From Hominimerdicola alba 8 (lineage in GTDB: Bacteria > Bacillota > Clostridia > Oscillospirales > Ruminococcaceae), in the NCBI RefSeq assembly GCF_000178155.2, contig NZ_ADKM02000075.1, positions 62,001 to 126,000 on the forward strand: a stretch of 64,000 nucleotides of DNA. The letters run 5' to 3'. Within the stretch, counting starts at the first letter, position 1. Every line of letters begins with the position of its first letter. Made by a program: the position numbers and the translations under genes. This document shows, in pieces, positions 1-64,000 of this stretch. Under the pieces are notes generated by a model, which was not told where the DNA came from, ran no database searches, and worked only from the letters and a program-made list of their open reading frames with translations.

Positions 1-2
1 TA

Positions 3-1160
3 CTCGCAGACAGGATATCCGCAGTGGTGGTATATAAGCTGGACAGACTTTCACGTTCGCAGAAAGACACAATATTTCTGCTGGAAGATGTGTTCATACC
101 CCATAACTGCGCCTTTATATCGCTGAACGAGAATTTCGATACCTCGACTCCGTACGGTAAGGCTATGATAGGAATACTGTCAGTGTTTGCACAGCTTGAA
201 AGGGAAAACATACGTGAACGTACCCGCATGGGCATGTATGAAAGAGTACGTTCGGGACTGTGGATGGGCGGCGGGCGTGTGCCTTTCGGGTATGACTATG
301 ACCGTGAGAAAAACAGGCTCGTACCAAATGAAAAGGCTGAACAGGTCAGGCAGATATATGACCTTTATCTGCAAGGCTATTCCACCACACAGCTTGCCGC
401 CATGTTCGATGTTTCGGGCGACCAGCATATCTCTGCCATTCTTGACAGGATGACCTATCTCGGAAAGATAAGTTTTCGCGGCGAGGTCATCGAGGGCACG
501 CACGAGCCGATAATTGATGAAGTCACATGGCTGAGGGTCCGGGAAGAGCGGAAGAAGCGCTCGAAAAACAGCGGCGGGCAGTCGGCATACCTTTTGACGG
601 GACTGCTGGTGTGCGGAAGGTGCGGCGCTAAGATGCGATATCAGAAATGGGGCAGGGGACTTAAGATATACTGCTACTCTCAGCAAAAGAGCAAGCCCTC
701 GCTGGTAAAAGACCCGAACTGTGACAATATCAGATATGATGCCCGCGAGGTCGAAGAACTGGTGGTGAAAGATGTCTTTGAAAAGACAAAAAATATTTCT
801 GCCGATAAGAACGGCGCTTCTGTGAATGTGACTGCAAGGCAGGTCTTAAAACAAAAATATGATGCCGCCGCCCGCAAGATAAAGCGCCTGTATGACCTGT
901 ATGCCAATGACGAGAACGAACTTCTGCTTGAAACCATAGAGGAGAACAAAAAACAACTCGCAGAGATAGCCGAAGCCATCAAAAGGGAGGAGAAAACAAA
1001 TTCAGCGGCACGCGAACTTGAGTACAGACGAAAAACACTCTATGACTTGTGCGGTCTGTGGGACGCAATGACGCTTACCGAACGTCAGCGTGCGCTGCGC
1101 ACCTGCATCGACAGGATAATACTTGACGGTGAAGATATAGATATAGTATACTCTCTGTGA
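3..1160 (+). CDS. Large serine recombinase (N-terminus outside window)
   Basis: Site-specific recombinase of the large serine (resolvase/invertase) family that integrates or excises mobile DNA. The frame is open from base 3 and already reads VVVYKLDRLSRS, the conserved second half of the resolvase catalytic domain, so the N-terminus with the active-site serine lies before the window. Next come the long helix around FAQLERENIRERTRMG, a Recombinase domain (VPFGYDYD... GYSTTQLA), a zinc-ribbon (CGRCGAKM, later cysteines in YCYSQ and DPNCDN) and a C-terminal coiled coil. The gene ends 21 bases before the point where sigG homology breaks off on the other strand. Large serine integrases normally sit next to their attachment site, so this is inferred to be the enzyme of the element interrupting sigG. 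Confidence 0.93.
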   Translation, partial: LADRISAVVVYKLDRLSRSQKDTIFLLEDVFIPHNCAFISLNENFDTSTPYGKAMIGILSVFAQLERENIRERTRMGMYERVRSGLWMGGGRVPFGYDYDREKNRLVPNEKAEQVRQIYDLYLQGYSTTQLAAMFDVSGDQHISAILDRMTYLGKISFRGEVIEGTHEPIIDEVTWLRVREERKKRSKNSGGQSAYLLTGLLVCGRCGAKMRYQKWGRGLKIYCYSQQKSKPSLVKDPNCDNIRYDAREVEELVVKDVFEKTKNISADKNGASVNVTARQVLKQKYDAAARKIKRLYDLYANDENELLLETIEENKKQLAEIAEAIKREEKTNSAARELEYRRKTLYDLCGLWDAMTLTERQRALRTCIDRIILDGEDIDIVYSL

Positions 1161-1181
1161 TTTTCGACTGCCCAATGCTGT

Positions 1182-1469
1182 TGGCACAGCGTAGGTAGAA
1201 AACTTAACATTCAGTCCAACATCAAAATTATCGATGGCTTTTATCAGCCCTACTACACCGACCTGAAAAAGGTCATCGGGACTTTCCTTGCCCGAAGAGA
1301 ACCGCTGGAGAACGCTCAGTACGAGCCGTAGGTTGCCTTTGATAAGTTCCTCTCTTGCATTTTTGTCGCCGCATGCTGTCCGCCTGAGAAGTTCCTGTTT
1401 TTCGTTTTCGGTCAGTACCCTGAGCGTACTCGTATTGACACCGCTTATCTCTACTTTGTTATACTGCAT
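1182..1469 (-). pseudogene. sigG: sigG, 5' part only (sporulation sigma factor G, interrupted)
   Basis: Forespore-specific RNA polymerase sigma factor SigG, N-terminal 96 codons. It starts MQYNKVEISGVNTSTLRVLT, the SigG-specific start, and continues through sigma region 2 (GNLRLVLSVLQRF, DDLFQVGVVGLIKAIDNFD, VKFSTYAVP). Full SigG is about 255-260 residues and goes on with an M-I-I-G-E-type sequence after STYAVP. Here homology stops at that proline (codon 1184-1182) and an unrelated tail follows. Start ATG 1469 has a GGAACGGAG ribosome site. The facing serine recombinase ends 21 bp past the break, so the gene is probably split by an integrated element whose far end, with regions 3-4 of SigG, lies left of the window. 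Whether it is dead or restored by excision cannot be seen here. Confidence 0.88.
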
Positions 1470-1617
1470 TTTTTACACTCCGTTCCTTTTTTATGGGAAT
1501 ATTTTTCCCGTTTTTCGGGAAAATATTCAACATTGTTCAAACAATAGTGTAAAGTGTCGGAAAAAGAAACAATTGTTATATGATATGACACTAATTGTAA
1601 AACTTTGTGCCGAAATA

Positions 1618-1646
1618 TTGATTTTACAGTAAAAGTCTGTTATAAT
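1618..1646 (+). promoter_or_regulatory. Promoter for the Spo0A-like gene
   Basis: TTGATT at 1618-1623 and TATAAT at 1641-1646 with a 17-bp spacer. Transcription would begin near 1653, so the repeat copy at 1686-1810 lies inside the 5' leader of the downstream gene. The rest of 1470-1685 shows no gene. Confidence 0.6.
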
Positions 1647-1685
1647 CAAAATGAACGTGTCAGATGGAATGGTGGTAAAAAATAA

Positions 1686-1810
1686 CGTGGTTATCCCGCT
1701 GACACACCACAAAAACGGCGGTTTTACAGAACTTAAGGTGGTTGGCGTATGGTGCTCAATTATCCTTTTGTTTACAGCATTTTCAGCTGGTGTGCTAAAG
1801 GGATAGTCAT
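1686..1810 (+). repeat. Family A miniature inverted-repeat element, copy 1 (125 bp)
   Basis: Begins CGTGGTTATCCCGCTGACAC and ends with the imperfect inverse (reverse complement ATGACTATCCCTTTAGCACA). Flanking 9-mers AAAAAATAA (1677-1685) and AAATAATAA (1811-1819) match at 8 of 9 positions, a slightly decayed target duplication. This copy lacks the GC-rich central hairpin of copies 2 and 3. It lies between a promoter and the start of the Spo0A-like gene. Confidence 0.85.
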
Positions 1811-1841
1811 AAATAATAATAGTAAGATAGGAGTGTCACCC

Positions 1842-2621
1842 GTGCTGATAAAGGAAAGACTTCTGTTCGTAAAGGATAATGAACACGAATTTGAAAACCT
1901 GATAGAAGTTATCAAAGACCGTTATGAACTGGATTTTTGCGGGTACGACTATTCGACGATCAAATGTAAGGCAATGAACATGGATTCGGATCATATCATT
2001 TGTTCTATGGAAGGGATAGAGAAGAATGATTTCTGGAATATGGTGCCAAGTCTGCCCAAATTGACAGTACTTTACAAAGAGTGCAATATAGAGCAGATAA
2101 GGTTCTTTAATGATAAGAACATAGGCTGCTATTTTACTGTGGAAAATGATAAGTCAGAAATCGAAAGACTGTTCAATATAATATGCAGCGATGTGAAGTA
2201 CAGGTACAGAGATTTTTATAACAGGATCAATAATCTTATCTATACTACCTTTGTTATAAACGGCACAAAATATTTTGAAGGCTATTCGCTGATCGTCGAA
2301 GCTGTTGTGCTCATATTTTTCGGAGATAACAGATCTGTTATGTCATCGGGCGAGATATATCGCTGTGTAGGCAGCAAGGCTGAGATCTCGGAAGCTGCGG
2401 TAGAGGTCGCACTGAGAAGGTGTATTGCACATATCTGGCAGCATAAAGAAATATTCAACAGGACAGATCTTCTGACTGATATAATAGACAGTCCTGCGCC
2501 GCCAACGAATACTAAATTCCTGTATGCAGTTGCAGACAGACTTTTCTTCAAATACAGAAGTGATTTTTACCGCTATTACGAAGCTATGAAAAACGATCAG
2601 GAAAAGAGTGGTAACCGATAA
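1842..2621 (+). CDS. Spo0A-like regulator with degenerate receiver domain
   Basis: 259-residue protein with two domains. Residues about 6-112 follow the fold order of a response-regulator receiver. Aligned to Spo0A, the acidic pair is K11-D12, the phospho-acceptor Asp is S55, the conserved Thr is Y78 and the Lys is E101, so phosphorylation is not expected. Residues about 150-250 resemble the Spo0A DNA-binding domain (GYSLIVEAVVLIF, VEVALRRCIAHIW, PTNTKFLYAVADRLFF). The GTG start at 1842 is chosen because AGGAG lies 9 bp upstream; a longer frame from 1749 would begin inside the repeat and is rejected. It lies beside interrupted sigG and a YlmC-type gene. Inferred role: a phosphorylation-independent transcription factor of a sporulation-derived network. 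A degenerate Spo0A paralogue with no remaining activity is the alternative. Confidence 0.72.
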   Translation: MLIKERLLFVKDNEHEFENLIEVIKDRYELDFCGYDYSTIKCKAMNMDSDHIICSMEGIEKNDFWNMVPSLPKLTVLYKECNIEQIRFFNDKNIGCYFTVENDKSEIERLFNIICSDVKYRYRDFYNRINNLIYTTFVINGTKYFEGYSLIVEAVVLIFFGDNRSVMSSGEIYRCVGSKAEISEAAVEVALRRCIAHIWQHKEIFNRTDLLTDIIDSPAPPTNTKFLYAVADRLFFKYRSDFYRYYEAMKNDQEKSGNR

Positions 2622-2684
2622 TGATTCCGCATATACATGGATAACGTGAGTAAACAGTCAGTCAGACTGACAGGGGGGATATCC

Positions 2685-2984
2685 GTGATATGTAGTTTTT
2701 CATCGCTCAGAAACAAGGAAGTAGTCAATGTAAAGACAGGTGAGAAGATCGGTTTTGCAGATGATATCGAGTTGGACACAGCCGATGGCAGGGTCATATC
2801 GATCATAATCTACGGCAGAATCAGGGCGATGGGTCTGATGGGACGAGATGATGATGTGGTCATCAGGTGCAGTGATATCAGGCTTATCGGGGAAGATACC
2901 ATATTGGTCGATGCTGGTGATACAGCAAAACCCTCAAAAGAAGCAAGATATAAAGTTGATAATTTGTTAAAAACAGAGAAGTGA
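2685..2984 (+). CDS. YlmC/YmxH-family PRC-barrel protein
   Basis: 99-residue protein of the YlmC/YmxH family, a PRC-barrel-like fold often found next to sigG in Firmicutes and linked to sporulation; its molecular role is not established. The family pattern is clear: a start like SFSSLRNKEVVNVKTGEKIG, then DIELDTADGRVISIIIYGR, then an IRCSDIRLIGEDTILVD end. The GTG at 2685 is chosen over the ATG at 2637 because a GGGGGGAT ribosome site precedes it and family members begin at this point. It follows the Spo0A-like gene by 63 bp on the same strand, so the two are probably co-transcribed. Confidence 0.72.
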   Translation: MICSFSSLRNKEVVNVKTGEKIGFADDIELDTADGRVISIIIYGRIRAMGLMGRDDDVVIRCSDIRLIGEDTILVDAGDTAKPSKEARYKVDNLLKTEK

Positions 2985-2990
2985 AAATGC

Positions 2991-3019
2991 TTGCATTTTT
3001 TCTCTGAATGTGATATAAT
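2991..3019 (+). promoter_or_regulatory. rpsB-tsf promoter
   Basis: TTGCAT at 2991-2996 and TATAAT at 3014-3019, 17-bp spacer, with TG one base upstream of the -10 box (extended -10). It starts about 165 bases before rpsB. Confidence 0.75.
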
Positions 3020-3025
3020 ATTCAG

Positions 3026-3187
3026 GTAATTCACACGGACGGCTTTTAGCTTTTGGTCCCTATGCGCAATGGCATCACAGGTGCTATGTGCCTTACGGCA
3101 TCATGCGGGGTTTGAGCGGATATGGCTGTTCGGAGGTTATGTAAACCGTATCAACGGAAATTTTAAACCAAACAGGAGGTTACTACA
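3026..3187 (+). promoter_or_regulatory. rpsB 5' leader, possible autoregulatory RNA
   Basis: About 160 untranslated bases between promoter and rpsB. The stretch 3050-3145 holds short complementary segments, for example GGCATCAC with TGCTATGTGCC and CCCTATGC with GCATCATGCGGGG, suggesting a folded leader. Ribosomal protein operons are often controlled by such leaders. No known RNA family is recognised here. Confidence 0.35.
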
Positions 3188-3916
3188 ATGGCAGTAGTAT
3201 CAATGAAGCAGCTTCTTGAAGCAGGTGTACACTTTGGTCACCAGACAAGAAGATGGAACCCAAAAATGGCGCCCTACATTTTCACAGAGCGCAACGGCAT
3301 CTACATCATCGACCTGCAGAAGACTGTAAAAAAGCTGGAAGAGGCTTATATGTTCATCAGAAACATCTCTGCTGAGGGTCAGGAAGTACTTTTCGTAGGT
3401 ACCAAGAAGCAGGCTGGCGACTCTATCAAGGAAGAGGCGCTGAGAGCAAACGCACACTATGTAAACGCTAGATGGCTGGGCGGTATGATGACCAACTTCA
3501 AGACCATCGAGCAGAGGATCAAGAGACTTGAGCAGCTGCACGCTATGGAAGAAGACGGCACTTTCGATCTTCTCCCCAAGAAGGAAGTTACCAAGCTGAA
3601 ACTCGAGATAGAGAAGCTGGAGAAGTTCATGGGCGGTATCAAGAACATGAAGAAGCTGCCGGGCGCACTTTTTGTTGTTGACCCAAGAAAGGAAAAGATC
3701 GCAGTAGCAGAAGCTAAGAAGCTGGGTATCCCGGTTGTAGCTATCGTTGATACCAACTGCGACCCTGACGATGTTGACTACGTTATCCCTGGTAACGATG
3801 ACGCTATCAGAGCTGTTAAGCTGATCGCAGGCTGCATGGCTAACGCTATCATCGAAGGCAGACAGGGCGAGGACGCAACTGCTGAACAGGCAGAAGCTGC
3901 TGAGGACGCTGAGTAA
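3188..3916 (+). CDS. rpsB: 30S ribosomal protein S2
   Basis: Structural protein of the small ribosomal subunit, 242 residues, normal family length. It starts [20 protein letters not shown] and carries the S2 signatures [37 protein letters not shown] and [31 protein letters not shown] at 3173-3178 precedes the ATG. Followed by tsf, the usual order in bacteria. The acidic C-terminal tail ([15 protein letters not shown]) is typical of Clostridia. Codon use is strongly biased, as expected for a highly expressed gene. Confidence 0.98.
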
Positions 3917-3929
3917 TAATGAATTCTTC

Positions 3930-3960
3930 AAGGCAGACAATATGTGTATTTGTCTGCCTT
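3930..3960 (+). terminator. rpsB-tsf intergenic hairpin
   Basis: Perfect 11-bp stem AAGGCAGACAA / TTGTCTGCCTT with a 9-base loop. It is followed by GTTGTGAG rather than a T-run, so it is more likely an attenuator or processing site that adjusts tsf relative to rpsB than a full terminator. Confidence 0.6.
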
Positions 3961-4008
3961 GTTGTGAGTATATCACGGCATAAATATTAATTAACGGAGG
4001 TTATTAAA

Positions 4009-4926
4009 ATGGCAAACGTAACCGTTCAGGCTATAAAGGAACTTATGAGTATAACAGGCGTTGGCATGATGGACTGCAAGAGAGCACTCGTTGCTGCTGA
4101 CGGCGATCAGGATAAGGCTATCGAAGCACTGAGAGAAAAGGGTCTGGCTACACAGGCTAAGAAGAGCGGTAGAGCTGCTGCTGAGGGTACTGTAGCTGCT
4201 CTTGTAAAGGATGGCGTAGGCGTTCTGGTCGAGATCAACACTGAAACTGACTTCGCTGCTAACACTGATGATTTCAAGGCTTTCGCTGCAAGTGTTGCTA
4301 ACACCATCGTTGAGAAGAACCCTGCTGATGTTGACGCTCTTAAGGCTGCTACCATCAGCGGCGGCGACAAGACTGTTGACGAAGTTCTGACTGAACTGGC
4401 AGGCATGAAGATCAGAGAGAACATCGTTATCCGTCGTTTCGTTAGACTGGAAGGCACTATTGCTTCTTACGTTCACAACGGCGGCAGCATCGGCGTTCTG
4501 GTAAAGATGGACACCGATATCAAGGACGATGCTGTTCTGGCTGTTGGTAAGGATGTTGCAATGCAGTCTGCTGCACTGAACCCTGCTTATCTGAAGCGCG
4601 ATCAGGTACCTGCTGAAGTTCTCGACAAGGAGAAGGAGATCATGATGGCTCAGATGGCTGAGGATCCTAAGATGGCTAACAAGCCTGAGCAGGTAAGAGC
4701 TAAGATCGTTGAAGGCAAGGTAGGCAAGTACTACAAGGAGAACTGCCTGCTGGAACAGGCTTTCGTAAAGGACGACAAGGTTTCTGTTGAAGAGTATGTT
4801 GCAGCTGAGGCTAAGAAGCTGGGCGGTAGCATCACAATTGCTGATGTTATCCGTTTCGAGAGAGGCGAAGGCATCGAGAAGAAGGAAGAGAACTTCGCTG
4901 ACGAGATCGCAAGCATGATCAAGTAA
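4009..4926 (+). CDS. tsf: Elongation factor Ts
   Basis: Nucleotide exchange factor that recycles EF-Tu-GDP, 305 residues. N-terminal UBA-like domain with VKELM-type start (VTVQAIKELMSITGVGMMDCKRAL), the TDFAANTDDF motif of the EF-Tu-contacting core, and a dimerisation region ending FERGEGIEKKEENFADEIASMIK. ACGGAGG lies just upstream of ATG 4009. It is co-transcribed with rpsB through the hairpin at 3930-3960. Family B repeat copy 1 begins 12 bases after the stop codon. Confidence 0.98.
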   Translation: MANVTVQAIKELMSITGVGMMDCKRALVAADGDQDKAIEALREKGLATQAKKSGRAAAEGTVAALVKDGVGVLVEINTETDFAANTDDFKAFAASVANTIVEKNPADVDALKAATISGGDKTVDEVLTELAGMKIRENIVIRRFVRLEGTIASYVHNGGSIGVLVKMDTDIKDDAVLAVGKDVAMQSAALNPAYLKRDQVPAEVLDKEKEIMMAQMAEDPKMANKPEQVRAKIVEGKVGKYYKENCLLEQAFVKDDKVSVEEYVAAEAKKLGGSITIADVIRFERGEGIEKKEENFADEIASMIK

Positions 4927-4938
4927 TTTGTCGATCAC

Positions 4939-5028
4939 TGTAGCGATCCAACTATTTAAATTCACAAAATCCGGTCGCAAAAGCTCGGATCTATGGATTT
5001 TGTCTGAATTTTAAGGCGGATTGCTATA
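4939..5028. repeat. Family B palindromic element, copy 1 (internally deleted, 90 bp)
   Basis: Starts TGTAGCGATCC and ends GGATTGCTATA, the family B boundary with two changes at the left end. Compared with the 103-bp copies at 44270 and 48238 it lacks about 13 bases around the second GACCGG arm, a deletion between two TTTTGT repeats. It lies between the tsf stop codon and the tsf terminator. Confidence 0.8.
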
Positions 5029-5068
5029 ATATACCTTATTGCAGAAAATGGGCATGATATATTTTTGA

Positions 5069-5109
5069 AAATAAGGCTGTGCGACCGAAATGGTCACACA
5101 GCCTTATTT
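5069..5109 (+). terminator. tsf operon terminator
   Basis: Stem AAATAAGGCTGTG(C)GACC / GGTC(A)CACAGCCTTATTT, 17 paired bases with one mismatch and a short GAAAT loop, followed by GTTGTATT. Family B copy 1 separates it from tsf. Confidence 0.75.
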
Positions 5110-5123
5110 GTTGTATTATTAAT

Positions 5124-5283
5124 CGTGGTTATCCCGCTGACACACCACAAAAACGGCGGTTTTACAGAACTTAAGGTGGTTGGCGTATATCTTTCCCCCG
5201 CCACAGGCGGGGGAAAGATATACAACGCTCAATTATCCTTTTGTTTACAGCATTTTCAGCTGGTGTGCTAAAGGGATAGTCAT
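5124..5283 (+). repeat. Family A element, copy 2 (160 bp, with GC-rich hairpin)
   Basis: Terminal repeats as in copy 1. Flanked by an exact 9-bp duplication ATTATTAAT at 5115-5123 and 5284-5292. The centre holds a perfect 15-bp stem, TATCTTTCCCCCGCC with its complement, at 5188-5220. The right duplication overlaps the stop codon of the CPBP gene. Confidence 0.93.
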
Positions 5284-5291
5284 ATTATTAA

Positions 5292-5954
5292 TTATAACAT
5301 ACAGCATAACAGATCCCAGTAAGCATGCAAGATTATCGCTGTTAAAATATTTCGGCTCTTTACAAATGTCCAGCTGAAGATCAAACTCAGAGCGATCAGC
5401 TGTAAGAATACAATATTTGTCATATATGTTACAAATATGCCTTCTCTGATCCATATCGGAAAATGTATCAGCAGAAACATAACTGCATTGCCTGAAAAAA
5501 CGACCCAAGTCCTGCGGTCTTTCAAAGCTGAATTCAACAACAGTCCGCGAAATACCATTTCTTCTGTTATGCCTGCGAAGATCGCGCTCAATGCGGCTTC
5601 TGCATTAAATGATCTGTTTATCACGATGGTGCCGTTCTGATAATAATTGGGGATCAGGAACCACGCTGTAAACAGTATGATAAAGATACACATCGGTATA
5701 TAATCAACTGCTTTTTTGGAATTTCCGAGAAGTTCGCTTTTTTTGAAAAACATTTGATCGCTATATCTCAGAATAAGTAATAGAGCGGGAATAAACCAGA
5801 ACAATATTTTACATATGATCTCTTTGATGATGTCAATGTAAACGTGATTTGTCTGTAATTCCAATTTCGGAACGATCACACATTCCAGAATTGCCCACAA
5901 CACATACAACACAAGATAATAGCTTGCGGCAATGAGCCGTACATTTTGTTTCAT
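5292..5954 (-). CDS. CPBP-family intramembrane metalloprotease
   Basis: 220-residue membrane protein of the CPBP (CAAX protease / bacteriocin-processing, Abi) family. The catalytic motifs are visible: EEMVFRG (EExxxR), then a histidine in LLIHFPIWI, then HAYWDL near the C-terminus. Six or more hydrophobic segments are spread over the length. Such proteins cleave peptides within the membrane; the substrate is unknown. The ATG at 5954 has an AGGAGGCAAT ribosome site. Its stop codon TAA starts in the target duplication of family A copy 2, so that insertion landed exactly at the gene end without changing the protein. Confidence 0.85.
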   Translation of the reverse strand: MKQNVRLIAASYYLVLYVLWAILECVIVPKLELQTNHVYIDIIKEIICKILFWFIPALLLILRYSDQMFFKKSELLGNSKKAVDYIPMCIFIILFTAWFLIPNYYQNGTIVINRSFNAEAALSAIFAGITEEMVFRGLLLNSALKDRRTWVVFSGNAVMFLLIHFPIWIREGIFVTYMTNIVFLQLIALSLIFSWTFVKSRNILTAIILHAYWDLLCCML

Positions 5955-6013
5955 AAATTGCCTCCTAAAAAATATCTCTATGAGCAGACTGACTGTATGC
6001 TCTTATGTTATAT

Positions 6014-6042
6014 ATTATACCATATCTCTTCTGAAAAAGCAA
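6014..6042 (-). promoter_or_regulatory. Promoter of the CPBP protease gene
   Basis: On the minus strand, TTGCTT (6042-6037) and TATAAT (6019-6014) with a 17-bp spacer, about 60 bases before the start codon. Confidence 0.6.
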
Positions 6043-6115
6043 ACATTTTACCGAAAGCGATGGCTAATGACTTATGATTCGGCAAAGAATAAAAACCTAC
6101 CTGTAGAAAGAACAG

Positions 6116-6146
6116 CCCCGAAAAAACTTGTGAGCAGTTTTCGGGG
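6116..6146 (-). terminator. Terminator after the ABC importer operon
   Basis: CCCCGAAAA / TTTTCGGGG stem with a 13-base loop, just beyond the stop of the solute-binding gene. On the plus strand it is followed by TTTTGTTCATTTTT, so it may work in both directions. Confidence 0.55.
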
Positions 6147-6172
6147 TTTTGTTCATTTTTCTGTTTATGATA

Positions 6173-7885
6173 TCAGTTCAGCTTTATAGCGGCTACATCA
6201 ACATGGTTGGGAATGCTGTTGAATGTGTATGAAGCGACCTTATCACTGTTATATACCACATACTCGTTTCTGTAATTGAGCGGTATCACAACACTGCTCT
6301 CGTTGGCGGAGTTCAGCGCCTTTGTGTATATATCCTGTATCTTTTCATTGTCATCATAAGTATAAAGACCTTTGATAAGTTCCTTCGCTTCTGTTTCTGA
6401 CATTGTGGCAAGTGCCTTAGCTACCTGCGGGTCGGTTGAGTAGATGCCGTCAGCCGCAGTGTAGTCGGTCGATGGGTACATGTTTGCTACAAATGTGTAG
6501 GGGTCATATGGGAACCAATAGCTGATGTAAGCAGTCATCTCATAATCTACCTGCGAGAATATCTTGTCAAAGAATGTCATCAGGTCGAGCGGTTCGGTCT
6601 TTATTTCGATCCCGAGTTCCTGCATTGTCTGCTGATAGTAGAGTACCACATCATCATACACACCCGTTGCAGGGTAGGTGATGGTGTAGGAAAGCTCTGT
6701 GCCGTCCTTGTCGCGGACACTGTTGCCGTCTGAGTCTTTCCAGCCGTTGTCTTCCAGCAGTTTAACCGCACCGTCAAAGTCAAATTCGGGAGTTTTGGTA
6801 TTATACTTGCAGAAAGGCATATCCGACGGCATTACCGAGTCGGCAGGTGTGCGCAGTCCCGAATACATATTTTCTGCAACGGAAGATTTGTCTATCGCCA
6901 TTTGTATAGCAGTGCGAACGTTAATGTCATCAAGACCTTTTACCTCGTCATTGAGTGCGATAAACTCTGTCACAAAGTTGAAGTCGGAAACTTCGCCCTT
7001 TATGCCGTCAGTCTGTGAAAGTTCAAGATAAGAAGCCGCATCAAGCGTTTCCGAACCGATGATAAAGTCCACTTCGCCCGCTCTCATTGCAGTAACCTTT
7101 GATTCGGGTATCACTTTTACGGTGAAGCTGTCAGCATCGGGGGCATCTCCCCAGTAATTCGGGTTTTTTACGAACTTGTATTCAGTCGCAGTGTCATTTA
7201 CACTCTCAAACATATACGGACCGGTACCGGGTGTATGCTCCATAAGGTATTCTTCGTTTACAGAGCCGTCATCATTAAAAGCGGCAGGTGCGAGGATACC
7301 TCTGGGCATATCCATCGCAAGGTCATTCAGCACGTTGTAGTAGGGGCGTGAAAGGTGGAAAGATACAGTGTAGTCGTCATCTGCCGTGACTTCCGTTACC
7401 AGCGTGTCAAGCTGACCGTAGTTGGTGCTTGCACCAAGAGTCGGGCGCATGTTGTCAAAATACAGCTTGACTGCCTGCGCGTTGAAGTCGGTGCCGTCGT
7501 TGAATTTTACACCCTCGCGCAGTTTGAATGTGTATGTAAGTCCGTCATCGGAGGAATTCCACTCTGTAGCAAGGCATGGAACATATTCGCCGTCCTTGTA
7601 TTTGACCAGCGGTTCATAGAAATTGTTGGCGTAGTAGGTATTTTCATACACCATCACACCCTGACCGAATCCCATTGAGAACGGTGCGCTCTGTGCGATG
7701 GTAATGTTCTTGCCGCCGTCAGCAGTTGTATCACTGTCGGCAGGCTTGCCGCTGTCAGTAACACTTTTTGCTGTCGCCGTACTGTCAGATGTTTTCTGAG
7801 ATGAGTCTTCCGATGAACTGCCGCAGCCTGCGAACATCGTCAGTGACATTATCAGTGCCATTATCATTGTGGTTTTTCTTTTCAT
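6173..7885 (-). CDS. ABC importer solute-binding lipoprotein, family 5 (Nik/Opp/Dpp type)
   Basis: 570-residue lipoprotein: signal peptide with lipobox MFAGC (Cys21), a Ser/Thr-rich linker, then a family 5 solute-binding fold. Typical motifs are YEPLVKYKDGEYVPCLATEWN, FKLREGVKFNDGTDFNAQAVKLYFDNM and TPGTGPYMFESVNDT. It captures the substrate outside the membrane for the permeases encoded just upstream. It is last in the leftward operon, 16 bp after the second ATPase, with AAGGAGT at the ribosome site. Family 5 proteins bind peptides, nickel or metal chelates; the sequence alone does not decide among them. The neighbouring exporter pair favours a metallophore-like substrate (inference). Confidence 0.88.
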   Translation of the reverse strand: MKRKTTMIMALIMSLTMFAGCGSSSEDSSQKTSDSTATAKSVTDSGKPADSDTTADGGKNITIAQSAPFSMGFGQGVMVYENTYYANNFYEPLVKYKDGEYVPCLATEWNSSDDGLTYTFKLREGVKFNDGTDFNAQAVKLYFDNMRPTLGASTNYGQLDTLVTEVTADDDYTVSFHLSRPYYNVLNDLAMDMPRGILAPAAFNDDGSVNEEYLMEHTPGTGPYMFESVNDTATEYKFVKNPNYWGDAPDADSFTVKVIPESKVTAMRAGEVDFIIGSETLDAASYLELSQTDGIKGEVSDFNFVTEFIALNDEVKGLDDINVRTAIQMAIDKSSVAENMYSGLRTPADSVMPSDMPFCKYNTKTPEFDFDGAVKLLEDNGWKDSDGNSVRDKDGTELSYTITYPATGVYDDVVLYYQQTMQELGIEIKTEPLDLMTFFDKIFSQVDYEMTAYISYWFPYDPYTFVANMYPSTDYTAADGIYSTDPQVAKALATMSETEAKELIKGLYTYDDNEKIQDIYTKALNSANESSVVIPLNYRNEYVVYNSDKVASYTFNSIPNHVDVAAIKLN

Positions 7886-7901
7886 AATACTTACTCCTTT
7901 A

Positions 7902-8654
7902 CTATATTTGCAGGGCTTGCCGCTTGTATTCGGCTGCCCTTACAAGTTCTTTTGAATAGTCTTCTTTAAAGTCAAGAAAACTTTTTGGCCGATCAAGCGT
8001 TTCGATTATATTTCCCGAACGCATGACATATATCCTGTCAGCCATGAACATGGCTGTATCAAGATCGTGGGTTATTATCAGAAATCCTGTTTCAAGTTTT
8101 TCACGCAGCTTTTTCAGCATAGTGAGTATACATCTGCGCAGCGTCACATCAAGTCCGCTGAACGCCTCGTCAAATATGATATATTTCGGCTCGGCTGCAA
8201 GGGCGCGGGCGATGCACAGCCTTTTCTGCTGACCGCCCGAAAGTTCGGTGACTTTGTTTTTCAGCTTCTCTTTCGGAAACTTCACCATATCACACAGTTC
8301 TTCGATGCGCCTTGCTCTCTGTACCTTCTCCATTTTTATCAGCAGTTTCAGCGGCTCGTCAATTACCTGACGAGCGCTTTGATGCGGGTCAAGGGAGCTT
8401 GCAGCGTCCTGCATGACCAGCTGTATAAGTCTTCTATCTGTTTTAGCAGATATTAGGTCTGAATTGCTGTCATCAAGCAGTATCCTGCCGCTGTCGGGCT
8501 TTTCTATAAGCGAGAGCATTCTTGCAAGCGTGCTTTTTCCGCTGCCGCTTTCACCGACTATGACTGTGACTGCATTATCTTTAATTTCCAGTGAAACGCC
8601 GTTCACAGCAGTCTGCTGACCGTATTTTTTCGTTACATTCTCCGTTCTCAGCAT
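7902..8654 (-). CDS. ABC importer ATPase, second subunit (NikE/OppF type)
   Basis: 250-residue ATP-binding subunit. Walker A GESGSGKST, Q-loop VMQDAASSLDPHQS, signature LSGGQQKR, Walker B YIIFDEAFSGLD and the H-loop ITHD are all present. The start MLRTENVTKKYG at 8654 is chosen over a longer frame because GGGAGGACGT precedes it and the preceding ATPase gene ends at 8648, giving a small translational overlap. It pairs with the other ATPase and two permeases to power a Nik/Opp-type importer. Confidence 0.88.
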   Translation of the reverse strand: MLRTENVTKKYGQQTAVNGVSLEIKDNAVTVIVGESGSGKSTLARMLSLIEKPDSGRILLDDSNSDLISAKTDRRLIQLVMQDAASSLDPHQSARQVIDEPLKLLIKMEKVQRARRIEELCDMVKFPKEKLKNKVTELSGGQQKRLCIARALAAEPKYIIFDEAFSGLDVTLRRCILTMLKKLREKLETGFLIITHDLDTAMFMADRIYVMRSGNIIETLDRPKSFLDFKEDYSKELVRAAEYKRQALQI

Positions 8655-9430
8655 ACGTCCTCCCTGAAAAGTACGCTTGCCGCCGCAAGTTCGTGTGTGT
8701 ACTCTGTTTGCGGCGATGTGAACACATCGAGAGTCTTGCCCTTTTCGATTATGTTCCCCGACTTCATAACGGCGACTTTGTCGCAAAGCCTTGCCGCAAC
8801 ACCGAAATCATGCGTGATAATTATCATTGACATACCGTTCTTCCGCTGTTGTTCAAGCTGTTTCAGTATCATGTATTCACTGGCGGCATCGACTGCGGTG
8901 GTGCATTCATCGGCAATAAGCAGTTCGGGCTTTTTCATAAGTGTAACTGATATCATCACACGCTGTAACATACCGCCCGAAAGTTCATCGGGATAGCTTT
9001 TCAGTATCTTCTTCATATCAGCAAGATTTACACTTTTCAGTGCGCTGTCAAGCTGTTCGTAAAATAACTGTTTCGCATTTCTGCCTTTGAGTTCAAAGCC
9101 CATTTCTATCTGCTTGCCAAGACGCATCATAGGAGCAAAAGCTGTCATGGGGTCTTGCATTATCATTGCTGTCTGTTCTCCGCGCCAGCCTCTAGGCATA
9201 TTTCCTTTTTTGCTGAGTATCTCTTCATTTTTCCATAAGATGTTTCCGCCGATATCGAACATACGTCTGTTCAGCAGCCCCATGACCGCTTTCGCGGTAA
9301 TGCTCTTGCCGCTTCCGCTTTCGCCTATAAGACCGAGCGTTTCGCCCTTGCCGACTTCAAAGCTGATGCTCTTTACCAGCCTTTCTTTGGCAGACCTTGC
9401 TGTTATTTCAAGTCCATTTACTTTAAGCAT
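8648..9430 (-). CDS. ABC importer ATPase, first subunit (NikD/OppD type)
   Basis: 260-residue ATP-binding subunit with Walker A GESGSGKSI, Q-loop MIMQDPMTAFAPMM, signature LSGGMLQRV, Walker B LLIADECTTAVD and ITHDFG. The start MLKVNGLEITARS at 9430 follows the permease stop by one base with an AGGAG site; the 64-codon upstream extension runs back over the permease and is discarded. It forms a heterodimer with the NikE/OppF-type subunit that follows. Confidence 0.88.
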   Translation of the reverse strand: MLKVNGLEITARSAKERLVKSISFEVGKGETLGLIGESGSGKSITAKAVMGLLNRRMFDIGGNILWKNEEILSKKGNMPRGWRGEQTAMIMQDPMTAFAPMMRLGKQIEMGFELKGRNAKQLFYEQLDSALKSVNLADMKKILKSYPDELSGGMLQRVMISVTLMKKPELLIADECTTAVDAASEYMILKQLEQQRKNGMSMIIITHDFGVAARLCDKVAVMKSGNIIEKGKTLDVFTSPQTEYTHELAAASVLFREDVC

Positions 9431-9431
9431 G

Positions 9432-10250
9432 TCAGTTCTCCTTTGGGTCGCAGATATCGCGAAGTGCTTCACCGAAAAGATTGAATCCTGCCGCCGCAAA
9501 AAGAATGCAAAGTCCGGGATAAACGATAAGTTCGGGGTGGCTGAACACCAGCTTGTTTGCACCCACCAGCATAGCGCCCCATTCTGCTGTGCCTGTTTCA
9601 AGTCCCAGACCAAGAAAAGCATAGCTTGATATCATGATGATAACGCCCGAAAGCCCTGTGCTGTACAAGACCAGCAGGTGCGGAAAGATATTCGGTATGA
9701 TGTGCCGTATGATGATACGCATTTGTGAACAGCCCGACATTCGGCAGGTGATGATATACGGCTTGTTCTTTTCGCGGATAACATATGTCCTGACCACTTG
9801 TGCATTCCACACCCACATCGCCGCAGCGATGGAGATAACTATGCTGAGTGCCTTTGACTCGAAAAGTCCCACAAGGGTCATCGCCACAAGAAAGGGCGGC
9901 AGTGCCATGAAGATATCCGAAACTATCACAAACAACCTGTCAACTATACCGCCGATGTATGCACACACTGTCGCAAGCAGAACACTTATCACAGCTATAG
10001 CCGCAATCGTCGGAAGTGCGATCGACATCGAAACTCTTGCGCCGTATATCAGTCTGGAAGCGATACAGTGCCCCATATCATCAGTCCCCAGCGGATACTT
10101 TTCGGACGGCTCTGCAAATTTCTGCATTATGTTTATCTTTTCCGGGTCATTGGGGGCAAACGCAGGTGCAAACACCATGACCGCAAACACTGTCAGCATC
10201 ATCGCAAGCCCTATCACAGCCTGCGGTTTTCGCAGTATCTTATGTATCAT
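9432..10250 (-). CDS. ABC importer permease, second subunit (NikC/OppC type)
   Basis: 272-residue integral membrane protein. It has the OppC/NikC N-terminal segment (MIHKILRKPQAVIGLAMM), FAPNDPEKINIMQKFAEPSEKYPLGTDDMGHC, the usual extracellular loop, and an EAA-like cytoplasmic loop (RTYVIREKNKPYIITCRMSGCSQMRIIIRHIIPN). The start at 10250 lies inside the end of the upstream permease gene with AAAGGAG ahead of it. It forms the membrane channel with the NikB-type subunit. Confidence 0.86.
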   Translation of the reverse strand: MIHKILRKPQAVIGLAMMLTVFAVMVFAPAFAPNDPEKINIMQKFAEPSEKYPLGTDDMGHCIASRLIYGARVSMSIALPTIAAIAVISVLLATVCAYIGGIVDRLFVIVSDIFMALPPFLVAMTLVGLFESKALSIVISIAAAMWVWNAQVVRTYVIREKNKPYIITCRMSGCSQMRIIIRHIIPNIFPHLLVLYSTGLSGVIIMISSYAFLGLGLETGTAEWGAMLVGANKLVFSHPELIVYPGLCILFAAAGFNLFGEALRDICDPKEN

Positions 10251-11184
10251 ACACACGCTCCTTTGTATGCTTTTTCGGGTCAAGTACTGCATTTATGATC
10301 TCTGCAAGAAAATTTACCGCAACAAATATCACGGCTATGACAAGCACGCAGGCGTTGATGGTAACCGTATCTCTTGAACCCAGTGCTGTTACCAGCATCG
10401 AGCCGATGCCGGGTATGGAAAAGACAAATTCTATCATTGCACTGCCTGCGATGGTAAATCCGAAACTTTGTCCTAAAAGTGTCACAAGCGGCGGAAGTGC
10501 ATACCTGCTGACCATTCCCGCTATCTTTATCTCGGATATTCCCCTCGCCCTTGCATACATTACAAAATCGCTGTTGTAGCCGTCAAGGAGCGAAGAACGA
10601 AATACCCTGATATTCGCGGCAGATGTTGGTATCGCCACCGCAAGTGCGGGGAGTATGAAGTCTTTCAGGTCATCTGCGCCCATTATGGAAAACAGCGGTA
10701 TGTTCACCGCAAAGGCAAGCATCAGCATGAATCCTATCCAGTAATTCGGTACAGACATACATACTATCCCGAACAGATAGATGCTTTTGTCTGCGATACC
10801 GCCTTTTCCTGATGCCGACCATACCCCAAGCGGTATACTCAGCAGTGCTGTGAACAACAGTGCCATCGACGCAAGTTTGAGTGTAGGCTGAAGAGATGCT
10901 GACAACTCGTTTATGATAGGTTTTCCCGTATTGTAGGAATTTCCGAATTCGCCGCTGACAGCCTTTGACAGCCAAGCTGCATACTGCTTTGCGAGCGGCT
11001 GGTCAAGACCAAGTTCATGCCGCACCTGTGTGACCTGTTCGGCAGTCGGACGGGTGAACCTGCGTACTGCCAACGCCTGTGCCGCATCAACAATCGAAAG
11101 ACTTGTGTAGAAGAAGGTCAGCAGAGTTACGCCGAAAAGCACTACCGCAAGCACCAAAAGTCTTGAAAGTATGCGCTTTATCAT
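10240..11184 (-). CDS. ABC importer permease, first subunit (NikB/OppB type)
   Basis: 314-residue membrane permease. It begins MIKRILSRLLVLAVVLFGVT and carries RHELGLDQPLAKQYAAWLS, GEFGNSY and the EAA-type loop (MYARARGISEIKIAGMVSRYALPP), all typical of OppB/NikB. Its ATG overlaps the stop of the preceding exporter subunit by 4 bases, and its end overlaps the next permease, showing one continuous transcript with coupled translation. Confidence 0.88.
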   Translation of the reverse strand: MIKRILSRLLVLAVVLFGVTLLTFFYTSLSIVDAAQALAVRRFTRPTAEQVTQVRHELGLDQPLAKQYAAWLSKAVSGEFGNSYNTGKPIINELSASLQPTLKLASMALLFTALLSIPLGVWSASGKGGIADKSIYLFGIVCMSVPNYWIGFMLMLAFAVNIPLFSIMGADDLKDFILPALAVAIPTSAANIRVFRSSLLDGYNSDFVMYARARGISEIKIAGMVSRYALPPLVTLLGQSFGFTIAGSAMIEFVFSIPGIGSMLVTALGSRDTVTINACVLVIAVIFVAVNFLAEIINAVLDPKKHTKERVYDT

Positions 11185-12926
11185 GTTTTCTGCCCTGCAA
11201 TGTGCCAGCTTTCAGCTTGCTGACGCTGGGTTATAAATCTCGAATAGATACCGTCCTGCGCCGCAAGTTCAGCATGCGTGCCTTTCTGAACGATGTGTCC
11301 GCCGTCAAGCACAAGTATCTGATCCGCCTTGCGGACAGTTTTCAGCCTGTGGGCTATCATGATGATGGTCTTGTCTTTCATGAGTGCTTCGATAGCCGCT
11401 TGCAGTCTGTCTTCGTTTTCGGGGTCAACGTTGGCAGTGGCTTCATCAAGGATAATGATGGGAGAATTTTTCAGTATCGCCCTTGCGATGGATAATCTCT
11501 GCCTTTCACCGCCCGAAAGGGAAGCGCCGCCCTCTTCCAGCACTGTTTCATAGCCGTTTGGCAGCTGCATGATGAAATCGTGACAGCATGCTTTTTTCGC
11601 CGCTTCAACGACCTGTTCGCGGGTGGCATTCGGTCTGCCGAACTTTATATTGTTTTCCACCGTATCGCTGAAAAGATAGACATTCTGGAAAACCATACTG
11701 ATATTCTTCATAAGGCTGTCAAGGGTAAAGTCACGCACATCTTCTCCGCCTATCGTCACCTTGCCGCCGTTTACGTCCCAGAAGCGGGCGATAAGACTGC
11801 ACATGGTAGTTTTGCCCGAACCTGACGGTCCTACTATAGCGGTAGTGGTCTTTTGCTTTACATTAAAGGAAACTCCGTCAAGTATTTTCCTTTCACCGTA
11901 GGAAAAGCTGACATTTTCAAAGGCGATATCATGCGTTTTCGGAACGATATCTCTGCCGCCCTCGTCCATGACCGGTACATTGTCAGTTTCATTAGCCTTG
12001 TCGATAGAACTTTCTGCTATGCGCAGAGTTGCAATGCTTATGCCTGCACTTTTCATCTGCTCAAACACCATGAATGCCGCCACGAACATCATCATAGCAT
12101 CAGCAAGTCCCATAGTTCCGTTTACATAGAGTGCCGCAGTAACTATCATGATGATGACCGCAAACAGGTTCAGTACTATCTGCTGGAATATCTGATAAGG
12201 TGTCATCTGTTTTTCGATGGCAAGGTTTTTATTACAGCTGTCCTCTATCGCACTATTTACTGCACTGCCAGCCTTTTCGCCCAGATGAAAACACTTTATG
12301 ACGCTTATGCCCTGCACCGCTTCGAGGACTTTTTCGACAAGCGTTTCCTGTGCACGCTGTCTTTCGGGAGCGCTTTTGCGCGAATGCTTTTCCTGTAAAG
12401 AGGTAGTCCATATGAACGCCGCCATACCGATGAATACTATTATGCCTATACGCCAATCAAACAAAAGCACCGACAGCGCAAATACTACGGAGTTGATAAA
12501 ACCGCCAAGCACCGTTACCAGCACAACGGGCGCTGTGTTCTCAACATCGGTGAGGGTCGTGGTGGTTATGGCTGTCATCTGACCCAAGTTGTTTTTGTTG
12601 AAATACCCCATCGGGACTGAGCGCAGCTTATTGCCTATCGAGATACGCTTGTTCGCAACCATGAAGTATCCCGCGTGTACTCTCTGAAGCTGAGAAAAAG
12701 TGTTCAGAACTATCCTTCCACCAATACTCAGTATCATGATACCAAAGGCATAAAGCGCAGTCCTCTTTGATGTATCGCCGCTTGTCAGTGCTTTGAGCAC
12801 AACATACACTGCCGCAAATTGCAGTGCATAGAATATCGAATGAAGCAGTGCAAGTACGATGGATCTTTTGATATTTTTCTGTTCACTGCCTGCAAAATCC
12901 CATATTTTTTTGAATGCGCCTATCAT
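11181..12926 (-). CDS. ABC exporter-type half-transporter, subunit 2
   Basis: 581-residue fused membrane plus ATPase protein of the exporter (type IV) fold. N-terminal six-helix domain (about 1-320), then the nucleotide-binding domain with GPSGSGKTT, Q-loop MVFQNVYLF, signature LSGGERQRLS, Walker B IIILDEATANVD and IAHRL. The start MIGAFKKIWDF at 12926 has GGAGGTGCGGCAGA and overlaps the preceding stop (ATGA). It pairs with the previous gene as a heterodimer. Being in one operon with a Nik-type importer, it may resemble IrtAB/YbtPQ proteins, which have the exporter fold yet take up siderophores (inference). Efflux of the ligand is the alternative. Confidence 0.85.
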   Translation of the reverse strand: MIGAFKKIWDFAGSEQKNIKRSIVLALLHSIFYALQFAAVYVVLKALTSGDTSKRTALYAFGIMILSIGGRIVLNTFSQLQRVHAGYFMVANKRISIGNKLRSVPMGYFNKNNLGQMTAITTTTLTDVENTAPVVLVTVLGGFINSVVFALSVLLFDWRIGIIVFIGMAAFIWTTSLQEKHSRKSAPERQRAQETLVEKVLEAVQGISVIKCFHLGEKAGSAVNSAIEDSCNKNLAIEKQMTPYQIFQQIVLNLFAVIIMIVTAALYVNGTMGLADAMMMFVAAFMVFEQMKSAGISIATLRIAESSIDKANETDNVPVMDEGGRDIVPKTHDIAFENVSFSYGERKILDGVSFNVKQKTTTAIVGPSGSGKTTMCSLIARFWDVNGGKVTIGGEDVRDFTLDSLMKNISMVFQNVYLFSDTVENNIKFGRPNATREQVVEAAKKACCHDFIMQLPNGYETVLEEGGASLSGGERQRLSIARAILKNSPIIILDEATANVDPENEDRLQAAIEALMKDKTIIMIAHRLKTVRKADQILVLDGGHIVQKGTHAELAAQDGIYSRFITQRQQAESWHIAGQKT

Positions 12927-14671
12927 TCTGCCGCACCTCCTTTTGTGCCTGTGTGAGCCTGCCACATGCTGCGGTAAAGCTGTGAATGTCTCAGCAGTTC
13001 ATCATGTCTGCCATGTGCGGAAACTGTGCCGTTTTCCATGACGATTATGTTATCCGCATCGGTTATGGTGGAAAGTCGGTGGGCTATGACTATGACAGTC
13101 TTGCCCTGAACGAGCTTTGCTATAGCGCTCTGTATAACGGCTTCGTTCTCAGGGTCGATGTATGCAGTAGCTTCATCGAGTATCACTATCGGCGCATTTT
13201 TCAGCATAGCCCTTGCGATGGCTATACGCTGTCTTTCTCCGCCCGAAAGATGCCCGCCTGCACTTCCGACCACTGTCTGATAGCCCTTGTCCAGACCTCT
13301 TATAAATTCGTCACAGCCTGCCGCTTTTGCCGCCGCCACGACTTCTTCATCTGTTGCGCCCGCTTTGCCCTTGCGGATATTTTCCATGACCGTTTCATCA
13401 AACAGGAAGTTGTTCTGCTCAACATAAGCTATCTGTTCTGCCTGCACTTCAAGGGGGATATCACTTACATTCTGTCCGCCGATGATAAGTTCGCCGTCCG
13501 TAACGTCCCAGAAGCCCGCTATCAGTTTTGCAACAGTAGATTTACCGCTGCCCGAATGCCCTACAAGTGATGTGACTTTGCCTTCGGGGATAGTAAGGTC
13601 TATATTTTTCAGTGCATCATTTTCGTTGTCATAGCTGAAAGTTACATTTCTGAATTCTATCGTATTTCCGTTCATTTTTGTCACTTTTCCTGTTCTGTTT
13701 ATCTCACGGCTTTCAAGCACTTCGTTTATCTGTCCCATAACGGTGCTTACCCGCGCGATATTATCTGTATAATTCATAGCGGCGATAAGCGGTTCAAGCA
13801 GACCGAGCGAAAGAATTATCATCGTGACGAAAGCGCCTGCTGTCAGACTTCCCGACGCATAGAAAATAAATCCGAAAGGCAGTACTGTCAGCAGTACTGA
13901 CGGTGTTATGGCATTATAGGCTGACATAGCCCACTGTGCGCTCTTCATCCAGCCGTAGAAAAACGCCGCATTTTCGTTGACTGCCGTTTCATATTTTTCG
14001 TAGGAACTTTCACTCCGGCTGAACGCCTTGATGACCTCGATGCCGCCCATATATTCAACGATAGCATTTGTCATCCTGCCGCCTATCTCCACCGATCTTC
14101 CGTAGTTCTCGCCGTAGCTTTTCATGGTGGTGCTCATGACTGCCATTCCGACAGGAATAGTTATAAGTGATATTAGCGCGAGCCGCCAGTCCAGCGTGAA
14201 CAGGTACAGCAGCATCAGCAAAGGCGCGAGGACATTTGCTGTCATCTCAGGCAGAAGATGTGCCAGCGGGACTTCTATGCTCTCGACTCTGTCAACGATA
14301 ACTTCCTTGTAATGACCCGAATGAGAACCGAGTATCGTTCCCATCGGCATTTTTGTGAGTTTTGATATCAGTCTTTGGCGTATCTCTTTCATCGTGAGAT
14401 AGGTAGCTGTGTGGGAAATACTTGTGGATATGCCGTTAAATATACCCTTTGAGATATATCCCACAGCCGCAGCCGCGCACCACATCACAAAGAACGACAT
14501 ATCTTTCTCTTCGTGCCCTATCATAGCCGTGACCATTTTTGCCACCGCAAAGTATGGTACCATTCCGCATGCCACCGAAATGACCGCAAGCACGACCGAA
14601 CATACATATTTTCTTTTGTATGACCCGGCATACTGCATTATCATACTAAATGGCGAATTTTTTTTCTCCAA
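12923..14671 (-). CDS. ABC exporter-type half-transporter, subunit 1
   Basis: 582-residue half-transporter: six-helix membrane domain, then Walker A GHSGSGKST, Q-loop YVEQNNFLF, signature LSGGERQRIA, Walker B VILDEATAYID and IAHRLST. First structural gene after tetR. A GTG at 14680 is the longest start but lies only one base from GAGAGG; the in-frame TTG at 14671 (MEKKNSPFSM) is better spaced and is used here, though the choice is uncertain. A 4-bp overlap links it to subunit 2, so an obligate heterodimer is likely. Confidence 0.83.
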   Translation of the reverse strand: MEKKNSPFSMIMQYAGSYKRKYVCSVVLAVISVACGMVPYFAVAKMVTAMIGHEEKDMSFFVMWCAAAAVGYISKGIFNGISTSISHTATYLTMKEIRQRLISKLTKMPMGTILGSHSGHYKEVIVDRVESIEVPLAHLLPEMTANVLAPLLMLLYLFTLDWRLALISLITIPVGMAVMSTTMKSYGENYGRSVEIGGRMTNAIVEYMGGIEVIKAFSRSESSYEKYETAVNENAAFFYGWMKSAQWAMSAYNAITPSVLLTVLPFGFIFYASGSLTAGAFVTMIILSLGLLEPLIAAMNYTDNIARVSTVMGQINEVLESREINRTGKVTKMNGNTIEFRNVTFSYDNENDALKNIDLTIPEGKVTSLVGHSGSGKSTVAKLIAGFWDVTDGELIIGGQNVSDIPLEVQAEQIAYVEQNNFLFDETVMENIRKGKAGATDEEVVAAAKAAGCDEFIRGLDKGYQTVVGSAGGHLSGGERQRIAIARAMLKNAPIVILDEATAYIDPENEAVIQSAIAKLVQGKTVIVIAHRLSTITDADNIIVMENGTVSAHGRHDELLRHSQLYRSMWQAHTGTKGGAAE

Positions 14672-14691
14672 TCCATACACCTCTCTGCAAT

Positions 14692-14712
14692 AAGTTTGTT
14701 GAACCTAACTTT
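14692..14712. promoter_or_regulatory. Possible metal-regulator half-site before the ABC operon
   Basis: Plus strand reads AAGTTTGTTGAACCTAACTTT. The right half AACCTAACTTT is an exact half of the DtxR/IdeR-like iron box pattern (AAAGTTAGGTT...AACCTAACTTT); the left half is degenerate. It lies between tetR and the first transporter gene. Read only as a candidate. Confidence 0.3.
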
Positions 14713-14725
14713 AGCCCGTAAGATA

Positions 14726-14749
14726 AGGCAATGCTTTGCGGCATTGCCT
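14726..14749 (-). terminator. tetR-ABC operon intergenic hairpin
   Basis: 9-bp stem AGGCAATGC / GCATTGCCT with a 6-base loop, immediately after the tetR stop. On the minus strand it is followed by TTATCTTAC, a weak T-run, so it probably lets part of the transcripts pass into the transporter genes. Confidence 0.5.
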
Positions 14750-14755
14750 GTCATA

Positions 14756-15388
14756 TCACGGATTGAACAGTTTATCCCAGCCGTGTGAGAAAAAATCCTG
14801 CAACTGTGATATATGCACCTGTGCTTCTTCTTTGCTCATATCGTGGCGGATGACCTCGAAAAAACCGTACATATATGAGCTGCAAAGCTGATGTATAAGC
14901 AGTTTTCCTGCACGCCCCGATGATATGACATCATTCCCCGTGTCTTCGATGTATTTGAGGGTGTATTTTTCATCAAGTTCTGCGATATCCTCGATGAATC
15001 TGCCGTACTTCGTTCCCTCAGCGCAGCATATCAGCAGCTTGAACGCATCGAAACTGTCATACATAAGGTCAATTATGCTCTGCATGTAGCCCTTATGTTC
15101 ATTTTCAAACTCCTCATCGTGGAACAACTCGCGCTGTTCTTCGACAGGGCGCTGACTGTACCCCTGCATATGCTGTTCAAAAAAGTCAGTTAGTTCTTTC
15201 GCCTGCTTTTCGACCAGCGCACAGAACAGCCCCTCTTTGTCCTCATATCTTGTATAGATAGAACGCGGGGTAGTACCTGCATTTTCTGCGATAGTCCGCA
15301 TCGATGCACCGTTATAGCCGTTAGCCAGAAACTCCTGCATAGCACATTCAAGCAGTTTTTCGGTAACGCCCTCGACTCTGTTAGCCAT
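14756..15388 (-). CDS. TetR/AcrR-family transcriptional regulator
   Basis: 210-residue regulator. The N-terminal helix-turn-helix is clear (ALECAMQEF-like helix, YNGASMRTIAENAGTTPRSIYTRYEDKEGLF); the C-terminal ligand domain is not specific. The start MANRVEGVTEK at 15388 is supported by TAGGAGG. It heads the transporter operon and probably represses it and itself in response to a ligand. The palindrome at 15421-15443 just upstream is the candidate operator. Confidence 0.85.
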   Translation of the reverse strand: MANRVEGVTEKLLECAMQEFLANGYNGASMRTIAENAGTTPRSIYTRYEDKEGLFCALVEKQAKELTDFFEQHMQGYSQRPVEEQRELFHDEEFENEHKGYMQSIIDLMYDSFDAFKLLICCAEGTKYGRFIEDIAELDEKYTLKYIEDTGNDVISSGRAGKLLIHQLCSSYMYGFFEVIRHDMSKEEAQVHISQLQDFFSHGWDKLFNP

Positions 15389-15420
15389 AAAGCACCTCCT
15401 ATATTTGCAACAGTAATGTG

Positions 15421-15443
15421 AAACAATGTTGCGCAACGATGTT
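15421..15443. promoter_or_regulatory. Candidate TetR operator
   Basis: Perfect 10-bp palindrome GTTGCGCAAC at 15428-15437, extended by near-symmetric AAACA...TGTTT flanks. It lies about 35 bp upstream of the tetR start, the usual place for an autoregulatory operator. Confidence 0.5.
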
Positions 15444-15602
15444 TTAAAATATATCATATTACTTTTTATTTGTCAATAGGCATTCATATACTTTAAATAA
15501 ACTATAAAAATTTATTATAGTTGAAAATAATTGTGAGATCAATATAATGGTAAATGCTTTCAAGAAAATGCTTCAGAGGTTTTTGAAACCAATATTACAT
15601 GC

Positions 15603-15641
15603 AAAAAAGAGTGCCATACACCTTAACGGTGCATGACACTC
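15603..15641 (-). terminator. Terminator, probably of dprA, displaced by a repeat insertion
   Basis: On the minus strand the stem GAGTGTCATGCACC / GGTGTATGGCACTC (12 Watson-Crick pairs and G-U pairs, 5-base loop) is followed by TTTTTT. The only minus-strand gene upstream is dprA, whose stop lies 228 bp away with family A copy 3 in between. Confidence 0.65.
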
Positions 15642-15669
15642 ATTCATAGCATCTGTCTGAAAAATCATT

Positions 15670-15831
15670 TATGGTTATCACGCTGACACACCACAAAAAA
15701 CAGCGATCTAGCAGAACTTAAAGTGGTTGACGGATATCTTTCCCCCCGCCGCAGGCGGGGGAAAGATATCCTGCGATCAATTATCCTTTTGTTTACCGCA
15801 TTTTCAGCCGGTGTGCTAAAGGGATGGTCAT
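15670..15831 (+). repeat. Family A element, copy 3 (162 bp, with GC-rich hairpin)
   Basis: Same ends as the other copies and the central TCTTTCCCCCCGCC / GGCGGGGGAAAGA hairpin. Flanked by an exact 9-bp duplication AAAATCATT at 15661-15669 and 15832-15840. Confidence 0.93.
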
Positions 15832-15868
15832 AAAATCATTTGTGAGTACCGACCAAAAACATTCGTTT

Positions 15869-16735
15869 TTATAATTCTGTCAGTATATCTTCCGGCGAGT
15901 ATGCAGGCGATGCGCCATCGCGAAGGAGTGAGGTCTGTCCTCTGAATTCTTCTGCAAAGACATCACAGGGCGGTATTACGAAAATATCTTTACCCTGGTC
16001 GAGTGCGTGGCTCGCAGTGTTTAGTGAGCCGCTCTTTTCACTTGCCTGCACCACCAGTACAGCTTTTGCAAGACCGGCTATCATACGGTTCCTGATGGTG
16101 AAATATGTTCTGTCAGGGCTTTCCAGCGGCGGATATTCTGAGATGACTGCGCCGTTGTTTGCAATGGCTTCTTTCAGCTGACCGTTGCCGCGCGGATAAT
16201 CGTAGTGTATCCCGCAGCCAAGCACCGCGACAGTCTTGCCGCCTGCGTTGACAGCGCCCCAGTGTGCTGCACTGTCTATGCCTTTGGCAAATCCGCTGAT
16301 TATCGGGTGACCTTCTTTGGCAATGTCGGCGGCAAACGCACCTGCTACTTTTATCGAATATGGCGTTGCGCTTCTGGCACCGACTATAGTAAGTGCGTGC
16401 TTGTTTTCAAGTACATACGGACTGCCCAGACAGTAGAATGCCAGCGGCGGGCTATCGATGTGTCTGAAATTTTCGGGGTAGCCATCATCGGTGCGGGTTA
16501 TGATGTTGATGTCGTTCTTGTCACAGTAATCATATACTTCTGCGGCAAAGTTCAGATCAAAGGCTTTGGCTTTTGCAGTCATCTCATGCGGGATATGACT
16601 GTCACTGCCCGATATCAGAACACTGTACAGTTCGGCAGGGTCGTCGTAGACCTCAAACAATTCCTGTACCTTAATGTCACCGGGCTTGAAGATAAGTGAC
16701 AGTGCAAATAACGCTTCTCTTGATGTCATATTCAT
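15869..16735 (-). CDS. dprA: DNA-processing protein DprA
   Basis: 288-residue Rossmann-fold DNA-binding protein. In naturally competent bacteria DprA protects incoming single-stranded DNA and loads RecA; it is also kept in many species not known to be competent. Signatures: TIVGARSATPYS, IISGFAKGIDSAAHWGAV, TVAVLGCGIHYDYP and EYPPLESPDRTYFTIRNRMIAGL. This is shorter than the longest family members because it ends right after the Rossmann core without the C-terminal winged helix. ATG 16735 is preceded by AGGGGTG. It is a single gene, and its terminator is separated from it by family A copy 3. Confidence 0.92.
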   Translation of the reverse strand: MNMTSREALFALSLIFKPGDIKVQELFEVYDDPAELYSVLISGSDSHIPHEMTAKAKAFDLNFAAEVYDYCDKNDINIITRTDDGYPENFRHIDSPPLAFYCLGSPYVLENKHALTIVGARSATPYSIKVAGAFAADIAKEGHPIISGFAKGIDSAAHWGAVNAGGKTVAVLGCGIHYDYPRGNGQLKEAIANNGAVISEYPPLESPDRTYFTIRNRMIAGLAKAVLVVQASEKSGSLNTASHALDQGKDIFVIPPCDVFAEEFRGQTSLLRDGASPAYSPEDILTEL

Positions 16736-16836
16736 AATATCACCCCTTGTTCGGTTTTGTTTTATCTTATTGTATCATATATTTTTGTGGATTTCAACAT
16801 ATTTTTCTATTATTCGCTTGAAGTAGAAAAATTTAA

Positions 16837-16865
16837 TTGAAATAACAAAAAAAATGTGATATAAT
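16837..16865 (+). promoter_or_regulatory. Promoter of the GH2 gene
   Basis: TTGAAA at 16837-16842 and TATAAT at 16860-16865, 17-bp spacer, TG one base upstream of the -10 box. Confidence 0.7.
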
Positions 16866-16899
16866 ATATTTGCATTTCAGTGATAGGAGATGGTGTGTT

Positions 16900-19599
16900 A
16901 TGATAAATAAAATCGACTTGTGCGGGGCTTGGGAACTTGCACTTGACTATGACTGCAAAGGTGAAAATATTCAATATAGCGAATATATTAATTTGCCCAA
17001 TACAACTTCAAATGCACGCAAAGGCAAACCGAACAACAAGCGTGAAACAGGTTACCTGACCGATACATATAAATTTGAGGGCTGGGCGTGGTTTAGGCGT
17101 ATGATCGATACAAGTGCCATGGATTGTTCAGCACTTGAACTTTTCCTTGAACGTACCAGGATAACTGAGGTCTTTGTTGACGGGAGATCACTGGGCGTAC
17201 AGGAGAGTTTTGTTGCGCCTCATGTTTATGACTTGACAGAGTATATCGGAACAGGTGAACATGAACTTGTCATAAAGGTGGCAAATGTCGGTTATAAAAC
17301 AGGCGGCGGTCATATGACTTCACCTGACACCCAGACCAACTGGAACGGCATTGTCGGCAGGATAGAACTTATCGGCTATGGCAAAGCACACTGCAAGAAT
17401 GTGGTGCTCAAAACCGATATCAGTTCAATGACTGTCAGTGTAACTGCTGATATTGTCGGCGCTGAAGAGGGAAGTGCGGTCATTTCACAGCTGGGCTTCC
17501 GTGACGTCATGATCCTCGGTCAGCCTGCAAAGTTTGCTTTTTCAGACGGAAAACTGGAAGCTGTTTACAATCTTTCAGCTGAAAGCAGACTTTGGAGCGA
17601 GTTTGACCCTGTTCTTTATGAACTTTGCATCGACATTGACGGCGATAAGAGCAGACATACCTTCGGCATCCGTGAGTTCGGGACTGACGGCGGAAAGTTC
17701 ACTATAAACGGCAGAAAGACTTTCCTGCGCGGAAAGCATGATGGTCTTATCTTCCCGAAAACAGGCTTTGCTCCATGTGATGTTGACGAGTGGCTGCGCG
17801 TAATGGAGATATCCCGCTCTTTCGGCATCAATCACTACCGCTTCCACACTTGCTGCCCTCCCGAAGCTGCCTTTGTCGCGGCTGACATGCTGGGTATCTA
17901 TATGGAACCTCAGCTTCCATTCTGGGGGACTATCTGCGCTGCTGACGAGGAAAACTATAATGCTGAGGAACAGCAGTTCCTTATTGACGAGGGCTTTGCT
18001 ATGCTTCGTGAATTCGGCAACCACCCGTCATTCTGCATGATGTCGATGGGCAACGAGCTTTGGGGCAGTAAAGAACGTATCAACGAGATAATGGGCATGT
18101 ATAAGAGCATCGATGACAGGCATCTTTACACACAAGGCTCGAACAATTTCCAGTGGTTCCCTAATGTGGTAGAGAACGATGATTTCTTTGTGGGCGTAAG
18201 GCTCGCTAAGGACAGGCTAATTCGCGGTTCGTATGCGATGTGTGATGCTCCGCTGGGGCATATACAGACAGACAAGCCAGCCGCAAACCACAGCTATGAC
18301 AGCGTTATAAGACCTCAGAAACATGCGGACTCTGCCGAAGTTTCAGAGGACGGCACTGTTCAGATACAGTTCGGAACAACAATGAAGAAAGTTAAGGCAA
18401 GTGATGCCGATGCTGATTTTATCCCTGAGATACCTATCGTTACCCACGAGATAGGTCAGTTTGAAACTTACCCGAACTTTTATGAGATAGAGAAGTACAC
18501 AGGTTCGATCAAGGCGCGTAACTTTGAGATCTTCCGTGAAAGACTTGAGGAAAAGGGGCTTGGTCATCTGGCTAAGGATTATTTCTACTGTTCGGGGCAG
18601 CTGGCTAAGGCTTGCTACAAGGAAGAGATGGAGTCTGTTTTCCGTTCCGAACTGCTGGGCGGGTTCCAGATACTTGATATCCAGGACTTTTCCGGTCAGG
18701 GAACTGCGCTGGTGGGCATGCTCGATGCTTTTATGGATAACAAGGGCATCATCGCCCCCGAAGAGTGGAGAGAATTCTGCAACGATGCGCTGGTTCAGGC
18801 TGTCTTTGACAGCTACACACCTCTTTCTGCGAGCAGTTTTGATATCGGCATAAGGGTCGTGAATTTCCGCCCCGACAGCCTTAAGGGAAAGAATGTCAGC
18901 TGGTCGCTGAAAGCGGAAGACTTTGAGAAAAACGGCAGTATTCACATAACCGAAGACGGTAATTATTTCAGCGCTGAACATTTTACTGTTGAACTGCCGA
19001 GTGTCGATAAGATCACCCGCGCTGAACTTTCGCTGTGCATTGACGGCACAGATATCCGCAACCATTATGAACTTGAAATAATACCAAATGTCAGTGAAGT
19101 CGATGCAGACTGCATCTTCACCGAGATCAACGGTAAGGCGGAGGAAATGCTCAGAGCAGGCGGGATCGTCATTCTCTTTAAACAGAGCGAAAATTCCATC
19201 GAAGGCTTCTATTGTCAGGACTTCTGGTGCTACCCGATGTTCGCGGGCATCTCACGAATGATGGAAAAACCTGAGCCTGTCGGCACGATGGGGCTTGTGA
19301 TAGAAAATGACCATCATGCACTTGCGGGTTTTGACAGCAAGCGGTACTCTACACCCGCATGGTGGGATATCGTGCAGAATTCCCGCTGTGAGATACTTGA
19401 CGGCAATGCTGACGGCAAGCATGTCATAGTCCGTATGATAGATAATTTTGAACGCAACCATGACCTTGCACTGGTATATGAATATGACTGTATGGGCGGA
19501 AAAGTCGTGGTTTGCAGCAGTGATATCGAAAAGCTGAAACAGTCTGCTGAGGGCAGAGTGTTCATCAAATCGCTGACCGATTATGCGGCAGGCAGATAG
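16900..19599 (+). CDS. Glycoside hydrolase family 2-like enzyme
   Basis: 899-residue cytoplasmic (no signal peptide) retaining glycosidase with GH2 layout. A jelly-roll sugar-binding domain (about 1-165; FEGWAWFRRMIDT, RTRITEVFVDGRSLG) and an immunoglobulin-like domain come first. The TIM barrel starts near GGKFTINGRKTFLRGKHDG and holds the acid/base Glu386 in MGNEL and the nucleophile Glu517 in HEIGQFE. A C-terminal beta-rich region follows. The family includes beta-galactosidases, glucuronidases and mannosidases; the FETYPNFYEIEKYTGS segment after the nucleophile belongs to a little-studied branch, so specificity is open. The start MINKIDLCGAW has TAGGAGAT. It likely trims oligosaccharides imported into the cell. 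Confidence 0.85.
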   Translation: MINKIDLCGAWELALDYDCKGENIQYSEYINLPNTTSNARKGKPNNKRETGYLTDTYKFEGWAWFRRMIDTSAMDCSALELFLERTRITEVFVDGRSLGVQESFVAPHVYDLTEYIGTGEHELVIKVANVGYKTGGGHMTSPDTQTNWNGIVGRIELIGYGKAHCKNVVLKTDISSMTVSVTADIVGAEEGSAVISQLGFRDVMILGQPAKFAFSDGKLEAVYNLSAESRLWSEFDPVLYELCIDIDGDKSRHTFGIREFGTDGGKFTINGRKTFLRGKHDGLIFPKTGFAPCDVDEWLRVMEISRSFGINHYRFHTCCPPEAAFVAADMLGIYMEPQLPFWGTICAADEENYNAEEQQFLIDEGFAMLREFGNHPSFCMMSMGNELWGSKERINEIMGMYKSIDDRHLYTQGSNNFQWFPNVVENDDFFVGVRLAKDRLIRGSYAMCDAPLGHIQTDKPAANHSYDSVIRPQKHADSAEVSEDGTVQIQFGTTMKKVKASDADADFIPEIPIVTHEIGQFETYPNFYEIEKYTGSIKARNFEIFRERLEEKGLGHLAKDYFYCSGQLAKACYKEEMESVFRSELLGGFQILDIQDFSGQGTALVGMLDAFMDNKGIIAPEEWREFCNDALVQAVFDSYTPLSASSFDIGIRVVNFRPDSLKGKNVSWSLKAEDFEKNGSIHITEDGNYFSAEHFTVELPSVDKITRAELSLCIDGTDIRNHYELEIIPNVSEVDADCIFTEINGKAEEMLRAGGIVILFKQSENSIEGFYCQDFWCYPMFAGISRMMEKPEPVGTMGLVIENDHHALAGFDSKRYSTPAWWDIVQNSRCEILDGNADGKHVIVRMIDNFERNHDLALVYEYDCMGGKVVVCSSDIEKLKQSAEGRVFIKSLTDYAAGR

Positions 19600-19676
19600 T
19601 CTTGTGCTATTTAACAAAAATTGCGGCTGAGATTTGTTGCTAGTGATGAAAGTGTATTTCAGCTTCTTTAAAATGT

Positions 19677-19706
19677 TGAAATCTGACAAAAAGTTATGCT
19701 ATAATT
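19677..19706 (+). promoter_or_regulatory. Promoter of the VanY-like lipoprotein gene
   Basis: TTGAAA at 19677-19682 and TATAAT at 19701-19706 with an 18-bp spacer. Confidence 0.55.
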
Positions 19707-19837
19707 ATAGCAAACAACAAATTTATTCCTACATTCAGCGCTTACATACACTGTGCTTTTTGCGGCGGTGAGTGCTGAATGATGTGAAATTTATGTCGTT
19801 TACTATAGGTATATGGAAGTAAAGGTGGTGTAGCTTT

Positions 19838-20839
19838 ATGTCTGAAACGACAAAAATTAAGGTGTATAAGTATAAGAATATTGCAGGTGCGCTTGCGGTA
19901 GTGCTGCTGGTACTGGTCGCGGTATCGACTTCGTGCAGTCCTGATGCGTCTAAGAGGAAAGCGGCTAAGCAGACTGATACTGAGGTATCTTCTGCCGAAG
20001 AGATCGAGCCTGAAAACGAAAAAATCGGCAAAAGGCTGACTAAGAACTATATCTATAAGGAAATGCAGAACGGCACTGCACTTTACAACGGGCTTCTTTT
20101 ACAAGTAGACGGTCAGCACCCTTTCAAGGGGCAGACAAACAATACCGAGTCGTTGTATTCGTTCCTGTTTGACAGTAACGGCGAACAGGTCATGGCAGCA
20201 AGCTACCCCAGTGATGAAGCACTGCCTGAGATGCTGCGATCGCTCAGTGCAATGGCGGTCGATTTTGAAGGGCAGTCGGGCGGAAACGGTATGATCATGG
20301 TCACATCGCTGATACCCGCTGATGATGGTGCGCAGAAAACAGATGAAGCATACATCGGTTCGTCTGCTGACCTTATGGTGTTTGACGGCGAATCGTATCT
20401 CGAATTTACGGGTACAGAGGATTTCGCGTGGATACCCCATAACTGCTATAAATACGGTTTTATCATGCGCGGCAGTGACAGACTGAGATATATCGGCAAA
20501 GAGGCTGCTGCGGTCATAAGATATATGTCGCAGACAGACGGTTCGGCTGATCTGGAGAAATTTCAGGCTGATGTAAAGGGGTATTCCTTTGAAGAACCGC
20601 TGTTTCTGACAACAGATGACGGCATAGAGTATGCAGCATATTTTGTCCCGACCGAAGAGGGCACTATAACCACAAGCGTTCCTATTCCTGTGCGTGAGGA
20701 CGAAAGCGAGTATACACATATCATATCAGGCAACAATGATGATGGATATATAGTCATCGTGAATATGTCGGATAATACCGACTCAAATATTATAAATGTT
20801 GATTCGGGGGCTGAAAGTTTACCCGAAGCTGATCAGTAA
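19838..20839 (+). CDS. VanY-like (M15B) lipoprotein lacking zinc ligands
   Basis: 333-residue lipoprotein (hydrophobic segment, lipobox at STSC, Cys33), then an acidic linker and a domain resembling D-Ala-D-Ala carboxypeptidases of the VanY/M15B type. Family landmarks kept: GLLLQVDGQHPF near the start, WIPHNCYKYGFIMR (family W-x-x-x-N-x-x-K-Y-G-F), and RLRYIGKEAAAVI. The zinc-binding His of the SEHQTGLAVD-type motif is replaced (DEAYIGSSADLM), and the EPWH motif reads GSDRLRYIG with no His. It is therefore predicted to be inactive, perhaps a binding or regulatory protein at the cell wall. The family link is moderate. Probably co-transcribed with the esterase 13 bp downstream. Confidence 0.6.
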   Translation: MSETTKIKVYKYKNIAGALAVVLLVLVAVSTSCSPDASKRKAAKQTDTEVSSAEEIEPENEKIGKRLTKNYIYKEMQNGTALYNGLLLQVDGQHPFKGQTNNTESLYSFLFDSNGEQVMAASYPSDEALPEMLRSLSAMAVDFEGQSGGNGMIMVTSLIPADDGAQKTDEAYIGSSADLMVFDGESYLEFTGTEDFAWIPHNCYKYGFIMRGSDRLRYIGKEAAAVIRYMSQTDGSADLEKFQADVKGYSFEEPLFLTTDDGIEYAAYFVPTEEGTITTSVPIPVREDESEYTHIISGNNDDGYIVIVNMSDNTDSNIINVDSGAESLPEADQ

Positions 20840-20852
20840 GGAGAAGATCACA

Positions 20853-21686
20853 ATGGCAAAGGAAATCATAGAACTGAAAGTTGATTATGAAAAAGCAGGT
20901 ATAAAGGATATTGGCGATAAGCCTACCCTTGAATGCTACTACAGCACACTGACCGAAGAGATCGGCAGAAAGAAGCATCGTGCGCTGATAATCTGTCCGG
21001 GCGGCGGATATGACTACTGCTCTGAGAGAGAAGCAGAGCCTATTGCATTCAGGTTTATCGCACATGGCATCAGCTGTTTTGTACTGAGGTATACCTGTCA
21101 GCGTGCTTTCCCGCAGGACGCTCTTGAGTGCGCGGCTGCTGTAAAATATGTGAGGGAGAATGCTGCAAAATACGACATTGATCCCAATAAGATAGCTGTA
21201 ATGGGCTTTTCGGCGGGCGGACACCTTGCCGCGACTATGGCAAATCTTTGGAACAGCGAGATATTGACAAAACCGCTCGGCTGCACACCTGAGGATATCA
21301 AGGTAAATGCTTCTGTGCTTTGCTATGCAGTGCTGACCAGCGAACCTGAGTTTACCCATGAGGGTTCGATACAGAACTTGCTGAGAGGCAGAGAGAACGA
21401 TCAGGAACTGCGTGATTTTCTGGCTATGGAGAAACGTGTCGGCGCACATACACCGCCCACTTTCCTGTGGCACTGTGCAGATGATGGCTGTGTAAGGGTG
21501 CAGAATTCGCTGTTCTACATGACTTCTCTTGCTAAATACTGGATACCTTTTGAATCGCATATATACGAGCATGGCGGTCACGGTCTGGGTCTGTGTGATG
21601 AAACTACTGCCACATGGGAGGGGCATATCCAGCCTGTTGCAGCAGCATGGGCAGATGCAGCTATCAAGTGGCTCCTCAGACTTTGA
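20853..21686 (+). CDS. Alpha/beta-hydrolase, acetyl-xylan-esterase-like (BD-FAE type)
   Basis: 277-residue cytoplasmic esterase. Oxyanion motif ICPGGGYDYCSEREAEPIAF, nucleophile Ser120 in GFSAGGHLA, acid in HCADDG (Asp210/211), catalytic His240 or His243 in YEHGGHGLGL. These are the marks of the BD-FAE/Axe-like branch that deacetylates xylan oligosaccharides. The start MAKEIIELKVDYEK at 20853 follows TAAGGAGAAG; the in-frame start at 20796 lies inside the upstream gene. The neighbouring GH2 enzyme suggests a role in hemicellulose breakdown. Confidence 0.84.
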   Translation: MAKEIIELKVDYEKAGIKDIGDKPTLECYYSTLTEEIGRKKHRALIICPGGGYDYCSEREAEPIAFRFIAHGISCFVLRYTCQRAFPQDALECAAAVKYVRENAAKYDIDPNKIAVMGFSAGGHLAATMANLWNSEILTKPLGCTPEDIKVNASVLCYAVLTSEPEFTHEGSIQNLLRGRENDQELRDFLAMEKRVGAHTPPTFLWHCADDGCVRVQNSLFYMTSLAKYWIPFESHIYEHGGHGLGLCDETTATWEGHIQPVAAAWADAAIKWLLRL

Positions 21687-21837
21687 GAATTTAACATAGT
21701 TTTAAATAATGCTGAAGAATGTGAAAACGAACTAAAAAACGATTTATAGGTTATAATTTACGAAATAGGCATTATCTGCGAAAAAAAGTATGATTAAAAC
21801 CGCAGTCATGTAAACAAAGAATGATAAGGATTTCTTT

Positions 21838-22128
21838 ATGAGCAATAATTTAAAACCGTATGATATAAACTCTTTCGGTAAGGTATATTCTCCACGTGAA
21901 CGTTTTGAGATAATGAATGAAAATTACAGCAAAATGTGCCTTGAGTATGCAGGAGTATGCCGAAAATATAGAAAAATAATAGATGATTATTTAAAACAGA
22001 TTTTGAAATTACATCGAAGTATCGTAGGTCTTAATAATAAAATATGTGAGAAAAATCGTAAGATCAGGGATTTACAAGCTGAAATCGATAAACTGAAAGA
22101 AACTTTAGATAATCCTGTTGATCTATGA
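21838..22128 (+). CDS. Small coiled-coil protein, unknown function
   Basis: 96 residues, start MSNNLKPYDINSFGKVYSPRERF, AAGGATT before the ATG. The C-terminal half (about 50-92) is charged with heptad-like hydrophobics (LHRSIVGLNNKICEKNRKIRDLQAEIDKLKET) and predicts a coiled coil. No signal peptide or membrane segment is visible and no family is recognised. The AT-rich codon use differs from its neighbours and may mean later acquisition. Confidence 0.55.
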   Translation: MSNNLKPYDINSFGKVYSPRERFEIMNENYSKMCLEYAGVCRKYRKIIDDYLKQILKLHRSIVGLNNKICEKNRKIRDLQAEIDKLKETLDNPVDL

Positions 22129-22281
22129 CTAATGATATGTAAGTTCTGATGATCTGCTGTTTTACTTTTAATCTTAGCAGATACATTATAGATAATTACA
22201 TATTGCGGACTCATTACTATCGTTTATGTGAAATTATTGTTTTGAACATGTTGAAGCACTTGAAGAAATCCTATAATTCCC

Positions 22282-22320
22282 AAAAACAGCCTGATGTCAT
22301 GTGACTTCGGGCTGTTTTTA
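22282..22320 (+). terminator. Terminator before the P-loop ATPase gene
   Basis: AAAAACAGCC(tg)A(t)GTCA / TGAC(ttc)GGGCTGTTTTT, a long stem with the T-run in its 3' arm. 22129-22281 shows no gene. Confidence 0.75.
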
Positions 22321-22376
22321 ACCAAAAAGGTGTTTTTTGCATAATATGTACTATGATGATAATGGGAGGTACACTT

Positions 22377-23441
22377 ATGTCAGAAAAATACTTTTTGGGC
22401 TGTATGACAGCACAGGGCTTTTCGACCGAGTTCGGCAGACTTATCGGTGAGGGCGACCGCTTTACTTATATCCTGAAAGGCGGCGCGGGTACAGGCAAGT
22501 CTTCGCTTATGAAGAGGGTAGCCGCTGAGTTCGAGTCTGACGAACATGTGGTCAGGTTCTACTGTTCCTCTGACCCCGCTTCACTGGACGCTGTATGGCT
22601 GGAAAAGTCCGATGTGCTTATGGTGGACGGAACTTCTCCGCATGTTTTTGACCCGACTTACCCCGCCGTAAAGCAGGTCATAGTTGATCTTGGCGAGCAC
22701 TGGGACAGCGAAAAACTTATCCGAAATAAGGCGGATATCATTGCTGTCACCGACAAAAACAAGTCACTGCTGGCAAGGGCGAAACGATTCACGACAGCAC
22801 TTTCAAATGTCTGCGGCGACAGCTTCAATTGTGCGCAGGGCTGTATCGATGAAGAAAAGCTGAACAGTTTCCTGAACAGATTTTACAAGAAGATACTTCC
22901 GAAAAAAGGAAACGGAAACGGCAGAAAAGATATCCGTCAGCTTTCGGCACTTACCGAATACGGCTGGCTTACCATGACCGAAACGCTGGAAGTTTATCAG
23001 GATATATATATGCTTCGCGATGAACACTTTGCCTGTTCGCACCATATCTGTGAACGTGTGGCGGCAGAGGCTTCGCGGCGCGGTTTTGATGTGATACTGT
23101 GTCCGTGTCACGGGCTGAACAATACAGCATATGAACATGTCATGATCCCCGAACTGGGTCTTGCACTTGCATCGGCAACTCCGCTGAATGACTTGCATAT
23201 CGAAAGTGCTAAGCATATCAACCTCTCGCGTTTTTATGATAAAATGGCTGTACAGCGTTACAGGGGCAGACTTAAAATGAACAAACTGACAGCGGGAAGC
23301 CTTGCTGAGGAGGTATATGGAACTATCAAGGCGGCGAAAGATGTCCATGACGAGATAGAAAAATATTACATTGAAGCTATGGATTTTGAAGCGCTCGACA
23401 GACGAACAGATAAGCTGATAGCTGAGATAAGAAACAGATAA
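22377..23441 (+). CDS. P-loop ATPase, PRK06851-like
   Basis: 354-residue protein with a Walker A motif GGAGTGKSSLMK near residue 33 and a second conserved region LCPCHGLNNTAYEHVMIPELGLAL. It matches in memory a conserved Clostridia/Bacilli family of uncharacterised nucleotide-binding proteins (PRK06851), which carry an N-terminal NTPase and a related C-terminal half. The start MSEKYFLG at 22377 is supported by GGGAGG; the upstream ATG is not. A single gene with its own terminator. Reaction and substrate unknown. Confidence 0.72.
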   Translation: MSEKYFLGCMTAQGFSTEFGRLIGEGDRFTYILKGGAGTGKSSLMKRVAAEFESDEHVVRFYCSSDPASLDAVWLEKSDVLMVDGTSPHVFDPTYPAVKQVIVDLGEHWDSEKLIRNKADIIAVTDKNKSLLARAKRFTTALSNVCGDSFNCAQGCIDEEKLNSFLNRFYKKILPKKGNGNGRKDIRQLSALTEYGWLTMTETLEVYQDIYMLRDEHFACSHHICERVAAEASRRGFDVILCPCHGLNNTAYEHVMIPELGLALASATPLNDLHIESAKHINLSRFYDKMAVQRYRGRLKMNKLTAGSLAEEVYGTIKAAKDVHDEIEKYYIEAMDFEALDRRTDKLIAEIRNR

Positions 23442-23449
23442 TGATGATA

Positions 23450-23475
23450 TATCCCCCTTGTAACAAAGGGGGATA
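23450..23475 (+). terminator. Hairpin after the P-loop ATPase gene
   Basis: TATCCCCCTT / AAGGGGGATA stem, 6-base loop, followed by ATTGTTT. Confidence 0.6.
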
Positions 23476-23534
23476 ATTGTTTAAATTGGCTATAAATTTT
23501 GACGATCGGGAATTATATATGAAAGTAATTGCCC

Positions 23535-23563
23535 TTGAAAAAAACGGTCTTTCGTGGTATAAT
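23535..23563 (+). promoter_or_regulatory. Promoter of the recJ-rel-hemZ-rlmD operon
   Basis: TTGAAA at 23535-23540 and TATAAT at 23558-23563 with a 17-bp spacer, 35 bp ahead of recJ. Confidence 0.72.
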
Positions 23564-23597
23564 AAAAAGAAAATATTTTAAAATGGGGGTAGTGTTT

Positions 23598-25634
23598 ATG
23601 AACAGATGGAGGATAGGTAAGGCGGACAGTTCTAAGGTCGCGGAGTTTGATCAGAAGACCGACCTTAACAGGCTGACGCTGGAAGTTCTTTCCTCTCGCG
23701 GTTACAACGATCTTGACAGTATCGTGGAGTTTTTCACCGAGCAGGAACTTGAAGATCCTTTTGCCATAAAGGATATGGACAAAGCGGTCGAAACAATAAA
23801 TGCGGCTGTCGATGCTTACGAACTTATCTGTATTTACGGTGACTATGACTGTGATGGCGTTACTTCGACTTCTATTCTGTTCAGCTACCTGGAAAGTACA
23901 GGCGCGAATGTAATGTACTACATACCCGAACGTGATGACGGCTATGGTCTTAATGTCAAAGCGGTCGAAGAACTGGCTGAAAAGGGCGTAAAGCTGATAG
24001 TTACGGTAGATAACGGTATATCTGCCATAAATGAAGCCGAAAGAATATATGAACTTGATATGAAGCTGGTAGTGACCGATCATCACCAGCCCGGTGAAGA
24101 ACTGCCGAAGGCTGAAGCTGTGGTTGACCCCCATCAGACAGATTGCCCCAGCAAGTTTAAGGATCTTTGCGGCGCGGGTGTGGCTCTCAAGCTGTGTGCC
24201 GCGCTGGACGGCGGCAATTATGAAGCGGTCATCGAGCAGTATTCCGACCTGTGCGCCATCGGTACTGTGGCTGATGTAGTCCCGCTGAACGGTGAGAACA
24301 GGACGCTTGTGAAGACAGGTTTCAGATATCTGCCCAACACCGAGATAATTGGTCTGGATATGATGCTGGAAAAGCTGAATATCGACAGGGGACACATAGT
24401 TTCCGACCATGTGGGTTTCAGAATAGGACCTGTTATAAACGCATCGGGCAGATTCGGTTCGCCCATAACTGCTGTCAAGGCACTGTTAAGTGAAGATGAT
24501 GAAGATGCTGAAAGCTACGTTGATACGATGATCACCCTTAACAACATGCGCAAGACCAGCGAGCAGGAGATACTTAAAGATATCCGTGAGTTTATAGACA
24601 GCGACCCGACCGTACTTGAACACAGGGTCATCGTACTGGCAGGTAAAGGCTGGCATCACGGCATAATCGGCATAGTTGCATCAAAGATACAGGATAAATA
24701 CGGCAAGCCTACAATTATCATAACTGACGAGGGCAACGGTGAAGCAAGGGGTTCTGCGAGATCGGTCAAGGGGCTGAATATGTTCCTGTGCGTCACCTAC
24801 TGTAAGGATCTGCTCACGAAATTCGGCGGTCATGAATGTGCGGCAGGCTTTTCGCTGAGATCTGAGGATATAGAAGCATTCAGGCAGAAAGTTTATGAAT
24901 ATTCTGCAACGCTTGAAAAGCCCGCAGTAAGAACACTTTACGCTGACAAGGTGCTCATGCCTGCGGATATCAGTGTTGATATGGTCAAGGGGCTGAATGT
25001 TCTCGAACCGCTGGGTGAGGGCAATCCGCGCCCGCTTTTTGCCATACTGGGCGCTAAGGTGACGGATATAGTCGGGCTGAAAGAGAATGCCCACACGAAG
25101 TTCACATTTGTCTATGGAGGACTCAGGGCACAGGCGCTGATGTTCGGGCATGACCCAACCAAGCTCTGCTTTACTAAGGGCGATAATGTGGATATGCTGG
25201 TACAGCTGGAGATAAACAGCTTCAATAACAAGGAGTCTGTTTCGATAAAGGTCGAGGATATCAGGCTGAGCGGTGTGAAGCAGGAAAGATATATCGCCGC
25301 AAAAGATACTTACGAAAAACTGATGAGTGGTGAAGAATTGCCTGTGAATTTCGTAAAGAAGATAATCCCCGAACGTAATGAACTGATAATGGTATACAAA
25401 TACCTCAATGCTGTCAGAGAAACTTCCATGGACACATTGTTCATGCGCCTTTCAAGCGACAGTATGAATTACTGCAAGTTAAAGATAATCATAGATATAT
25501 TCAAGGACAAGGAACTTATCTCTTATGAAGGATCTTCAATGAGGATAAAGCTGCTTCCTGTTTCAAAGAAGGTAGATCTGGAAGAATCGGACACGCTGGT
25601 AAAGTTAAGATCAATGATTGGAAAGGTGGAATGA
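23598..25634 (+). CDS. recJ: Single-stranded-DNA exonuclease RecJ
   Basis: 678-residue 5'-3' single-strand exonuclease acting in recombination and repair. DHH-type phosphoesterase motifs are clear: YGDYDCDGVTST (metal-binding Asp residues), VTVDNGIS, VTDHHQPGEELP, then the DHHA1 motif GGHECAAGF and an OB-like C-terminal domain. The start MNRWRIGKAD at 23598 has GGGGGT; the longer upstream frame overlaps the promoter. First gene of a five-gene operon; its stop lies 3 bases before rel. Confidence 0.95.
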   Translation: MNRWRIGKADSSKVAEFDQKTDLNRLTLEVLSSRGYNDLDSIVEFFTEQELEDPFAIKDMDKAVETINAAVDAYELICIYGDYDCDGVTSTSILFSYLESTGANVMYYIPERDDGYGLNVKAVEELAEKGVKLIVTVDNGISAINEAERIYELDMKLVVTDHHQPGEELPKAEAVVDPHQTDCPSKFKDLCGAGVALKLCAALDGGNYEAVIEQYSDLCAIGTVADVVPLNGENRTLVKTGFRYLPNTEIIGLDMMLEKLNIDRGHIVSDHVGFRIGPVINASGRFGSPITAVKALLSEDDEDAESYVDTMITLNNMRKTSEQEILKDIREFIDSDPTVLEHRVIVLAGKGWHHGIIGIVASKIQDKYGKPTIIITDEGNGEARGSARSVKGLNMFLCVTYCKDLLTKFGGHECAAGFSLRSEDIEAFRQKVYEYSATLEKPAVRTLYADKVLMPADISVDMVKGLNVLEPLGEGNPRPLFAILGAKVTDIVGLKENAHTKFTFVYGGLRAQALMFGHDPTKLCFTKGDNVDMLVQLEINSFNNKESVSIKVEDIRLSGVKQERYIAAKDTYEKLMSGEELPVNFVKKIIPERNELIMVYKYLNAVRETSMDTLFMRLSSDSMNYCKLKIIIDIFKDKELISYEGSSMRIKLLPVSKKVDLEESDTLVKLRSMIGKVE

Positions 25635-25637
25635 GTT

Positions 25638-27929
25638 ATGGCGGAAACAAATCGATCCAATAGTGATGAGGTACCTAAAAAGAGCAAGTACGAAATGGCA
25701 GAGGGCGGGCTGCCCATACCTGCTTATATTGTAAATGCGAGCAAACGGGTATATACCATTGATATGATAATCCAGAAGGTCATCGACAGCGAGAAGCAGT
25801 ATGACCTGTCGAAGATAGTTTCGGCTTATGAATTGGCTGAAAGTTATCATCACGACCAGAAGCGTGAGTCGGGAGAACCGTATATCTCCCACCCGATAGC
25901 GGTAGCCTACATACTGCTCGAACTCGGTATGGACACCGACACAGTCTGTGCGGCGCTGCTGCATGATGTGGTGGAGGATACCGATTGTACGCTGGAACAA
26001 CTCCACAAGAAGTTCGGCATTGATGTGACGATGCTTGTAAACGGCGTCACAAAGCTGGGTGCGGTGGAGATATTTACCAAAGATGAGCAGAAGGCTGAAA
26101 ACATCAGAAAGATACTCCTTGCCATGAGTGAGGATATAAGAGTCATCATAATCAAGCTGGCGGACAGGCTGCATAACATGCGTACGCTGAATTTCTGCCG
26201 AGATGACAAGCGCAGGACAATAGCACGCGAAACTATGAATATATATGCGCCTATCGCTCACCGACTGGGGATAAGGTCGATAAAGGACGAACTGGAAGAC
26301 CTCTCGTTCTTCTATCTTGACCCGTTCGCACACGAAGAGATAGAACAGCAGATGGCTATGCGCCGCGACAGCCGCGAAGCACTTGTTGAGAGCATCAAGG
26401 ACAAGATAGCTGAAAGGCTCGCAAAGGAATTTGACCCTGCACCTAACGTATCGGGGCGTGTTAAGAGCATCTACGGCATATATAAGAAAGTCTACCGCGA
26501 TGGCAAGGATATTGACGAGATATACGACCGTTATGCTGTGAGAGTTATAGTGAATACAGTCAACGAATGCTATAACGTGCTGGGCATAATACACGATATG
26601 TTCAAGCCGATACCCAACCGTTTCAAAGATTATATCTCGACCCCTAAAGCGAATATGTACCAGTCGCTTCACACAACAGTCATCGGCAGAGAAGGCATAC
26701 CGTTTGAGGTGCAGATAAGAACATGGGATATGCACCGCCTTGCAGAATTCGGTATCGCAGCGCACTGGAAGTACAAAGAGGGTGTAAAGAGCAGCGCTAA
26801 GGATGATAAACGCCTTGCGTGGATAAGACAGATAATCGAGAACCAGAAAGAGTCTAATGATGTCGAAGAGATAGTCCGCGCGATAAAGAGTGACCTTTCA
26901 CCTGAGGATGTTTTCGCATTTACACCGAAAGGCGATATGATAACACTGCCTGTCGGGGCAACAGTCATAGATTTCGCTTATGCGATACATACCGAAGTCG
27001 GTCATAGAATGTGCGGCGCAAAAGTCAACAAAAAGATGGTGTCATATGACCATGTGATAAGCACAGGCGAGATAATCGAGATACTCACCTCAAATGTACC
27101 CGGACATGGACCTAACAGGTCGTGGCTCAATATAGCAAAGACCAATGAGGCTAAATCCAAGATACGTTCATGGTTCAAAAAGGAACGCCGCGAAGAGAAT
27201 ATCTTTGAGGGCAGAGCCGCACTTGAAAGAGAATTCAGAAAACATATGATACGTGTTCCTGAGGACGAACTGGAAGAGTTCCTCAGACTGGATATGAAGC
27301 GCCATAATTGTGAAACGCTGGACGATTTCTTTGCTGCCATCGGTTATGGAGGCGTTCAGCTGTCAAAGCTGATGCAGAGGCTGAAAGACTCTTACAACAA
27401 GAAGTACGGCGAAAAAGCGGAAGAGCAGGACGAGCAGTCGCTCATAAAGCCTGTCAAGTCATCATCGGGCGTGGTGGTAGACGGCATCAACGATTGTGTG
27501 ATAAAGTTTGCACAGTGCTGCAATCCGCTGCCAGGTGACGATATAATCGGCTTCATTACAAGAGGTCACGGCGTATCGGTACACAAGAGCGACTGTGCGA
27601 ATTACGTAAATCAGGTCAGCAAGGGCGAAAACCTTGACCGTTGGGTAAAGGTAGTCTGGGAAAAGGGAAGCGGCAAGAGCAGCAACACTTATTTCAAGAC
27701 CACACTGGATATCGTTGCGGTGGACAGGATAGGTCTGCTGGCAGATGTATCATCGGCACTGGCTATGATAAACGTTTTCATATATGAATCGACTTCGCGT
27801 GAACTGAAAAACGGCAACGCACTCATGTCGATAACAGTCAGCATAGCAGGTATGGAACAACTTAAGAATGTGATAAGCAAACTGCAAAAGATAAAGAATG
27901 TCATCTCCGTTGAGAGAAGCGGAAAGTAG
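25638..27929 (+). CDS. rel: Bifunctional (p)ppGpp synthetase/hydrolase Rel
   Basis: 763-residue stringent-response enzyme. N-terminal HD hydrolase domain (SHPIAVAYILLELGMD, LLHDVVEDTD), the synthetase domain (YDRYAVRVIV, RFKDYISTPKANMYQSLHT, EVQIRT), then TGS (FTPKGDMITLPVGATVIDFAY), a helical/zinc-finger region (CCNPLPGDDIIGFITRG) and a C-terminal ACT domain. Both catalytic halves look intact. The order recJ-(apt)-rel is typical of Firmicutes; apt is absent here. ATG 25638 sits 3 bases after the recJ stop, suggesting coupled translation. The N-terminus carries about 30 extra residues before the HD domain. Confidence 0.96.
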   Translation: MAETNRSNSDEVPKKSKYEMAEGGLPIPAYIVNASKRVYTIDMIIQKVIDSEKQYDLSKIVSAYELAESYHHDQKRESGEPYISHPIAVAYILLELGMDTDTVCAALLHDVVEDTDCTLEQLHKKFGIDVTMLVNGVTKLGAVEIFTKDEQKAENIRKILLAMSEDIRVIIIKLADRLHNMRTLNFCRDDKRRTIARETMNIYAPIAHRLGIRSIKDELEDLSFFYLDPFAHEEIEQQMAMRRDSREALVESIKDKIAERLAKEFDPAPNVSGRVKSIYGIYKKVYRDGKDIDEIYDRYAVRVIVNTVNECYNVLGIIHDMFKPIPNRFKDYISTPKANMYQSLHTTVIGREGIPFEVQIRTWDMHRLAEFGIAAHWKYKEGVKSSAKDDKRLAWIRQIIENQKESNDVEEIVRAIKSDLSPEDVFAFTPKGDMITLPVGATVIDFAYAIHTEVGHRMCGAKVNKKMVSYDHVISTGEIIEILTSNVPGHGPNRSWLNIAKTNEAKSKIRSWFKKERREENIFEGRAALEREFRKHMIRVPEDELEEFLRLDMKRHNCETLDDFFAAIGYGGVQLSKLMQRLKDSYNKKYGEKAEEQDEQSLIKPVKSSSGVVVDGINDCVIKFAQCCNPLPGDDIIGFITRGHGVSVHKSDCANYVNQVSKGENLDRWVKVVWEKGSGKSSNTYFKTTLDIVAVDRIGLLADVSSALAMINVFIYESTSRELKNGNALMSITVSIAGMEQLKNVISKLQKIKNVISVERSGK

Positions 27930-27936
27930 GTCAATA

Positions 27937-28581
27937 ATGAGAGTTATCAAGTTAAAACCATTGAGCATCTGCGAAACCAACAGCTACATCGTTATCAGCA
28001 GCAGCGGCAACGCTGTGCTGATAGATGCACCTGCTGAAGCAAATTATATACTTGAAGAACTGGAGTTCTACAAATGCAAACTTAAGAAAATATTTCTCAC
28101 ACACGGGCATTTTGACCACATAGGTGCTGTAGCGGATCTGGTGGAGAAGACAGGCTGTGAAGTCTACATACACCCGCTGGACGAAAAAATGCTGCGAAAC
28201 GGCGACGCTATGCTGGCAGCACATTTCCGTTCAAGAGGATACAAGACCTATAACGGTGATGTGACTCTGTTCACTGAGAACGATATCCTCAGACTTGACG
28301 AGCTGGAATTCGATGTGCTTGAAACACCCGGTCATACACCGGGCTCTGTCTGCTTTATCTGTGGTGAAGTTATGTTTACCGGCGATACACTGTTTTGCAG
28401 GTCGATAGGCAGGACAGATCTTGAAGGCGGCGACCACGAACAGATGAAGAAGTCACTGGCGAAGATAGCCGATCTTGGCGGAAACCTTACTATCTATCCC
28501 GGTCATATGGGCAATACTACACTCGATCAGGAGAGAAGGATGAACCCTTATCTCAGAGAATATTCGGGCGGTGGCTTTTAA
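27937..28581 (+). CDS. MBL-fold metallo-hydrolase (glyoxalase II-like)
   Basis: 214-residue metallo-beta-lactamase-fold protein. Metal motif THGHFDHIG, later His in ETPGHTPGS, Asp in FTGDTLF and His in YPGHMGNTT. These fit the small YcbL/glyoxalase II-like hydrolases that follow rel in Gram-positive genomes; the natural substrate is uncertain. The start MRVIKLKPLSICETNSYIV at 27937 is used because the alternative ATG at 27898 lies inside rel. Its TAA overlaps the ATG of hemZ by one base. Confidence 0.88.
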   Translation: MRVIKLKPLSICETNSYIVISSSGNAVLIDAPAEANYILEELEFYKCKLKKIFLTHGHFDHIGAVADLVEKTGCEVYIHPLDEKMLRNGDAMLAAHFRSRGYKTYNGDVTLFTENDILRLDELEFDVLETPGHTPGSVCFICGEVMFTGDTLFCRSIGRTDLEGGDHEQMKKSLAKIADLGGNLTIYPGHMGNTTLDQERRMNPYLREYSGGGF

Positions 28582-30059
28582 TGACACTTATCCTCAGCGG
28601 CAATGATTATAAGTATGAACTGGAGGGTGTGCTCAAACTTTTTATCCCTGCAACTCAGTTCAGACATATTTCGTCAGACAGGATAGAATGTGCAAATGAC
28701 GAAGACTTTGTATTTGCAAGAGCAAAGCAGACTGAAAAGCACGTTCTGCTGTATATAATATGCAGATACAACGGCGAGGTAGGGCGAAAAGGCTTATTGC
28801 TCGATAAAAAGGGCGGAAACGAAAAATTTGACGAGGAGTTGTGCCTGTCGCGGATACTGTACAAGATACTTTCTGAGATGACAGGTATAGTGCCTAAGTG
28901 GGGCGTGCTAACAGGCATAAGACCTGTAAAGCGGGTCAACACATGGCTGAACGAGGGCTGTGATAAAGAGGAAGTCTATGATCGGCTTCAAAATGAGTAT
29001 CTGTGCAGTAAAGAAAAGTGCGATATAGCCTTTGCTACAGCTATGACGCAGAAGCAGATACTCGATGCACTGGATAAGAAGTCGTTCAGTTTGTATGTTT
29101 CGATACCGTTCTGCCCGACAAGGTGTTCATACTGTTCGTTTATTTCGCAGACACTTGACAGCGGCAGAAAACTGATACCCGAATACATAGACAAGATGTG
29201 CCGCGAGATAAGGCATACCGCGCTTATTACGAAAAGGCTCGGCTTGAAGCTGGAAACTGTGTATTTCGGAGGTGGTACTCCGACATCTATAGAAGCAGAA
29301 CAGCTTGGTGCGTTAATGAAGTGCATCGAGCATTGTTTTGATATGTCGGGCGTGAAAGAGTATACTGTCGAGGCAGGCAGACCTGATACTATTACAGAGG
29401 CAAAGCTGAGAACTATCAAAGAAAATGGCTGTACACGCATCTCTATAAATCCTCAGAGTCTTAACCCCGCTGTCCTTGAAGCTATAGGGCGCTCACATAG
29501 CGTTGAACAGTTCTATAACAGCTTTGAGTTAGCCAGAAAGATCGGTTTTTCTTGTATCAATACTGATGTTATCGCAGGTCTGCCAAACGATACTGTCGAG
29601 AGTTTTGATGATACTATCGACAAGCTGATCGAATTGTCACCTGAGAACTATACTGTCCACACACTTTCGATAAAGCGTGCGGCAGTCTTAAATCATGGCG
29701 ACAAGACGGTACTCAAAAATCCGACTGATGACATGGTCGAGCATGCGACAAACAGACTGTTTGAAAGCGGGTATTTGCCGTATTATCTGTACCGCCAGAA
29801 GAATATGGTGGGAAATCTGGAAAATATAGGCTGGTCGAAGCGCGGCTTTGAGAGTCTGTACAACATCTACATAATGGAAGAAGTGCAGACGATCATTGCA
29901 ATAGGTGCAGGGGCTTCTACCAAGCTGGTCGATCACCCTGACAGACTTGAACGTGTTTTTAACTACAAATTTCCGCTGGAGTACAATAAGCATTTTGATC
30001 TTATGCTGTCGCGAAAGGATGTAATTGAGGAGTTTTATGGAAGATCTCAAAAAGAATGA
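28581..30059 (+). CDS. hemZ: Oxygen-independent coproporphyrinogen III oxidase-like radical SAM enzyme HemZ
   Basis: 492-residue radical SAM protein. The cluster motif CxxxCxxC appears in SIPFCPTRCSYCSF; SAM-binding GGGTPTS and the HemN-like SINPQSLNPAVLEAIGRSHS follow. The N-terminal 150 residues are the HemZ-specific extension. HemZ is named for coproporphyrinogen III oxidation in heme synthesis, but many members lack proof of that activity and no other heme gene is in view. The start overlaps the MBL stop; its end overlaps rlmD by 23 bases. Confidence 0.9.
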   Translation: MTLILSGNDYKYELEGVLKLFIPATQFRHISSDRIECANDEDFVFARAKQTEKHVLLYIICRYNGEVGRKGLLLDKKGGNEKFDEELCLSRILYKILSEMTGIVPKWGVLTGIRPVKRVNTWLNEGCDKEEVYDRLQNEYLCSKEKCDIAFATAMTQKQILDALDKKSFSLYVSIPFCPTRCSYCSFISQTLDSGRKLIPEYIDKMCREIRHTALITKRLGLKLETVYFGGGTPTSIEAEQLGALMKCIEHCFDMSGVKEYTVEAGRPDTITEAKLRTIKENGCTRISINPQSLNPAVLEAIGRSHSVEQFYNSFELARKIGFSCINTDVIAGLPNDTVESFDDTIDKLIELSPENYTVHTLSIKRAAVLNHGDKTVLKNPTDDMVEHATNRLFESGYLPYYLYRQKNMVGNLENIGWSKRGFESLYNIYIMEEVQTIIAIGAGASTKLVDHPDRLERVFNYKFPLEYNKHFDLMLSRKDVIEEFYGRSQKE

Positions 30060-31401
30060 TATAATACCTCTTGAAATAACTGATATTACCAACGAAGGCA
30101 ACGGTGTCGGAAGATACAACGGCATAGCAGTCTTTGTGCCGTCAACAGCGGTCGGTGATGTTATCGAATGCCGTATCGTTAAGGTGAAAAGTTCGTTTTG
30201 CTATGGCAGAGCAGAAAGCTATACAGTAAGATCTGATACTCGCATCGAATCTGACTGCCCTGTCAGCAAACTCTGCGGCGGCTGTTCTTTCAGGCATATC
30301 ATTTATGAAGAGGAATGCCGCATAAAAGATAATTTCATACGTGAGTCCTTTGAGAGGATCGGCAAACTCTCACCCGAATATCTGCCTTTTTCAGGTTGTA
30401 AAGATATTGATCTTTACAGGAATAAGGCGCAATATCCTGTGGCTGAAACAGAGGGTAAAGCTGTCTGCGGTTTCTATGCAAAGCGTTCACACAGGGTAGT
30501 TGAATTTACAAGGTGCAGACTTCAGCCAAAGATCTTTTCTGATATAGTCGATAAGATCATCAGCTATGTCAACACTCGTCATATCCCTGCTTATGATGAA
30601 GTCAGATTGAGCGGACTTTTAAGGCATATCTATTTAAGACGCGGTGCAAATTCAGGCGAGATCATGGTCTGTCTTGTGGTCACAAGCATAAAAAAAGCTG
30701 GTGTGTTTGATGATCTTGTTCCTGCTCTGCTTGATTCATTCAGTGATATAAAAACTGTTCTGCTGAACGAAAATCCCAGAAATACTAACGTTATTCTCGG
30801 TGAGAAAATGAAATATCTTTATGGCGATGGAAGCATCAAGGATACAATGTGCGGTAATACCGTGTCTATATCGCCTTTATCTTTCTATCAGGTCAATACA
30901 CATCAAGCAGAACTGCTTTACGCTATGGCTGCCGAACTTGCAGGATTGTCTGAAAACATGACTTTGCTTGACCTTTATTGCGGAACAGGTACTATCGGCT
31001 TGTCGATGGCGCGGCAAGTAAAAAAACTTATCGGTGTAGAGATAATCCAGCCTGCTATCGACAATGCTGTTGTAAATGCTAAAGCAAATGGGATAGAGAA
31101 CGCTGAGTTCATATGCGGCGATGCAGGTAAGATAGCAAAACTTCTTTATGAACGCGGTGAGCGACCCGATGTTATAATTGCCGACCCCGCCCGTCGCGGC
31201 TGTGACGGGGAATCGCTGGAATATATGGCAAAAATGTCCCCGGACAGGATAGTCATGATATCATGCAATCATACAACCGCCGCCAGAGATTGTGCGATCC
31301 TCGGTGAACTGGGCTACAGCTGCGATAAAGTCATGGGATTTGATCTTTTTCCGAGAACTACGCATGTGGAGTGCGTGGTGTTGATGTCAAAAGAAAAGTA
31401 A
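30037..31401 (+). CDS. rlmD: 23S rRNA (uracil-C5)-methyltransferase RlmD/RumA family
   Basis: 454-residue SAM-dependent RNA methyltransferase. N-terminal TRAM domain (NDIIPLEITDITNEGNGVGRYNG), iron-sulfur cysteines (CPVSKLCGGCSF), SAM site LLDLYCGTGTIGLSMA, then IADPARRGCDGE and catalytic ISCNHTTAARD with the nucleophilic Cys. The family modifies U1939 or related uracils of 23S rRNA or the tRNA T-loop; the exact site is not predicted. The start MEDLKKNDIIPLE at 30037 has GAGGAG. Last gene of the operon. Confidence 0.9.
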   Translation: MEDLKKNDIIPLEITDITNEGNGVGRYNGIAVFVPSTAVGDVIECRIVKVKSSFCYGRAESYTVRSDTRIESDCPVSKLCGGCSFRHIIYEEECRIKDNFIRESFERIGKLSPEYLPFSGCKDIDLYRNKAQYPVAETEGKAVCGFYAKRSHRVVEFTRCRLQPKIFSDIVDKIISYVNTRHIPAYDEVRLSGLLRHIYLRRGANSGEIMVCLVVTSIKKAGVFDDLVPALLDSFSDIKTVLLNENPRNTNVILGEKMKYLYGDGSIKDTMCGNTVSISPLSFYQVNTHQAELLYAMAAELAGLSENMTLLDLYCGTGTIGLSMARQVKKLIGVEIIQPAIDNAVVNAKANGIENAEFICGDAGKIAKLLYERGERPDVIIADPARRGCDGESLEYMAKMSPDRIVMISCNHTTAARDCAILGELGYSCDKVMGFDLFPRTTHVECVVLMSKEK

Positions 31402-31422
31402 ATAGGTAGCCGAGAATGGCTT

Positions 31423-31482
31423 AAAACAAAGGGATTCCGAAAGATGGCTCGATTACGAGCTTCCTGCCGGGATCCCTTTTAG
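31423..31482 (+). terminator. Operon terminator after rlmD
   Basis: Outer arms AAAGGGATTCC / GGGATCCCTTTT enclose a smaller hairpin around GCTCGATTACGAGC. The 3' arm ends in TTTTAGTTG. Confidence 0.6.
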
Positions 31483-31594
31483 TTGTTCTGTAACAACAGT
31501 TCTGACTACTGAAAAACACATAGTCGAGACTATGAAACTACTTTTTTGAGAGTTGAGACAATAGAACTGTTGCATAAAAGTTGTTCATAAAAAG

Positions 31595-31652
31595 TTTTTG
31601 GTATGCGCATACCAAAAAGTATTGACCAAAAAAACAGAAAGTGTGATATACT
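31595..31652 (+). promoter_or_regulatory. Perfect palindrome plus promoter of the decayed element
   Basis: A 24-bp perfect palindrome at 31595-31618 (half-site TTTTTGGTATGC) sits just upstream of TTGACC at 31622-31627 and TATACT at 31647-31652 (19-bp spacer). It looks like an operator for a phage- or element-type repressor controlling the gene at 31694. Confidence 0.6.
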
Positions 31653-31693
31653 ATGCAATAGTTAGATGTATATCTTGCCAAGGGGGTTAAGCC

Positions 31694-31942
31694 ATGAACG
31701 ACAATAACAATAGGATAAATACTATTTACTCTTATTTTAATGCGATAAGAGGAAACAATACCCCTGGTTAATACGAGACAACTCTTGCGGTCCTGAAAAA
31801 GACAATGGATCAGGAGTCTTCTGCAAATAGGGAGTTCGATGATTCTGAATTATATGAACTCATGCGCAATGTTGCAGATGAGTTTGGAGTTCCAAATCCG
31901 TTTACCGATGAAAGTCTTAGAGGGTCACAGATACGAAACTGA
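31694..31942 (+). pseudogene. Broken gene with in-frame stop (unknown function)
   Basis: A strong AGGGGGT ribosome site precedes ATG 31694. The frame reads 25 codons (MNDNNNRINTIYSYFNAIRG...) to a TAA at 31769, then continues open for 56 codons with coding character (YETTLAVLKKTMDQESS... NVADEFGVPNPFTDE) to TGA 31940. The simplest reading is a nonsense mutation (CAA to TAA) in a gene also truncated at its 3' end by fusion to integrase sequence. No family is recognised. A genuine 25-residue peptide is the alternative. Confidence 0.45.
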
Positions 31943-32510
31943 AATCAAGCTCGCAATGCTGTTAGGTTTAAGGCGAGGGGAAGTATTAGGCTTGAAATAT
32001 AGTGATGTGGATTTTGCAAGGCATACAATAGCTATACAAAGACAGGTCAGTACAATTAAGGACGATACCAAAACAGACAATAAAAGTTATTATGGCTTGA
32101 AATGTTTAAAGAGTGAAAGCAGTAACAGAGTTCTTTCAACAAGTCCGGAGATTGAACAGCTTATAAAACGTAAAAAAGCATATAACGATTTACAAGCACA
32201 GAAACTTAGTGAAACATATTCAAGTCTTGATTTGATTTGTTGTGATGAAGTTGGAAACGTACTAAGTCCACAAACACTGTATCATGCTTTTAAGCGTATA
32301 TTAGAGAAATGTGGTTTACCTACAAACACACGGTTTCACGATTTAAGACACAGCTATGCGGTATTGTGCATTGATTTGAATGTACCAATTAAAGTATTAA
32401 GTCTGGAATTAGAACACAGTTCAACAGCTGTAACCGATTCAGTGTATGCTGATAGTACCAGAGCGAAACAGGAATTAGCAGACTTGGTTAGTAATGCGCT
32501 TATCATTTGA
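31908..32510 (+). pseudogene. Tyrosine integrase, C-terminal catalytic half (remnant)
   Basis: About 200 residues matching only the catalytic half of a Tn916/phage-type tyrosine recombinase. Arg in LAMLLGLRRGEVLGL, HxxR in FHDLRHSYA, the LEHSSTAVTDSVYAD segment with the nucleophilic Tyr. The usual L-G-H is L-E-H here. The N-terminal arm-binding and core-binding domains (about 180 residues) are missing and a different broken gene sits in front, so it is a deletion remnant. It ends 248 bp from the 3' end of tRNA-Ser, a classic attachment site, suggesting the old element was integrated there. Confidence 0.75.
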
Positions 32511-32721
32511 TTAGCAATATGACAGGCAATTGATGTTAACTTATTATCAAAAAATTTAAAAATCAAGTGTAAATAAATGGTATGATATATTATCTTGTTC
32601 GCATGGTTCGTTTAGCAAAAAGTCGTTCTTTTAGCAGAATGATTAGCAAATTGATTAGCATAGAAATCTAGTCACTTAGTCGGGTAATATTACGGACACT
32701 TGTAATTGCTTTAAAAACAAC

Positions 32722-32753
32722 AAAAGACCCCGTAAACCAAAGTTTACGAGGTC
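32722..32753 (-). terminator. tRNA-Ser terminator
   Basis: On the minus strand GACCTCGTAAAC / GTTTACGGGGTC with a 4-base loop, followed by TTTTGTTGTTTTT. Confidence 0.85.
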
Positions 32754-32757
32754 ATAT

Positions 32758-32850
32758 TGGCGGAGAAGGAGGGATTCGAACCCTCGATGAGCTATTAACC
32801 CATACACGAGTTCCAGTCGTGCGCCATAAACCGGGCTAGGCGACTTCTCC
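32758..32850 (-). tRNA. tRNA-Ser (anticodon GGA)
   Basis: 93-nt class II tRNA with encoded CCA. Acceptor GGAGAAG / CTTCTCC, anticodon stem CACGA/TCGTG around loop CTGGAAC (anticodon GGA, decoding UCU/UCC), a long variable arm and T-loop GGTTCGAATCC. The 3' end points to the integrase remnant at 31908-32510. Confidence 0.96.
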
Positions 32851-32887
32851 ATTGTTTGATTTTGCGTTGTCTCTCACAACAGTATCT

Positions 32888-32916
32888 ATTATAGCACAGA
32901 TGGTCTGATTTGTCAA
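32888..32916 (-). promoter_or_regulatory. tRNA-Ser promoter
   Basis: On the minus strand a perfect TTGACA (32916-32911), 17-bp spacer and TATAAT (32893-32888). The rest of the gap up to 33130 is AT-rich with no visible gene. Confidence 0.85.
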
Positions 32917-33130
32917 CCCCTTTTTTCAAATTTTTTCGTTTTTTTGCATTATTTTTTTTTGACTCTCTTTGATCAGATAGAAACATAAAAATTGCCTACA
33001 GATAACTTTGCCTATCAAGTATAAAATCATGAATGTATATCAGATGTACACGATCAACAGACAATGTTTTTTACTGCACATTTTATCCGAAAGCGTTTTC
33101 GGAAATTGCGAAAATTAGTTAGTATAACAA

Positions 33131-33159
33131 TTGAATAAATTAACATTTCGTGATATAAT
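33131..33159 (+). promoter_or_regulatory. Promoter of the 98-residue hypothetical gene
   Basis: TTGAAT at 33131-33136 and TATAAT at 33154-33159, 17-bp spacer with an upstream TG. Confidence 0.7.
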
Positions 33160-33189
33160 CATAGCATAAGCAAAAAGGAGGACACAGCC

Positions 33190-33486
33190 ATGAAGTACAA
33201 AGAGAAAAAATATACAGATGTAGCAGAGGTAAACTCAAGCGGTATCGTCTTTATATCAGGTGAAAAACTGGTTTTTTCTGAGTGCGTTGGCGAAAATAAT
33301 ACCTGTGTCGGTGAACGTGATATAGATGCCGAACCTCCGTATTTTGAGTTCTATACATCAGATAAGCCGACAAGGATAGTCTTTGACAGAAAAGGTCTTC
33401 TGAGTGATACGGTCAATCAGCGCGAGTTTGTAAAGATGCAATGTCTTATTGCCGATGCAGGCTTTTCGACCCTAGACCTTAGCTGA
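33190..33486 (+). CDS. Small protein of unknown function
   Basis: 98 residues, strong AAAAGGAGG site and a good promoter, so it is almost certainly expressed. No signal peptide or membrane helix. The sequence is acidic, with alternating polar and hydrophobic stretches that suggest a small beta-rich fold (SSGIVFISGEKLVFSECVGE, PYFEFYTSDKPTRIVFD). No family is recognised. It precedes fbp by 117 bp on the same strand; co-transcription is possible. Confidence 0.65.
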   Translation: MKYKEKKYTDVAEVNSSGIVFISGEKLVFSECVGENNTCVGERDIDAEPPYFEFYTSDKPTRIVFDRKGLLSDTVNQREFVKMQCLIADAGFSTLDLS

Positions 33487-33603
33487 ACGATGAGCTTCGC
33501 ATAAAGCAAAAAAAATTCAGCTTATCGGAACTTGAAATTGACTGTTTATTTATAGAGAGTGGGAATAGGGTAGTATACTTACCTTAGAAAAGAGTGACAT
33601 TTT

Positions 33604-35562
33604 ATGGACAAAAAATACTTACAGCTGTTGGCAAAGGAGTTCCCGAATATAGACAGTGCCGCCAGCGAGATAGTTAATCTGTCAGCGATACGCAGCCTGC
33701 CAAAGGGGACAGAATACTTTTTCAGTGACATGCACGGCGAGTATGAAGCCTTTCTGCATATGCTGAAAAGCGCGTCGGGCATGATAAAGATAAAAATAGA
33801 CCTGACACTCGGCAAGACAGTTTCGTCAGCCGAAAGGGAAGCGCTGGCGGCTTTGATATACTACCCCGATAAAGAGCAGAAACGCTTGAAAAAGGCAGGT
33901 ATACTTGATGATGAGTGGCGCAGACTGACTATCTACAGGCTGATACTGGTGCTGGAAGCTGTATCGGCAAAATATACCCGTTCGCGTGTGCGAAAAAGAA
34001 TTCCGCAGGATATGGTCTATATACTGGATGAACTGCTGAATGTCACCGACGATGTCATCAAAGAGTATTACTACGATGAGATAATCACAACGATACTCGA
34101 TACAGGCATCGCAGACCACTTTATCAACGAACTTTGCAAGGTCATTCAATCGCTGGCAATTGACAGCCTTCACATAATCGGTGATATCTTTGACAGAGGT
34201 CCACGCGCCGATATAATATTGAATGAGTTGATGAAAATGCACGACGTTGACATACAGTGGGGAAATCACGATATCTCCTGGATGGGTGCCGCATCAGGAA
34301 ACAGGGCACTTATAGCCAATGTTATCCGCATCTCGATGCGATACAATAATTTTGATATACTTGAAGACGGATATGGGTTAAACCTGCGTGCGCTTGCGGT
34401 TTTTGCGGGTGAAGTCTACAAAGACGATGATTGTGCGCTGTTCATGCCGCAGACACTTGATGACAACATTTATGACCCTGTAGATACTAAACTCGTTGCC
34501 AAAATGCACAAAGCTATAACCATCATACAGTTAAAACTTGAGAGCCAGCTGATAAAACGCCACCCTGAATGGGAAATGGACGGACGAGATGTATTCGGAA
34601 ATATCGATCCTGTCAACGGTTCAGTTGAACTGAACGGTGTCAGATACGAACTTTTGGATAAGAATTTCCCGACAGTCAGCAGGGAAGACCCTCTTGCGCT
34701 GACCGATGAAGAGAATGAGTTGATGACAGTGCTGACAAATTCCTTCATGCACAGCGAAAAACTTGCTGAACACATGCGTTTTCTCTACTCCAACGGTTCG
34801 ATGTATAAGACAATAAACGGAAATCTGCTCTTTCATGGCTGTATACCGATGGACGAAAACGGCAAACCACTGTCGCTGACTATAGAGGGTGAGCAATATT
34901 CGGGCAAAGCGATGCTCGATAAACTGGACGAGGTGGCTAACAAAGCATACTTTCTTCACCCATGCGATGAAAAAGAAAACTCGGCAGATATGCTTTGGTA
35001 CCTTTGGTGCGGACCTAACTCACCGCTCTACGGAAAGGATAAGATGGCGTTTTTTGAACGCTATTTTATTGAAGACAAATCGACACACACCGAGAATTAC
35101 AACGCCTACTACCATTTTTCCGAGCAGGCAGATGTCTGCCGCTTCATACTTAGAATGTTCGGGCTTGACCCCGACAGAGGGCATATCATCAACGGTCACG
35201 TACCTGTCCGCATAAAAAATGGTGAAAGCCCTGTCAAGGCAGGCGGAAAGCTGTTTGTTATAGACGGAGGTATCTCGAAGGCATATCAGAAAGCAACGGG
35301 TATCGCAGGATATACGCTGATCTACGACAGTCACAGCTTGAATCTCGCACAGCATCAGCCGTTTATTGCAGGTGAAAGTGAGCACACTCCGACTCTCAGC
35401 ATGGTGGAAAGGCTTGAGCGCCGCGCAAATATATCCGATACCGACAAAGGTGCAGAACTGCTTGGTAAGATAGATGACCTCCGTGAACTGCTGAAAGCGT
35501 ACCGCTCAGGCACGATCAAGCAGAAACAGGGACGCAGACCCAACGGCAATTGCATTATATGA
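33604..35562 (+). CDS. fbp: Fructose-1,6-bisphosphatase, class III
   Basis: 652-residue gluconeogenic enzyme that dephosphorylates fructose 1,6-bisphosphate; class III is the Firmicutes type, unrelated to E. coli Fbp. Calcineurin-like metal motifs FFSDMHGEYEAF, IGDIFDRGPRAD and IQWGNHDISWMGAASGN are present, plus the conserved INGHVPVRIKNGESPVKAGGK end region. Full family length. ATG 33604 has only a weak upstream purine site. Allosteric control by phosphoenolpyruvate is known for the family but not visible here. Confidence 0.96.
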   Translation: MDKKYLQLLAKEFPNIDSAASEIVNLSAIRSLPKGTEYFFSDMHGEYEAFLHMLKSASGMIKIKIDLTLGKTVSSAEREALAALIYYPDKEQKRLKKAGILDDEWRRLTIYRLILVLEAVSAKYTRSRVRKRIPQDMVYILDELLNVTDDVIKEYYYDEIITTILDTGIADHFINELCKVIQSLAIDSLHIIGDIFDRGPRADIILNELMKMHDVDIQWGNHDISWMGAASGNRALIANVIRISMRYNNFDILEDGYGLNLRALAVFAGEVYKDDDCALFMPQTLDDNIYDPVDTKLVAKMHKAITIIQLKLESQLIKRHPEWEMDGRDVFGNIDPVNGSVELNGVRYELLDKNFPTVSREDPLALTDEENELMTVLTNSFMHSEKLAEHMRFLYSNGSMYKTINGNLLFHGCIPMDENGKPLSLTIEGEQYSGKAMLDKLDEVANKAYFLHPCDEKENSADMLWYLWCGPNSPLYGKDKMAFFERYFIEDKSTHTENYNAYYHFSEQADVCRFILRMFGLDPDRGHIINGHVPVRIKNGESPVKAGGKLFVIDGGISKAYQKATGIAGYTLIYDSHSLNLAQHQPFIAGESEHTPTLSMVERLERRANISDTDKGAELLGKIDDLRELLKAYRSGTIKQKQGRRPNGNCII

Positions 35563-35635
35563 ACAGATCATAGATCCATTTTTCTCGAAATGGAGCGGAT
35601 CATTCATACACAAATAACGTGAAAAAGGCGAGAAA

Positions 35636-36304
35636 ATGACTGTTTCAATATACGGCGACTCAATAAGTACATTCCGTGATATGAACCCCGAAGGTCATAT
35701 CATATATTACAATACAGACAACTGCATGCGTCATGGACTGGCTGATGTGAGCGATACTTGGTGGGGAAAAGTGCTGAGTGAGTTCAGATGGGAACTTCTG
35801 GTGAATGCGTCCTATTCCGGCAGTCGTGTTTCCGGGGATAGTTTTCCGTCAGGGTGCAGCCCGCAGCGCATGAAATACCTTAAAAGTGCCCAAATGCCTG
35901 ATATCATACTTGTCTATCTGGGCTACAATGATTTCGGCTTCAGCGTACCTCTGACATCAGATAAAACTGATGACGAAATGAGTTTTAAAGGCGCTTACAG
36001 ACTGATGCTCAGGCGGCTTAAAGATAGCTTCCCCGACTCAAAGATCATTTGCGGAACTATTATGCAGAATTACATTTTCTACCGCCCCGACCTTTCAGAA
36101 AAGCTGAACAAGAACAGTGCCGGTACTCCGCTGGAAGCCTACAACGAAATTATTCGGGAGGTTTGCAGTTCAGAAAAAGTTCTGCTTGCAGACCTTCATG
36201 GCACAGGCATATGCTGTGATACTTTGTCGGACATGCACTGCACCAAACGCGGTCACCGGGAGATGGCAGAAGCATGGATCTCTCAACTGAAAAAACTGGT
36301 ATGA
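35636..36304 (+). CDS. SGNH/GDSL-family hydrolase
   Basis: 222-residue esterase-like protein. Blocks in order: nucleophile in YGDSISTF, glycine block NASYSGSRVSG, YLGYNDFG with the Asn, and DMHCTKRGH with catalytic Asp/His. No signal peptide, so it acts in the cytoplasm. Substrates of such proteins range from acyl esters to acetylated sugars. AGGCGAG precedes the ATG. Its stop is immediately followed by a terminator shared with the convergent DUF1275 gene. Confidence 0.85.
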   Translation: MTVSIYGDSISTFRDMNPEGHIIYYNTDNCMRHGLADVSDTWWGKVLSEFRWELLVNASYSGSRVSGDSFPSGCSPQRMKYLKSAQMPDIILVYLGYNDFGFSVPLTSDKTDDEMSFKGAYRLMLRRLKDSFPDSKIICGTIMQNYIFYRPDLSEKLNKNSAGTPLEAYNEIIREVCSSEKVLLADLHGTGICCDTLSDMHCTKRGHREMAEAWISQLKKLV

Positions 36305-36306
36305 AA

Positions 36307-36342
36307 AAAAGACGGGAAACAGCGTATTTCCCGTCTTTTTAT
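36307..36342. terminator. Bidirectional terminator
   Basis: AAAAAGACGGGAAA / TTTCCCGTCTTTTT, 14-bp perfect stem with a 7-base loop between convergent genes; A-run and T-run on both sides. Confidence 0.9.
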
Positions 36343-37016
36343 TCATCACTGCAATTATCGTTTCCGTTTACTTTCAGAACAGCCAGTGCGCATGCTTGTC
36401 CTACAATACATAAAAACACCGCTTTAAGTCCGATCACTCTTGTAATGACCGCACCAAACCCTGCGCCGATTATAAATATACCTATTATGCCAAAATATGA
36501 AAGTGCCTTGCGTAATTCAGTGCTATCCTTTGACTTAAAGAAATTAAACAGGCTTTCGCTGCCGCTTCGCAGATTTCCCGTACACATCGTGGTAGCATAA
36601 GCATTTCCGTTGAGCCGTCTGAATCCTTCTACCTGCATAGCACAGGTCAAAGATACAAGAATATTAGCAAGATCGTTGCGGCTGTTCGTAATAAAACCGA
36701 CTGCCGCGAGTATAGCCATTTCAACCAGAAGTGTGAGCTGATGCCAGTGAACTTTCGGAGCATCATTGAACCGCCATTTTATAAGCTCTACTGCGATAAC
36801 GCCGATAACAAAGGATAAAATAGGTATCAGATAGTGTACAGCTTCTCTGAACTCCCCATCAGTCAGCCGAAGTCCCATCAGCACGATATTACCTGTCTGT
36901 GCGTTGGCAAAAACTCCATCGCGGCAGATGTAGGTATAAGTGTCCAAATATCCGCCCACAAAACTCAGCAAAGCGCCTACTTTGAAATTTTCGGCAACAT
37001 GTCTTGACGTGCTCAT
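36339..37016 (-). CDS. YoaK-family membrane protein (DUF1275)
   Basis: 225-residue membrane protein with about six hydrophobic helices and the DUF1275 marks VGGYLDTYTYI, FANAQTGNIVLMG and TGNLRS. Function is unknown; a transport role is often assumed. Its ATG overlaps the metA stop by 4 bases, so it is translated from the metA message, an unusual partner that might point to amino-acid or thiol-related transport (inference). Confidence 0.83.
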   Translation of the reverse strand: MSTSRHVAENFKVGALLSFVGGYLDTYTYICRDGVFANAQTGNIVLMGLRLTDGEFREAVHYLIPILSFVIGVIAVELIKWRFNDAPKVHWHQLTLLVEMAILAAVGFITNSRNDLANILVSLTCAMQVEGFRRLNGNAYATTMCTGNLRSGSESLFNFFKSKDSTELRKALSYFGIIGIFIIGAGFGAVITRVIGLKAVFLCIVGQACALAVLKVNGNDNCSDE

Positions 37017-37957
37017 ATATTATTGCCGGCTTCGATTATAGGCCGCAGATCAGCAAGGTCATATGGAGTTCTCTGGTAAACGCAATAGTTCAGCCAATTT
37101 GAGTAGAGAAGATTTGCTGAACAACTCCAGTTAAAAATAGGCTGCTGATAGGGGTCATTGCCGGGAAAATAATTGTATGGTATCTGTATTTTCTGCCCTT
37201 TGCGGACATCTCTGAAATACTCTTTAGCAAGAGTTTCCCTGTCATACTCCCAGTGTCCCAGCTGGAAGAACAATCTCTCACTGCTGTCACAGACAAGCTG
37301 TACCCCGGCTTCATAGGACTCTGCCAGAATAGTCAAGTCAGAAACCTTTACAATATCTTCATGACGAACTTCTGTATGGCGCGAGTGCGGGCAGTGAAAA
37401 ACATCGCCAAAACCTTTGAGTATCAGACTTTCGGGGTGCTCAATGTGATGCTTGAAGTTGCCGAACATCTTATTATCCAGCGGATATTTCGGTATGCCGT
37501 AGTGATAATACAGTGCCGCCTGCGCACCCCAGCAAATGTGGATAGTGGAGTAGACATGGGTCAGCGACCAGTCAAGTACGCGGCATAATTCCTCCCAATA
37601 GTCCACCTGTTCATATTCCAGAAGTTCTATCGGTGCACCGGTGATGATAAGTCCGTCATAACGGTTATCCTTAACTTCTTCAAAAGACTTATAAAACGCA
37701 AGCATATGTTCCTGCGAAGTGTTTTTGGAAACATGACTGCTCATTTGGATAAGTTCAATATCGACATGTAAAGGCGTGTTACTTAACAACCTGAGAAGCT
37801 GTGTTTCGGTGGTGATCTTATCAGGCATCAGATTGAGAATAGCAATGCTAAGCGCACGTATATCCTGGTGCTCAGCTCTGTCGTTTGGAATAACAAATAT
37901 TCGTTCTTTTTCCAGCGCCTTAAAAGCGGGAAGATCATTTGGTATTTTAATTGGCAT
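37013..37957 (-). CDS. metA: Homoserine O-acyltransferase MetA, predicted acetyl-CoA type
   Basis: 314-residue enzyme that acylates homoserine in methionine synthesis. The catalytic triad falls at the family numbering: Cys142 (HICWGAQAA), His235 and Glu237 (LGHWEYD). Residue 111 is Glu (GAPIELLEYEQVDYW); in characterised MetA proteins Glu111 gives acetyl-CoA use and Gly gives succinyl-CoA. The enzyme is therefore predicted to make O-acetylhomoserine despite its common name of succinyltransferase. Overlaps the DUF1275 gene. No S-box or T-box leader is visible in the 80 bases upstream. Confidence 0.95.
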   Translation of the reverse strand: MPIKIPNDLPAFKALEKERIFVIPNDRAEHQDIRALSIAILNLMPDKITTETQLLRLLSNTPLHVDIELIQMSSHVSKNTSQEHMLAFYKSFEEVKDNRYDGLIITGAPIELLEYEQVDYWEELCRVLDWSLTHVYSTIHICWGAQAALYYHYGIPKYPLDNKMFGNFKHHIEHPESLILKGFGDVFHCPHSRHTEVRHEDIVKVSDLTILAESYEAGVQLVCDSSERLFFQLGHWEYDRETLAKEYFRDVRKGQKIQIPYNYFPGNDPYQQPIFNWSCSANLLYSNWLNYCVYQRTPYDLADLRPIIEAGNNI

Positions 37958-38036
37958 TTTTAGATCACCCTTTTTTGTTGAAATTTATACGCGATTATGT
38001 GTAAAGATGCTTATCTTGACACATATTTTCGATAAG

Positions 38037-38618
38037 TCAAAATCTGATATTTTTAGCGTACCATTCAGGCTTTGTCATTTTGTAGACCTTTGTTTCAACT
38101 TCATGACCGCCTTTGTTTTCAAGCACTTTCTTTGAAGATCCACACTGCTTCATACCGCACTTTTCAAGCACACGACCGCTTGCTTTATTGTCAGACATGT
38201 GTTCAGCGACCACAGTATCAAAGCCCACCACAAAAAACAGATAAGCCAGCACAGGTTCCAATGCTTCGGTCATAAGACCCTTGTTCCACCAGTCCTCGCC
38301 AAGAACATAGCCTATTTCTGCCTCACTTTTGTCGGTGTCCACGCGAATAACTCCGATACTGCCGACAGGTTCGCTTGTTTCATTCAGCACCATCACCCAG
38401 TCGAAGTTATCAGTCCTTCCTGAAAGTTTGGTGCGTTCAACACAGAATTTTGTGCTGACTTCAAGGTTTTCATGCGTGTTCCATGTGAGATATTTCGTCA
38501 CGTTTTCGTTTGATGCCCAGTTTTTATAAATGTACTGCGCATCACTCAGCTTAAATGCCCTCAGCTTCATGCGCTTAGTTTCAAAAGGCTGAGTGCCGAT
38601 CAAATTCAACTTTTCCAA
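38037..38618 (-). CDS. GNAT acetyltransferase, RimJ/RimL type
   Basis: 193-residue N-acetyltransferase of the RimJ/L branch (FETKRMKLRAFKLSDAQYIYKNWASN, SEAEIGYVLGEDWWNKGLMTEAL, NKASGRVLEKCGM). Such enzymes acetylate protein N-termini, amino sugars or antibiotics; the substrate here is unknown. A TTG start at 38618 is proposed because TAGGAGT lies 8 bp upstream and homologous proteins begin there; the ATG at 38663 would overlap the upstream gene end and lacks a site. Probably co-transcribed with the gene at 38664. Confidence 0.82.
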   Translation of the reverse strand: MEKLNLIGTQPFETKRMKLRAFKLSDAQYIYKNWASNENVTKYLTWNTHENLEVSTKFCVERTKLSGRTDNFDWVMVLNETSEPVGSIGVIRVDTDKSEAEIGYVLGEDWWNKGLMTEALEPVLAYLFFVVGFDTVVAEHMSDNKASGRVLEKCGMKQCGSSKKVLENKGGHEVETKVYKMTKPEWYAKNIRF

Positions 38619-38663
38619 TGATATCACTCCTATAAGTCGATGTAAAGGCGTATCACTTGTCAC

Positions 38664-39128
38664 TTACTTGCCGCAGCATTTCATGACTGTTTTGACATTC
38701 CTTTGCAGGACTACATCGCCGTTCTTCTCATCAACTCTTATTATTTTATCGAAACCGTGATATGCGAAAAATTTAAGCGTTGTCAAGTTGCCTGACTTAA
38801 CAATAACAGACATGTTATCATATCCCATATATGCCGCTTGATTGATGGTGTATTCCAGCATCATACCTTTATATTCACTTTCTGTTTCCATATCGGCATA
38901 CAAGTCTGCAAGATACAGTTTGCGAAGTGCTGTAGTCAGCACTTCATCGCCCATATCAAACACAATAACAGATGCGGCTTTGATCGACTCACCGTCATCA
39001 AGTGCGAAAACAACGCCCTTGTGTTCAGCCAGTATTTTCTGTGCCTCTGACAGTTTGTTCCAGCCTTTCAAGCTATTCAGCTTGTCAGAACTTTCGGGCA
39101 ATATTTTTATAAATGAAAGCCTTATCAT
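38664..39128 (-). CDS. GNAT-fold acetyltransferase-like protein
   Basis: 154 residues. The C-terminal half shows the GNAT order: MGYDNMSVIVKSGNLTTLKFFAYHGFDKI, then a final strand DVVLQRN. The N-terminus is divergent and the acetyl-CoA loop is weak, so activity is uncertain. GGAGG lies 12 bases from ATG 39128, a long spacing. It is driven by a perfect promoter followed by a terminator-like hairpin (39149-39219), so expression is probably attenuated. Confidence 0.6.
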   Translation of the reverse strand: MIRLSFIKILPESSDKLNSLKGWNKLSEAQKILAEHKGVVFALDDGESIKAASVIVFDMGDEVLTTALRKLYLADLYADMETESEYKGMMLEYTINQAAYMGYDNMSVIVKSGNLTTLKFFAYHGFDKIIRVDEKNGDVVLQRNVKTVMKCCGK

Positions 39129-39148
39129 GAGCGTCGGGCACCTCCAAC

Positions 39149-39172
39149 AAAAAAGCGTCCGCCCACGGACGC
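39149..39172 (-). terminator. Leader terminator/attenuator before the GNAT pair
   Basis: On the minus strand GCGTCCG / CGGACGC with a 4-base loop followed by TTTTTT, beginning about 12 bases after the expected transcription start and ending 6 bases before the ribosome site of the gene at 39128. Confidence 0.7.
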
Positions 39173-39190
39173 CGAACTGCTTATACGAAT

Positions 39191-39219
39191 ATTATAGCAT
39201 ATTCCACGTATATTGTCAA
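39191..39219 (-). promoter_or_regulatory. Perfect consensus promoter
   Basis: On the minus strand TTGACA (39219-39214), 17-bp spacer, TATAAT (39196-39191). It fires into the hairpin at 39149-39172. Confidence 0.85.
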
Positions 39220-39225
39220 GTATAA

Positions 39226-39256
39226 AAAAGCCCGCAGAACCGTTCTGCGGGCTTGT
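39226..39256 (-). terminator. glyA terminator
   Basis: On the minus strand AAGCCCGCAGAAC / GTTCTGCGGGCTT with almost no loop, followed by TTTTATAC. Confidence 0.88.
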
Positions 39257-39265
39257 AATTATTGC

Positions 39266-40513
39266 TTATTCGTACAGGGGATACTTCTTGCAGATATCTG
39301 TTACCATACCGCGAACCTTTTCAGCGTTTGCGTCAAAGTCAGAAGCAGTCAGATAGATGCACTCAGCTATAACATCCATATCCTCTTCTACCAGTCCTCT
39401 TGTAGTAACTGCGGGTGTACCGATGCGCACGCCGCTGGTCACGAACGGGCTCTGAGGGTCGTTAGGTATAGCGTTCTTGTTAACAGTGATGTATACCTCA
39501 TCCAGCTTGTTCTGCAGTTCCTTGCCTGTGATGTTGAAAGGTCTGAGATCAGCCAGCATCAGATGATTGTCAGTGCCGCCCGAAACAAGTGCAAAGCCCT
39601 TGTCTACCAGACCCTTAGCAAGTCTTTGAGCGTTCTTTACGATCTGCTCACCATAAGCCTTGAATTCAGGCTTGAGAGCCTCACCGAAGCAAACAGCCTT
39701 ACCTGCGATAACGTGCATCAGAGGGCCGCCCTGTGTACCCGGGAATATAGCGCTGTTTATCTTCTTAGCCAGAGCCTCATCATTGGTCAGTATCAGACCG
39801 CCGCGAGGACCTCTCAGAGTCTTGTGAGTTGTTGTAGTTGTAATGTCAGCGAAAGGAACAGGGGATGGGTGCTGACCCGAAGCTACCAGACCTGCGATAT
39901 GTGCCATATCTACCATGAAATATGCACCGATGCTCTTAGCGATAGCAGAGATCCTCTCGAAATCGATGATCCTTGGATATGCAGATGCACCTGCAACGAT
40001 CAGCTTAGGCTTAACTTCCTGTGCCTGCTTCTCCATAGCATCATAGTCGATGAAGCCGTTGTCATCAACGCCGTAAGGAACGAAGTTGAAATACTTACCG
40101 GAGATATTGACAGGTGAACCATGTGTGAGGTGACCGCCGTTATCAAGGCTCATGCCCATAACGGTGTCGCCGGGCTGGAGCAGTGCGAAATAAACTGCGG
40201 TGTTAGCCTGTGCGCCGGAGTGAGGCTGAACGTTTGCAAACTTTGCGCCGAACAGCTTGCATGCTCTGTCAATAGCGATCTGTTCAACGATATCAACGTC
40301 CTCACAGCCGCCGTAGTATCTCTTTCCTGGATAACCCTCAGCGTACTTGTTTGTCAGCACGCTGCCCATAGCTGCCATAACAGCAGGCGAAACGATGTTC
40401 TCGCTGGCGATAAGTTCGAGATTTCTTCTCTGGCGAGCCAGTTCAAGACCCATAGCATCGCCGACTTCTTTGTCGAATTCGGATACGAAACCGATAGAAT
40501 CAAGCATTTTCAT
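39266..40513 (-). CDS. glyA: Serine hydroxymethyltransferase
   Basis: 415-residue PLP enzyme converting serine and tetrahydrofolate to glycine and methylene-tetrahydrofolate. Hallmarks: [32 protein letters not shown], the PLP-lysine region [28 protein letters not shown] and [18 protein letters not shown] 40513 (MKMLDSIG) follows AAGGAG; the longer in-frame start at 40549 has no site. A single gene with its own terminator and no riboswitch visible in the leader. Confidence 0.97.
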
Positions 40514-40630
40514 AGTTTTAACTCTCCTTGTTAAAAAATTTATCAACACAAATTATTATACAATATTTTTCTGAAAATAGCAAGTGTTTTTCACAAATTT
40601 TTCCGAAAAAAACATTTTTTTATCCAAATA

Positions 40631-41902
40631 TCATTGTGCCATCGCGTATTTCTCGCTGTATTTTTCGTACAGACCTTGTGCCGCTTCCTCTGATGTTGCC
40701 TTGTTGAACACATAAAGGTTGCTGGCATCGATGAAATCATTAAAGAGGGTACTGTTCTCAATGAGCGAATTCATCGAACTTATGTACTGATTGTTCTCCA
40801 TGACCAGCGAAGCCTCATATTGCAGACCTGAAAGTTCGCCGATCTCATCGAGGTAATCCCTTGCTGCTGCGCTGATCGGTATACCTTTCTCTACGCCCTG
40901 ATACTTTGCCATTTCACTGCTGTTCAGCATGTAGTCGAGCAGTATGGCGGCTTCTTGCGGGTGTTCTGTATTTTTGCTTATCGCGTATAAAGTCGCAGGC
41001 TTAGCATACCAGCCTGTGCCGCTGGGCATACCCTCGATGACCGGGTAATCCGCCGCCACAACTTCCTGACCGTCAGCAATGACATTTTTATAGAAATTCA
41101 GCGCATCACTGACCCAGCCGACAGAACCCGCATACTTTCCGTTCTGCATATTGAATCTCTGGTAATCCTCTATAAGCGGTACTACTTTTTCATCGACCAG
41201 CCGCTTGTAGAATTCCATCATTAGCTGAAAATCTTCTGCTTTGAATGTGATCTCATTATTATCATTGTAGAAATGCTTGCCGTTGTTCTGTTCGGCATAA
41301 GCTACCAGTGTCAGCCACATACTTTTATCGGCGCATGCCATGGGGTAGACACCGTCAGGGCTCATTATTTTTGCCGCCTCAAAAAGGTCGTCCCATGTCT
41401 TGGGCACAGCCAGACCATAGCTGTCATAAATGGTCTTGTTGATGTACATTGTTTCTGCGTTCATCGCGATCGGTACAGCGTTCAGCTTTCCTCCGCGAAT
41501 GCCGTATTCAAGCACATCGTCGGGGAAGTTTGAGAGATCAACTACATCTGAGAGCGTTGAGATGTCATAATATCCGTCACCCTCAGGTGAATATTGGTTC
41601 AGCCAGTTGACGTTTATCTGCATGACATCGGTTTCTGTACCTGATATCATTCTTACCTGATTTCTCGCTTCATAGCCCGACCATTCCGAATAGCTGCACT
41701 TGACTTTTATATCGGGGTGCAGTTTCTCGAATTCCTCTATCGCTTCGAGCGTATACTCGCTTCGGGCGTCGTTGCCCCACCAGGAAAGAGTTATCTCGGT
41801 CTGCACATTCTGGTCTACCACTACGTTTTGTGTTTCACCACAGCCCGCAAGTTCTGCCGCCAAACAGATCGTCAGAGCCAGTGCCGGTATACGTTTTTTC
41901 AT
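40631..41902 (-). CDS. Extracellular solute-binding lipoprotein, family 1 (sugar type)
   Basis: 423-residue lipoprotein (signal peptide, lipobox ELAGC, Cys21) with the family 1 solute-binding fold: ITLSWWGNDARSEYTLEAIEEFEKLHPDIKVK, PIAMNAETMYINKTIYDSYGL and PKTWDDLFEAAK. These proteins bind sugars for ABC importers, but no permease or ATPase gene is nearby. Its start overlaps the stop of the GGDEF gene by 4 bases. It is therefore inferred to hand a ligand signal to the Cache domain of that cyclase rather than, or as well as, to feed a transporter. Confidence 0.88.
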   Translation of the reverse strand: MKKRIPALALTICLAAELAGCGETQNVVVDQNVQTEITLSWWGNDARSEYTLEAIEEFEKLHPDIKVKCSYSEWSGYEARNQVRMISGTETDVMQINVNWLNQYSPEGDGYYDISTLSDVVDLSNFPDDVLEYGIRGGKLNAVPIAMNAETMYINKTIYDSYGLAVPKTWDDLFEAAKIMSPDGVYPMACADKSMWLTLVAYAEQNNGKHFYNDNNEITFKAEDFQLMMEFYKRLVDEKVVPLIEDYQRFNMQNGKYAGSVGWVSDALNFYKNVIADGQEVVAADYPVIEGMPSGTGWYAKPATLYAISKNTEHPQEAAILLDYMLNSSEMAKYQGVEKGIPISAAARDYLDEIGELSGLQYEASLVMENNQYISSMNSLIENSTLFNDFIDASNLYVFNKATSEEAAQGLYEKYSEKYAMAQ

Positions 41903-43398
41903 TCTGCATCACCGCTTTCTCCGTCATAGAAAGTGAAGCCGTCCTTGCCGCTCTTCTTAGCTCTGTACATAGCTTTGTCGCAGGCTGAGTAGAGTTCTTC
42001 AAAACTTTTGCCGTCCTTAGGGTAAAGCGCCGCGCCTATACTTGCAGTCACCTGATAGCCGTACTCAGCAGCGGTGCTGTTGTCATGGAATGCCTTGTTA
42101 AGAGCCTCGCATCTTTCCTTTATATGTGCGATGAACTCATCATCGTCTTTGCTTGCAGTATTCACAAGCACACAGAATTCGTCACCGCCGATACGCCCCA
42201 GATAATCATCGTCCGAGAACACCTGACGCAGCACCCCTCCTGTGCCTGCCAGCAGCTTGTCACCCGCCGCATGACCCAGTGTGTCATTTACCCTTTTGAA
42301 GTCATCTATATCGAGTATGACCATAGCACGCCGCTCGCTGTCTAGGGAATTTTGCAATGTTGTGCCTGCAAGTTCCTCAAAAGTCAGTTTATTCAGTATA
42401 CCCGTCAGCCTGTCGGTAGATGCTTTGTTGTCAAGTTCTGATACCATAGCCTTTACAGGCTTTGTCAGCAGCCAGCTGAGATACATGCCCAGCGTCGCAG
42501 CCAGCACCATCGCGATAACGCCTACCATATAGATATAACGTTTCATCACATTTTTCTCAGCAAGTATCTGCTGTGTGGGAATGTAGCATACCACGTACCA
42601 GTCATTACACTTATTGACCGACACCAGATAGTCGTTATCCATAGCTGTCGCAGAGTCATGCCCCTCTATGCGTTCACGTATCTCTGATTTCAGCGGTGTG
42701 CCGACTTCGTTGCCGTTTTTCGAGTACAGTGTGTTGTAATTTCCATCTACCAGTTCTATCTGCATACCTGCCAGCGTTTCGGGATTGTCAAATACACCGC
42801 TCAGTTCATTTGCGTAGAAAGATATGAACAGTACTGCATTTTTATGCACCTGCTTTACATAGTAGATGCGTCTGAAATCTCCTTCATATCCCGTGAACCA
42901 GCCATCGTGTAAACGCTGGTTGGTTATCATCGCACTAAGATCTTCAAACATATGCTCACCGAACAGCGACATCGAACCGTTTGATATCTTACCGACCGTC
43001 CTGTTATTTCTGTAGACTATCCCGTAGTCAACGAAATTCTCCATTATACACAGGTTGAACAGCTTGTCGGAGATGACTTTTTCGGTGTTTATAGCATCAT
43101 ATTCGTCATTGTCGGGGCTGGTAGCGTCATAAGTATATGACTCTTCCTCACCGAAAGCCAGCGTCGCGATGGTTTCCATGCGGTTCATGTAACTTTCCAG
43201 ATTCAGCTTCATCTGAACACTGAGCGACGAAGTCATGGAAACCACCTTGTTTTTCAGTACAGTGTCCGTCTTGTTGACGCTGAGCACCATAACTGCGACA
43301 ACAGCAGCCATGACCAATATTGCAAAACCGAGCATCATAGCAGTCTGTATCTTGTGTACCGCTTTGATATGCCCGCGTCTGTGTGAATTGTTAACCAT
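41899..43398 (-). CDS. Membrane diguanylate cyclase (Cache-like sensor plus GGDEF)
   Basis: 499 residues. First membrane helix about 20-45, an extracellular Cache-like sensor to about 285, a second helix (YIYMVGVIAMVLAATLGMYLSWLL), then a GGDEF domain (STDRLTGILNKLTF, LDIDDFKRVNDTLGHAAGDKLL, RIGGDEF at about 404). The active-site motif is intact, so it should make cyclic di-GMP. The inhibitory I-site RxxD is lost (SDDD at that position), so product inhibition is not expected. Translationally coupled to a sugar-binding lipoprotein. Start ATG 43398 with AGGGGTA. Confidence 0.92.
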   Translation of the reverse strand: MVNNSHRRGHIKAVHKIQTAMMLGFAILVMAAVVAVMVLSVNKTDTVLKNKVVSMTSSLSVQMKLNLESYMNRMETIATLAFGEEESYTYDATSPDNDEYDAINTEKVISDKLFNLCIMENFVDYGIVYRNNRTVGKISNGSMSLFGEHMFEDLSAMITNQRLHDGWFTGYEGDFRRIYYVKQVHKNAVLFISFYANELSGVFDNPETLAGMQIELVDGNYNTLYSKNGNEVGTPLKSEIRERIEGHDSATAMDNDYLVSVNKCNDWYVVCYIPTQQILAEKNVMKRYIYMVGVIAMVLAATLGMYLSWLLTKPVKAMVSELDNKASTDRLTGILNKLTFEELAGTTLQNSLDSERRAMVILDIDDFKRVNDTLGHAAGDKLLAGTGGVLRQVFSDDDYLGRIGGDEFCVLVNTASKDDDEFIAHIKERCEALNKAFHDNSTAAEYGYQVTASIGAALYPKDGKSFEELYSACDKAMYRAKKSGKDGFTFYDGESGDAE

Positions 43399-43690
43399 TC
43401 TGTAAGTACCCCTTTGATAGTTCAGCAGATTAGTATATTAGCAAAAATATTCATTTTATTCCAACATATATTATAGCAGATATCTGCTTTTTTGTCATTA
43501 ATAAACGAATAAAAAATCAAAATTTCGGCTATTTCTAACAATCTAAAGGTTGCTCTTTGTTTATTTCTTACAAATTGATTTACAATTCACTGTATGTGTT
43601 GACATAATTAACTATTTAATTCAAAGGTGCAAAATACATCTTTCAGATATATTTATGGAGGAAACGGTCAGAAATATTGTGACATTTCTA

Positions 43691-43719
43691 TTGACACCGC
43701 ATGAATTCCGTGATATAAT
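43691..43719 (+). promoter_or_regulatory. Perfect promoter of the TPR gene
   Basis: TTGACA at 43691-43696, 17-bp spacer, TATAAT at 43714-43719, plus upstream TG. In the rest of 43399-43690 nothing else is seen beyond AT-rich DNA. Confidence 0.82.
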
Positions 43720-43759
43720 TTCACTGATACAGATCACAAATTATGAAAGGCGGTAAGAT

Positions 43760-44176
43760 ATGGATCCGTTAGCGGCAAATAAAAGCATTGATGATATTGC
43801 CGAAGAAGGCAACAAACTTTTTGATGAAGAAAAATATTCTGAGGCTATCAGGATATGGCTGAAGGGATTGGATCTTCTGGAACGGCCGCTCAACGCTCAA
43901 AGTGAGGCTGTGTGGTTTCAGGCATCTATTGCAGATGCGTGGTTCATGCTTGAAAATTATGAGAAAGCATACCCGTATTTGCTGGAAGCTGCATCCAATA
44001 TCAGCGGTGCGGGTCAAACAGATCCGTTTGTTATGCTGCGTCTGGGACAGTGCTCACACGAATTGGGAAAAGAAGATGCCGCAGAATACCTGATGCGCGC
44101 TTATATGCTTGCAGGTGAAGAGATATTTGAAAACGATGATGATAAATACTTTGAACTGATAAAGGATCTGATCTGA
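43760..44176 (+). CDS. Small tetratricopeptide-repeat protein
   Basis: 138-residue cytoplasmic protein built from about three TPR-like helix pairs (AEEGNKLFDEEKYSEAIRIWLKGLDLL, WFQASIADAWFMLENYEKAYPYLLEA, RLGQCSHELGKEDAAEYLMRAYML). TPR proteins are protein-binding scaffolds. AAAGGCGG precedes the ATG and a perfect promoter lies 41 bp upstream. Similar small proteins are often found as immunity or adaptor proteins, but no partner gene is adjacent here. Confidence 0.75.
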   Translation: MDPLAANKSIDDIAEEGNKLFDEEKYSEAIRIWLKGLDLLERPLNAQSEAVWFQASIADAWFMLENYEKAYPYLLEAASNISGAGQTDPFVMLRLGQCSHELGKEDAAEYLMRAYMLAGEEIFENDDDKYFELIKDLI

Positions 44177-44212
44177 CAGATCGTGTTAACTGTATCTCAT
44201 TTATAGCAACAA

Positions 44213-44247
44213 TAATGCCCCCGAGCGTTTCTTACACTCGGGGGCAT
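44213..44247 (+). terminator. Terminator after the TPR gene
   Basis: AATGCCCCCGAG / CTCGGGGGCATT, 12-bp perfect stem, 11-base loop, followed by ATTCATT. Confidence 0.75.
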
Positions 44248-44269
44248 TATTCATTCTGAAAGTAACATC

Positions 44270-44372
44270 TATAGCAATCCAACTATTTAAATTCACAAAA
44301 TCCGGTCGCTAAAGCTCGGATTTATGGGTTTTGTGACCGGATTTTGTCTGAATTTTAAGACGGATTGCTATA
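44270..44372 (-). repeat. Family B palindromic element, copy 2 (103 bp)
   Basis: Bounded by TATAGCAATCC and GGATTGCTATA, with inner arms ACAAAATCCGGTCGC and its near-complement GTGACCGGATTTTGT. Opposite orientation to copies 3 and 4. Overlaps the 3' end of the P1 peptidase gene and provides its stop codon. Confidence 0.9.
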
Positions 44373-45338
44373 AAATGGCAGGTCTTTGGCTGAGTAAAGA
44401 CCGTAAGCACTCTCAGCGCTGTATACTGCACATTTTATAGCCTCGCTGATGACCTCTGCGGCTATCACGCCGACCGCATCTATATCAGCTTCAATATCAC
44501 CCGCAGACAGCGCATAAATGCTGTCGCCATCTGCCGAAGTGTGTACAGGTGAGATGCTTCTGGCATAACCGTCATGTGCCATGCCTGCTATTTTGCACAG
44601 CTGTGCCTTATCAAACTTTGCATTGGTCATCACGGCAGAGATAGTGGTATTATCAGCAAACTTGTTCTGTACAGGAGTTATATGCTGTGTCATAAATTCT
44701 AACGAGTCTGCAAAACCGCTGTTGTCTGCGTTCAGCATGCCTGCTATTTTTTTAGCCGACTTGCTGTCAAATACATCACCCAGCGCATTGAGCACTGTCA
44801 CCGCACCTATCTTAAGGTCACCTATCTGTACAGCGCAGCTGCCTATACCTGTTTTCATACAGTGCTCCATTCCGCAGGATTTGCCAACAGAAGCGCCGCA
44901 GCCCGCCCCAAAATTGCCGTCGCGGTAATTCGGCGCATCAAGCGCTGCTTTTGCCGCAGCATAGCCCATCGCTTTATCGGGACGCACACTGCCGTCACCG
45001 ACCGTGAGGTCAAATATATCCGACTGTACCACCAGCGGAACTTTTGTAATGCCTACTTCCAGTCCGATGCCGCGTTCTTCCAGCAGTGCCATAACACCGC
45101 CCGCTGCGTCCAGTCCGAAAGCGCTTCCGCCGCCCAGTACCACTGCATGAATGGTCTGCGCAATGGCAAGCGGGTCCAGCAGAGCAGTTTCCCGCGATGC
45201 AGGTCCGCCGCCGCGAATATCAAGCCCTGCACTCATTCCGGCGGGGCATACAAGTACGGTGCAGCCTGTGGCAGCTTTCTTATCTTCTGTCTGACCTATC
45301 CTGATATTATCAATGTCGGTTATCGCTATCCGTTTCAT
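44355..45338 (-). CDS. P1-family (S58, DmpA-like) peptidase
   Basis: 327-residue hydrolase of the self-processing DmpA/P1 family: RGGGPASRETALLDP, HAVVLGGGSAFGLDAAGGVM, GYAAAKAAL, GNFGAGCGASVGK and ALGDVFD. Members are aminopeptidases or cyclic-amidase-like; the substrate is not predictable. The last residues YSNPS and the TAA come from family B copy 2, so the native C-terminus has been replaced or extended. Its start overlaps the recombinase gene by 4 bases (ATGA), so the pair is co-transcribed. Confidence 0.88.
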   Translation of the reverse strand: MKRIAITDIDNIRIGQTEDKKAATGCTVLVCPAGMSAGLDIRGGGPASRETALLDPLAIAQTIHAVVLGGGSAFGLDAAGGVMALLEERGIGLEVGITKVPLVVQSDIFDLTVGDGSVRPDKAMGYAAAKAALDAPNYRDGNFGAGCGASVGKSCGMEHCMKTGIGSCAVQIGDLKIGAVTVLNALGDVFDSKSAKKIAGMLNADNSGFADSLEFMTQHITPVQNKFADNTTISAVMTNAKFDKAQLCKIAGMAHDGYARSISPVHTSADGDSIYALSAGDIEADIDAVGVIAAEVISEAIKCAVYSAESAYGLYSAKDLPFYSNPS

Positions 45339-46345
45339 TCTTCATCGTCCTCGCTGTTTTTTCGGTGCTTTCTGATATGCTGATCTGCCAGCGGGTTAGC
45401 GTTTGCGGCATCACGTAAATTCTGGCTTGTAAGGTGAGTGTATATCTCGGTGGTGGCAAGGCTCTCATGTCCCAGAATGTCTTTAAGCACAAGCGTGTCC
45501 ACATTTCCGTACTGATACATAAGCGTTGCAGCTGTATGGCGAAGTTTGTGTGTCGTTATGCCAAGGTTTCCAAGTCCTGCTTTCTTAAGGCTTTCCTCAA
45601 CGATATACTGTGTCATTCTCCGCGATATGCGCGTGTTTCGGTTCGACAGAAACAGCGCCTTATCGGTTGTCTGTACTGCGCTTCTGCGCGGCAGATAAGC
45701 CTTAAGTGCTTCAACACAGGCATCATTCATATAGACTATACGCTCTTTTGAACCCTTGCCGAATAAACGCATCGTTCCGTTCTCAAAGCTGATATCGTCC
45801 GTATTCAGCCCGCAAAGTTCGCTAAGACGCATGCCGCAGTTCAGGAAAAGTGTTATCATACAGTAATCACGCTCATAATTTGCAGATTCTACAGCTGCCA
45901 GCAGCTTCTGCGCATCGCCAAGTGTCAGGTATTTCGGCAGAGTTTTCGGCAGTTTCGGAAGTTCCAGCTGTTCTATTGGGTCGGAACTGATAAGCCCCTT
46001 TTTCAGATGAAGATAAGAATAGAACTGCTTTAGCGCCGATGTCTTGCGCGCCCTTGTCTTGATGCTGTTGCCGCGTTCATCAGCGAGCCATTTTAAATAA
46101 TTGTAGGCATCTATCAGCCTTATTTTTTTTATATAATCAAATGGAACTTCTGATATGGCTATGTCTTCAAATTCGACCTTGTTCGGGTCAGCATCATTGT
46201 GGTTGATAAGCAGATAACGCAGAAATGTGCGCAGGTCGATATAATACGCTTCAACAGTGCGGTCGCTCCTGCCTTTTACCAGCCGCATGTATGTAAGATA
46301 ATCTGCCAGATAATCAGGACAGTCGTTCAGATACTCTTTTTTCAT
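45335..46345 (-). CDS. Tyrosine recombinase, XerC/XerD-like
   Basis: 336-residue site-specific recombinase. Core-binding domain 15-130, then a catalytic domain with Arg (NCGMRLSELCGL), Lys (FGKGSKERIVYM), HxxR (THKLRHTAAT), His and Tyr (LGHESLATTEIYTH); all catalytic residues are kept. The family resolves chromosome dimers or acts in mobile elements. No dif-like site was identified. The extended C-terminal tail (about 25 polar residues) and the coupling to a peptidase gene are unusual for a housekeeping Xer. Confidence 0.88.
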   Translation of the reverse strand: MKKEYLNDCPDYLADYLTYMRLVKGRSDRTVEAYYIDLRTFLRYLLINHNDADPNKVEFEDIAISEVPFDYIKKIRLIDAYNYLKWLADERGNSIKTRARKTSALKQFYSYLHLKKGLISSDPIEQLELPKLPKTLPKYLTLGDAQKLLAAVESANYERDYCMITLFLNCGMRLSELCGLNTDDISFENGTMRLFGKGSKERIVYMNDACVEALKAYLPRRSAVQTTDKALFLSNRNTRISRRMTQYIVEESLKKAGLGNLGITTHKLRHTAATLMYQYGNVDTLVLKDILGHESLATTEIYTHLTSQNLRDAANANPLADQHIRKHRKNSEDDEE

Positions 46346-46471
46346 AAAAACACCCGTTCATAATATTTGCAGTCAATGACCGCATGATCCCTGTTATCAA
46401 AATTATACATCATCGCGCCCGAAAAGTCAATGCTGTAATAAATCACACATAAAATATACGATTTTAAGTTA

Positions 46472-46500
46472 TTGCATTTTTTTTCGGGCTATGTTATAAT
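46472..46500 (+). promoter_or_regulatory. xth promoter
   Basis: TTGCAT at 46472-46477 and TATAAT at 46495-46500, 17-bp spacer. Confidence 0.7.
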
Positions 46501-46548
46501 TACACAAAATGAAAACGATTAAGTTAAGTACTTACGGAGGTCCATATC

Positions 46549-47301
46549 ATGAAACTTATATCATGGAATGTAAACGGTTTCAGGGCTTGTCTTCAAAAGG
46601 GTTTTGAGGATTTTTTCAAGTCTGCTGACGCTGACATCTTTTGCATACAGGAAACAAAAATGCAGCCCGATCAGGCTGATTTTTCACCCGAAGGCTATCA
46701 TAAATACTTTCACAGTGCTGTGAAAAAAGGCTATTCCGGCACAGCGGTCTACACAAAGAACGAGCCGAAAGCTGTAACATACGGACTGAACGGCGCTCAC
46801 ACTGATGAAGGCAGAGTCATCACATGCGAGTATGACGATTTTTATTTCGTATGCTGTTATGTGCCCAACGCTCAGAATGAACTAAAGCGGATCGATTACC
46901 GCATGGAGTTTGAGGACGATATGCGCGCATATCTTTGCGGACTTGATAAGTTAAAACCCGTGATATACTGCGGCGACCTCAATGTTGCCCATGAGGAGAT
47001 AGACCTCAAAAATCCCAAGAGCAATGTGGGAAATGCCGGCTTTTCAGATCAGGAACGCGGCAAATTCACCGAACTGCTCGCAGCAGGTTTTGCAGATACT
47101 TTCAGGCGGCTTTATCCTGAAACAACAGGTGTTTATTCATGGTGGTCATATCGCTTCAACGCCCGCAAGAACAACGCAGGCTGGCGCATCGACTATTTTG
47201 TTGTTTCCGAAAGACTTATGGACAAAGTCGGTGACTCAAAGATACTCACTGATGTTATGGGCAGCGATCATTGTCCTGTTCAGCTGGATATAACGATCTG
47301 A
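46549..47301 (+). CDS. xth: Exodeoxyribonuclease III (AP endonuclease)
   Basis: 250-residue EEP-fold nuclease of base-excision repair that cuts at abasic sites. Motifs in order: SWNVNGFRA, CIQETKMQ, SGTAVYTK, CYVPNAQ, YCGDLNVAHEEIDL, YSWWSYR, WRIDYFVVS and GSDHCPV. Full length. ACGGAGG precedes the ATG. A single gene. Confidence 0.96.
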   Translation: MKLISWNVNGFRACLQKGFEDFFKSADADIFCIQETKMQPDQADFSPEGYHKYFHSAVKKGYSGTAVYTKNEPKAVTYGLNGAHTDEGRVITCEYDDFYFVCCYVPNAQNELKRIDYRMEFEDDMRAYLCGLDKLKPVIYCGDLNVAHEEIDLKNPKSNVGNAGFSDQERGKFTELLAAGFADTFRRLYPETTGVYSWWSYRFNARKNNAGWRIDYFVVSERLMDKVGDSKILTDVMGSDHCPVQLDITI

Positions 47302-47340
47302 CATAGTTTCATATTTTTGCACAAGCACAGCGGTCATTTA

Positions 47341-47427
47341 CGTGGTTATCCTGCTGACACACCACCAAAACAGCTGTTTTGCAGAACTTAAGGCAGTTGG
47401 CGCGTGGTGCGCTAAAAGGATAGTCAT
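47341..47427 (+). repeat. Family A element, copy 4 (87 bp, deleted centre)
   Basis: Family A ends with an internal deletion of the block that reads CTCAATTATCCTTTTGTTTA in copies 1-3. The 9-mers on each side (47332-47340 GGTCATTTA, 47428-47436 AATTATTTA) match only in part, indicating an old insertion. Confidence 0.8.
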
Positions 47428-47467
47428 AATTATTTATACGGTATAGTTTGGGTGAGGAGGTAAATTT

Positions 47468-48169
47468 ATGGTGCTTGTAACGGGAGATATACATGGCTGC
47501 GCCGATATCGGCAAGCTGACTGCTAAGGCAAATCCGATACAGAAAGAGATGACAAAGGAAGATTTTCTGATAATTGCGGGTGATTTCGGGCTTGTATGGA
47601 ACAATGATGAAGAAGATCTCTGGTGGCGCAAATGGCTTGATAAAAAGCCGTACACCACGCTTTTTGTTGACGGCAACCACGAAAATTTCGATCTGCTCGA
47701 TGACTATGAAGTCACTGAGTTCAACGGCGGAAAAGTCCACAGGATAGGGGAGAGCATCTACCATCTTATGCGCGGCGAGATGTTTGAACTGCAAGGAAAG
47801 CGCTTTTTTACGATGGGCGGTGCTGAGTCACACGATAAGGAGTTCCGCACACTCGGCACTTCTATATGGACACAGGAAATGCCATCTGATGAAGAGTATA
47901 TCCACGCTATCGAAACGCTGGACAGGATAGGCTGGCAGACAGATTTTGTAATTACTCACTGTGCGCCGACACCGATACAGTCAGAGATAGCGGCAATGCT
48001 GGGTTTCCCTGACGTGTATCCCTCAAATCGGCTGACGGATTTTTTGCAGCAGGTGCGCGAAAAGCTGGAATTTCGCGGCTGGTTTCACGGACACTATCAC
48101 ACCGATCTTACTTCGACGATCGACCCGCGCGTAAACCTTTTGTTCAACAATATCCTACAAATAGTCTGA
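47468..48169 (+). CDS. Calcineurin-like metallophosphoesterase
   Basis: 233 residues with all five metal-site blocks: GDIHG, AGDFGLVW, VDGNHENFD, VITHCAPTP and GWFHGHYH. Cytoplasmic, no signal peptide. The substrate (nucleotide, protein or other phosphoester) is unknown. GAGGAGG lies just upstream of the ATG. Family A copy 4 ends 40 bp before the start, so it may affect the leader. Confidence 0.88.
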   Translation: MVLVTGDIHGCADIGKLTAKANPIQKEMTKEDFLIIAGDFGLVWNNDEEDLWWRKWLDKKPYTTLFVDGNHENFDLLDDYEVTEFNGGKVHRIGESIYHLMRGEMFELQGKRFFTMGGAESHDKEFRTLGTSIWTQEMPSDEEYIHAIETLDRIGWQTDFVITHCAPTPIQSEIAAMLGFPDVYPSNRLTDFLQQVREKLEFRGWFHGHYHTDLTSTIDPRVNLLFNNILQIV

Positions 48170-48237
48170 CGATCCTCATTACCTAAAAAAATGAATATCC
48201 TTCACCATAAACTATACCAAAAGCATCATAAGATCAC

Positions 48238-48340
48238 TATAGCAATCCGCCTTAAAATTCAGACAAAATCCGGTCGCAAAACCCATAAATCCGAGCTTTA
48301 GCGACCGGATTTTGTGAATTTAAATAGTTGGATTGCTATA
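48238..48340 (+). repeat. Family B palindromic element, copy 3 (103 bp)
   Basis: Exact TATAGCAATCC / GGATTGCTATA boundaries. First of two head-to-tail copies; shares its final TA with copy 4. Confidence 0.93.
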
Positions 48341-48441
48341 TAGCAATCCGCCTTAAAATTCAGACAAAATCCGGTCACAAAACCCATAAATCCGAGCTTT
48401 AGCGACCGAATTTTGTGAATTTAAATAGTTGGATTGCTATA
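48339..48441 (+). repeat. Family B palindromic element, copy 4 (103 bp)
   Basis: Same orientation as copy 3 and differing from it at only two positions seen (GTCGC to GTCAC, CCGGA to CCGAA). Ends 40 bp before the hydrolase start codon. Confidence 0.93.
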
Positions 48442-48480
48442 AAAGAACTTGATAAGAGATCAACAACGGAGGCAGGAAAA

Positions 48481-49212
48481 ATGACAAATTATCAGATCGA
48501 TACATCTATTATAGATACACCGCGCGGCAATATACACTGCACCGAATATATCCCGAAAAATGGTGGTGACTCTGCTGTGATACTAAGTCACGGCTTTAAT
48601 TCATGCGCTGATGATCTTGCAGATGTGGCTAAGAAGTTGGCTGAATGCGGCATATATGCAGTATGCTATGACTTCAACGGAGGGGGAGTCTGCTGTAAAA
48701 GTACAGGTAAGACAACTGATATGAGCATTCTGACAGAACAGGCTGATCTGCGCGACATGATATCGCTTGTCAGGTCACGTACGCAGATAAAAAATATATA
48801 CCTGTATGGCGAGAGTCAGGGCGGTTTTGTTTCAGCGCTGACTGCACCTGAATTTGCTGATATAGAAGGGCTTTTTCTCGTTTACCCAGCATTCGTTATA
48901 CCGAATGACTGGCTGAAAAAGCAGGAAAGTGAGTTGCAGGGTGAGTTTGATTTTATGGGCGTTAAGCTGACAAAGACCTATTTTGACGGCGTTCCGCGCT
49001 ACGATGTCATAGCTAAAGCGGCAGAGTTTACAAGACCCATCAGAATATGGCATGGTGCTGCCGACCCTGTAGTCGCTACCGAATATTCACTGAAACTTGT
49101 GAAAGCATGCAATAAATGTGAACTTACTGTATTCAGCGGACTAGGTCACTGGTTCCCGCCTGAGTACAGAGAACGTGTAGCTTATGAGATCGCAGCAGCT
49201 ATCATAAAATAG
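48481..49212 (+). CDS. Alpha/beta-hydrolase
   Basis: 243-residue serine hydrolase of the family that includes lysophospholipases and cinnamoyl or feruloyl esterases. Features: LSHGFNSCADDL, nucleophile in YGESQGGFVSA, Asp in WHGAADPVV and His in GLGHWFPPE. ATG 48481 (MTNYQIDTSIIDTPRG) has GGAGG 8 bases upstream; a longer frame from 48415 would translate the repeat and is rejected. Cytoplasmic; the exact ester substrate is unknown. Confidence 0.85.
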   Translation: MTNYQIDTSIIDTPRGNIHCTEYIPKNGGDSAVILSHGFNSCADDLADVAKKLAECGIYAVCYDFNGGGVCCKSTGKTTDMSILTEQADLRDMISLVRSRTQIKNIYLYGESQGGFVSALTAPEFADIEGLFLVYPAFVIPNDWLKKQESELQGEFDFMGVKLTKTYFDGVPRYDVIAKAAEFTRPIRIWHGAADPVVATEYSLKLVKACNKCELTVFSGLGHWFPPEYRERVAYEIAAAIIK

Positions 49213-49217
49213 ATCAC

Positions 49218-49254
49218 ACCCGATGCAAAATGTACTGCATCGGGTTTTTTTTAC
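49218..49254 (+). terminator. Terminator after the hydrolase gene
   Basis: ACCCGATGCA / TGCATCGGGT with a 9-base loop and a run of eight T. Confidence 0.9.
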
Positions 49255-50615
49255 TCTTTTGAGTCATCATTAAGTTTATTGTAGACTGTCAGCCGCATTG
49301 TGATATAGCTGGCAAGTCCGCCTACCATGTTGGAGATGGGTTCTGCGATGAAAACACCTTTAACTCCCATACCAAGACGCGGCAGTATCAGTGTAAGCGG
49401 TATCACGATGATGACTTTTCTCAGCAGCGAGAAAAATATCGCACGACCTGCCGCTCCCAACGCCTGAAATGTTGACTGCCCCGCAAACTGGAACGACATA
49501 AAGACAAATCCGAAGAAATACAGCTTTATTGCGTCAACTCCAGGTCCTAAGATCGCGCTGTCGCTTGAAAAGATCCTGAACCAGAACTGTGGGAAGATCA
49601 CTATCAATAGCCATGCCGACACTGTGTATACCGCTCCCGCCAGAGTATTGAAGCGTATCGACTGCTTTACACGGTCATACTTTTTGGCACCGTAATTGTA
49701 GCCCATGATAGGCTGTGAACCGTTGACCAGACCGCTTATCGGCAGGAAAAATACATCGCGTACCGAGTTGAGTACCGTCATGATGCCGACATAAAGGTCA
49801 CCGCCGTATGTCTGCAAAGTTGAGTTGCAAGCCGCCTGAACAAAGCAGGCAGTACCCTGCATCACAAAATTTGAAGTCCCCAGCTTGCAGATGTTTCCTG
49901 CAAGTCTACTGTCGAAATGGATATTCTGCCGTTTCAGACCAATGGGCGCTTTTAAGACAAGAAAACGCATTATCCAGACCGCTGAAACGATCTGACTGAT
50001 GACGGTAGCCAGCGCTGCGCCTTTTATGCCCAGACCGAATACAAATATAAACAGCGGATCAAGCAGCATATTCAGCACCGCGCCGATGATCGTGGTGAAC
50101 ATGCCCGTTTTGGGAAATCCCTGAGCGCTGATATAGCTGTTCAGTCCTGTGGTCAGCATCGAGAAAACGGTCCCTGCCATATAGATACGCAGGTAATCCG
50201 CCGCGTATGGGTAAGAACTGTCGCTGGCACCCAGCAGGTAAAGTATAGGTCGGCAGAAAAGATAACCGCTGACAGTAAGCACAGCCGCCCCTGCCAACAG
50301 CATAAAGCAGGAACAGCCCATTATTTTTTCAGCACGCGACTTGTCGCCCGAACCGTTTGCCATAGAGAAAAGCGGCACACCGCCCATACCGAAAAGTGCT
50401 GCAAATGCCACGATAAAAGTTATCACAGGGAAAGTAAGCCCCACACCTGTTAGCGCTATACTGTCACCGCCGTCCATGTGTCCTATGTAGATGCGGTCAA
50501 CCACATTGTAAAGCAGCTGTACCAGCTGTGCCAGCATAAGCGGCAATGCCTGCGAAAGAGTGAGCCGCCAGATGGCACCTTTTGAAAAATCACGATCCCT
50601 TACTGTCACACTCAC
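49251..50615 (-). CDS. MATE-family efflux transporter
   Basis: 454-residue multidrug/toxin-extrusion type antiporter with about 12 membrane helices. Family marks: TLSQALPLMLAQLVQLLYNVVDRIYIGHM, the mirrored second-half GLVNGSQPIMGYNYGAKKYDRVKQ and RKVIIVIPLTLILPRLGMGVKG. It exports organic cations with sodium or proton exchange. The start overlaps the NUDIX gene by 4 bases, so the two are coupled. Confidence 0.92.
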   Translation of the reverse strand: MSVTVRDRDFSKGAIWRLTLSQALPLMLAQLVQLLYNVVDRIYIGHMDGGDSIALTGVGLTFPVITFIVAFAALFGMGGVPLFSMANGSGDKSRAEKIMGCSCFMLLAGAAVLTVSGYLFCRPILYLLGASDSSYPYAADYLRIYMAGTVFSMLTTGLNSYISAQGFPKTGMFTTIIGAVLNMLLDPLFIFVFGLGIKGAALATVISQIVSAVWIMRFLVLKAPIGLKRQNIHFDSRLAGNICKLGTSNFVMQGTACFVQAACNSTLQTYGGDLYVGIMTVLNSVRDVFFLPISGLVNGSQPIMGYNYGAKKYDRVKQSIRFNTLAGAVYTVSAWLLIVIFPQFWFRIFSSDSAILGPGVDAIKLYFFGFVFMSFQFAGQSTFQALGAAGRAIFFSLLRKVIIVIPLTLILPRLGMGVKGVFIAEPISNMVGGLASYITMRLTVYNKLNDDSKE

Positions 50616-51175
50616 TGCCCATCACCGCCACTTTGAAGATATTTTTGTATCATCATCAACTCTTCGAGGGCGATACAGTGCTTGAAACTGTTGGTCTTGA
50701 CTGCTTCGATACAGTATTCAAAGTCCACCCAGCGAACACTGTCAACTTCTTCCTTTTGAAGAATGAAGTCTTTTTCGTCAATATCGCGCCACATCACAAA
50801 GACTTTTGAAACCTGCCTGTCATGAAATTCTTTTCCGAAAAATACATCGTCACTGATGATAGTACGTTTGCCGCAGCTTGTAAGTTCCTCAGCCAAAGCA
50901 TCAACGCCAAGTTCTTCTTTCAGTTCTCTCAGCGCAGATGGTACGTAGTCAACGCCCGCAGGGATATGCCCCGCACTTGAAATGTCATAGCACGCGGGAT
51001 AAGAAGATTTGTTTTCAGCGCGTTTCTGTAAAAGTATCTGCACTTTACCGCCACACTTTCTCAGCAGCCAAAGGTGTGCGGTGCGGTGGCGAATGCCCTT
51101 TGTGTGGGCATTCTCACGGTCGATGATCTCACCTGTAGGATCGCCGTTTTCATCGACGATATCCAGAAATTCCAT
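50612..51175 (-). CDS. NUDIX hydrolase
   Basis: 187-residue NUDIX protein of the isopentenyl-diphosphate-isomerase-like branch (FLDIVDENGDPTGEIIDREN, HRTAHLWLL). The NUDIX box with GHIPAG and RELKEELG is intact, so it should cleave a nucleotide-diphosphate-type substrate; the specificity is unknown. It is followed with a 4-base overlap by the MATE exporter, a pairing that may reflect detoxification (inference). Confidence 0.9.
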   Translation of the reverse strand: MEFLDIVDENGDPTGEIIDRENAHTKGIRHRTAHLWLLRKCGGKVQILLQKRAENKSSYPACYDISSAGHIPAGVDYVPSALRELKEELGVDALAEELTSCGKRTIISDDVFFGKEFHDRQVSKVFVMWRDIDEKDFILQKEEVDSVRWVDFEYCIEAVKTNSFKHCIALEELMMIQKYLQSGGDGQ

Positions 51176-51306
51176 ATACTTACCTTCTTTATAACAAAAC
51201 TATTTTTATTATAGCACTTTAACATCGGCTTTTCAAGTACGAAAGATGAATTTCAGCGATTGACTTTTTGAACTGCCCGTGTTACAATAAACATGTTTTA
51301 AATAAT

Positions 51307-51435
51307 ATGACTATCCCTTTAGCACACCAACTAAAAATGCGGTAAACAAAAGGATAATTGAGCGCCCCATATCTTTCCCCCGCCTTAAGTTCTGTATAGC
51401 CGCTGTTTTTGTGGTGTGTCAGCGGGATAACCACA
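51307..51435 (-). repeat. Family A element, copy 5 (129 bp, reversed)
   Basis: Reverse orientation relative to copies 1-4. Exact 9-bp duplication TTAAATAAT at 51298-51306 and 51436-51444. The GC-rich hairpin is cut to one arm (ATCTTTCCCCCGCC followed directly by TTAAGTTCTG). Ends 28 bp upstream of the alanyl-tRNA editing gene. Confidence 0.93.
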
Positions 51436-51463
51436 TTAAATAATAGTTAACGAGGTGTTTTGC

Positions 51464-52615
51464 ATGACTGAAAGACTCTATGATAACAGCAAGCTGACGA
51501 CTTTTGAAGCCACCGTCACATCATGTTCTCCTGCGGGCAAATACTATGAACTGACACTTGACAGATCGGCATTTTTTCCTGAGGGAGGCGGGCAGAAAGG
51601 CGATGTGGGACTGATAGACAGTGTTAAGGTCTTAGATACATACGAGAAAAACGGCGAGGTCGTACATAAATGCACTGCTCCCATAGAAGCGGGCATGCAA
51701 GTCTGTGGTGAGGTCGATGCTGATATCAGACTTCGCCGCATGCAGAACCATTCCGGCGAACATCTGCTTATGGGGGTTATCCACCGTAAGACAGGGTTTG
51801 AAAATGTCGGTTTTCATCTGGGTTCTGATGATGTGACACTTGACCTTGATGGAGTTATCCCGACGGAAACTCTCATCGAGTGCGAATTTCTTGCTAACAA
51901 AGCCATCGCCGCCGACCTGCCTGTCACCATTTCATATCCGGACAGCGAAAGTCTGAAAACCCTTGAATACCGCAGCAAGCTGGAAATGACTGAAAATGTC
52001 CGCATAGTTACCATTGAGGGTGTCGATGTCTGTGCATGCTGTGCGCCTCATGTGGCATCAACAGGTCAGATAGGCATTATAAAGGTTTTGTCGGCTGAAA
52101 GCTACAAGGGCGGCACACGGCTGCATATTCTCTGCGGTCTTGATGCTTTTGAACTTATCAGAAACCGAATGGACGAGCTTTCCGCTATTTCAAGGCTTCT
52201 TTCAGCAAAACCCGAAAAGATATTAGAGCAGACAAAGCGTTTGATTGATGAGAACGATGCGCTGAAACGTCAGCTTGCAGACATCGAGCAAAGGAAAGCT
52301 GCGCGTATCATCAGTTCACTCAGTAACAGCACGCGCGGCAGTTTTTGTGTTTTCACAGAGGGGCTGAACACCGCATCTATGCGTGATATCGCCAATGAAG
52401 CAGTCAAACTTACGGATGGTGCCGCAGGCATTTTTTGTCAAAACGAAAACGGCTGGAATTACATTATCGCTTCTGATAGTCTGCCGCTCAGAAGTATGTC
52501 TGCTCAGATAAATTCAGCGCTTAACGGCAAAGGCGGAGGTTCGGATAAAATGCTTCAAGGCAGTTGTATGGCTGAAAGAACTGCCATAGAAGATGTCATC
52601 AAAAAACTTCACTGA
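51464..52615 (+). CDS. Alanyl-tRNA editing protein (AlaX-L type, with DHHA1)
   Basis: 383-residue trans-editing enzyme that removes wrongly attached serine or glycine from tRNA-Ala. AlaRS-like editing core: FFPEGGGQKGD, zinc motif NHSGEHLL and CACCAPH; then a coiled coil (about 240-280) and a C-terminal DHHA1 domain ending GKGGGSDKMLQGS. The start MTERLYDNSKLTTFEA at 51464 has CGAGGT; the GTG at 51455 is less likely. Its leader contains family A copy 5. Confidence 0.9.
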   Translation: MTERLYDNSKLTTFEATVTSCSPAGKYYELTLDRSAFFPEGGGQKGDVGLIDSVKVLDTYEKNGEVVHKCTAPIEAGMQVCGEVDADIRLRRMQNHSGEHLLMGVIHRKTGFENVGFHLGSDDVTLDLDGVIPTETLIECEFLANKAIAADLPVTISYPDSESLKTLEYRSKLEMTENVRIVTIEGVDVCACCAPHVASTGQIGIIKVLSAESYKGGTRLHILCGLDAFELIRNRMDELSAISRLLSAKPEKILEQTKRLIDENDALKRQLADIEQRKAARIISSLSNSTRGSFCVFTEGLNTASMRDIANEAVKLTDGAAGIFCQNENGWNYIIASDSLPLRSMSAQINSALNGKGGGSDKMLQGSCMAERTAIEDVIKKLH

Positions 52616-52620
52616 CATAA

Positions 52621-52653
52621 AAAACAGCTTGGCACTGCTGTACCAAGCTGTTT
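52621..52653. terminator. Terminator between convergent genes
   Basis: AAACAGCTTGG / CCAAGCTGTTT with a 10-base loop, A-rich before and T-rich after. It serves the AlaX-type gene and possibly the opposing surface-protein gene. Confidence 0.8.
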
Positions 52654-52656
52654 CCA

Positions 52657-53832
52657 TTATTTCTTGATGAATTTGTGTGAGTTCACATCGTAAGTTTCTC
52701 TGCTCTTTCTGCCCAGAACGATATACAGTATCAGAACCGCTACTGCAATGCCCGCAACTGCGCCGATAATTATTAATACAAGATTGTTTCTAACCGAACC
52801 TTTCTCCTTATCAGTATTTGAACTGTCTGTTGCATCTGCTGCCGATACCTCAGCTGAAGATGATACGGCGGCAGAATCTTCTACAGTGCTTTCTTCCGCA
52901 GGAACTACCGAAGTCACGGGTTCTGCCGGGATATCACTTTCAAGCACCTTGCATCTCAGTGCATAAAGGTCGGTGCATTTTATTTTACCGTTGCCGGTGT
53001 CACCCACATAAACTATCGAAACACATGACATGTCATCAGTGCCGTAGGCATCGACCATGTCAGCGTAGTCAAACAGTGCAAAATTTTCGTTGTATAGAAC
53101 AGGGGATACCTTGCTCCATACAGTGCCGTTTTTAGCTTTGGGAGAAACCGTGTCATCAGTGCTCTGTAAAATGAATTCTACGGGAGCATTTGGGATATTT
53201 TCAGCCAGATCAGATTCAAACTGTGCTATGACCCATGTTTTATCAGTCATAGTGCTTGTGTCGAACTGGTCAACACCTATTGAAACGCTCTGCCCCCAGT
53301 TATCGGTTTCTTTAGGCTTGCGCGGGTGTACCCAGTTGGCATAAAGAATGTCATTTTCGACCATATCAGCCTTTGAGTAAACATCGGATGCCTCAAAACC
53401 TGTACAGGTAACAGCCTTGTCGCCTGCAAGTACATCGATAGAATAGACCATAGACAGGTCATTATCCCCAAGTGCTTCCAGTATAGCTGACTGTTCAAAT
53501 ACCGCTGCACCGTCCGCAAACTCACTTGCTTCGACCTCAGCCGAAGCAGGCTCGCCGATGCCATTGTTGACATCTGCATCGGAATGCCAATAATTTAGCA
53601 CCAGCTTCACAGGGCTTTCATCGCCCTCAGCACCGTCACAGGTAACGGTAATTTTTGTATCGTCCTTAAACTGAGAAGCCGCGAGTTCTCTTGAAGTAAC
53701 GCTGAAAGTAACACCGTTTGAGGCTTCAACAGCCTTATTCGTATCGATCGAAACATCTTCTGCGTCAGCAGAAACTGCCCCAAATATAAGCACAGATACA
53801 GCTGCCAAAAGAATAGAAAAAGTTTTTTTCAT
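52657..53832 (-). CDS. Cell-surface protein with two related beta-domains and C-terminal anchor
   Basis: 391 residues. Signal peptide (MKKTFSILLAAVSVLIFGAVSADA), then two tandem domains of about 140 residues with matching blocks: VKLVLNYWHSD / VEFILQSTDD, DGAAVFEQSAILEALGDNDLSMVYSI / NFALFDYADMVDAYGTDDMSCVSIV and AVTCTGFEASDVYS / KIKCTDLYALRCK. A Ser/Val/Asp-rich linker and a C-terminal membrane helix followed by a basic tail (GRKSRETYDVNSHKFIKK) hold it to the membrane. The pattern resembles carbohydrate-binding beta-sandwiches seen in Ruminococcus, but no named family is claimed. Likely a surface adhesin or sugar-binding protein. Confidence 0.65.
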   Translation of the reverse strand: MKKTFSILLAAVSVLIFGAVSADAEDVSIDTNKAVEASNGVTFSVTSRELAASQFKDDTKITVTCDGAEGDESPVKLVLNYWHSDADVNNGIGEPASAEVEASEFADGAAVFEQSAILEALGDNDLSMVYSIDVLAGDKAVTCTGFEASDVYSKADMVENDILYANWVHPRKPKETDNWGQSVSIGVDQFDTSTMTDKTWVIAQFESDLAENIPNAPVEFILQSTDDTVSPKAKNGTVWSKVSPVLYNENFALFDYADMVDAYGTDDMSCVSIVYVGDTGNGKIKCTDLYALRCKVLESDIPAEPVTSVVPAEESTVEDSAAVSSSAEVSAADATDSSNTDKEKGSVRNNLVLIIIGAVAGIAVAVLILYIVLGRKSRETYDVNSHKFIKK

Positions 53833-53883
53833 TATACTTTCTCCTTTATATGAAATAATAAAATGATACTATATCATACTATT

Positions 53884-53912
53884 ATTATACCACATCATGT
53901 TCGTTTAGTCAA
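53884..53912 (-). promoter_or_regulatory. Promoter of the surface-protein gene
   Basis: On the minus strand TTGACT (53912-53907), 17-bp spacer, TATAAT (53889-53884). Confidence 0.75.
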
Positions 53913-54067
53913 TTACGATATTCGGAGAATTAATTCATTTTAGCAAAAGTTTATATGTTATTATTCACAAATTCTATGTTAAATAATAATACATATACTG
54001 TAAATTTTGGAAACTAATTGTTTGTATTTTTTCTCGGTCGTCACAGCTTTCAGGCCTTATTATATTT

Positions 54068-54691
54068 TCAGCTGCTTTGACTGTCCAGCACTATGACCCT
54101 TTTGCCAACTTTTTTCAGTTCTTCGTCGTGAGTTACCATTATGACTGTTTTACCTTTTTCGTTCTGTTTTTTGAGTATATTTATTACTATCATGGCATTA
54201 TCTTTGTCAAGCGAACCTGTCGGCTCATCTGCCAGTATGATATCACACTTTTTTATCATAAGCCTTGCCAGCGCAATTCTCTGCTGTTCACCGCCCGAAA
54301 GTGTGCAGACCTTTTCGTCTATCTTTTCGAGTATTCCCACTTCACGCAGTGCTTCTTCGATGGTAACTTCTGTGCGGTTTCTTTTGGCTACCATTTCAAG
54401 GTTTTTCCGCACTGTCCTGTTTTCGCTCAATGCGAAATTTTGAAACAAAAATCCAACTTTTTCACTGAAATACCTGACTCGGTTGATGTTTTTTGTGATG
54501 TCTGTTCCATCGACTATTATACTGCCCTCTGTCACCTTTTCGACTCCGCCTATCAGATTTAGCAACGTGCTCTTGCCACAGCCGCTTTTGCCTGAAAATA
54601 CAACAAAATCACCGTCTTTGATATCAAAAGTGAGTCCGCTGAACAGTATATTCGTACCAAATGCTTTTGTGACATTTTCCAGCTTGATCAT
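54068..54691 (-). CDS. ABC transporter ATPase (MacB/LolD/bacteriocin-export type)
   Basis: 207-residue ATPase with Walker A GKSGCGKST, Q-loop FLFQNFALSENRTV, signature LSGGEQQRIAL, Walker B IILADEPTGSLD and VTHD. It belongs to the class that powers MacB/FtsX-like permeases exporting peptides or lipoproteins. Its start overlaps the preceding permease remnant by 4 bases. Because that permease has lost its N-terminal half, the ATPase has no obvious intact local partner. Confidence 0.88.
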   Translation of the reverse strand: MIKLENVTKAFGTNILFSGLTFDIKDGDFVVFSGKSGCGKSTLLNLIGGVEKVTEGSIIVDGTDITKNINRVRYFSEKVGFLFQNFALSENRTVRKNLEMVAKRNRTEVTIEEALREVGILEKIDEKVCTLSGGEQQRIALARLMIKKCDIILADEPTGSLDKDNAMIVINILKKQNEKGKTVIMVTHDEELKKVGKRVIVLDSQSS

Positions 54692-55620
54692 AAAGCACCT
54701 CCTTTAAGTTCCCGCAGAGTATTGCGGCGTTCATCAGCTTTTGCAGCTGCCAGTTCGATAACAATTTCAGTCACCAGCATCACCGCAGCTGATATGTATA
54801 TTATTTTTATATTTCCGATATCGTATCTGCGAACAGCTGCAACGCTCACCACAAGTGATGCCGCCAGCAGTGATGTCGTTTTTAAGCTGAACGGCATATA
54901 TCTTTCAGCAAAAGTCCTTCCGAGAACTTTCTTGACTGCACGTTCACGCTTGTATAGCCTTATATCCATAAGAACTGTACTTACCAGCAGTGCCAGATAG
55001 TATACCGAAACAGCAGAAAAAGTCAATATAAAGAAAGATCTTACCGAGATTATTTTTCTGATATATCCGTCTGTCAGCGAATGCAGTGTGCTGACATCTA
55101 TGCGTGTCGAATGGATATTGTTACGTTTGAGCAGTGCTTCGCATTCTGATTTATTTGCTGAGGAAAATACCGTCTGCATATTGAAAAAGTTATAGTCAGC
55201 AGCATTTGGCACACATATTATGATAGGAGATGATGCTACAGCCGCTGCCGGGGTAGTAGCAGCGATATCGCTGTTTCCCATATAGTCAAATACTGTTATC
55301 TCAGCCTTATCATAGTTCTTGTATGTCACTTTGACATCATAATTCTCACTCAGCATTTCCAGCCATAGATCGACCGCTCTCTGATCTCTGCCTTTATGAC
55401 CATTCGGTAACATGATGGTAATGCCGTTCTCCTCAGGAGAGATATGAGTCTTTTCAGCTATATGGCTGAGTGCCGCATCTGATGCTATGACGATATTCTG
55501 TCTGCTTATATTTGAAAGATCGTCCTGCATGCCGTAAAACTCGAAACCGTTCAGAAGAAAAAGACCATACTTGTCATTAAGCGAATTCAGGGCTGCAATT
55601 ATCAGTTTTTTCGCTGATAT
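54688..55620 (-). pseudogene. Bacteriocin-associated (DUF1430-like) ABC permease, 5'-truncated
   Basis: C-terminal part of a MacB-like permease: extracellular region, a cluster of helices (FFILTFSAVSVYYLALLVSTVL) and the cytoplasmic RLYKRERAVKKVLGRTFAERY motif typical of DUF1430 permeases, which are about 650 residues. The only ATG is at 55530, but coding sequence of the same character (LNSLNDKYGLFLLNGFEFYG) runs upstream in frame to a TAG at 55621-55623, with no start. The N-terminal half is missing, so the gene is decayed. Confidence 0.65.
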
Positions 55621-55699
55621 CTATATTATTGATCACATCATGAAACAGCCGTGTTTTCCGTCAATCTGTGAGTTTTTAACATGCTCGGCTGTTTATGTA

Positions 55700-55738
55700 A
55701 AAGCAAAAGCGACCAATCTCTCTTGGTCGCTTTGCTTG
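55700..55738 (-). terminator. Terminator of the metalloprotease gene
   Basis: AAGCAAAAGCGACCA / TGGTCGC(T)TTGCTT, long stem with an 8-base loop, about 95 bp past the protease stop on the minus strand. 55624-55833 shows no gene. Confidence 0.75.
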
Positions 55739-55833
55739 GTTAACATATAAAGGCTTATCGCCTTTTTGGGGAGTATAGGTTAGCAGGGAAAGTTCTGATA
55801 AAGAACGACTGCTGCGATGATATCGAAGCGATA

Positions 55834-57786
55834 TTATCTCACAGTGACGGTAACTGCATGCTTTATAGACTGTTCAGCTGTCCACTCGCCGTTGACCTTA
55901 GCAGCAACAGCGACTTTGTAGGTCTTGCCCGCCGTGAGATTTTTGGGGGTGGTGTAGCTTGTTGCCGATGCAGATATGTTCTGTGTCTGTATGCGCCACT
56001 TGCCTGCAAGATATACTGCAATACCGTAGTTTGAAGCGCCGTCAACGGGCTTCCATGTAAATCTGATCTGATGATATTGTTCGCTGTACGCAACATCGGT
56101 TATTTCGGGATAAATATCAGAAATTGAGGTGTTCGCGGCAGCTGATGCAAGCACGATGTAATTCATGCAGCCTGCGGACTGCCCGTTTGCGCCGAGTTTA
56201 ACGCTCTCGCCTGCATTTACTTTTTTAGAATAAAGAAGAAATGTAACATTGTTGCTCGTTTTTACTGTCCGGTTTGTTTTTGTGAAGCTGCCAAGCCATG
56301 ACGGTACATTTGTCACACGGCTGTCAAGTCCCACATAAAGGGTAATATCTTTATTTGCAGTAACAGCAGCCTGCTCTTTTGAAGATGATTTTGCATCACA
56401 GGGAGTAAGTACAGCTTCCGTGCCAATTAGTGAGTCAGGCAGTTCTGTGACAGCGCATCTGTCAGCAGTTCTGTCACCGAACAGCACATCGCCTTTTTGC
56501 AGATATGTGTCGATGCCCCATGAGTTATAATAGTCGGTATCAATGACACTGACTTTGCTGATAAGAGTGCCTTTTATCGGGTCATAGCTGATAAGCTGTA
56601 TATGATCGATGTTTTTTATCAGCATATCAGACTTATCGTAGGTGAAGCTGATAGAAACTGTATCTCCGACCTCATAGAACGAAAGGTCTTTGTCAGTGCT
56701 GTCAAAGTAGCCGCTGACAGGGAAACGGTATGTGCCGTTGTTCTCAAAGGTTATGGAAGAATAGCCGTTCTGCTGTATATTGATGGCTGTTATCTTGTCA
56801 GTAAATTCAGCTGTTGATGCGGCAGGCTGAACATTTTTCAAGTCAAATCTGCCTGCTTCATTTTTTAGCTTGCTCCATGTGTAGCGTGCAAAGTATTTGT
56901 CGAAAGTATTGATATAACTGCACGAACCTGCCATCATTATCGAACCTTTTCCGCCGGGAAAACCTCCGGGAGGAAAGCCGTCAGATTCGCCCTCACCGCC
57001 GTAATAATCCGGGAAACCAAAGCCGTGTCCCATTTCGTGCAGCAGGATATGCTGAGTGGTCGTACCGTCAATAAGTCCCAGCACAGACTGATCTGAAAGT
57101 ATCTGTCCGTAGTGATAACCGTAGCCGCCCATATTTATCATGCCTTTGATGCCATGAAGGTACATATCATAGCGGTTATCGTAGCTGCCGTTGTAGTTCC
57201 AGTTTTTATTGTTCCAGTGTACATAGCGCGAAAGAGCAGTTGGTTCGGCTGGCTGGATAGTCGGGACGCTTGAATTACCCATGCCGCTTGATACCATGTC
57301 ATCATGCAGCCATGAAGTCGTGGTCTGTGTGTAGACCTTTTCGTCCGGCTGACGGTCAAGGATACAGCTTTCATCGAGTACAGCATACCCAACGATCTTG
57401 ACATTTACGTGGTCGATCGGCCAGTCATCATAGCCCACAAGGCAGTCATTCCACTTGTTTATAGCTTCTTCAAGCATTTGCGGCAGCTTTTGTCTTTGTG
57501 CCAGCGTGATCGGTTCGTAGGACTGCCATATCAGTATGTATTGCAGTGTGCCGTTGCCTGCGATGATCTGATCGTAGATGGTAGACCATGCTTCACATGA
57601 ACGCTCCGTTTCGATACGATTCTTCCAGACCCAGTCGCAGGCAGTAAGATAATCCTGCGGGATATCTGAGATCGTTTCCGCAGATGCCGATACGGAAACT
57701 GATGCAAGCGGTCGGATATGTGAAGTCAACGGCGTCAGATAAAGTGCTGCCGCTGCCAGCACAGCTATGATCTTCTTTTTCTGCAT
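55834..57786 (-). CDS. Secreted zinc metalloprotease with C-terminal fibronectin III-like domain
   Basis: 650 residues with a signal peptide (MQKKKIIAVLAAAALYLTPL). The catalytic motif HEMGHGFGFPD (His250, Glu251, His254, Asp260) gives HExxHxxGxxD, a metzincin-like zinc site with Asp as third ligand. A Gly-rich GGFPGGKGS loop and MMAGSCSYINTFDKYFARYTW follow, then beta-rich segments and a final fibronectin III-like domain (FTWKPVDGASNYGIAVYL, TYKVAVAAKVNGEWT). The start at 57786 has AGGAGGG; the longer frame from 57870 is rejected. Divergent from the LacI/AraC hybrid gene, which may control it. Confidence 0.85.
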   Translation of the reverse strand: MQKKKIIAVLAAAALYLTPLTSHIRPLASVSVSASAETISDIPQDYLTACDWVWKNRIETERSCEAWSTIYDQIIAGNGTLQYILIWQSYEPITLAQRQKLPQMLEEAINKWNDCLVGYDDWPIDHVNVKIVGYAVLDESCILDRQPDEKVYTQTTTSWLHDDMVSSGMGNSSVPTIQPAEPTALSRYVHWNNKNWNYNGSYDNRYDMYLHGIKGMINMGGYGYHYGQILSDQSVLGLIDGTTTQHILLHEMGHGFGFPDYYGGEGESDGFPPGGFPGGKGSIMMAGSCSYINTFDKYFARYTWSKLKNEAGRFDLKNVQPAASTAEFTDKITAINIQQNGYSSITFENNGTYRFPVSGYFDSTDKDLSFYEVGDTVSISFTYDKSDMLIKNIDHIQLISYDPIKGTLISKVSVIDTDYYNSWGIDTYLQKGDVLFGDRTADRCAVTELPDSLIGTEAVLTPCDAKSSSKEQAAVTANKDITLYVGLDSRVTNVPSWLGSFTKTNRTVKTSNNVTFLLYSKKVNAGESVKLGANGQSAGCMNYIVLASAAANTSISDIYPEITDVAYSEQYHQIRFTWKPVDGASNYGIAVYLAGKWRIQTQNISASATSYTTPKNLTAGKTYKVAVAAKVNGEWTAEQSIKHAVTVTVR

Positions 57787-57858
57787 TGATATTTCCCTCC
57801 TAAATGTCAGTTGTGGTATTAGTTTTGTTATTTCTTTAAACAAAACTTTTGTACTATT

Positions 57859-57887
57859 ATTGTACCGCATCAGAAGCGAAAAGTCAA
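57859..57887 (-). promoter_or_regulatory. Promoter of the metalloprotease gene
   Basis: On the minus strand TTGACT (57887-57882), 17-bp spacer, TACAAT (57864-57859). Confidence 0.68.
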
Positions 57888-57940
57888 TTCAATATTGTCC
57901 TGAATATCGCATTTTTATTTCCAATGATTGTAATATTATC

Positions 57941-57969
57941 TTGATTATTATAAATTGTTATGATATAAT
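57941..57969 (+). promoter_or_regulatory. Promoter of the LacI/AraC hybrid gene
   Basis: TTGATT at 57941-57946 and TATAAT at 57964-57969, 17-bp spacer, extended by an upstream TG. Back to back with the protease promoter. Confidence 0.72.
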
Positions 57970-58055
57970 AGTACAATAGATAGGGACACAATGTCCCGCA
58001 TGAAATGTGTTGAATAAGCGGTAAATGTTCAGATATAGAAGGGGAGGGAAGGCAT

Positions 58056-59774
58056 GTGATTAAAAAGCCTATTATCGGGATAGTTGCACCTGTGCTTTCA
58101 AGAGTATATGTTCAGGATATTTTGCGCGGTGCGATCAGTCAGCTAAGACACTGCGGCTGTGATGCGGTCATTATTGCGCCGCTGATACAATTTGAAAATA
58201 ATGTTCAGGCGCATGCAAAGGCTGAACGTGAGATATTCCGTATGATCGGTGCAAAGGATATTGATGCCTTTCTTTATCTGAAAGATGATACGACTATGGG
58301 TGCTGCCGTTATATCAGATATAGAACATCGGCTGCTGGAAACGCAGAAATATGTCATGACAGTTGACGAGAGCACACACCCTGTTTTTGACAGCACGCAG
58401 TATGATGATTATGATGAGTTCGGCAAAGTCGTCGAACATCTTATAGAGGTTCACGGATACAGGAGAATATATTGTCTTACAGGTTGGAAGGACAGCTTTC
58501 AGGCACAGACAAGACTGCGAGCATGGAAAGACCGCATGACTCAGCATGGACTATATTTCGATGATACCTATTTTGAATACGGCACATTCTGGTATGATTC
58601 TGTCAAGCCTTATGCCGAAAAGCTGCTTTCAGGTGAATTACAGATGCCTGAAGCTATAGTCTGCGGCAATGATGTTATGGCTGTTGCACTTATCAAGACC
58701 CTCATCTCAAGAGGTGTACGTGTGCCTGACGATGTTGCGGTGACAGGATATGACGGGTACCCATTTACTGCAAATGTTGATGTAACGCTGACGACATATG
58801 TGCGTAATAATTTTCAGTTGGGTGCAGATGCGGTACGCCGACTTCATCGCAATTTGACAGGGCTTTTATGCAGTTCTGTGGAAAGTCAGAAAAGCGGATT
58901 TCTGATAGGTAGTTCTTGTGGCTGCACCAATATTCCGACAAAACAGCTGTCTGTTGACCCTTGTGTAACGATCCCGCGAATGTGGTCGGAATACACGTTC
59001 GGCATCAATATGGCTCCTGCTCTGGCACAGGCAAAAAATGTTTCGGATTTTCTGGCGTGTGCGCTGTATCATAGCAAAGATATCTACCATATGCAAAGGG
59101 TAGGGATATATCTTCGCAGACATTCGGGAGAATATGTCTTTGCTGCCACCTGCAAGGCTGACGGGACTCCGCAGATACACCGCTTTGATATGTCTTTAGA
59201 TAGCGCATCAGCATTCCTTTCAGGCACAGACGATCCTGAAACCGTGTTTGTTTCTCCGCTGCATCTGAATGAAAAGCAGTTCGGGGTCATATCTGTATCA
59301 TTTGGTGAGAATGACCGTGTTTACGATGCAGGATGGCTTAACTATGTTACTGTGTTGACGCAGGCACTTGACAGGCTTTATTCCGAATGTTCTGATGAAC
59401 TGAACAGTACTTCCGAAACTGAACAGGGGCACAGGCGTTCGGCGCTGAATGAAAAGCTGATCATGCTGCGTAAAAAGCTGCGCGAAACATCTGCCGAACA
59501 ATGGACGGTCGATGCACTTTGTAAAGAGAGCGGGCTGTCAAAAAGCACTTTGCAAAAACATTATAAGCAGCTGTTCGGAAAAAGCATGTTTGAAGACCTG
59601 ATAGATTTTCGCGTAGAAGAGGCAAAGCGCCTGCTTTCCGAAACGGATCACCCGCTTTCAGAGATAACTGTTATGTGCGGATATTCTACAGAAAGCTATT
59701 TCATGAAGCAGTTCAAGCGCATCACCCATCAAACGCCATCGGAATACCGTCGGCTTCACCGAACGAAAAAATAA
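58056..59774 (+). CDS. Hybrid regulator: LacI-type ligand domain plus AraC DNA-binding domain
   Basis: 572 residues. The first 285 match the periplasmic-binding-like sensor of LacI/GalR regulators (IGIVAPVLSRVYVQDILRGA, AIVCGNDVMAVALIKTLISRGVRVPDDVAVTGYDGYP) but lack the LacI N-terminal helix-turn-helix. A middle region (about 300-445) looks GAF-like. The last 100 residues are an AraC pair of helix-turn-helix motifs (WTVDALCKESGLSKSTLQKHYKQLFG, PLSEITVMCGYSTESYFMKQFKRITHQTPSEYRR). A GTG start at 58056 with GGGAGGG is used because the ATG at 58054 reads straight into TGA. It probably responds to a sugar and controls nearby secreted functions. Confidence 0.87.
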   Translation: MIKKPIIGIVAPVLSRVYVQDILRGAISQLRHCGCDAVIIAPLIQFENNVQAHAKAEREIFRMIGAKDIDAFLYLKDDTTMGAAVISDIEHRLLETQKYVMTVDESTHPVFDSTQYDDYDEFGKVVEHLIEVHGYRRIYCLTGWKDSFQAQTRLRAWKDRMTQHGLYFDDTYFEYGTFWYDSVKPYAEKLLSGELQMPEAIVCGNDVMAVALIKTLISRGVRVPDDVAVTGYDGYPFTANVDVTLTTYVRNNFQLGADAVRRLHRNLTGLLCSSVESQKSGFLIGSSCGCTNIPTKQLSVDPCVTIPRMWSEYTFGINMAPALAQAKNVSDFLACALYHSKDIYHMQRVGIYLRRHSGEYVFAATCKADGTPQIHRFDMSLDSASAFLSGTDDPETVFVSPLHLNEKQFGVISVSFGENDRVYDAGWLNYVTVLTQALDRLYSECSDELNSTSETEQGHRRSALNEKLIMLRKKLRETSAEQWTVDALCKESGLSKSTLQKHYKQLFGKSMFEDLIDFRVEEAKRLLSETDHPLSEITVMCGYSTESYFMKQFKRITHQTPSEYRRLHRTKK

Positions 59775-59939
59775 GCTGTCGGACATGTGGCTGGGACTGA
59801 TTACAGAAACAAGATCAGTGTTGTATGCTTTGCACTGTTCTATTATCAGCACGTTGTTTGAATTACACAATTAAATGTTATTATTAATATCAGATATCAC
59901 GAAAACGATATGAACAAAAATGAAATATCCGATTTGTTA

Positions 59940-59968
59940 TTGACAAAATTTTAAACTTTTGATATAAT
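59940..59968 (+). promoter_or_regulatory. Promoter of the lipoprotein-ABC operon
   Basis: TTGACA at 59940-59945, 17-bp spacer, TATAAT at 59963-59968, a perfect consensus, 76 bp before the first lipoprotein gene. 59775-59939 shows no gene. Confidence 0.82.
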
Positions 59969-60044
59969 GCAAACTGTTGTTAGATCTTTCAACGACTGTT
60001 ATTATTGTATATGTATATGGTATGGTTAAAAGGAGCCTTAAATT

Positions 60045-60521
60045 ATGAAGAAAACAAAACTAATTACTGCTATTACTGCTGCTGTTATTAGTATGGCTAC
60101 GATTACAAGCTGTAGTACTGCGGATATTGAAGCTATCCCAAAAAGCGGAACTTATAGACCTATAAAGTCTATTGGATATTATTCTTTGCCTGCTTCTAAA
60201 CGCGATAATTGTAAAGTTGTAATCGATCTTGATGAGGGCAGAATATATAGTTGGTCAGTGGATAGTGAAGGCAAGTACTTTTACGACGAGATATGTTGCG
60301 AACTTGGAGAATGGGAAAGATTTGAGGGCTCAAATGATTGGTATTGGCGTGCTCAAATAAAGACATATGTAAAAACAAGTGATGGTATAGATGTTTTATA
60401 CCCTAATCGCACGGGTTTTTTCGGATATGCACTATCTGATAAGACTGGAAAAAAGATTCACTTCCTTCATACAACATTTAAATATAACAATAGTAACACA
60501 AAATTTGAAGCTGATAAATAA
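60045..60521 (+). CDS. Small lipoprotein, paralogue 1
   Basis: 158 residues, signal peptide with lipobox ITSC (Cys23). The mature part shares AIPKxGTYxP, WYWxAxIKT and a GKxxxFL end with the next gene, so the two are tandem paralogues. No known family. The AT-rich codon use differs from the housekeeping genes. AAGGAGCC precedes the ATG. First gene of an operon ending in a MacB-type ABC transporter, suggesting an envelope role or a link to the exported cargo. Confidence 0.7.
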   Translation: MKKTKLITAITAAVISMATITSCSTADIEAIPKSGTYRPIKSIGYYSLPASKRDNCKVVIDLDEGRIYSWSVDSEGKYFYDEICCELGEWERFEGSNDWYWRAQIKTYVKTSDGIDVLYPNRTGFFGYALSDKTGKKIHFLHTTFKYNNSNTKFEADK

Positions 60522-60548
60522 GGTAAAATAAGTAAGGAGTCTTAATTT

Positions 60549-60977
60549 ATGAAAAAAACAAAATTATTTGCTGTTATTACTGCTGCCGTTATGAGTGTGG
60601 CTGTTTTCGCGGGCTGTGGTGAGGAAGATGTACTTGCTATACCGAAAGACGGGACATACAAGCCTACAGGTGGTATGGCAATTTTTAAGACGAATGATAA
60701 ATCCAAAATAGTACTCAAAGGAAATAAAGCAGATATGCCTGATCTTTTTTGGGAAGGGTATGGTCATTATTATGGAACGCTAGCTGACTGGGATAGTGTA
60801 GTAAAACGTGAATCTGGTAAAACTTGGTACTGGCAAGCACCTATAAAAACAGAATTTTATGATGTATATCTTGATGAATATGTAGAAAAGACACTTGGTG
60901 GTGTGCGCCCCGTTGGACTTGCAAGTAGAAATGGTAAGCAATTACTATTTCTTGGTGTAGTCTATACACACAAATGA
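60549..60977 (+). CDS. Small lipoprotein, paralogue 2
   Basis: 142 residues, signal peptide with lipobox FAGC (Cys23). Its N-terminus is nearly identical to that of the preceding protein (MKKTKL...TAAV) and it shares the same mature motifs: AIPKDGTYKP, WYWQAPIKT and NGKQLLFL. AAGGAGTC precedes the ATG, 27 bp after the previous gene. Function unknown; duplication and divergence within the operon is clear. Confidence 0.7.
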   Translation: MKKTKLFAVITAAVMSVAVFAGCGEEDVLAIPKDGTYKPTGGMAIFKTNDKSKIVLKGNKADMPDLFWEGYGHYYGTLADWDSVVKRESGKTWYWQAPIKTEFYDVYLDEYVEKTLGGVRPVGLASRNGKQLLFLGVVYTHK

Positions 60978-61023
60978 TTATCTTTCATATTAAATAATGT
61001 TTCTGATAAATGGAGATACCTGT

Positions 61024-61506
61024 ATGAACACTAGTTTCAAAAATAGAGTATTATTGATTGTATTCACAATAATATTAGTTACCTCACTTTGTTCATGTAA
61101 CAATGATGAAACCTCAGATATTGGAGATAACGATATCTATACAACTTCGATATCTAACGAGTTTGAGATAAAAGAGGGAACATATCAGAAAAAGAACAGC
61201 GAAGAGAAGATAGTCATCGTTGATCAAAATCATCTGCTTCTTGAAAACATGGATTACGAGGCTTTGGCAGAAAAATACAGACTGTCGTTTAAAAATTTGA
61301 ATTTGCCGTTTCCTGACGATGCTGCACAACAACTGAAAAGCGAGAGATATTTCACGACAGGAAAATATTCAGATGGAAACAAACTTTCTTTAAGGATATT
61401 TGATGACTGTGATTATAATCCGCTGTTAGGGTACTACGATGATGACGGCTACTCACTTGTTTATTTAAAAGAAGAGTATTTTCTGATAGACAGCGAAGAA
61501 GAATAA
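61024..61506 (+). CDS. Small lipoprotein 3
   Basis: 160 residues, hydrophobic signal with a lipobox at LCSC (Cys25, or Cys23). The acidic mature region (DDAAQQLKSERYFTTGKYSDGNKLSLRIFDDCDY, ending DSEEE) is unrelated to the two preceding lipoproteins except for the EGTY start of its mature domain. ATG 61024 with GGAGA is chosen over the in-frame ATG at 60997. It directly precedes the ABC ATPase; co-transcription is likely. Confidence 0.68.
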   Translation: MNTSFKNRVLLIVFTIILVTSLCSCNNDETSDIGDNDIYTTSISNEFEIKEGTYQKKNSEEKIVIVDQNHLLLENMDYEALAEKYRLSFKNLNLPFPDDAAQQLKSERYFTTGKYSDGNKLSLRIFDDCDYNPLLGYYDDDGYSLVYLKEEYFLIDSEEE

Positions 61507-61566
61507 CTATTGTTGAGGAATAGGCGGGGCGACCTGCTTATTTCTCTTCTGTTTTAGGGTGAAGAT

Positions 61567-62241
61567 ATGAATAACTGTATTATAAGGATAAAAGACATAA
61601 GCAAACGCTTCGGCAAACAACAGGTGCTTGATAAATTGACGCTTGATATAGAAAAGAATACCATGACAAGCATCACAGGTGCTTCGGGCAGCGGCAAGAC
61701 GACTCTGCTGAACATTCTCGGCACACTTGAAAAAGCCGATGAAGGTCAGATTATGGTCGATGGATCGGATATAACGGGCTTCGACAAAAAGGCTGTGTGC
61801 GAATACCGCAACAGAATGATAGGTTTTGTTTTTCAGGCGTTCTATCTTGAACCCGCATTCGATGTTTACAGGAATATCGAAGTTCCGCTGCTTATACGCA
61901 ATGACAAAGAAGATCACAAGCGGCGCATCGAAGAGATGCTGAGTGCTGTGGGGCTTGAAAGCAAGATACATGCAAAGGTTCATAACCTTTCAGGCGGCGA
62001 ACAGCAGAGAGTCTGCATAGCTAGGGCGCTGATAAGCAAACCGAAGATACTGCTGTGTGACGAACCCTGCGGAAATCTTGACAGCGTAAACAGCAGCAAC
62101 ATAGTCAAGCTGCTGCGCAAACAGACGGAAAACGGCACGACGGTTATAATGGTCACCCACAGTCATGAAGACGCCGAATGTTCTGACAGGATAGTGACGC
62201 TGTGTGACGGCAGGATAGTTGACGATGAGGGTATGAGATAA
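61567..62241 (+). CDS. ABC transporter ATPase (MacB/LolD type)
   Basis: 224-residue ATPase: Walker A GASGSGKTT, Q-loop FVFQAFYLEPAFDV, signature LSGGEQQRVCIA, Walker B ILLCDEPCGNLD and MVTHSHED. It powers the two FtsX/MacB-like permeases that follow with 1-base spacing and then overlap. GGGTGAAG precedes the ATG. Such machines move peptides, lipoproteins or toxins across the envelope, or act as bacitracin-type resistance pumps. Confidence 0.9.
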   Translation: MNNCIIRIKDISKRFGKQQVLDKLTLDIEKNTMTSITGASGSGKTTLLNILGTLEKADEGQIMVDGSDITGFDKKAVCEYRNRMIGFVFQAFYLEPAFDVYRNIEVPLLIRNDKEDHKRRIEEMLSAVGLESKIHAKVHNLSGGEQQRVCIARALISKPKILLCDEPCGNLDSVNSSNIVKLLRKQTENGTTVIMVTHSHEDAECSDRIVTLCDGRIVDDEGMR

Positions 62242-62242
62242 G

Positions 62243-63415
62243 ATGTTCAAATTTGTAATTTCTGAACTGGGCGTGCTGAAAGGACTTGTATTCTTCTATA
62301 TGGTCATATTCATTTCGCTGTATATCGTTATCACCGTTCTGCTTAATATTTCGGTATCCATTAACAGATATACGGATGACCTTATCAGCGAAAATACCAA
62401 AGGTCTTAGTTTCGATGTGACTTTCAGCTACAAAAAAGACACCGACCTCAGCGAGTTTGCAGATTTTATCGCTTTCGGTGATAAAAAGCTGATATACGGT
62501 GACGATACACTGAGGAACGTTACCATATCGGACGGCGTACATGAAACACAGCCTGCGGCAGGTACGGCAACTTCTTTTATATACGGACTCAGGGGCGTTA
62601 CAGAACGAAGGTCATATAAGTTTATAAGGCGCGGCAGCTACCCCGATCTGCTTGTACCCGAAAACAATAACGGCAAGATATGGATATCCGACAGACTCGC
62701 AAATGCAAGCGGGCTTGAACAGGGAAGCACTGTCAGCCTATGTTCGGAGCAGTTTAAAAACAGCCATGAACTTGAACTGGCGGGCATCTTCAAGCAAAAC
62801 TGCTGCGATGCCGATTTTCTAATGTCCTTTGACAGCTGCCTTGAGATATTGGACAGTGAAGGTTATTCAACAAGAACGCAGGTAACACTCTCCGCAGCAG
62901 ACTACAATAATTGCAGCAAGATGCTATCAAAAATACATGATATGGATATCAATGTATATTGTGATCTTTATGATACGATACAGTCAGAAGTCAGCATAGT
63001 GCGCATGGTGATGAATGTGCTGCTTTGTATCTGTATGGTCGTAGCTATATCATCGGCATTTATATCATTTTCGATGTCACAGCTGATAATACTCAGACGA
63101 AATTCTTCTATTGCCATGTACAAACTGCTGGGACTTTCTGCGGGCAGGCTGAAACTTATATATCTTATACTGACAGAGGGATTGGTGGCTGTATCATGTG
63201 CGGCGGCATTTTTACCTGCACGCAGGCTAACCTATTCGCTGGCAGATGAATACTGCGGCATGTTCGGGCTGAAAGACCTGAAAGTCGTACCGCCTGAGAG
63301 AACTTTTCCGCTGATACTGGTTCTTTGCAGTCTGTTCACGCTGGCGGGATTTTTCAAGGTGTTCTTTGCGATCGACAGAACATCTGAACTGGAAAATGTG
63401 AGGAAAAGCCGATGA
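62243..63415 (+). CDS. MacB/FtsX-like ABC permease, first subunit
   Basis: 390-residue permease. One N-terminal helix (GLVFFYMVIFISLYIVITVLL), a large extracellular domain (about 45-250) and three C-terminal helices (MNVLLCICMVVAISSAFISF, MYKLLGLSAGRLKLIYLILTEGL, FPLILVLCSLFTLAGFF), the FtsX-type plan of four helices. It starts one base after the ATPase stop and overlaps the next permease by 4 bases. Confidence 0.85.
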   Translation: MFKFVISELGVLKGLVFFYMVIFISLYIVITVLLNISVSINRYTDDLISENTKGLSFDVTFSYKKDTDLSEFADFIAFGDKKLIYGDDTLRNVTISDGVHETQPAAGTATSFIYGLRGVTERRSYKFIRRGSYPDLLVPENNNGKIWISDRLANASGLEQGSTVSLCSEQFKNSHELELAGIFKQNCCDADFLMSFDSCLEILDSEGYSTRTQVTLSAADYNNCSKMLSKIHDMDINVYCDLYDTIQSEVSIVRMVMNVLLCICMVVAISSAFISFSMSQLIILRRNSSIAMYKLLGLSAGRLKLIYLILTEGLVAVSCAAAFLPARRLTYSLADEYCGMFGLKDLKVVPPERTFPLILVLCSLFTLAGFFKVFFAIDRTSELENVRKSR

Positions 63416-64000
63416 AAAGAGATATTTTGTTTTTCTGGCGTATGTCAAGGCTTTGCAGATTTCCGCTGAAAGTCAGCATACAGCTTTTCATGGGCACGCT
63501 GATATCCGCATTTGTACTGATGTGTGTATTTGCGTACAGCATCTTCCTTGATACAGAATTGAAAAAAGCCATCAATGGTATAGACGGTAAGCCCTACGTC
63601 TACTGTGAAAGGGACGAGATCCACGATCTTGAAGAAATAAAAGAATACTGCGATAAAAATGAAAGTATCAGTGGTTTTTCATGTGAATACTCAGGTTTTG
63701 TTGCAGAATACTCCATGTCGAAAGCACTTCTCTGGAAGGATATGCTTGATTATACCGAAAGCAGCATAAAGATTGACGGCGCTGAATACAGCTTTGATGA
63801 TAGCGACAAAAATATTGATATGATCTATCAGAGTGCCTTATACAGTATCGCGGCGCTGTATTATGACTTAGACAACTACTGCGAAGAAATTTTTCCCGGT
63901 AAACTGGTGGCTGGCAGGTATCCCGAAGCTGAGAAAGAAATAATGGTAACAACGCAGTTTTTGAAGCTGTACGGAGTAGATGTAAGTGACCCAAAAGTAT
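63412..64000 (+). CDS. MacB/FtsX-like ABC permease, second subunit (runs off window)
   Basis: 196 codons visible, open to the window end. It begins MKRDILFFWRMSRLCRFPLK with one membrane helix (FMGTLISAFVLMCVFAYSIF), then an extracellular domain with LVAGRYPEAEKEIMVTTQFL, a MacB-like periplasmic-core motif. Its ATG overlaps the previous stop (ATGA). It likely forms a heterodimer with the preceding permease; the C-terminal helices lie beyond the window. Confidence 0.85.
   Translation, partial: MKRDILFFWRMSRLCRFPLKVSIQLFMGTLISAFVLMCVFAYSIFLDTELKKAINGIDGKPYVYCERDEIHDLEEIKEYCDKNESISGFSCEYSGFVAEYSMSKALLWKDMLDYTESSIKIDGAEYSFDDSDKNIDMIYQSALYSIAALYYDLDNYCEEIFPGKLVAGRYPEAEKEIMVTTQFLKLYGVDVSDPKV

Follow-up and report, generated by a model that had tools for sequence, protein, structure and literature searches.

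The 64,000-nucleotide stretch analyzed here (the window, bases 62001 to 126000 of contig C62, which measures 171,813 bp and belongs to a 4.05-Mb draft genome labeled G000) opens inside a gene for a large serine recombinase (LSR), beyond which lies only the first part of the sporulation gene sigG. The locus raises the question of whether sigG has been destroyed here or is interrupted by an element whose removal restores it. We favor the second answer and put at roughly 0.75 the probability that the feature is a sporulation gene-intervening (skin-like) element of 8,476 bp, inserted by its own LSR at the proline codon of the STYAVP motif of sigG. The gene is probably rejoined when needed, excision being inferred here and not observed.

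The interrupted sigG gene

The SigG match of the 5' half (residues 1 to 96) stops at STYAVP, with the proline codon at window positions 1182 to 1184, the same end point that the initial annotation of this DNA had given. That annotation also had an LSR ending close to the sigG fragment and facing it, and the LSR stop codon is indeed just over 20 bases from the proline codon (Table 1). The enzyme is 456 amino acids long, starts at C62:61790, 211 bases to the left of the window, and runs toward the 5' half. From this arrangement an intervening element in sigG had been proposed, with the suggestion to look leftward of the window for the rest of the gene and at both junctions for a short repeat; each was recovered. 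A sigG profile search of the genome located the rest of the gene (model positions 90 to 252) at C62:54232-54717, on the same contig and strand. Both ends of the insert carry ACGCTGTGCCAA, which sets its size at 8,476 bp (C62:54705-63180). Further frameshifts in the 3' part would have refuted the proposal, and neither half shows a frameshift or an internal stop.

In silico removal of the insert joins STYAVP directly to MILGEIKRY and yields an unbroken SigG of 256 amino acids, which scores 387 bits against the 372-bit cut-off of the SigG equivalog NF006071 and falls short of the older TIGR02850 cut-off (373 versus 457). The element thus sits within the coding sequence of a sporulation-specific gene, whose remaining part is at its far end, and the break falls inside Sigma70 region 2 (residues 42 to 108 by Pfam). 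In-frame joining is not independent evidence for a functional arrangement, since any gene interrupted through LSR insertion would be expected to rejoin that way. A dispersed repeat flanks the sigG/rpsB/tsf block at window positions ~1691-1755 and ~5085-5230, where the ORFs 1651-1806 and 5065-5271 share VVIPLTHHKNGGFTELKVVGV.

When the ends of the element are joined, they form the quasi-palindrome TTTTCGACTGC..CC..GCAGTCGAAAA, which has the CC of the proline codon at its center. An LSR attP is expected to be laid out in this way (compare the accessible part of PMC5595907). The two core copies agree at CC in all eight split genomes of the genus (see below), and also at some other letters.

Table 1. 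Features of the split sigG locus, in window positions or positions of contig C62
Feature	Position	Strand	Remarks
12-bp core ACGCTGTGCCAA	C62:54705-54716 and 63181-63192 (= window 1181-1192)		Common to both junctions
3' half of sigG	C62:54226-54714	-	~8.5 kb left of the 5' half, same contig
LSR, residues after ~70 to stop	window 1..1160	+	Resolvase, Recombinase, Zn_ribbon_recom (Pfam)
Element-side att arm TTTTCGAC (GTCGAAAA in sigG sense)	window 1161..1168		Recurs in relatives
5' half of sigG, codons 1-96 (MQYNKVEISG...STYAVP)	window 1182-1469	-	Frame continues into element
Predicted crossover dinucleotide, CC on sigG strand	window 1183..1184		Center of reconstructed attP; inference
Sigma-F-like promoter upstream of 5' half (TGAATA, 14-base gap, GGGAAAAATA)	window 1500..1529	-	

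Adjoining the 3' half, in the + orientation of C62, the element carries a row of genes for an isochorismatase-type hydrolase (nicotinamidase-like by our reading), a PRPP-synthetase-like protein whose best NCBIfam match is below the cut-off, and a NAMPT-like protein (NF006629, above the cut-off). This NAD gene row is followed on the opposite strand by an MFS transporter and a GH2 mannosidase-type enzyme, then by a 43-amino-acid ORF overlapping the LSR start, and then by the LSR. Among the six larger ORFs (the hydrolase, the PRPP-synthetase-like and NAMPT-like proteins, the MFS transporter, the GH2 enzyme, and the LSR), searches with Pfam and NCBIfam only, PHROGs being left out, found no phage structural or replication genes, and the same two collections gave no relaxase or transfer genes of an integrative conjugative element. 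The whole 4.05-Mb genome has 21 matches to the serine Recombinase domain.

No directionality factor could be identified with confidence in the element. The obvious candidate, as yet untested, is the small ORF preceding the LSR: wherever the region upstream of the LSR can be read (six elements), it contains an ORF of 41 to 44 amino acids that terminates at the LSR start. The sequence of this ORF is poorly conserved, and the G000 copy has no Pfam match. At the att end opposite the LSR, similar-looking proteins (MTRKQAL.. and alike) are found in G079, G248, G019, L108, and L178, one of them with a weak HNH-repeat match and another with none; these are possible accessory or directionality factors. 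The small ORF and the LSR are preceded by a recurrent block of the type TGATTAT-N14-C[CA]ATAATA, a close variant of which occurs once in the 104 kb of the contig that were searched, at the LSR upstream site. The block can be read as a weak housekeeping promoter as well, and the spoIVA upstream regions compared for a sporulation-sigma promoter showed no common block; it was set aside as evidence for a sporulation-sigma promoter of the LSR.

Split and intact sigG among relatives

The comparison with relatives lacking the element, another check put forward at the outset, was made by searching 29 genomes of the genus with the joined SigG. The gene is in one piece in 20 of them, split in eight (G000, G003, G004, G008, G013, G018, G019, and G025), and without a match in one (G026, 76% complete). 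All eight breaks fall in the same proline codon, and all eight genes rejoin in frame at CC with no internal stop. Five split genomes have both halves on a single contig, with elements of 6,145 to 9,107 bp, while the contigs of the other three are broken inside the element. Judged by eye, the reconstructed attP sites are quasi-palindromes centered on CC, with TTTCGAC and GTCGAAA arms in seven of the eight and ATCGAAA as the right arm of G003. At E<=1e-60 the LSR is present in seven of the 29 genomes, and these are the ones in which the element splitting sigG carries the NAD genes as well. In G019, the eighth genome with a split, the element is a different one, to the extent that the broken contigs reveal it.

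NAMPT was detected in nine of the 29 genomes, namely these seven plus G002 and G023. The NAD salvage genes of the last two (L081 12586-16964, L080 6856-9785) directly follow an intact sigG in G023 and are far off, adjoining two tRNA-Ser genes, in G002. The latter, which we take to be R. albus 7, has an intact sigG with the same neighbors and no LSR at E<=1e-60. It falls among the split lineages (support 43 to 78), and its relocated NAD genes branch with those of G013, G003, and G004 (98 in the concatenation), which together suggest that G002 lost the element precisely. The element trees agree broadly with the host tree, with weak spots: those of the LSR, the MFS transporter, and the concatenated NAD genes recover (G000,G018) and (G003,G004), the LSR and concatenated NAD trees put G013 near G003/G004, and G008, G025, and G023 are placed with weak support. 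The single-gene NAMPT and NICase trees depart from the host tree with weak support.

Selection on both halves was estimated as dN/dS (NG86) in the 21 pairs of seven split genomes, leaving out G019. Finite values range from 0.026 to 0.101, and from 0.07 to 0.16 among five intact genomes. Many dS values are saturated, so the reliable pairs are the close ones, G003/G004 (0.056 and 0.044 for the halves) and G000/G018 (0.063 and 0.029). By this measure, purifying selection acts on both sigG halves in these seven split genomes. A TGAATA plus GGG block is kept upstream of the 5' half in eight of nine aligned genomes, split and intact, with GGTATA in G025; it looks like a sigma-F promoter, on the consensus that we assume for this factor.

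Beyond the genus, a family sample of 297 genomes, with a second look at 15 odd ones, contained at least two further clear splits at the same codon among the matches listed: G079 (element of 32.5 kb, LSR 54% identical) and G248 (27.6 kb, 35%). Three more candidates, G249, G051, and G037, were dropped because the contig ends inside sigG, and G132, where the 5' half with its arm is followed by the contig end, is left out of the proven splits. In a wide scan that took one genome for each species (84,980), two peptide patterns and an alignment of six LSRs yielded 126 relatives, and we retained the 80 best. A part of sigG (called at >=45% identity, or 35% for L112) lies within the fetched stretch at 59 of these best 80 of 126 loci, no more than 250 bp from the LSR in 48 and no more than 1,500 bp in 54; it is absent from the fetched stretch in the other 21, some of them on short contigs. 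These sigG-associated LSRs come from Ruminococcus, Agathobaculum, Butyricicoccus, Lachnospiraceae, and termite-gut Clostridia, in elements of ~2.6 to 90 kb, and on the LSR tree the sigG-labeled members are clustered without forming a single clade (14 changes, shuffled mean 22.4). Phages and plasmids have only remoter LSRs: the top phage-labeled match (64%) is a bacterial fragment arranged in the same way, the second match is at 40%, and a scan of viral contigs gave three remote matches of 23 to 29% identity. On the evidence of sequence and position, the LSR family mostly sits at sigG.

The halves of these distant splits also remain readable. Across the best 80 of 126 loci plus another ten stretches, every half in which the CC could be located is open, with 26 distinct 5' halves and 46 distinct 3' halves (from 27 and 47 stretches, respectively; two are repeats). 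A 5' half ending near residue 97 to 106 was found in 39 of the 49 genomes searched, which stand for 50 loci submitted, and is absent in 10. Each of 13 half pairs tested joins in frame without stops; four are Ruminococcus genomes already counted, and the nine from outside the genus include Agathobaculum massiliense, A. desmolans ATCC 43058, Butyricicoccus sp. Q5471, and [Ruminococcus] faecis JCM 15917. In Butyricicoccus faecihominis (L156) a second break gives the joined frame a foreign tail. The smallest element, 2,553 bp in a termite-gut member of the Defluviitaleaceae (L108), contains the LSR, genes for tRNA-Thr and tRNA-Trp, and a 185-amino-acid protein that weakly matches an HNH repeat. 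That of [Ruminococcus] faecis JCM 15917 (L113 / L178 / L188) reaches ~90 kb, codes for a MobA-type relaxase and, as we read it, ParA/ParB-like proteins, and comes directly after a sigma-70-family gene, by our reading sigE.

A different layout is found in the Agathobaculum/Butyricicoccus clade, with 19 members on the LSR tree. Core genes now stand between the sigG halves, and LSR, halves, and att arms persist. In L141 and L153 the LSR and the 3' half adjoin a phosphotransacetylase gene, with the 5' half in another place, next to an amidohydrolase gene; the phosphotransacetylase is found in L156 too, and the neighbors in L160 are others. Median dN/dS is 0.058 for the 3' halves (93 of 171 pairs with dS of 0.05 to 1.5) and 0.117 for the LSR (89 of 153 pairs, excluding L146 for its internal stop), and the att arms are conserved where adjacent bases are not (five 5' halves, nineteen 3' halves), in what is an apparent domestication of the LSR. 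In A. massiliense the halves are on one contig in direct orientation, ~112 kb apart, the 3' half first and with no Ns between them. A conserved excisable arc of 112 kb was rejected, since the arc is not syntenic in the compared parts of three other genomes, which leaves the A. massiliense contig as its only support. At five loci of the clade (L145, L151, L155, L156, and L160) the 3' half has a second break after HISQ. In L155 (11819-21144) the sigG tail lies 9.25 kb farther along, attached in frame behind another, different serine recombinase (568-amino-acid frame; Resolvase, Recombinase, and Zn ribbon), and sigG seems to be in three pieces.

Excision and its alternatives

Neither an excised circle nor a rejoined sigG was seen among the genomes, the phage-labeled record, and the viral contigs checked. 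The full-length sigG of G323, G335, and G365 was ruled out as the rejoined state, the copies differing from the halves; they are probably contigs of other organisms or another copy. MT839977.1 (L183; 5,918 bp, 'Bacteriophage sp.' in GenBank and marked UNVERIFIED) is an integrated copy, a bacterial chromosome fragment with the LSR and the sigG 3' half, and not a circle. Nine stretches of viral contigs fit the attP pattern, none with LSR or sigG, and are ascribed to chance.

In the mechanism that we propose, the LSR would recombine attL and attR at the CC dinucleotide, probably assisted by an element-encoded directionality factor, freeing a circle and rebuilding sigG, most likely in cells entering sporulation. 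Sigma-F-type transcription of the rebuilt gene would then supply complete SigG. Sigma-G acts in the forespore; hence, unlike that of skin, the excision would be heritable. The rebuilt gene would enter the spore, and the element would be lost from the lineage or re-integrate into attB after germination. Rejoining is probable because related LSRs occupy the same point of sigG in many gut bacteria and the halves are still readable. Excision during development has not been shown directly and is inferred from the conservation of halves, att sites, and LSR across many lineages. A sigma-G gate in a germ-line cell would make timed excision costlier than in the known cases, and this counts against it.

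The alternative that survives best is a rare stochastic excision resembling phase variation, in which only the minority of cells without the element in sigG completes sporulation, so that the insertion acts as a brake and not as a timed switch. We hold this to be possible, if on the whole unlikely. It would account for G002, where an intact sigG, no LSR, and an NAD operon elsewhere look as if the element had left, and the available part of one study suggests occasional forespore action of the recombinase as a possible explanation for skin loss in some C. difficile strains (PMC5025042). The conserved block upstream of the small ORF and the LSR points the other way, hinting weakly at regulation.

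Host sporulation itself is unproven. SASP genes were found in 22 of the 29 genomes of the genus, including seven of the eight split ones (not in G025), and SpoIVA in 28, including all eight. The SpoIIR profile matched none of the 29 (the B. subtilis control was positive). Because intact-sigG relatives also lack a detectable SpoIIR, its absence does not track the split, and it was rejected as an indicator that sporulation has been lost. The genus may have an unusual mode of sigma-E activation.

These data bear on another explanation, namely, that the insertion is parasitic and the lineage has ceased to sporulate, the sigG site being a mere attB and the halves undecayed relics. The initial annotation had left room for such a loss of sporulation, which is weakened by the purifying selection on both halves and by SASP and SpoIVA occurring in split as in intact genomes. 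It is not excluded: R. albus 7 appears, in the part of the source available, as a Spo0A+ non-spore-former with several genes missing (PMC3533761), SpoIIR is undetected throughout the genus, SASP is not found in G025, five Agathobaculum/Butyricicoccus loci have second breaks, and the L146 LSR has an internal stop. Against it stand the open halves without exception wherever CC can be located, the low dN/dS in clades where the split looks old, and the lack of SpoIIR where sigG is intact. We judge a parasitic insertion improbable. That the halves are translated separately as a split sigma factor, without excision, is very improbable: the Agathobaculum 3' half does start within ~25 bases of the LSR stop in the same direction, with an ATG created at the junction (MPMIIGE), and the halves there stand at separate core loci, but the break inside Sigma70 region 2 speaks against it and the conservation of LSR and att arms would be left unexplained.

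Returning to the intervening element excised by its own LSR, a bolder extension can be offered as a speculation that we consider doubtful. The serine recombinases devoted to sigG would constitute a germ-line sporulation gate in gut Clostridia, with sigG rebuilt in the forespore and the circle re-integrating after germination. In Agathobaculum and Butyricicoccus the LSR would have become a host gene with att sites in distant core loci, SigG being produced through a large programmed chromosome rearrangement. If this were true, the rearrangement in the single-contig genome would yield a circle of ~112 kb bearing the rebuilt sigG.

Comparison with known intervening elements

The arrangement makes testable the idea that bacteria decide who sporulates by a heritable, reversible DNA excision, and it may help explain gut Clostridia that have sporulation genes and are recorded as non-spore-formers. 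Genome surveys can miscall such a sigG as absent or broken. The LSR family also provides fifty or so related enzymes, perhaps more, that share a single conserved natural target.

The closest parallel is skin in sigK of Bacillus subtilis and Clostridioides difficile, where a sporulation sigma-factor gene is likewise split by an element with its own LSR and precise joining restores the frame. The differences are the target (sigG and not sigK, the forespore and not the mother cell) and the element, which here measures 8.5 kb and has no phage gene in those of its ORFs that were tested. Two other genes with such insertions, spsM and spoVFB, are mother-cell genes. SP-beta in spsM (PMC4191935), vfbin in spoVFB, and yin in yabG (PMC10747680) resemble the sigG element in lying inside sporulation genes and, where the accessible text describes them, in having serine recombinases; they differ in being prophages or prophage-like and in their other, mother-cell target genes. 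For C. difficile skin, excision needs a directionality factor, as stated in the portion of PMC5025042 at hand. The gin element in gerE of Bacillus cereus ATCC10987 is, like ours, a non-prophage intervening element with a junction inverted repeat and a short core (9 bp in gin, 12 bp in the sigG element). As far as the available part of its description goes, gin is 28.6 kb long, with three serine recombinases and an excision proven with GirC and GirX, whereas the sigG element has one LSR in 8.5 kb and its excision is inferred (PMC5595907).

Among the top matches compared with the LSR, the best-known phage integrase is that of Listeria A118, at 37% identity. A118, the comK prophage, is a case of active lysogeny, with gene-restoring excision followed by re-integration. 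This is the model that a germ-line target would need, although A118 is a phage and not connected to sporulation.

The genes sigK, spsM, spoVFB, gerE, and yabG serve the mother cell. Cutting the mother-cell chromosome costs nothing, because that cell dies. These five are the targets listed for gene-intervening elements in the parts of the sources available to us (PMC5595907, PMC10747680). No report of an intervening element or insertion in sigG was found in the open-access library searched, titles and the starts of abstracts included, and the main text of an LSR atlas, as far as it was accessible, does not name sigG (PMC10083194). Within the literature searched, then, the kind of element is known, and what is new is sigG as the target, the germ-line setting, the breadth of the LSR family, and its apparent domestication; the rearranged sigG is the first case that we have met in the forespore line, which becomes the spore.
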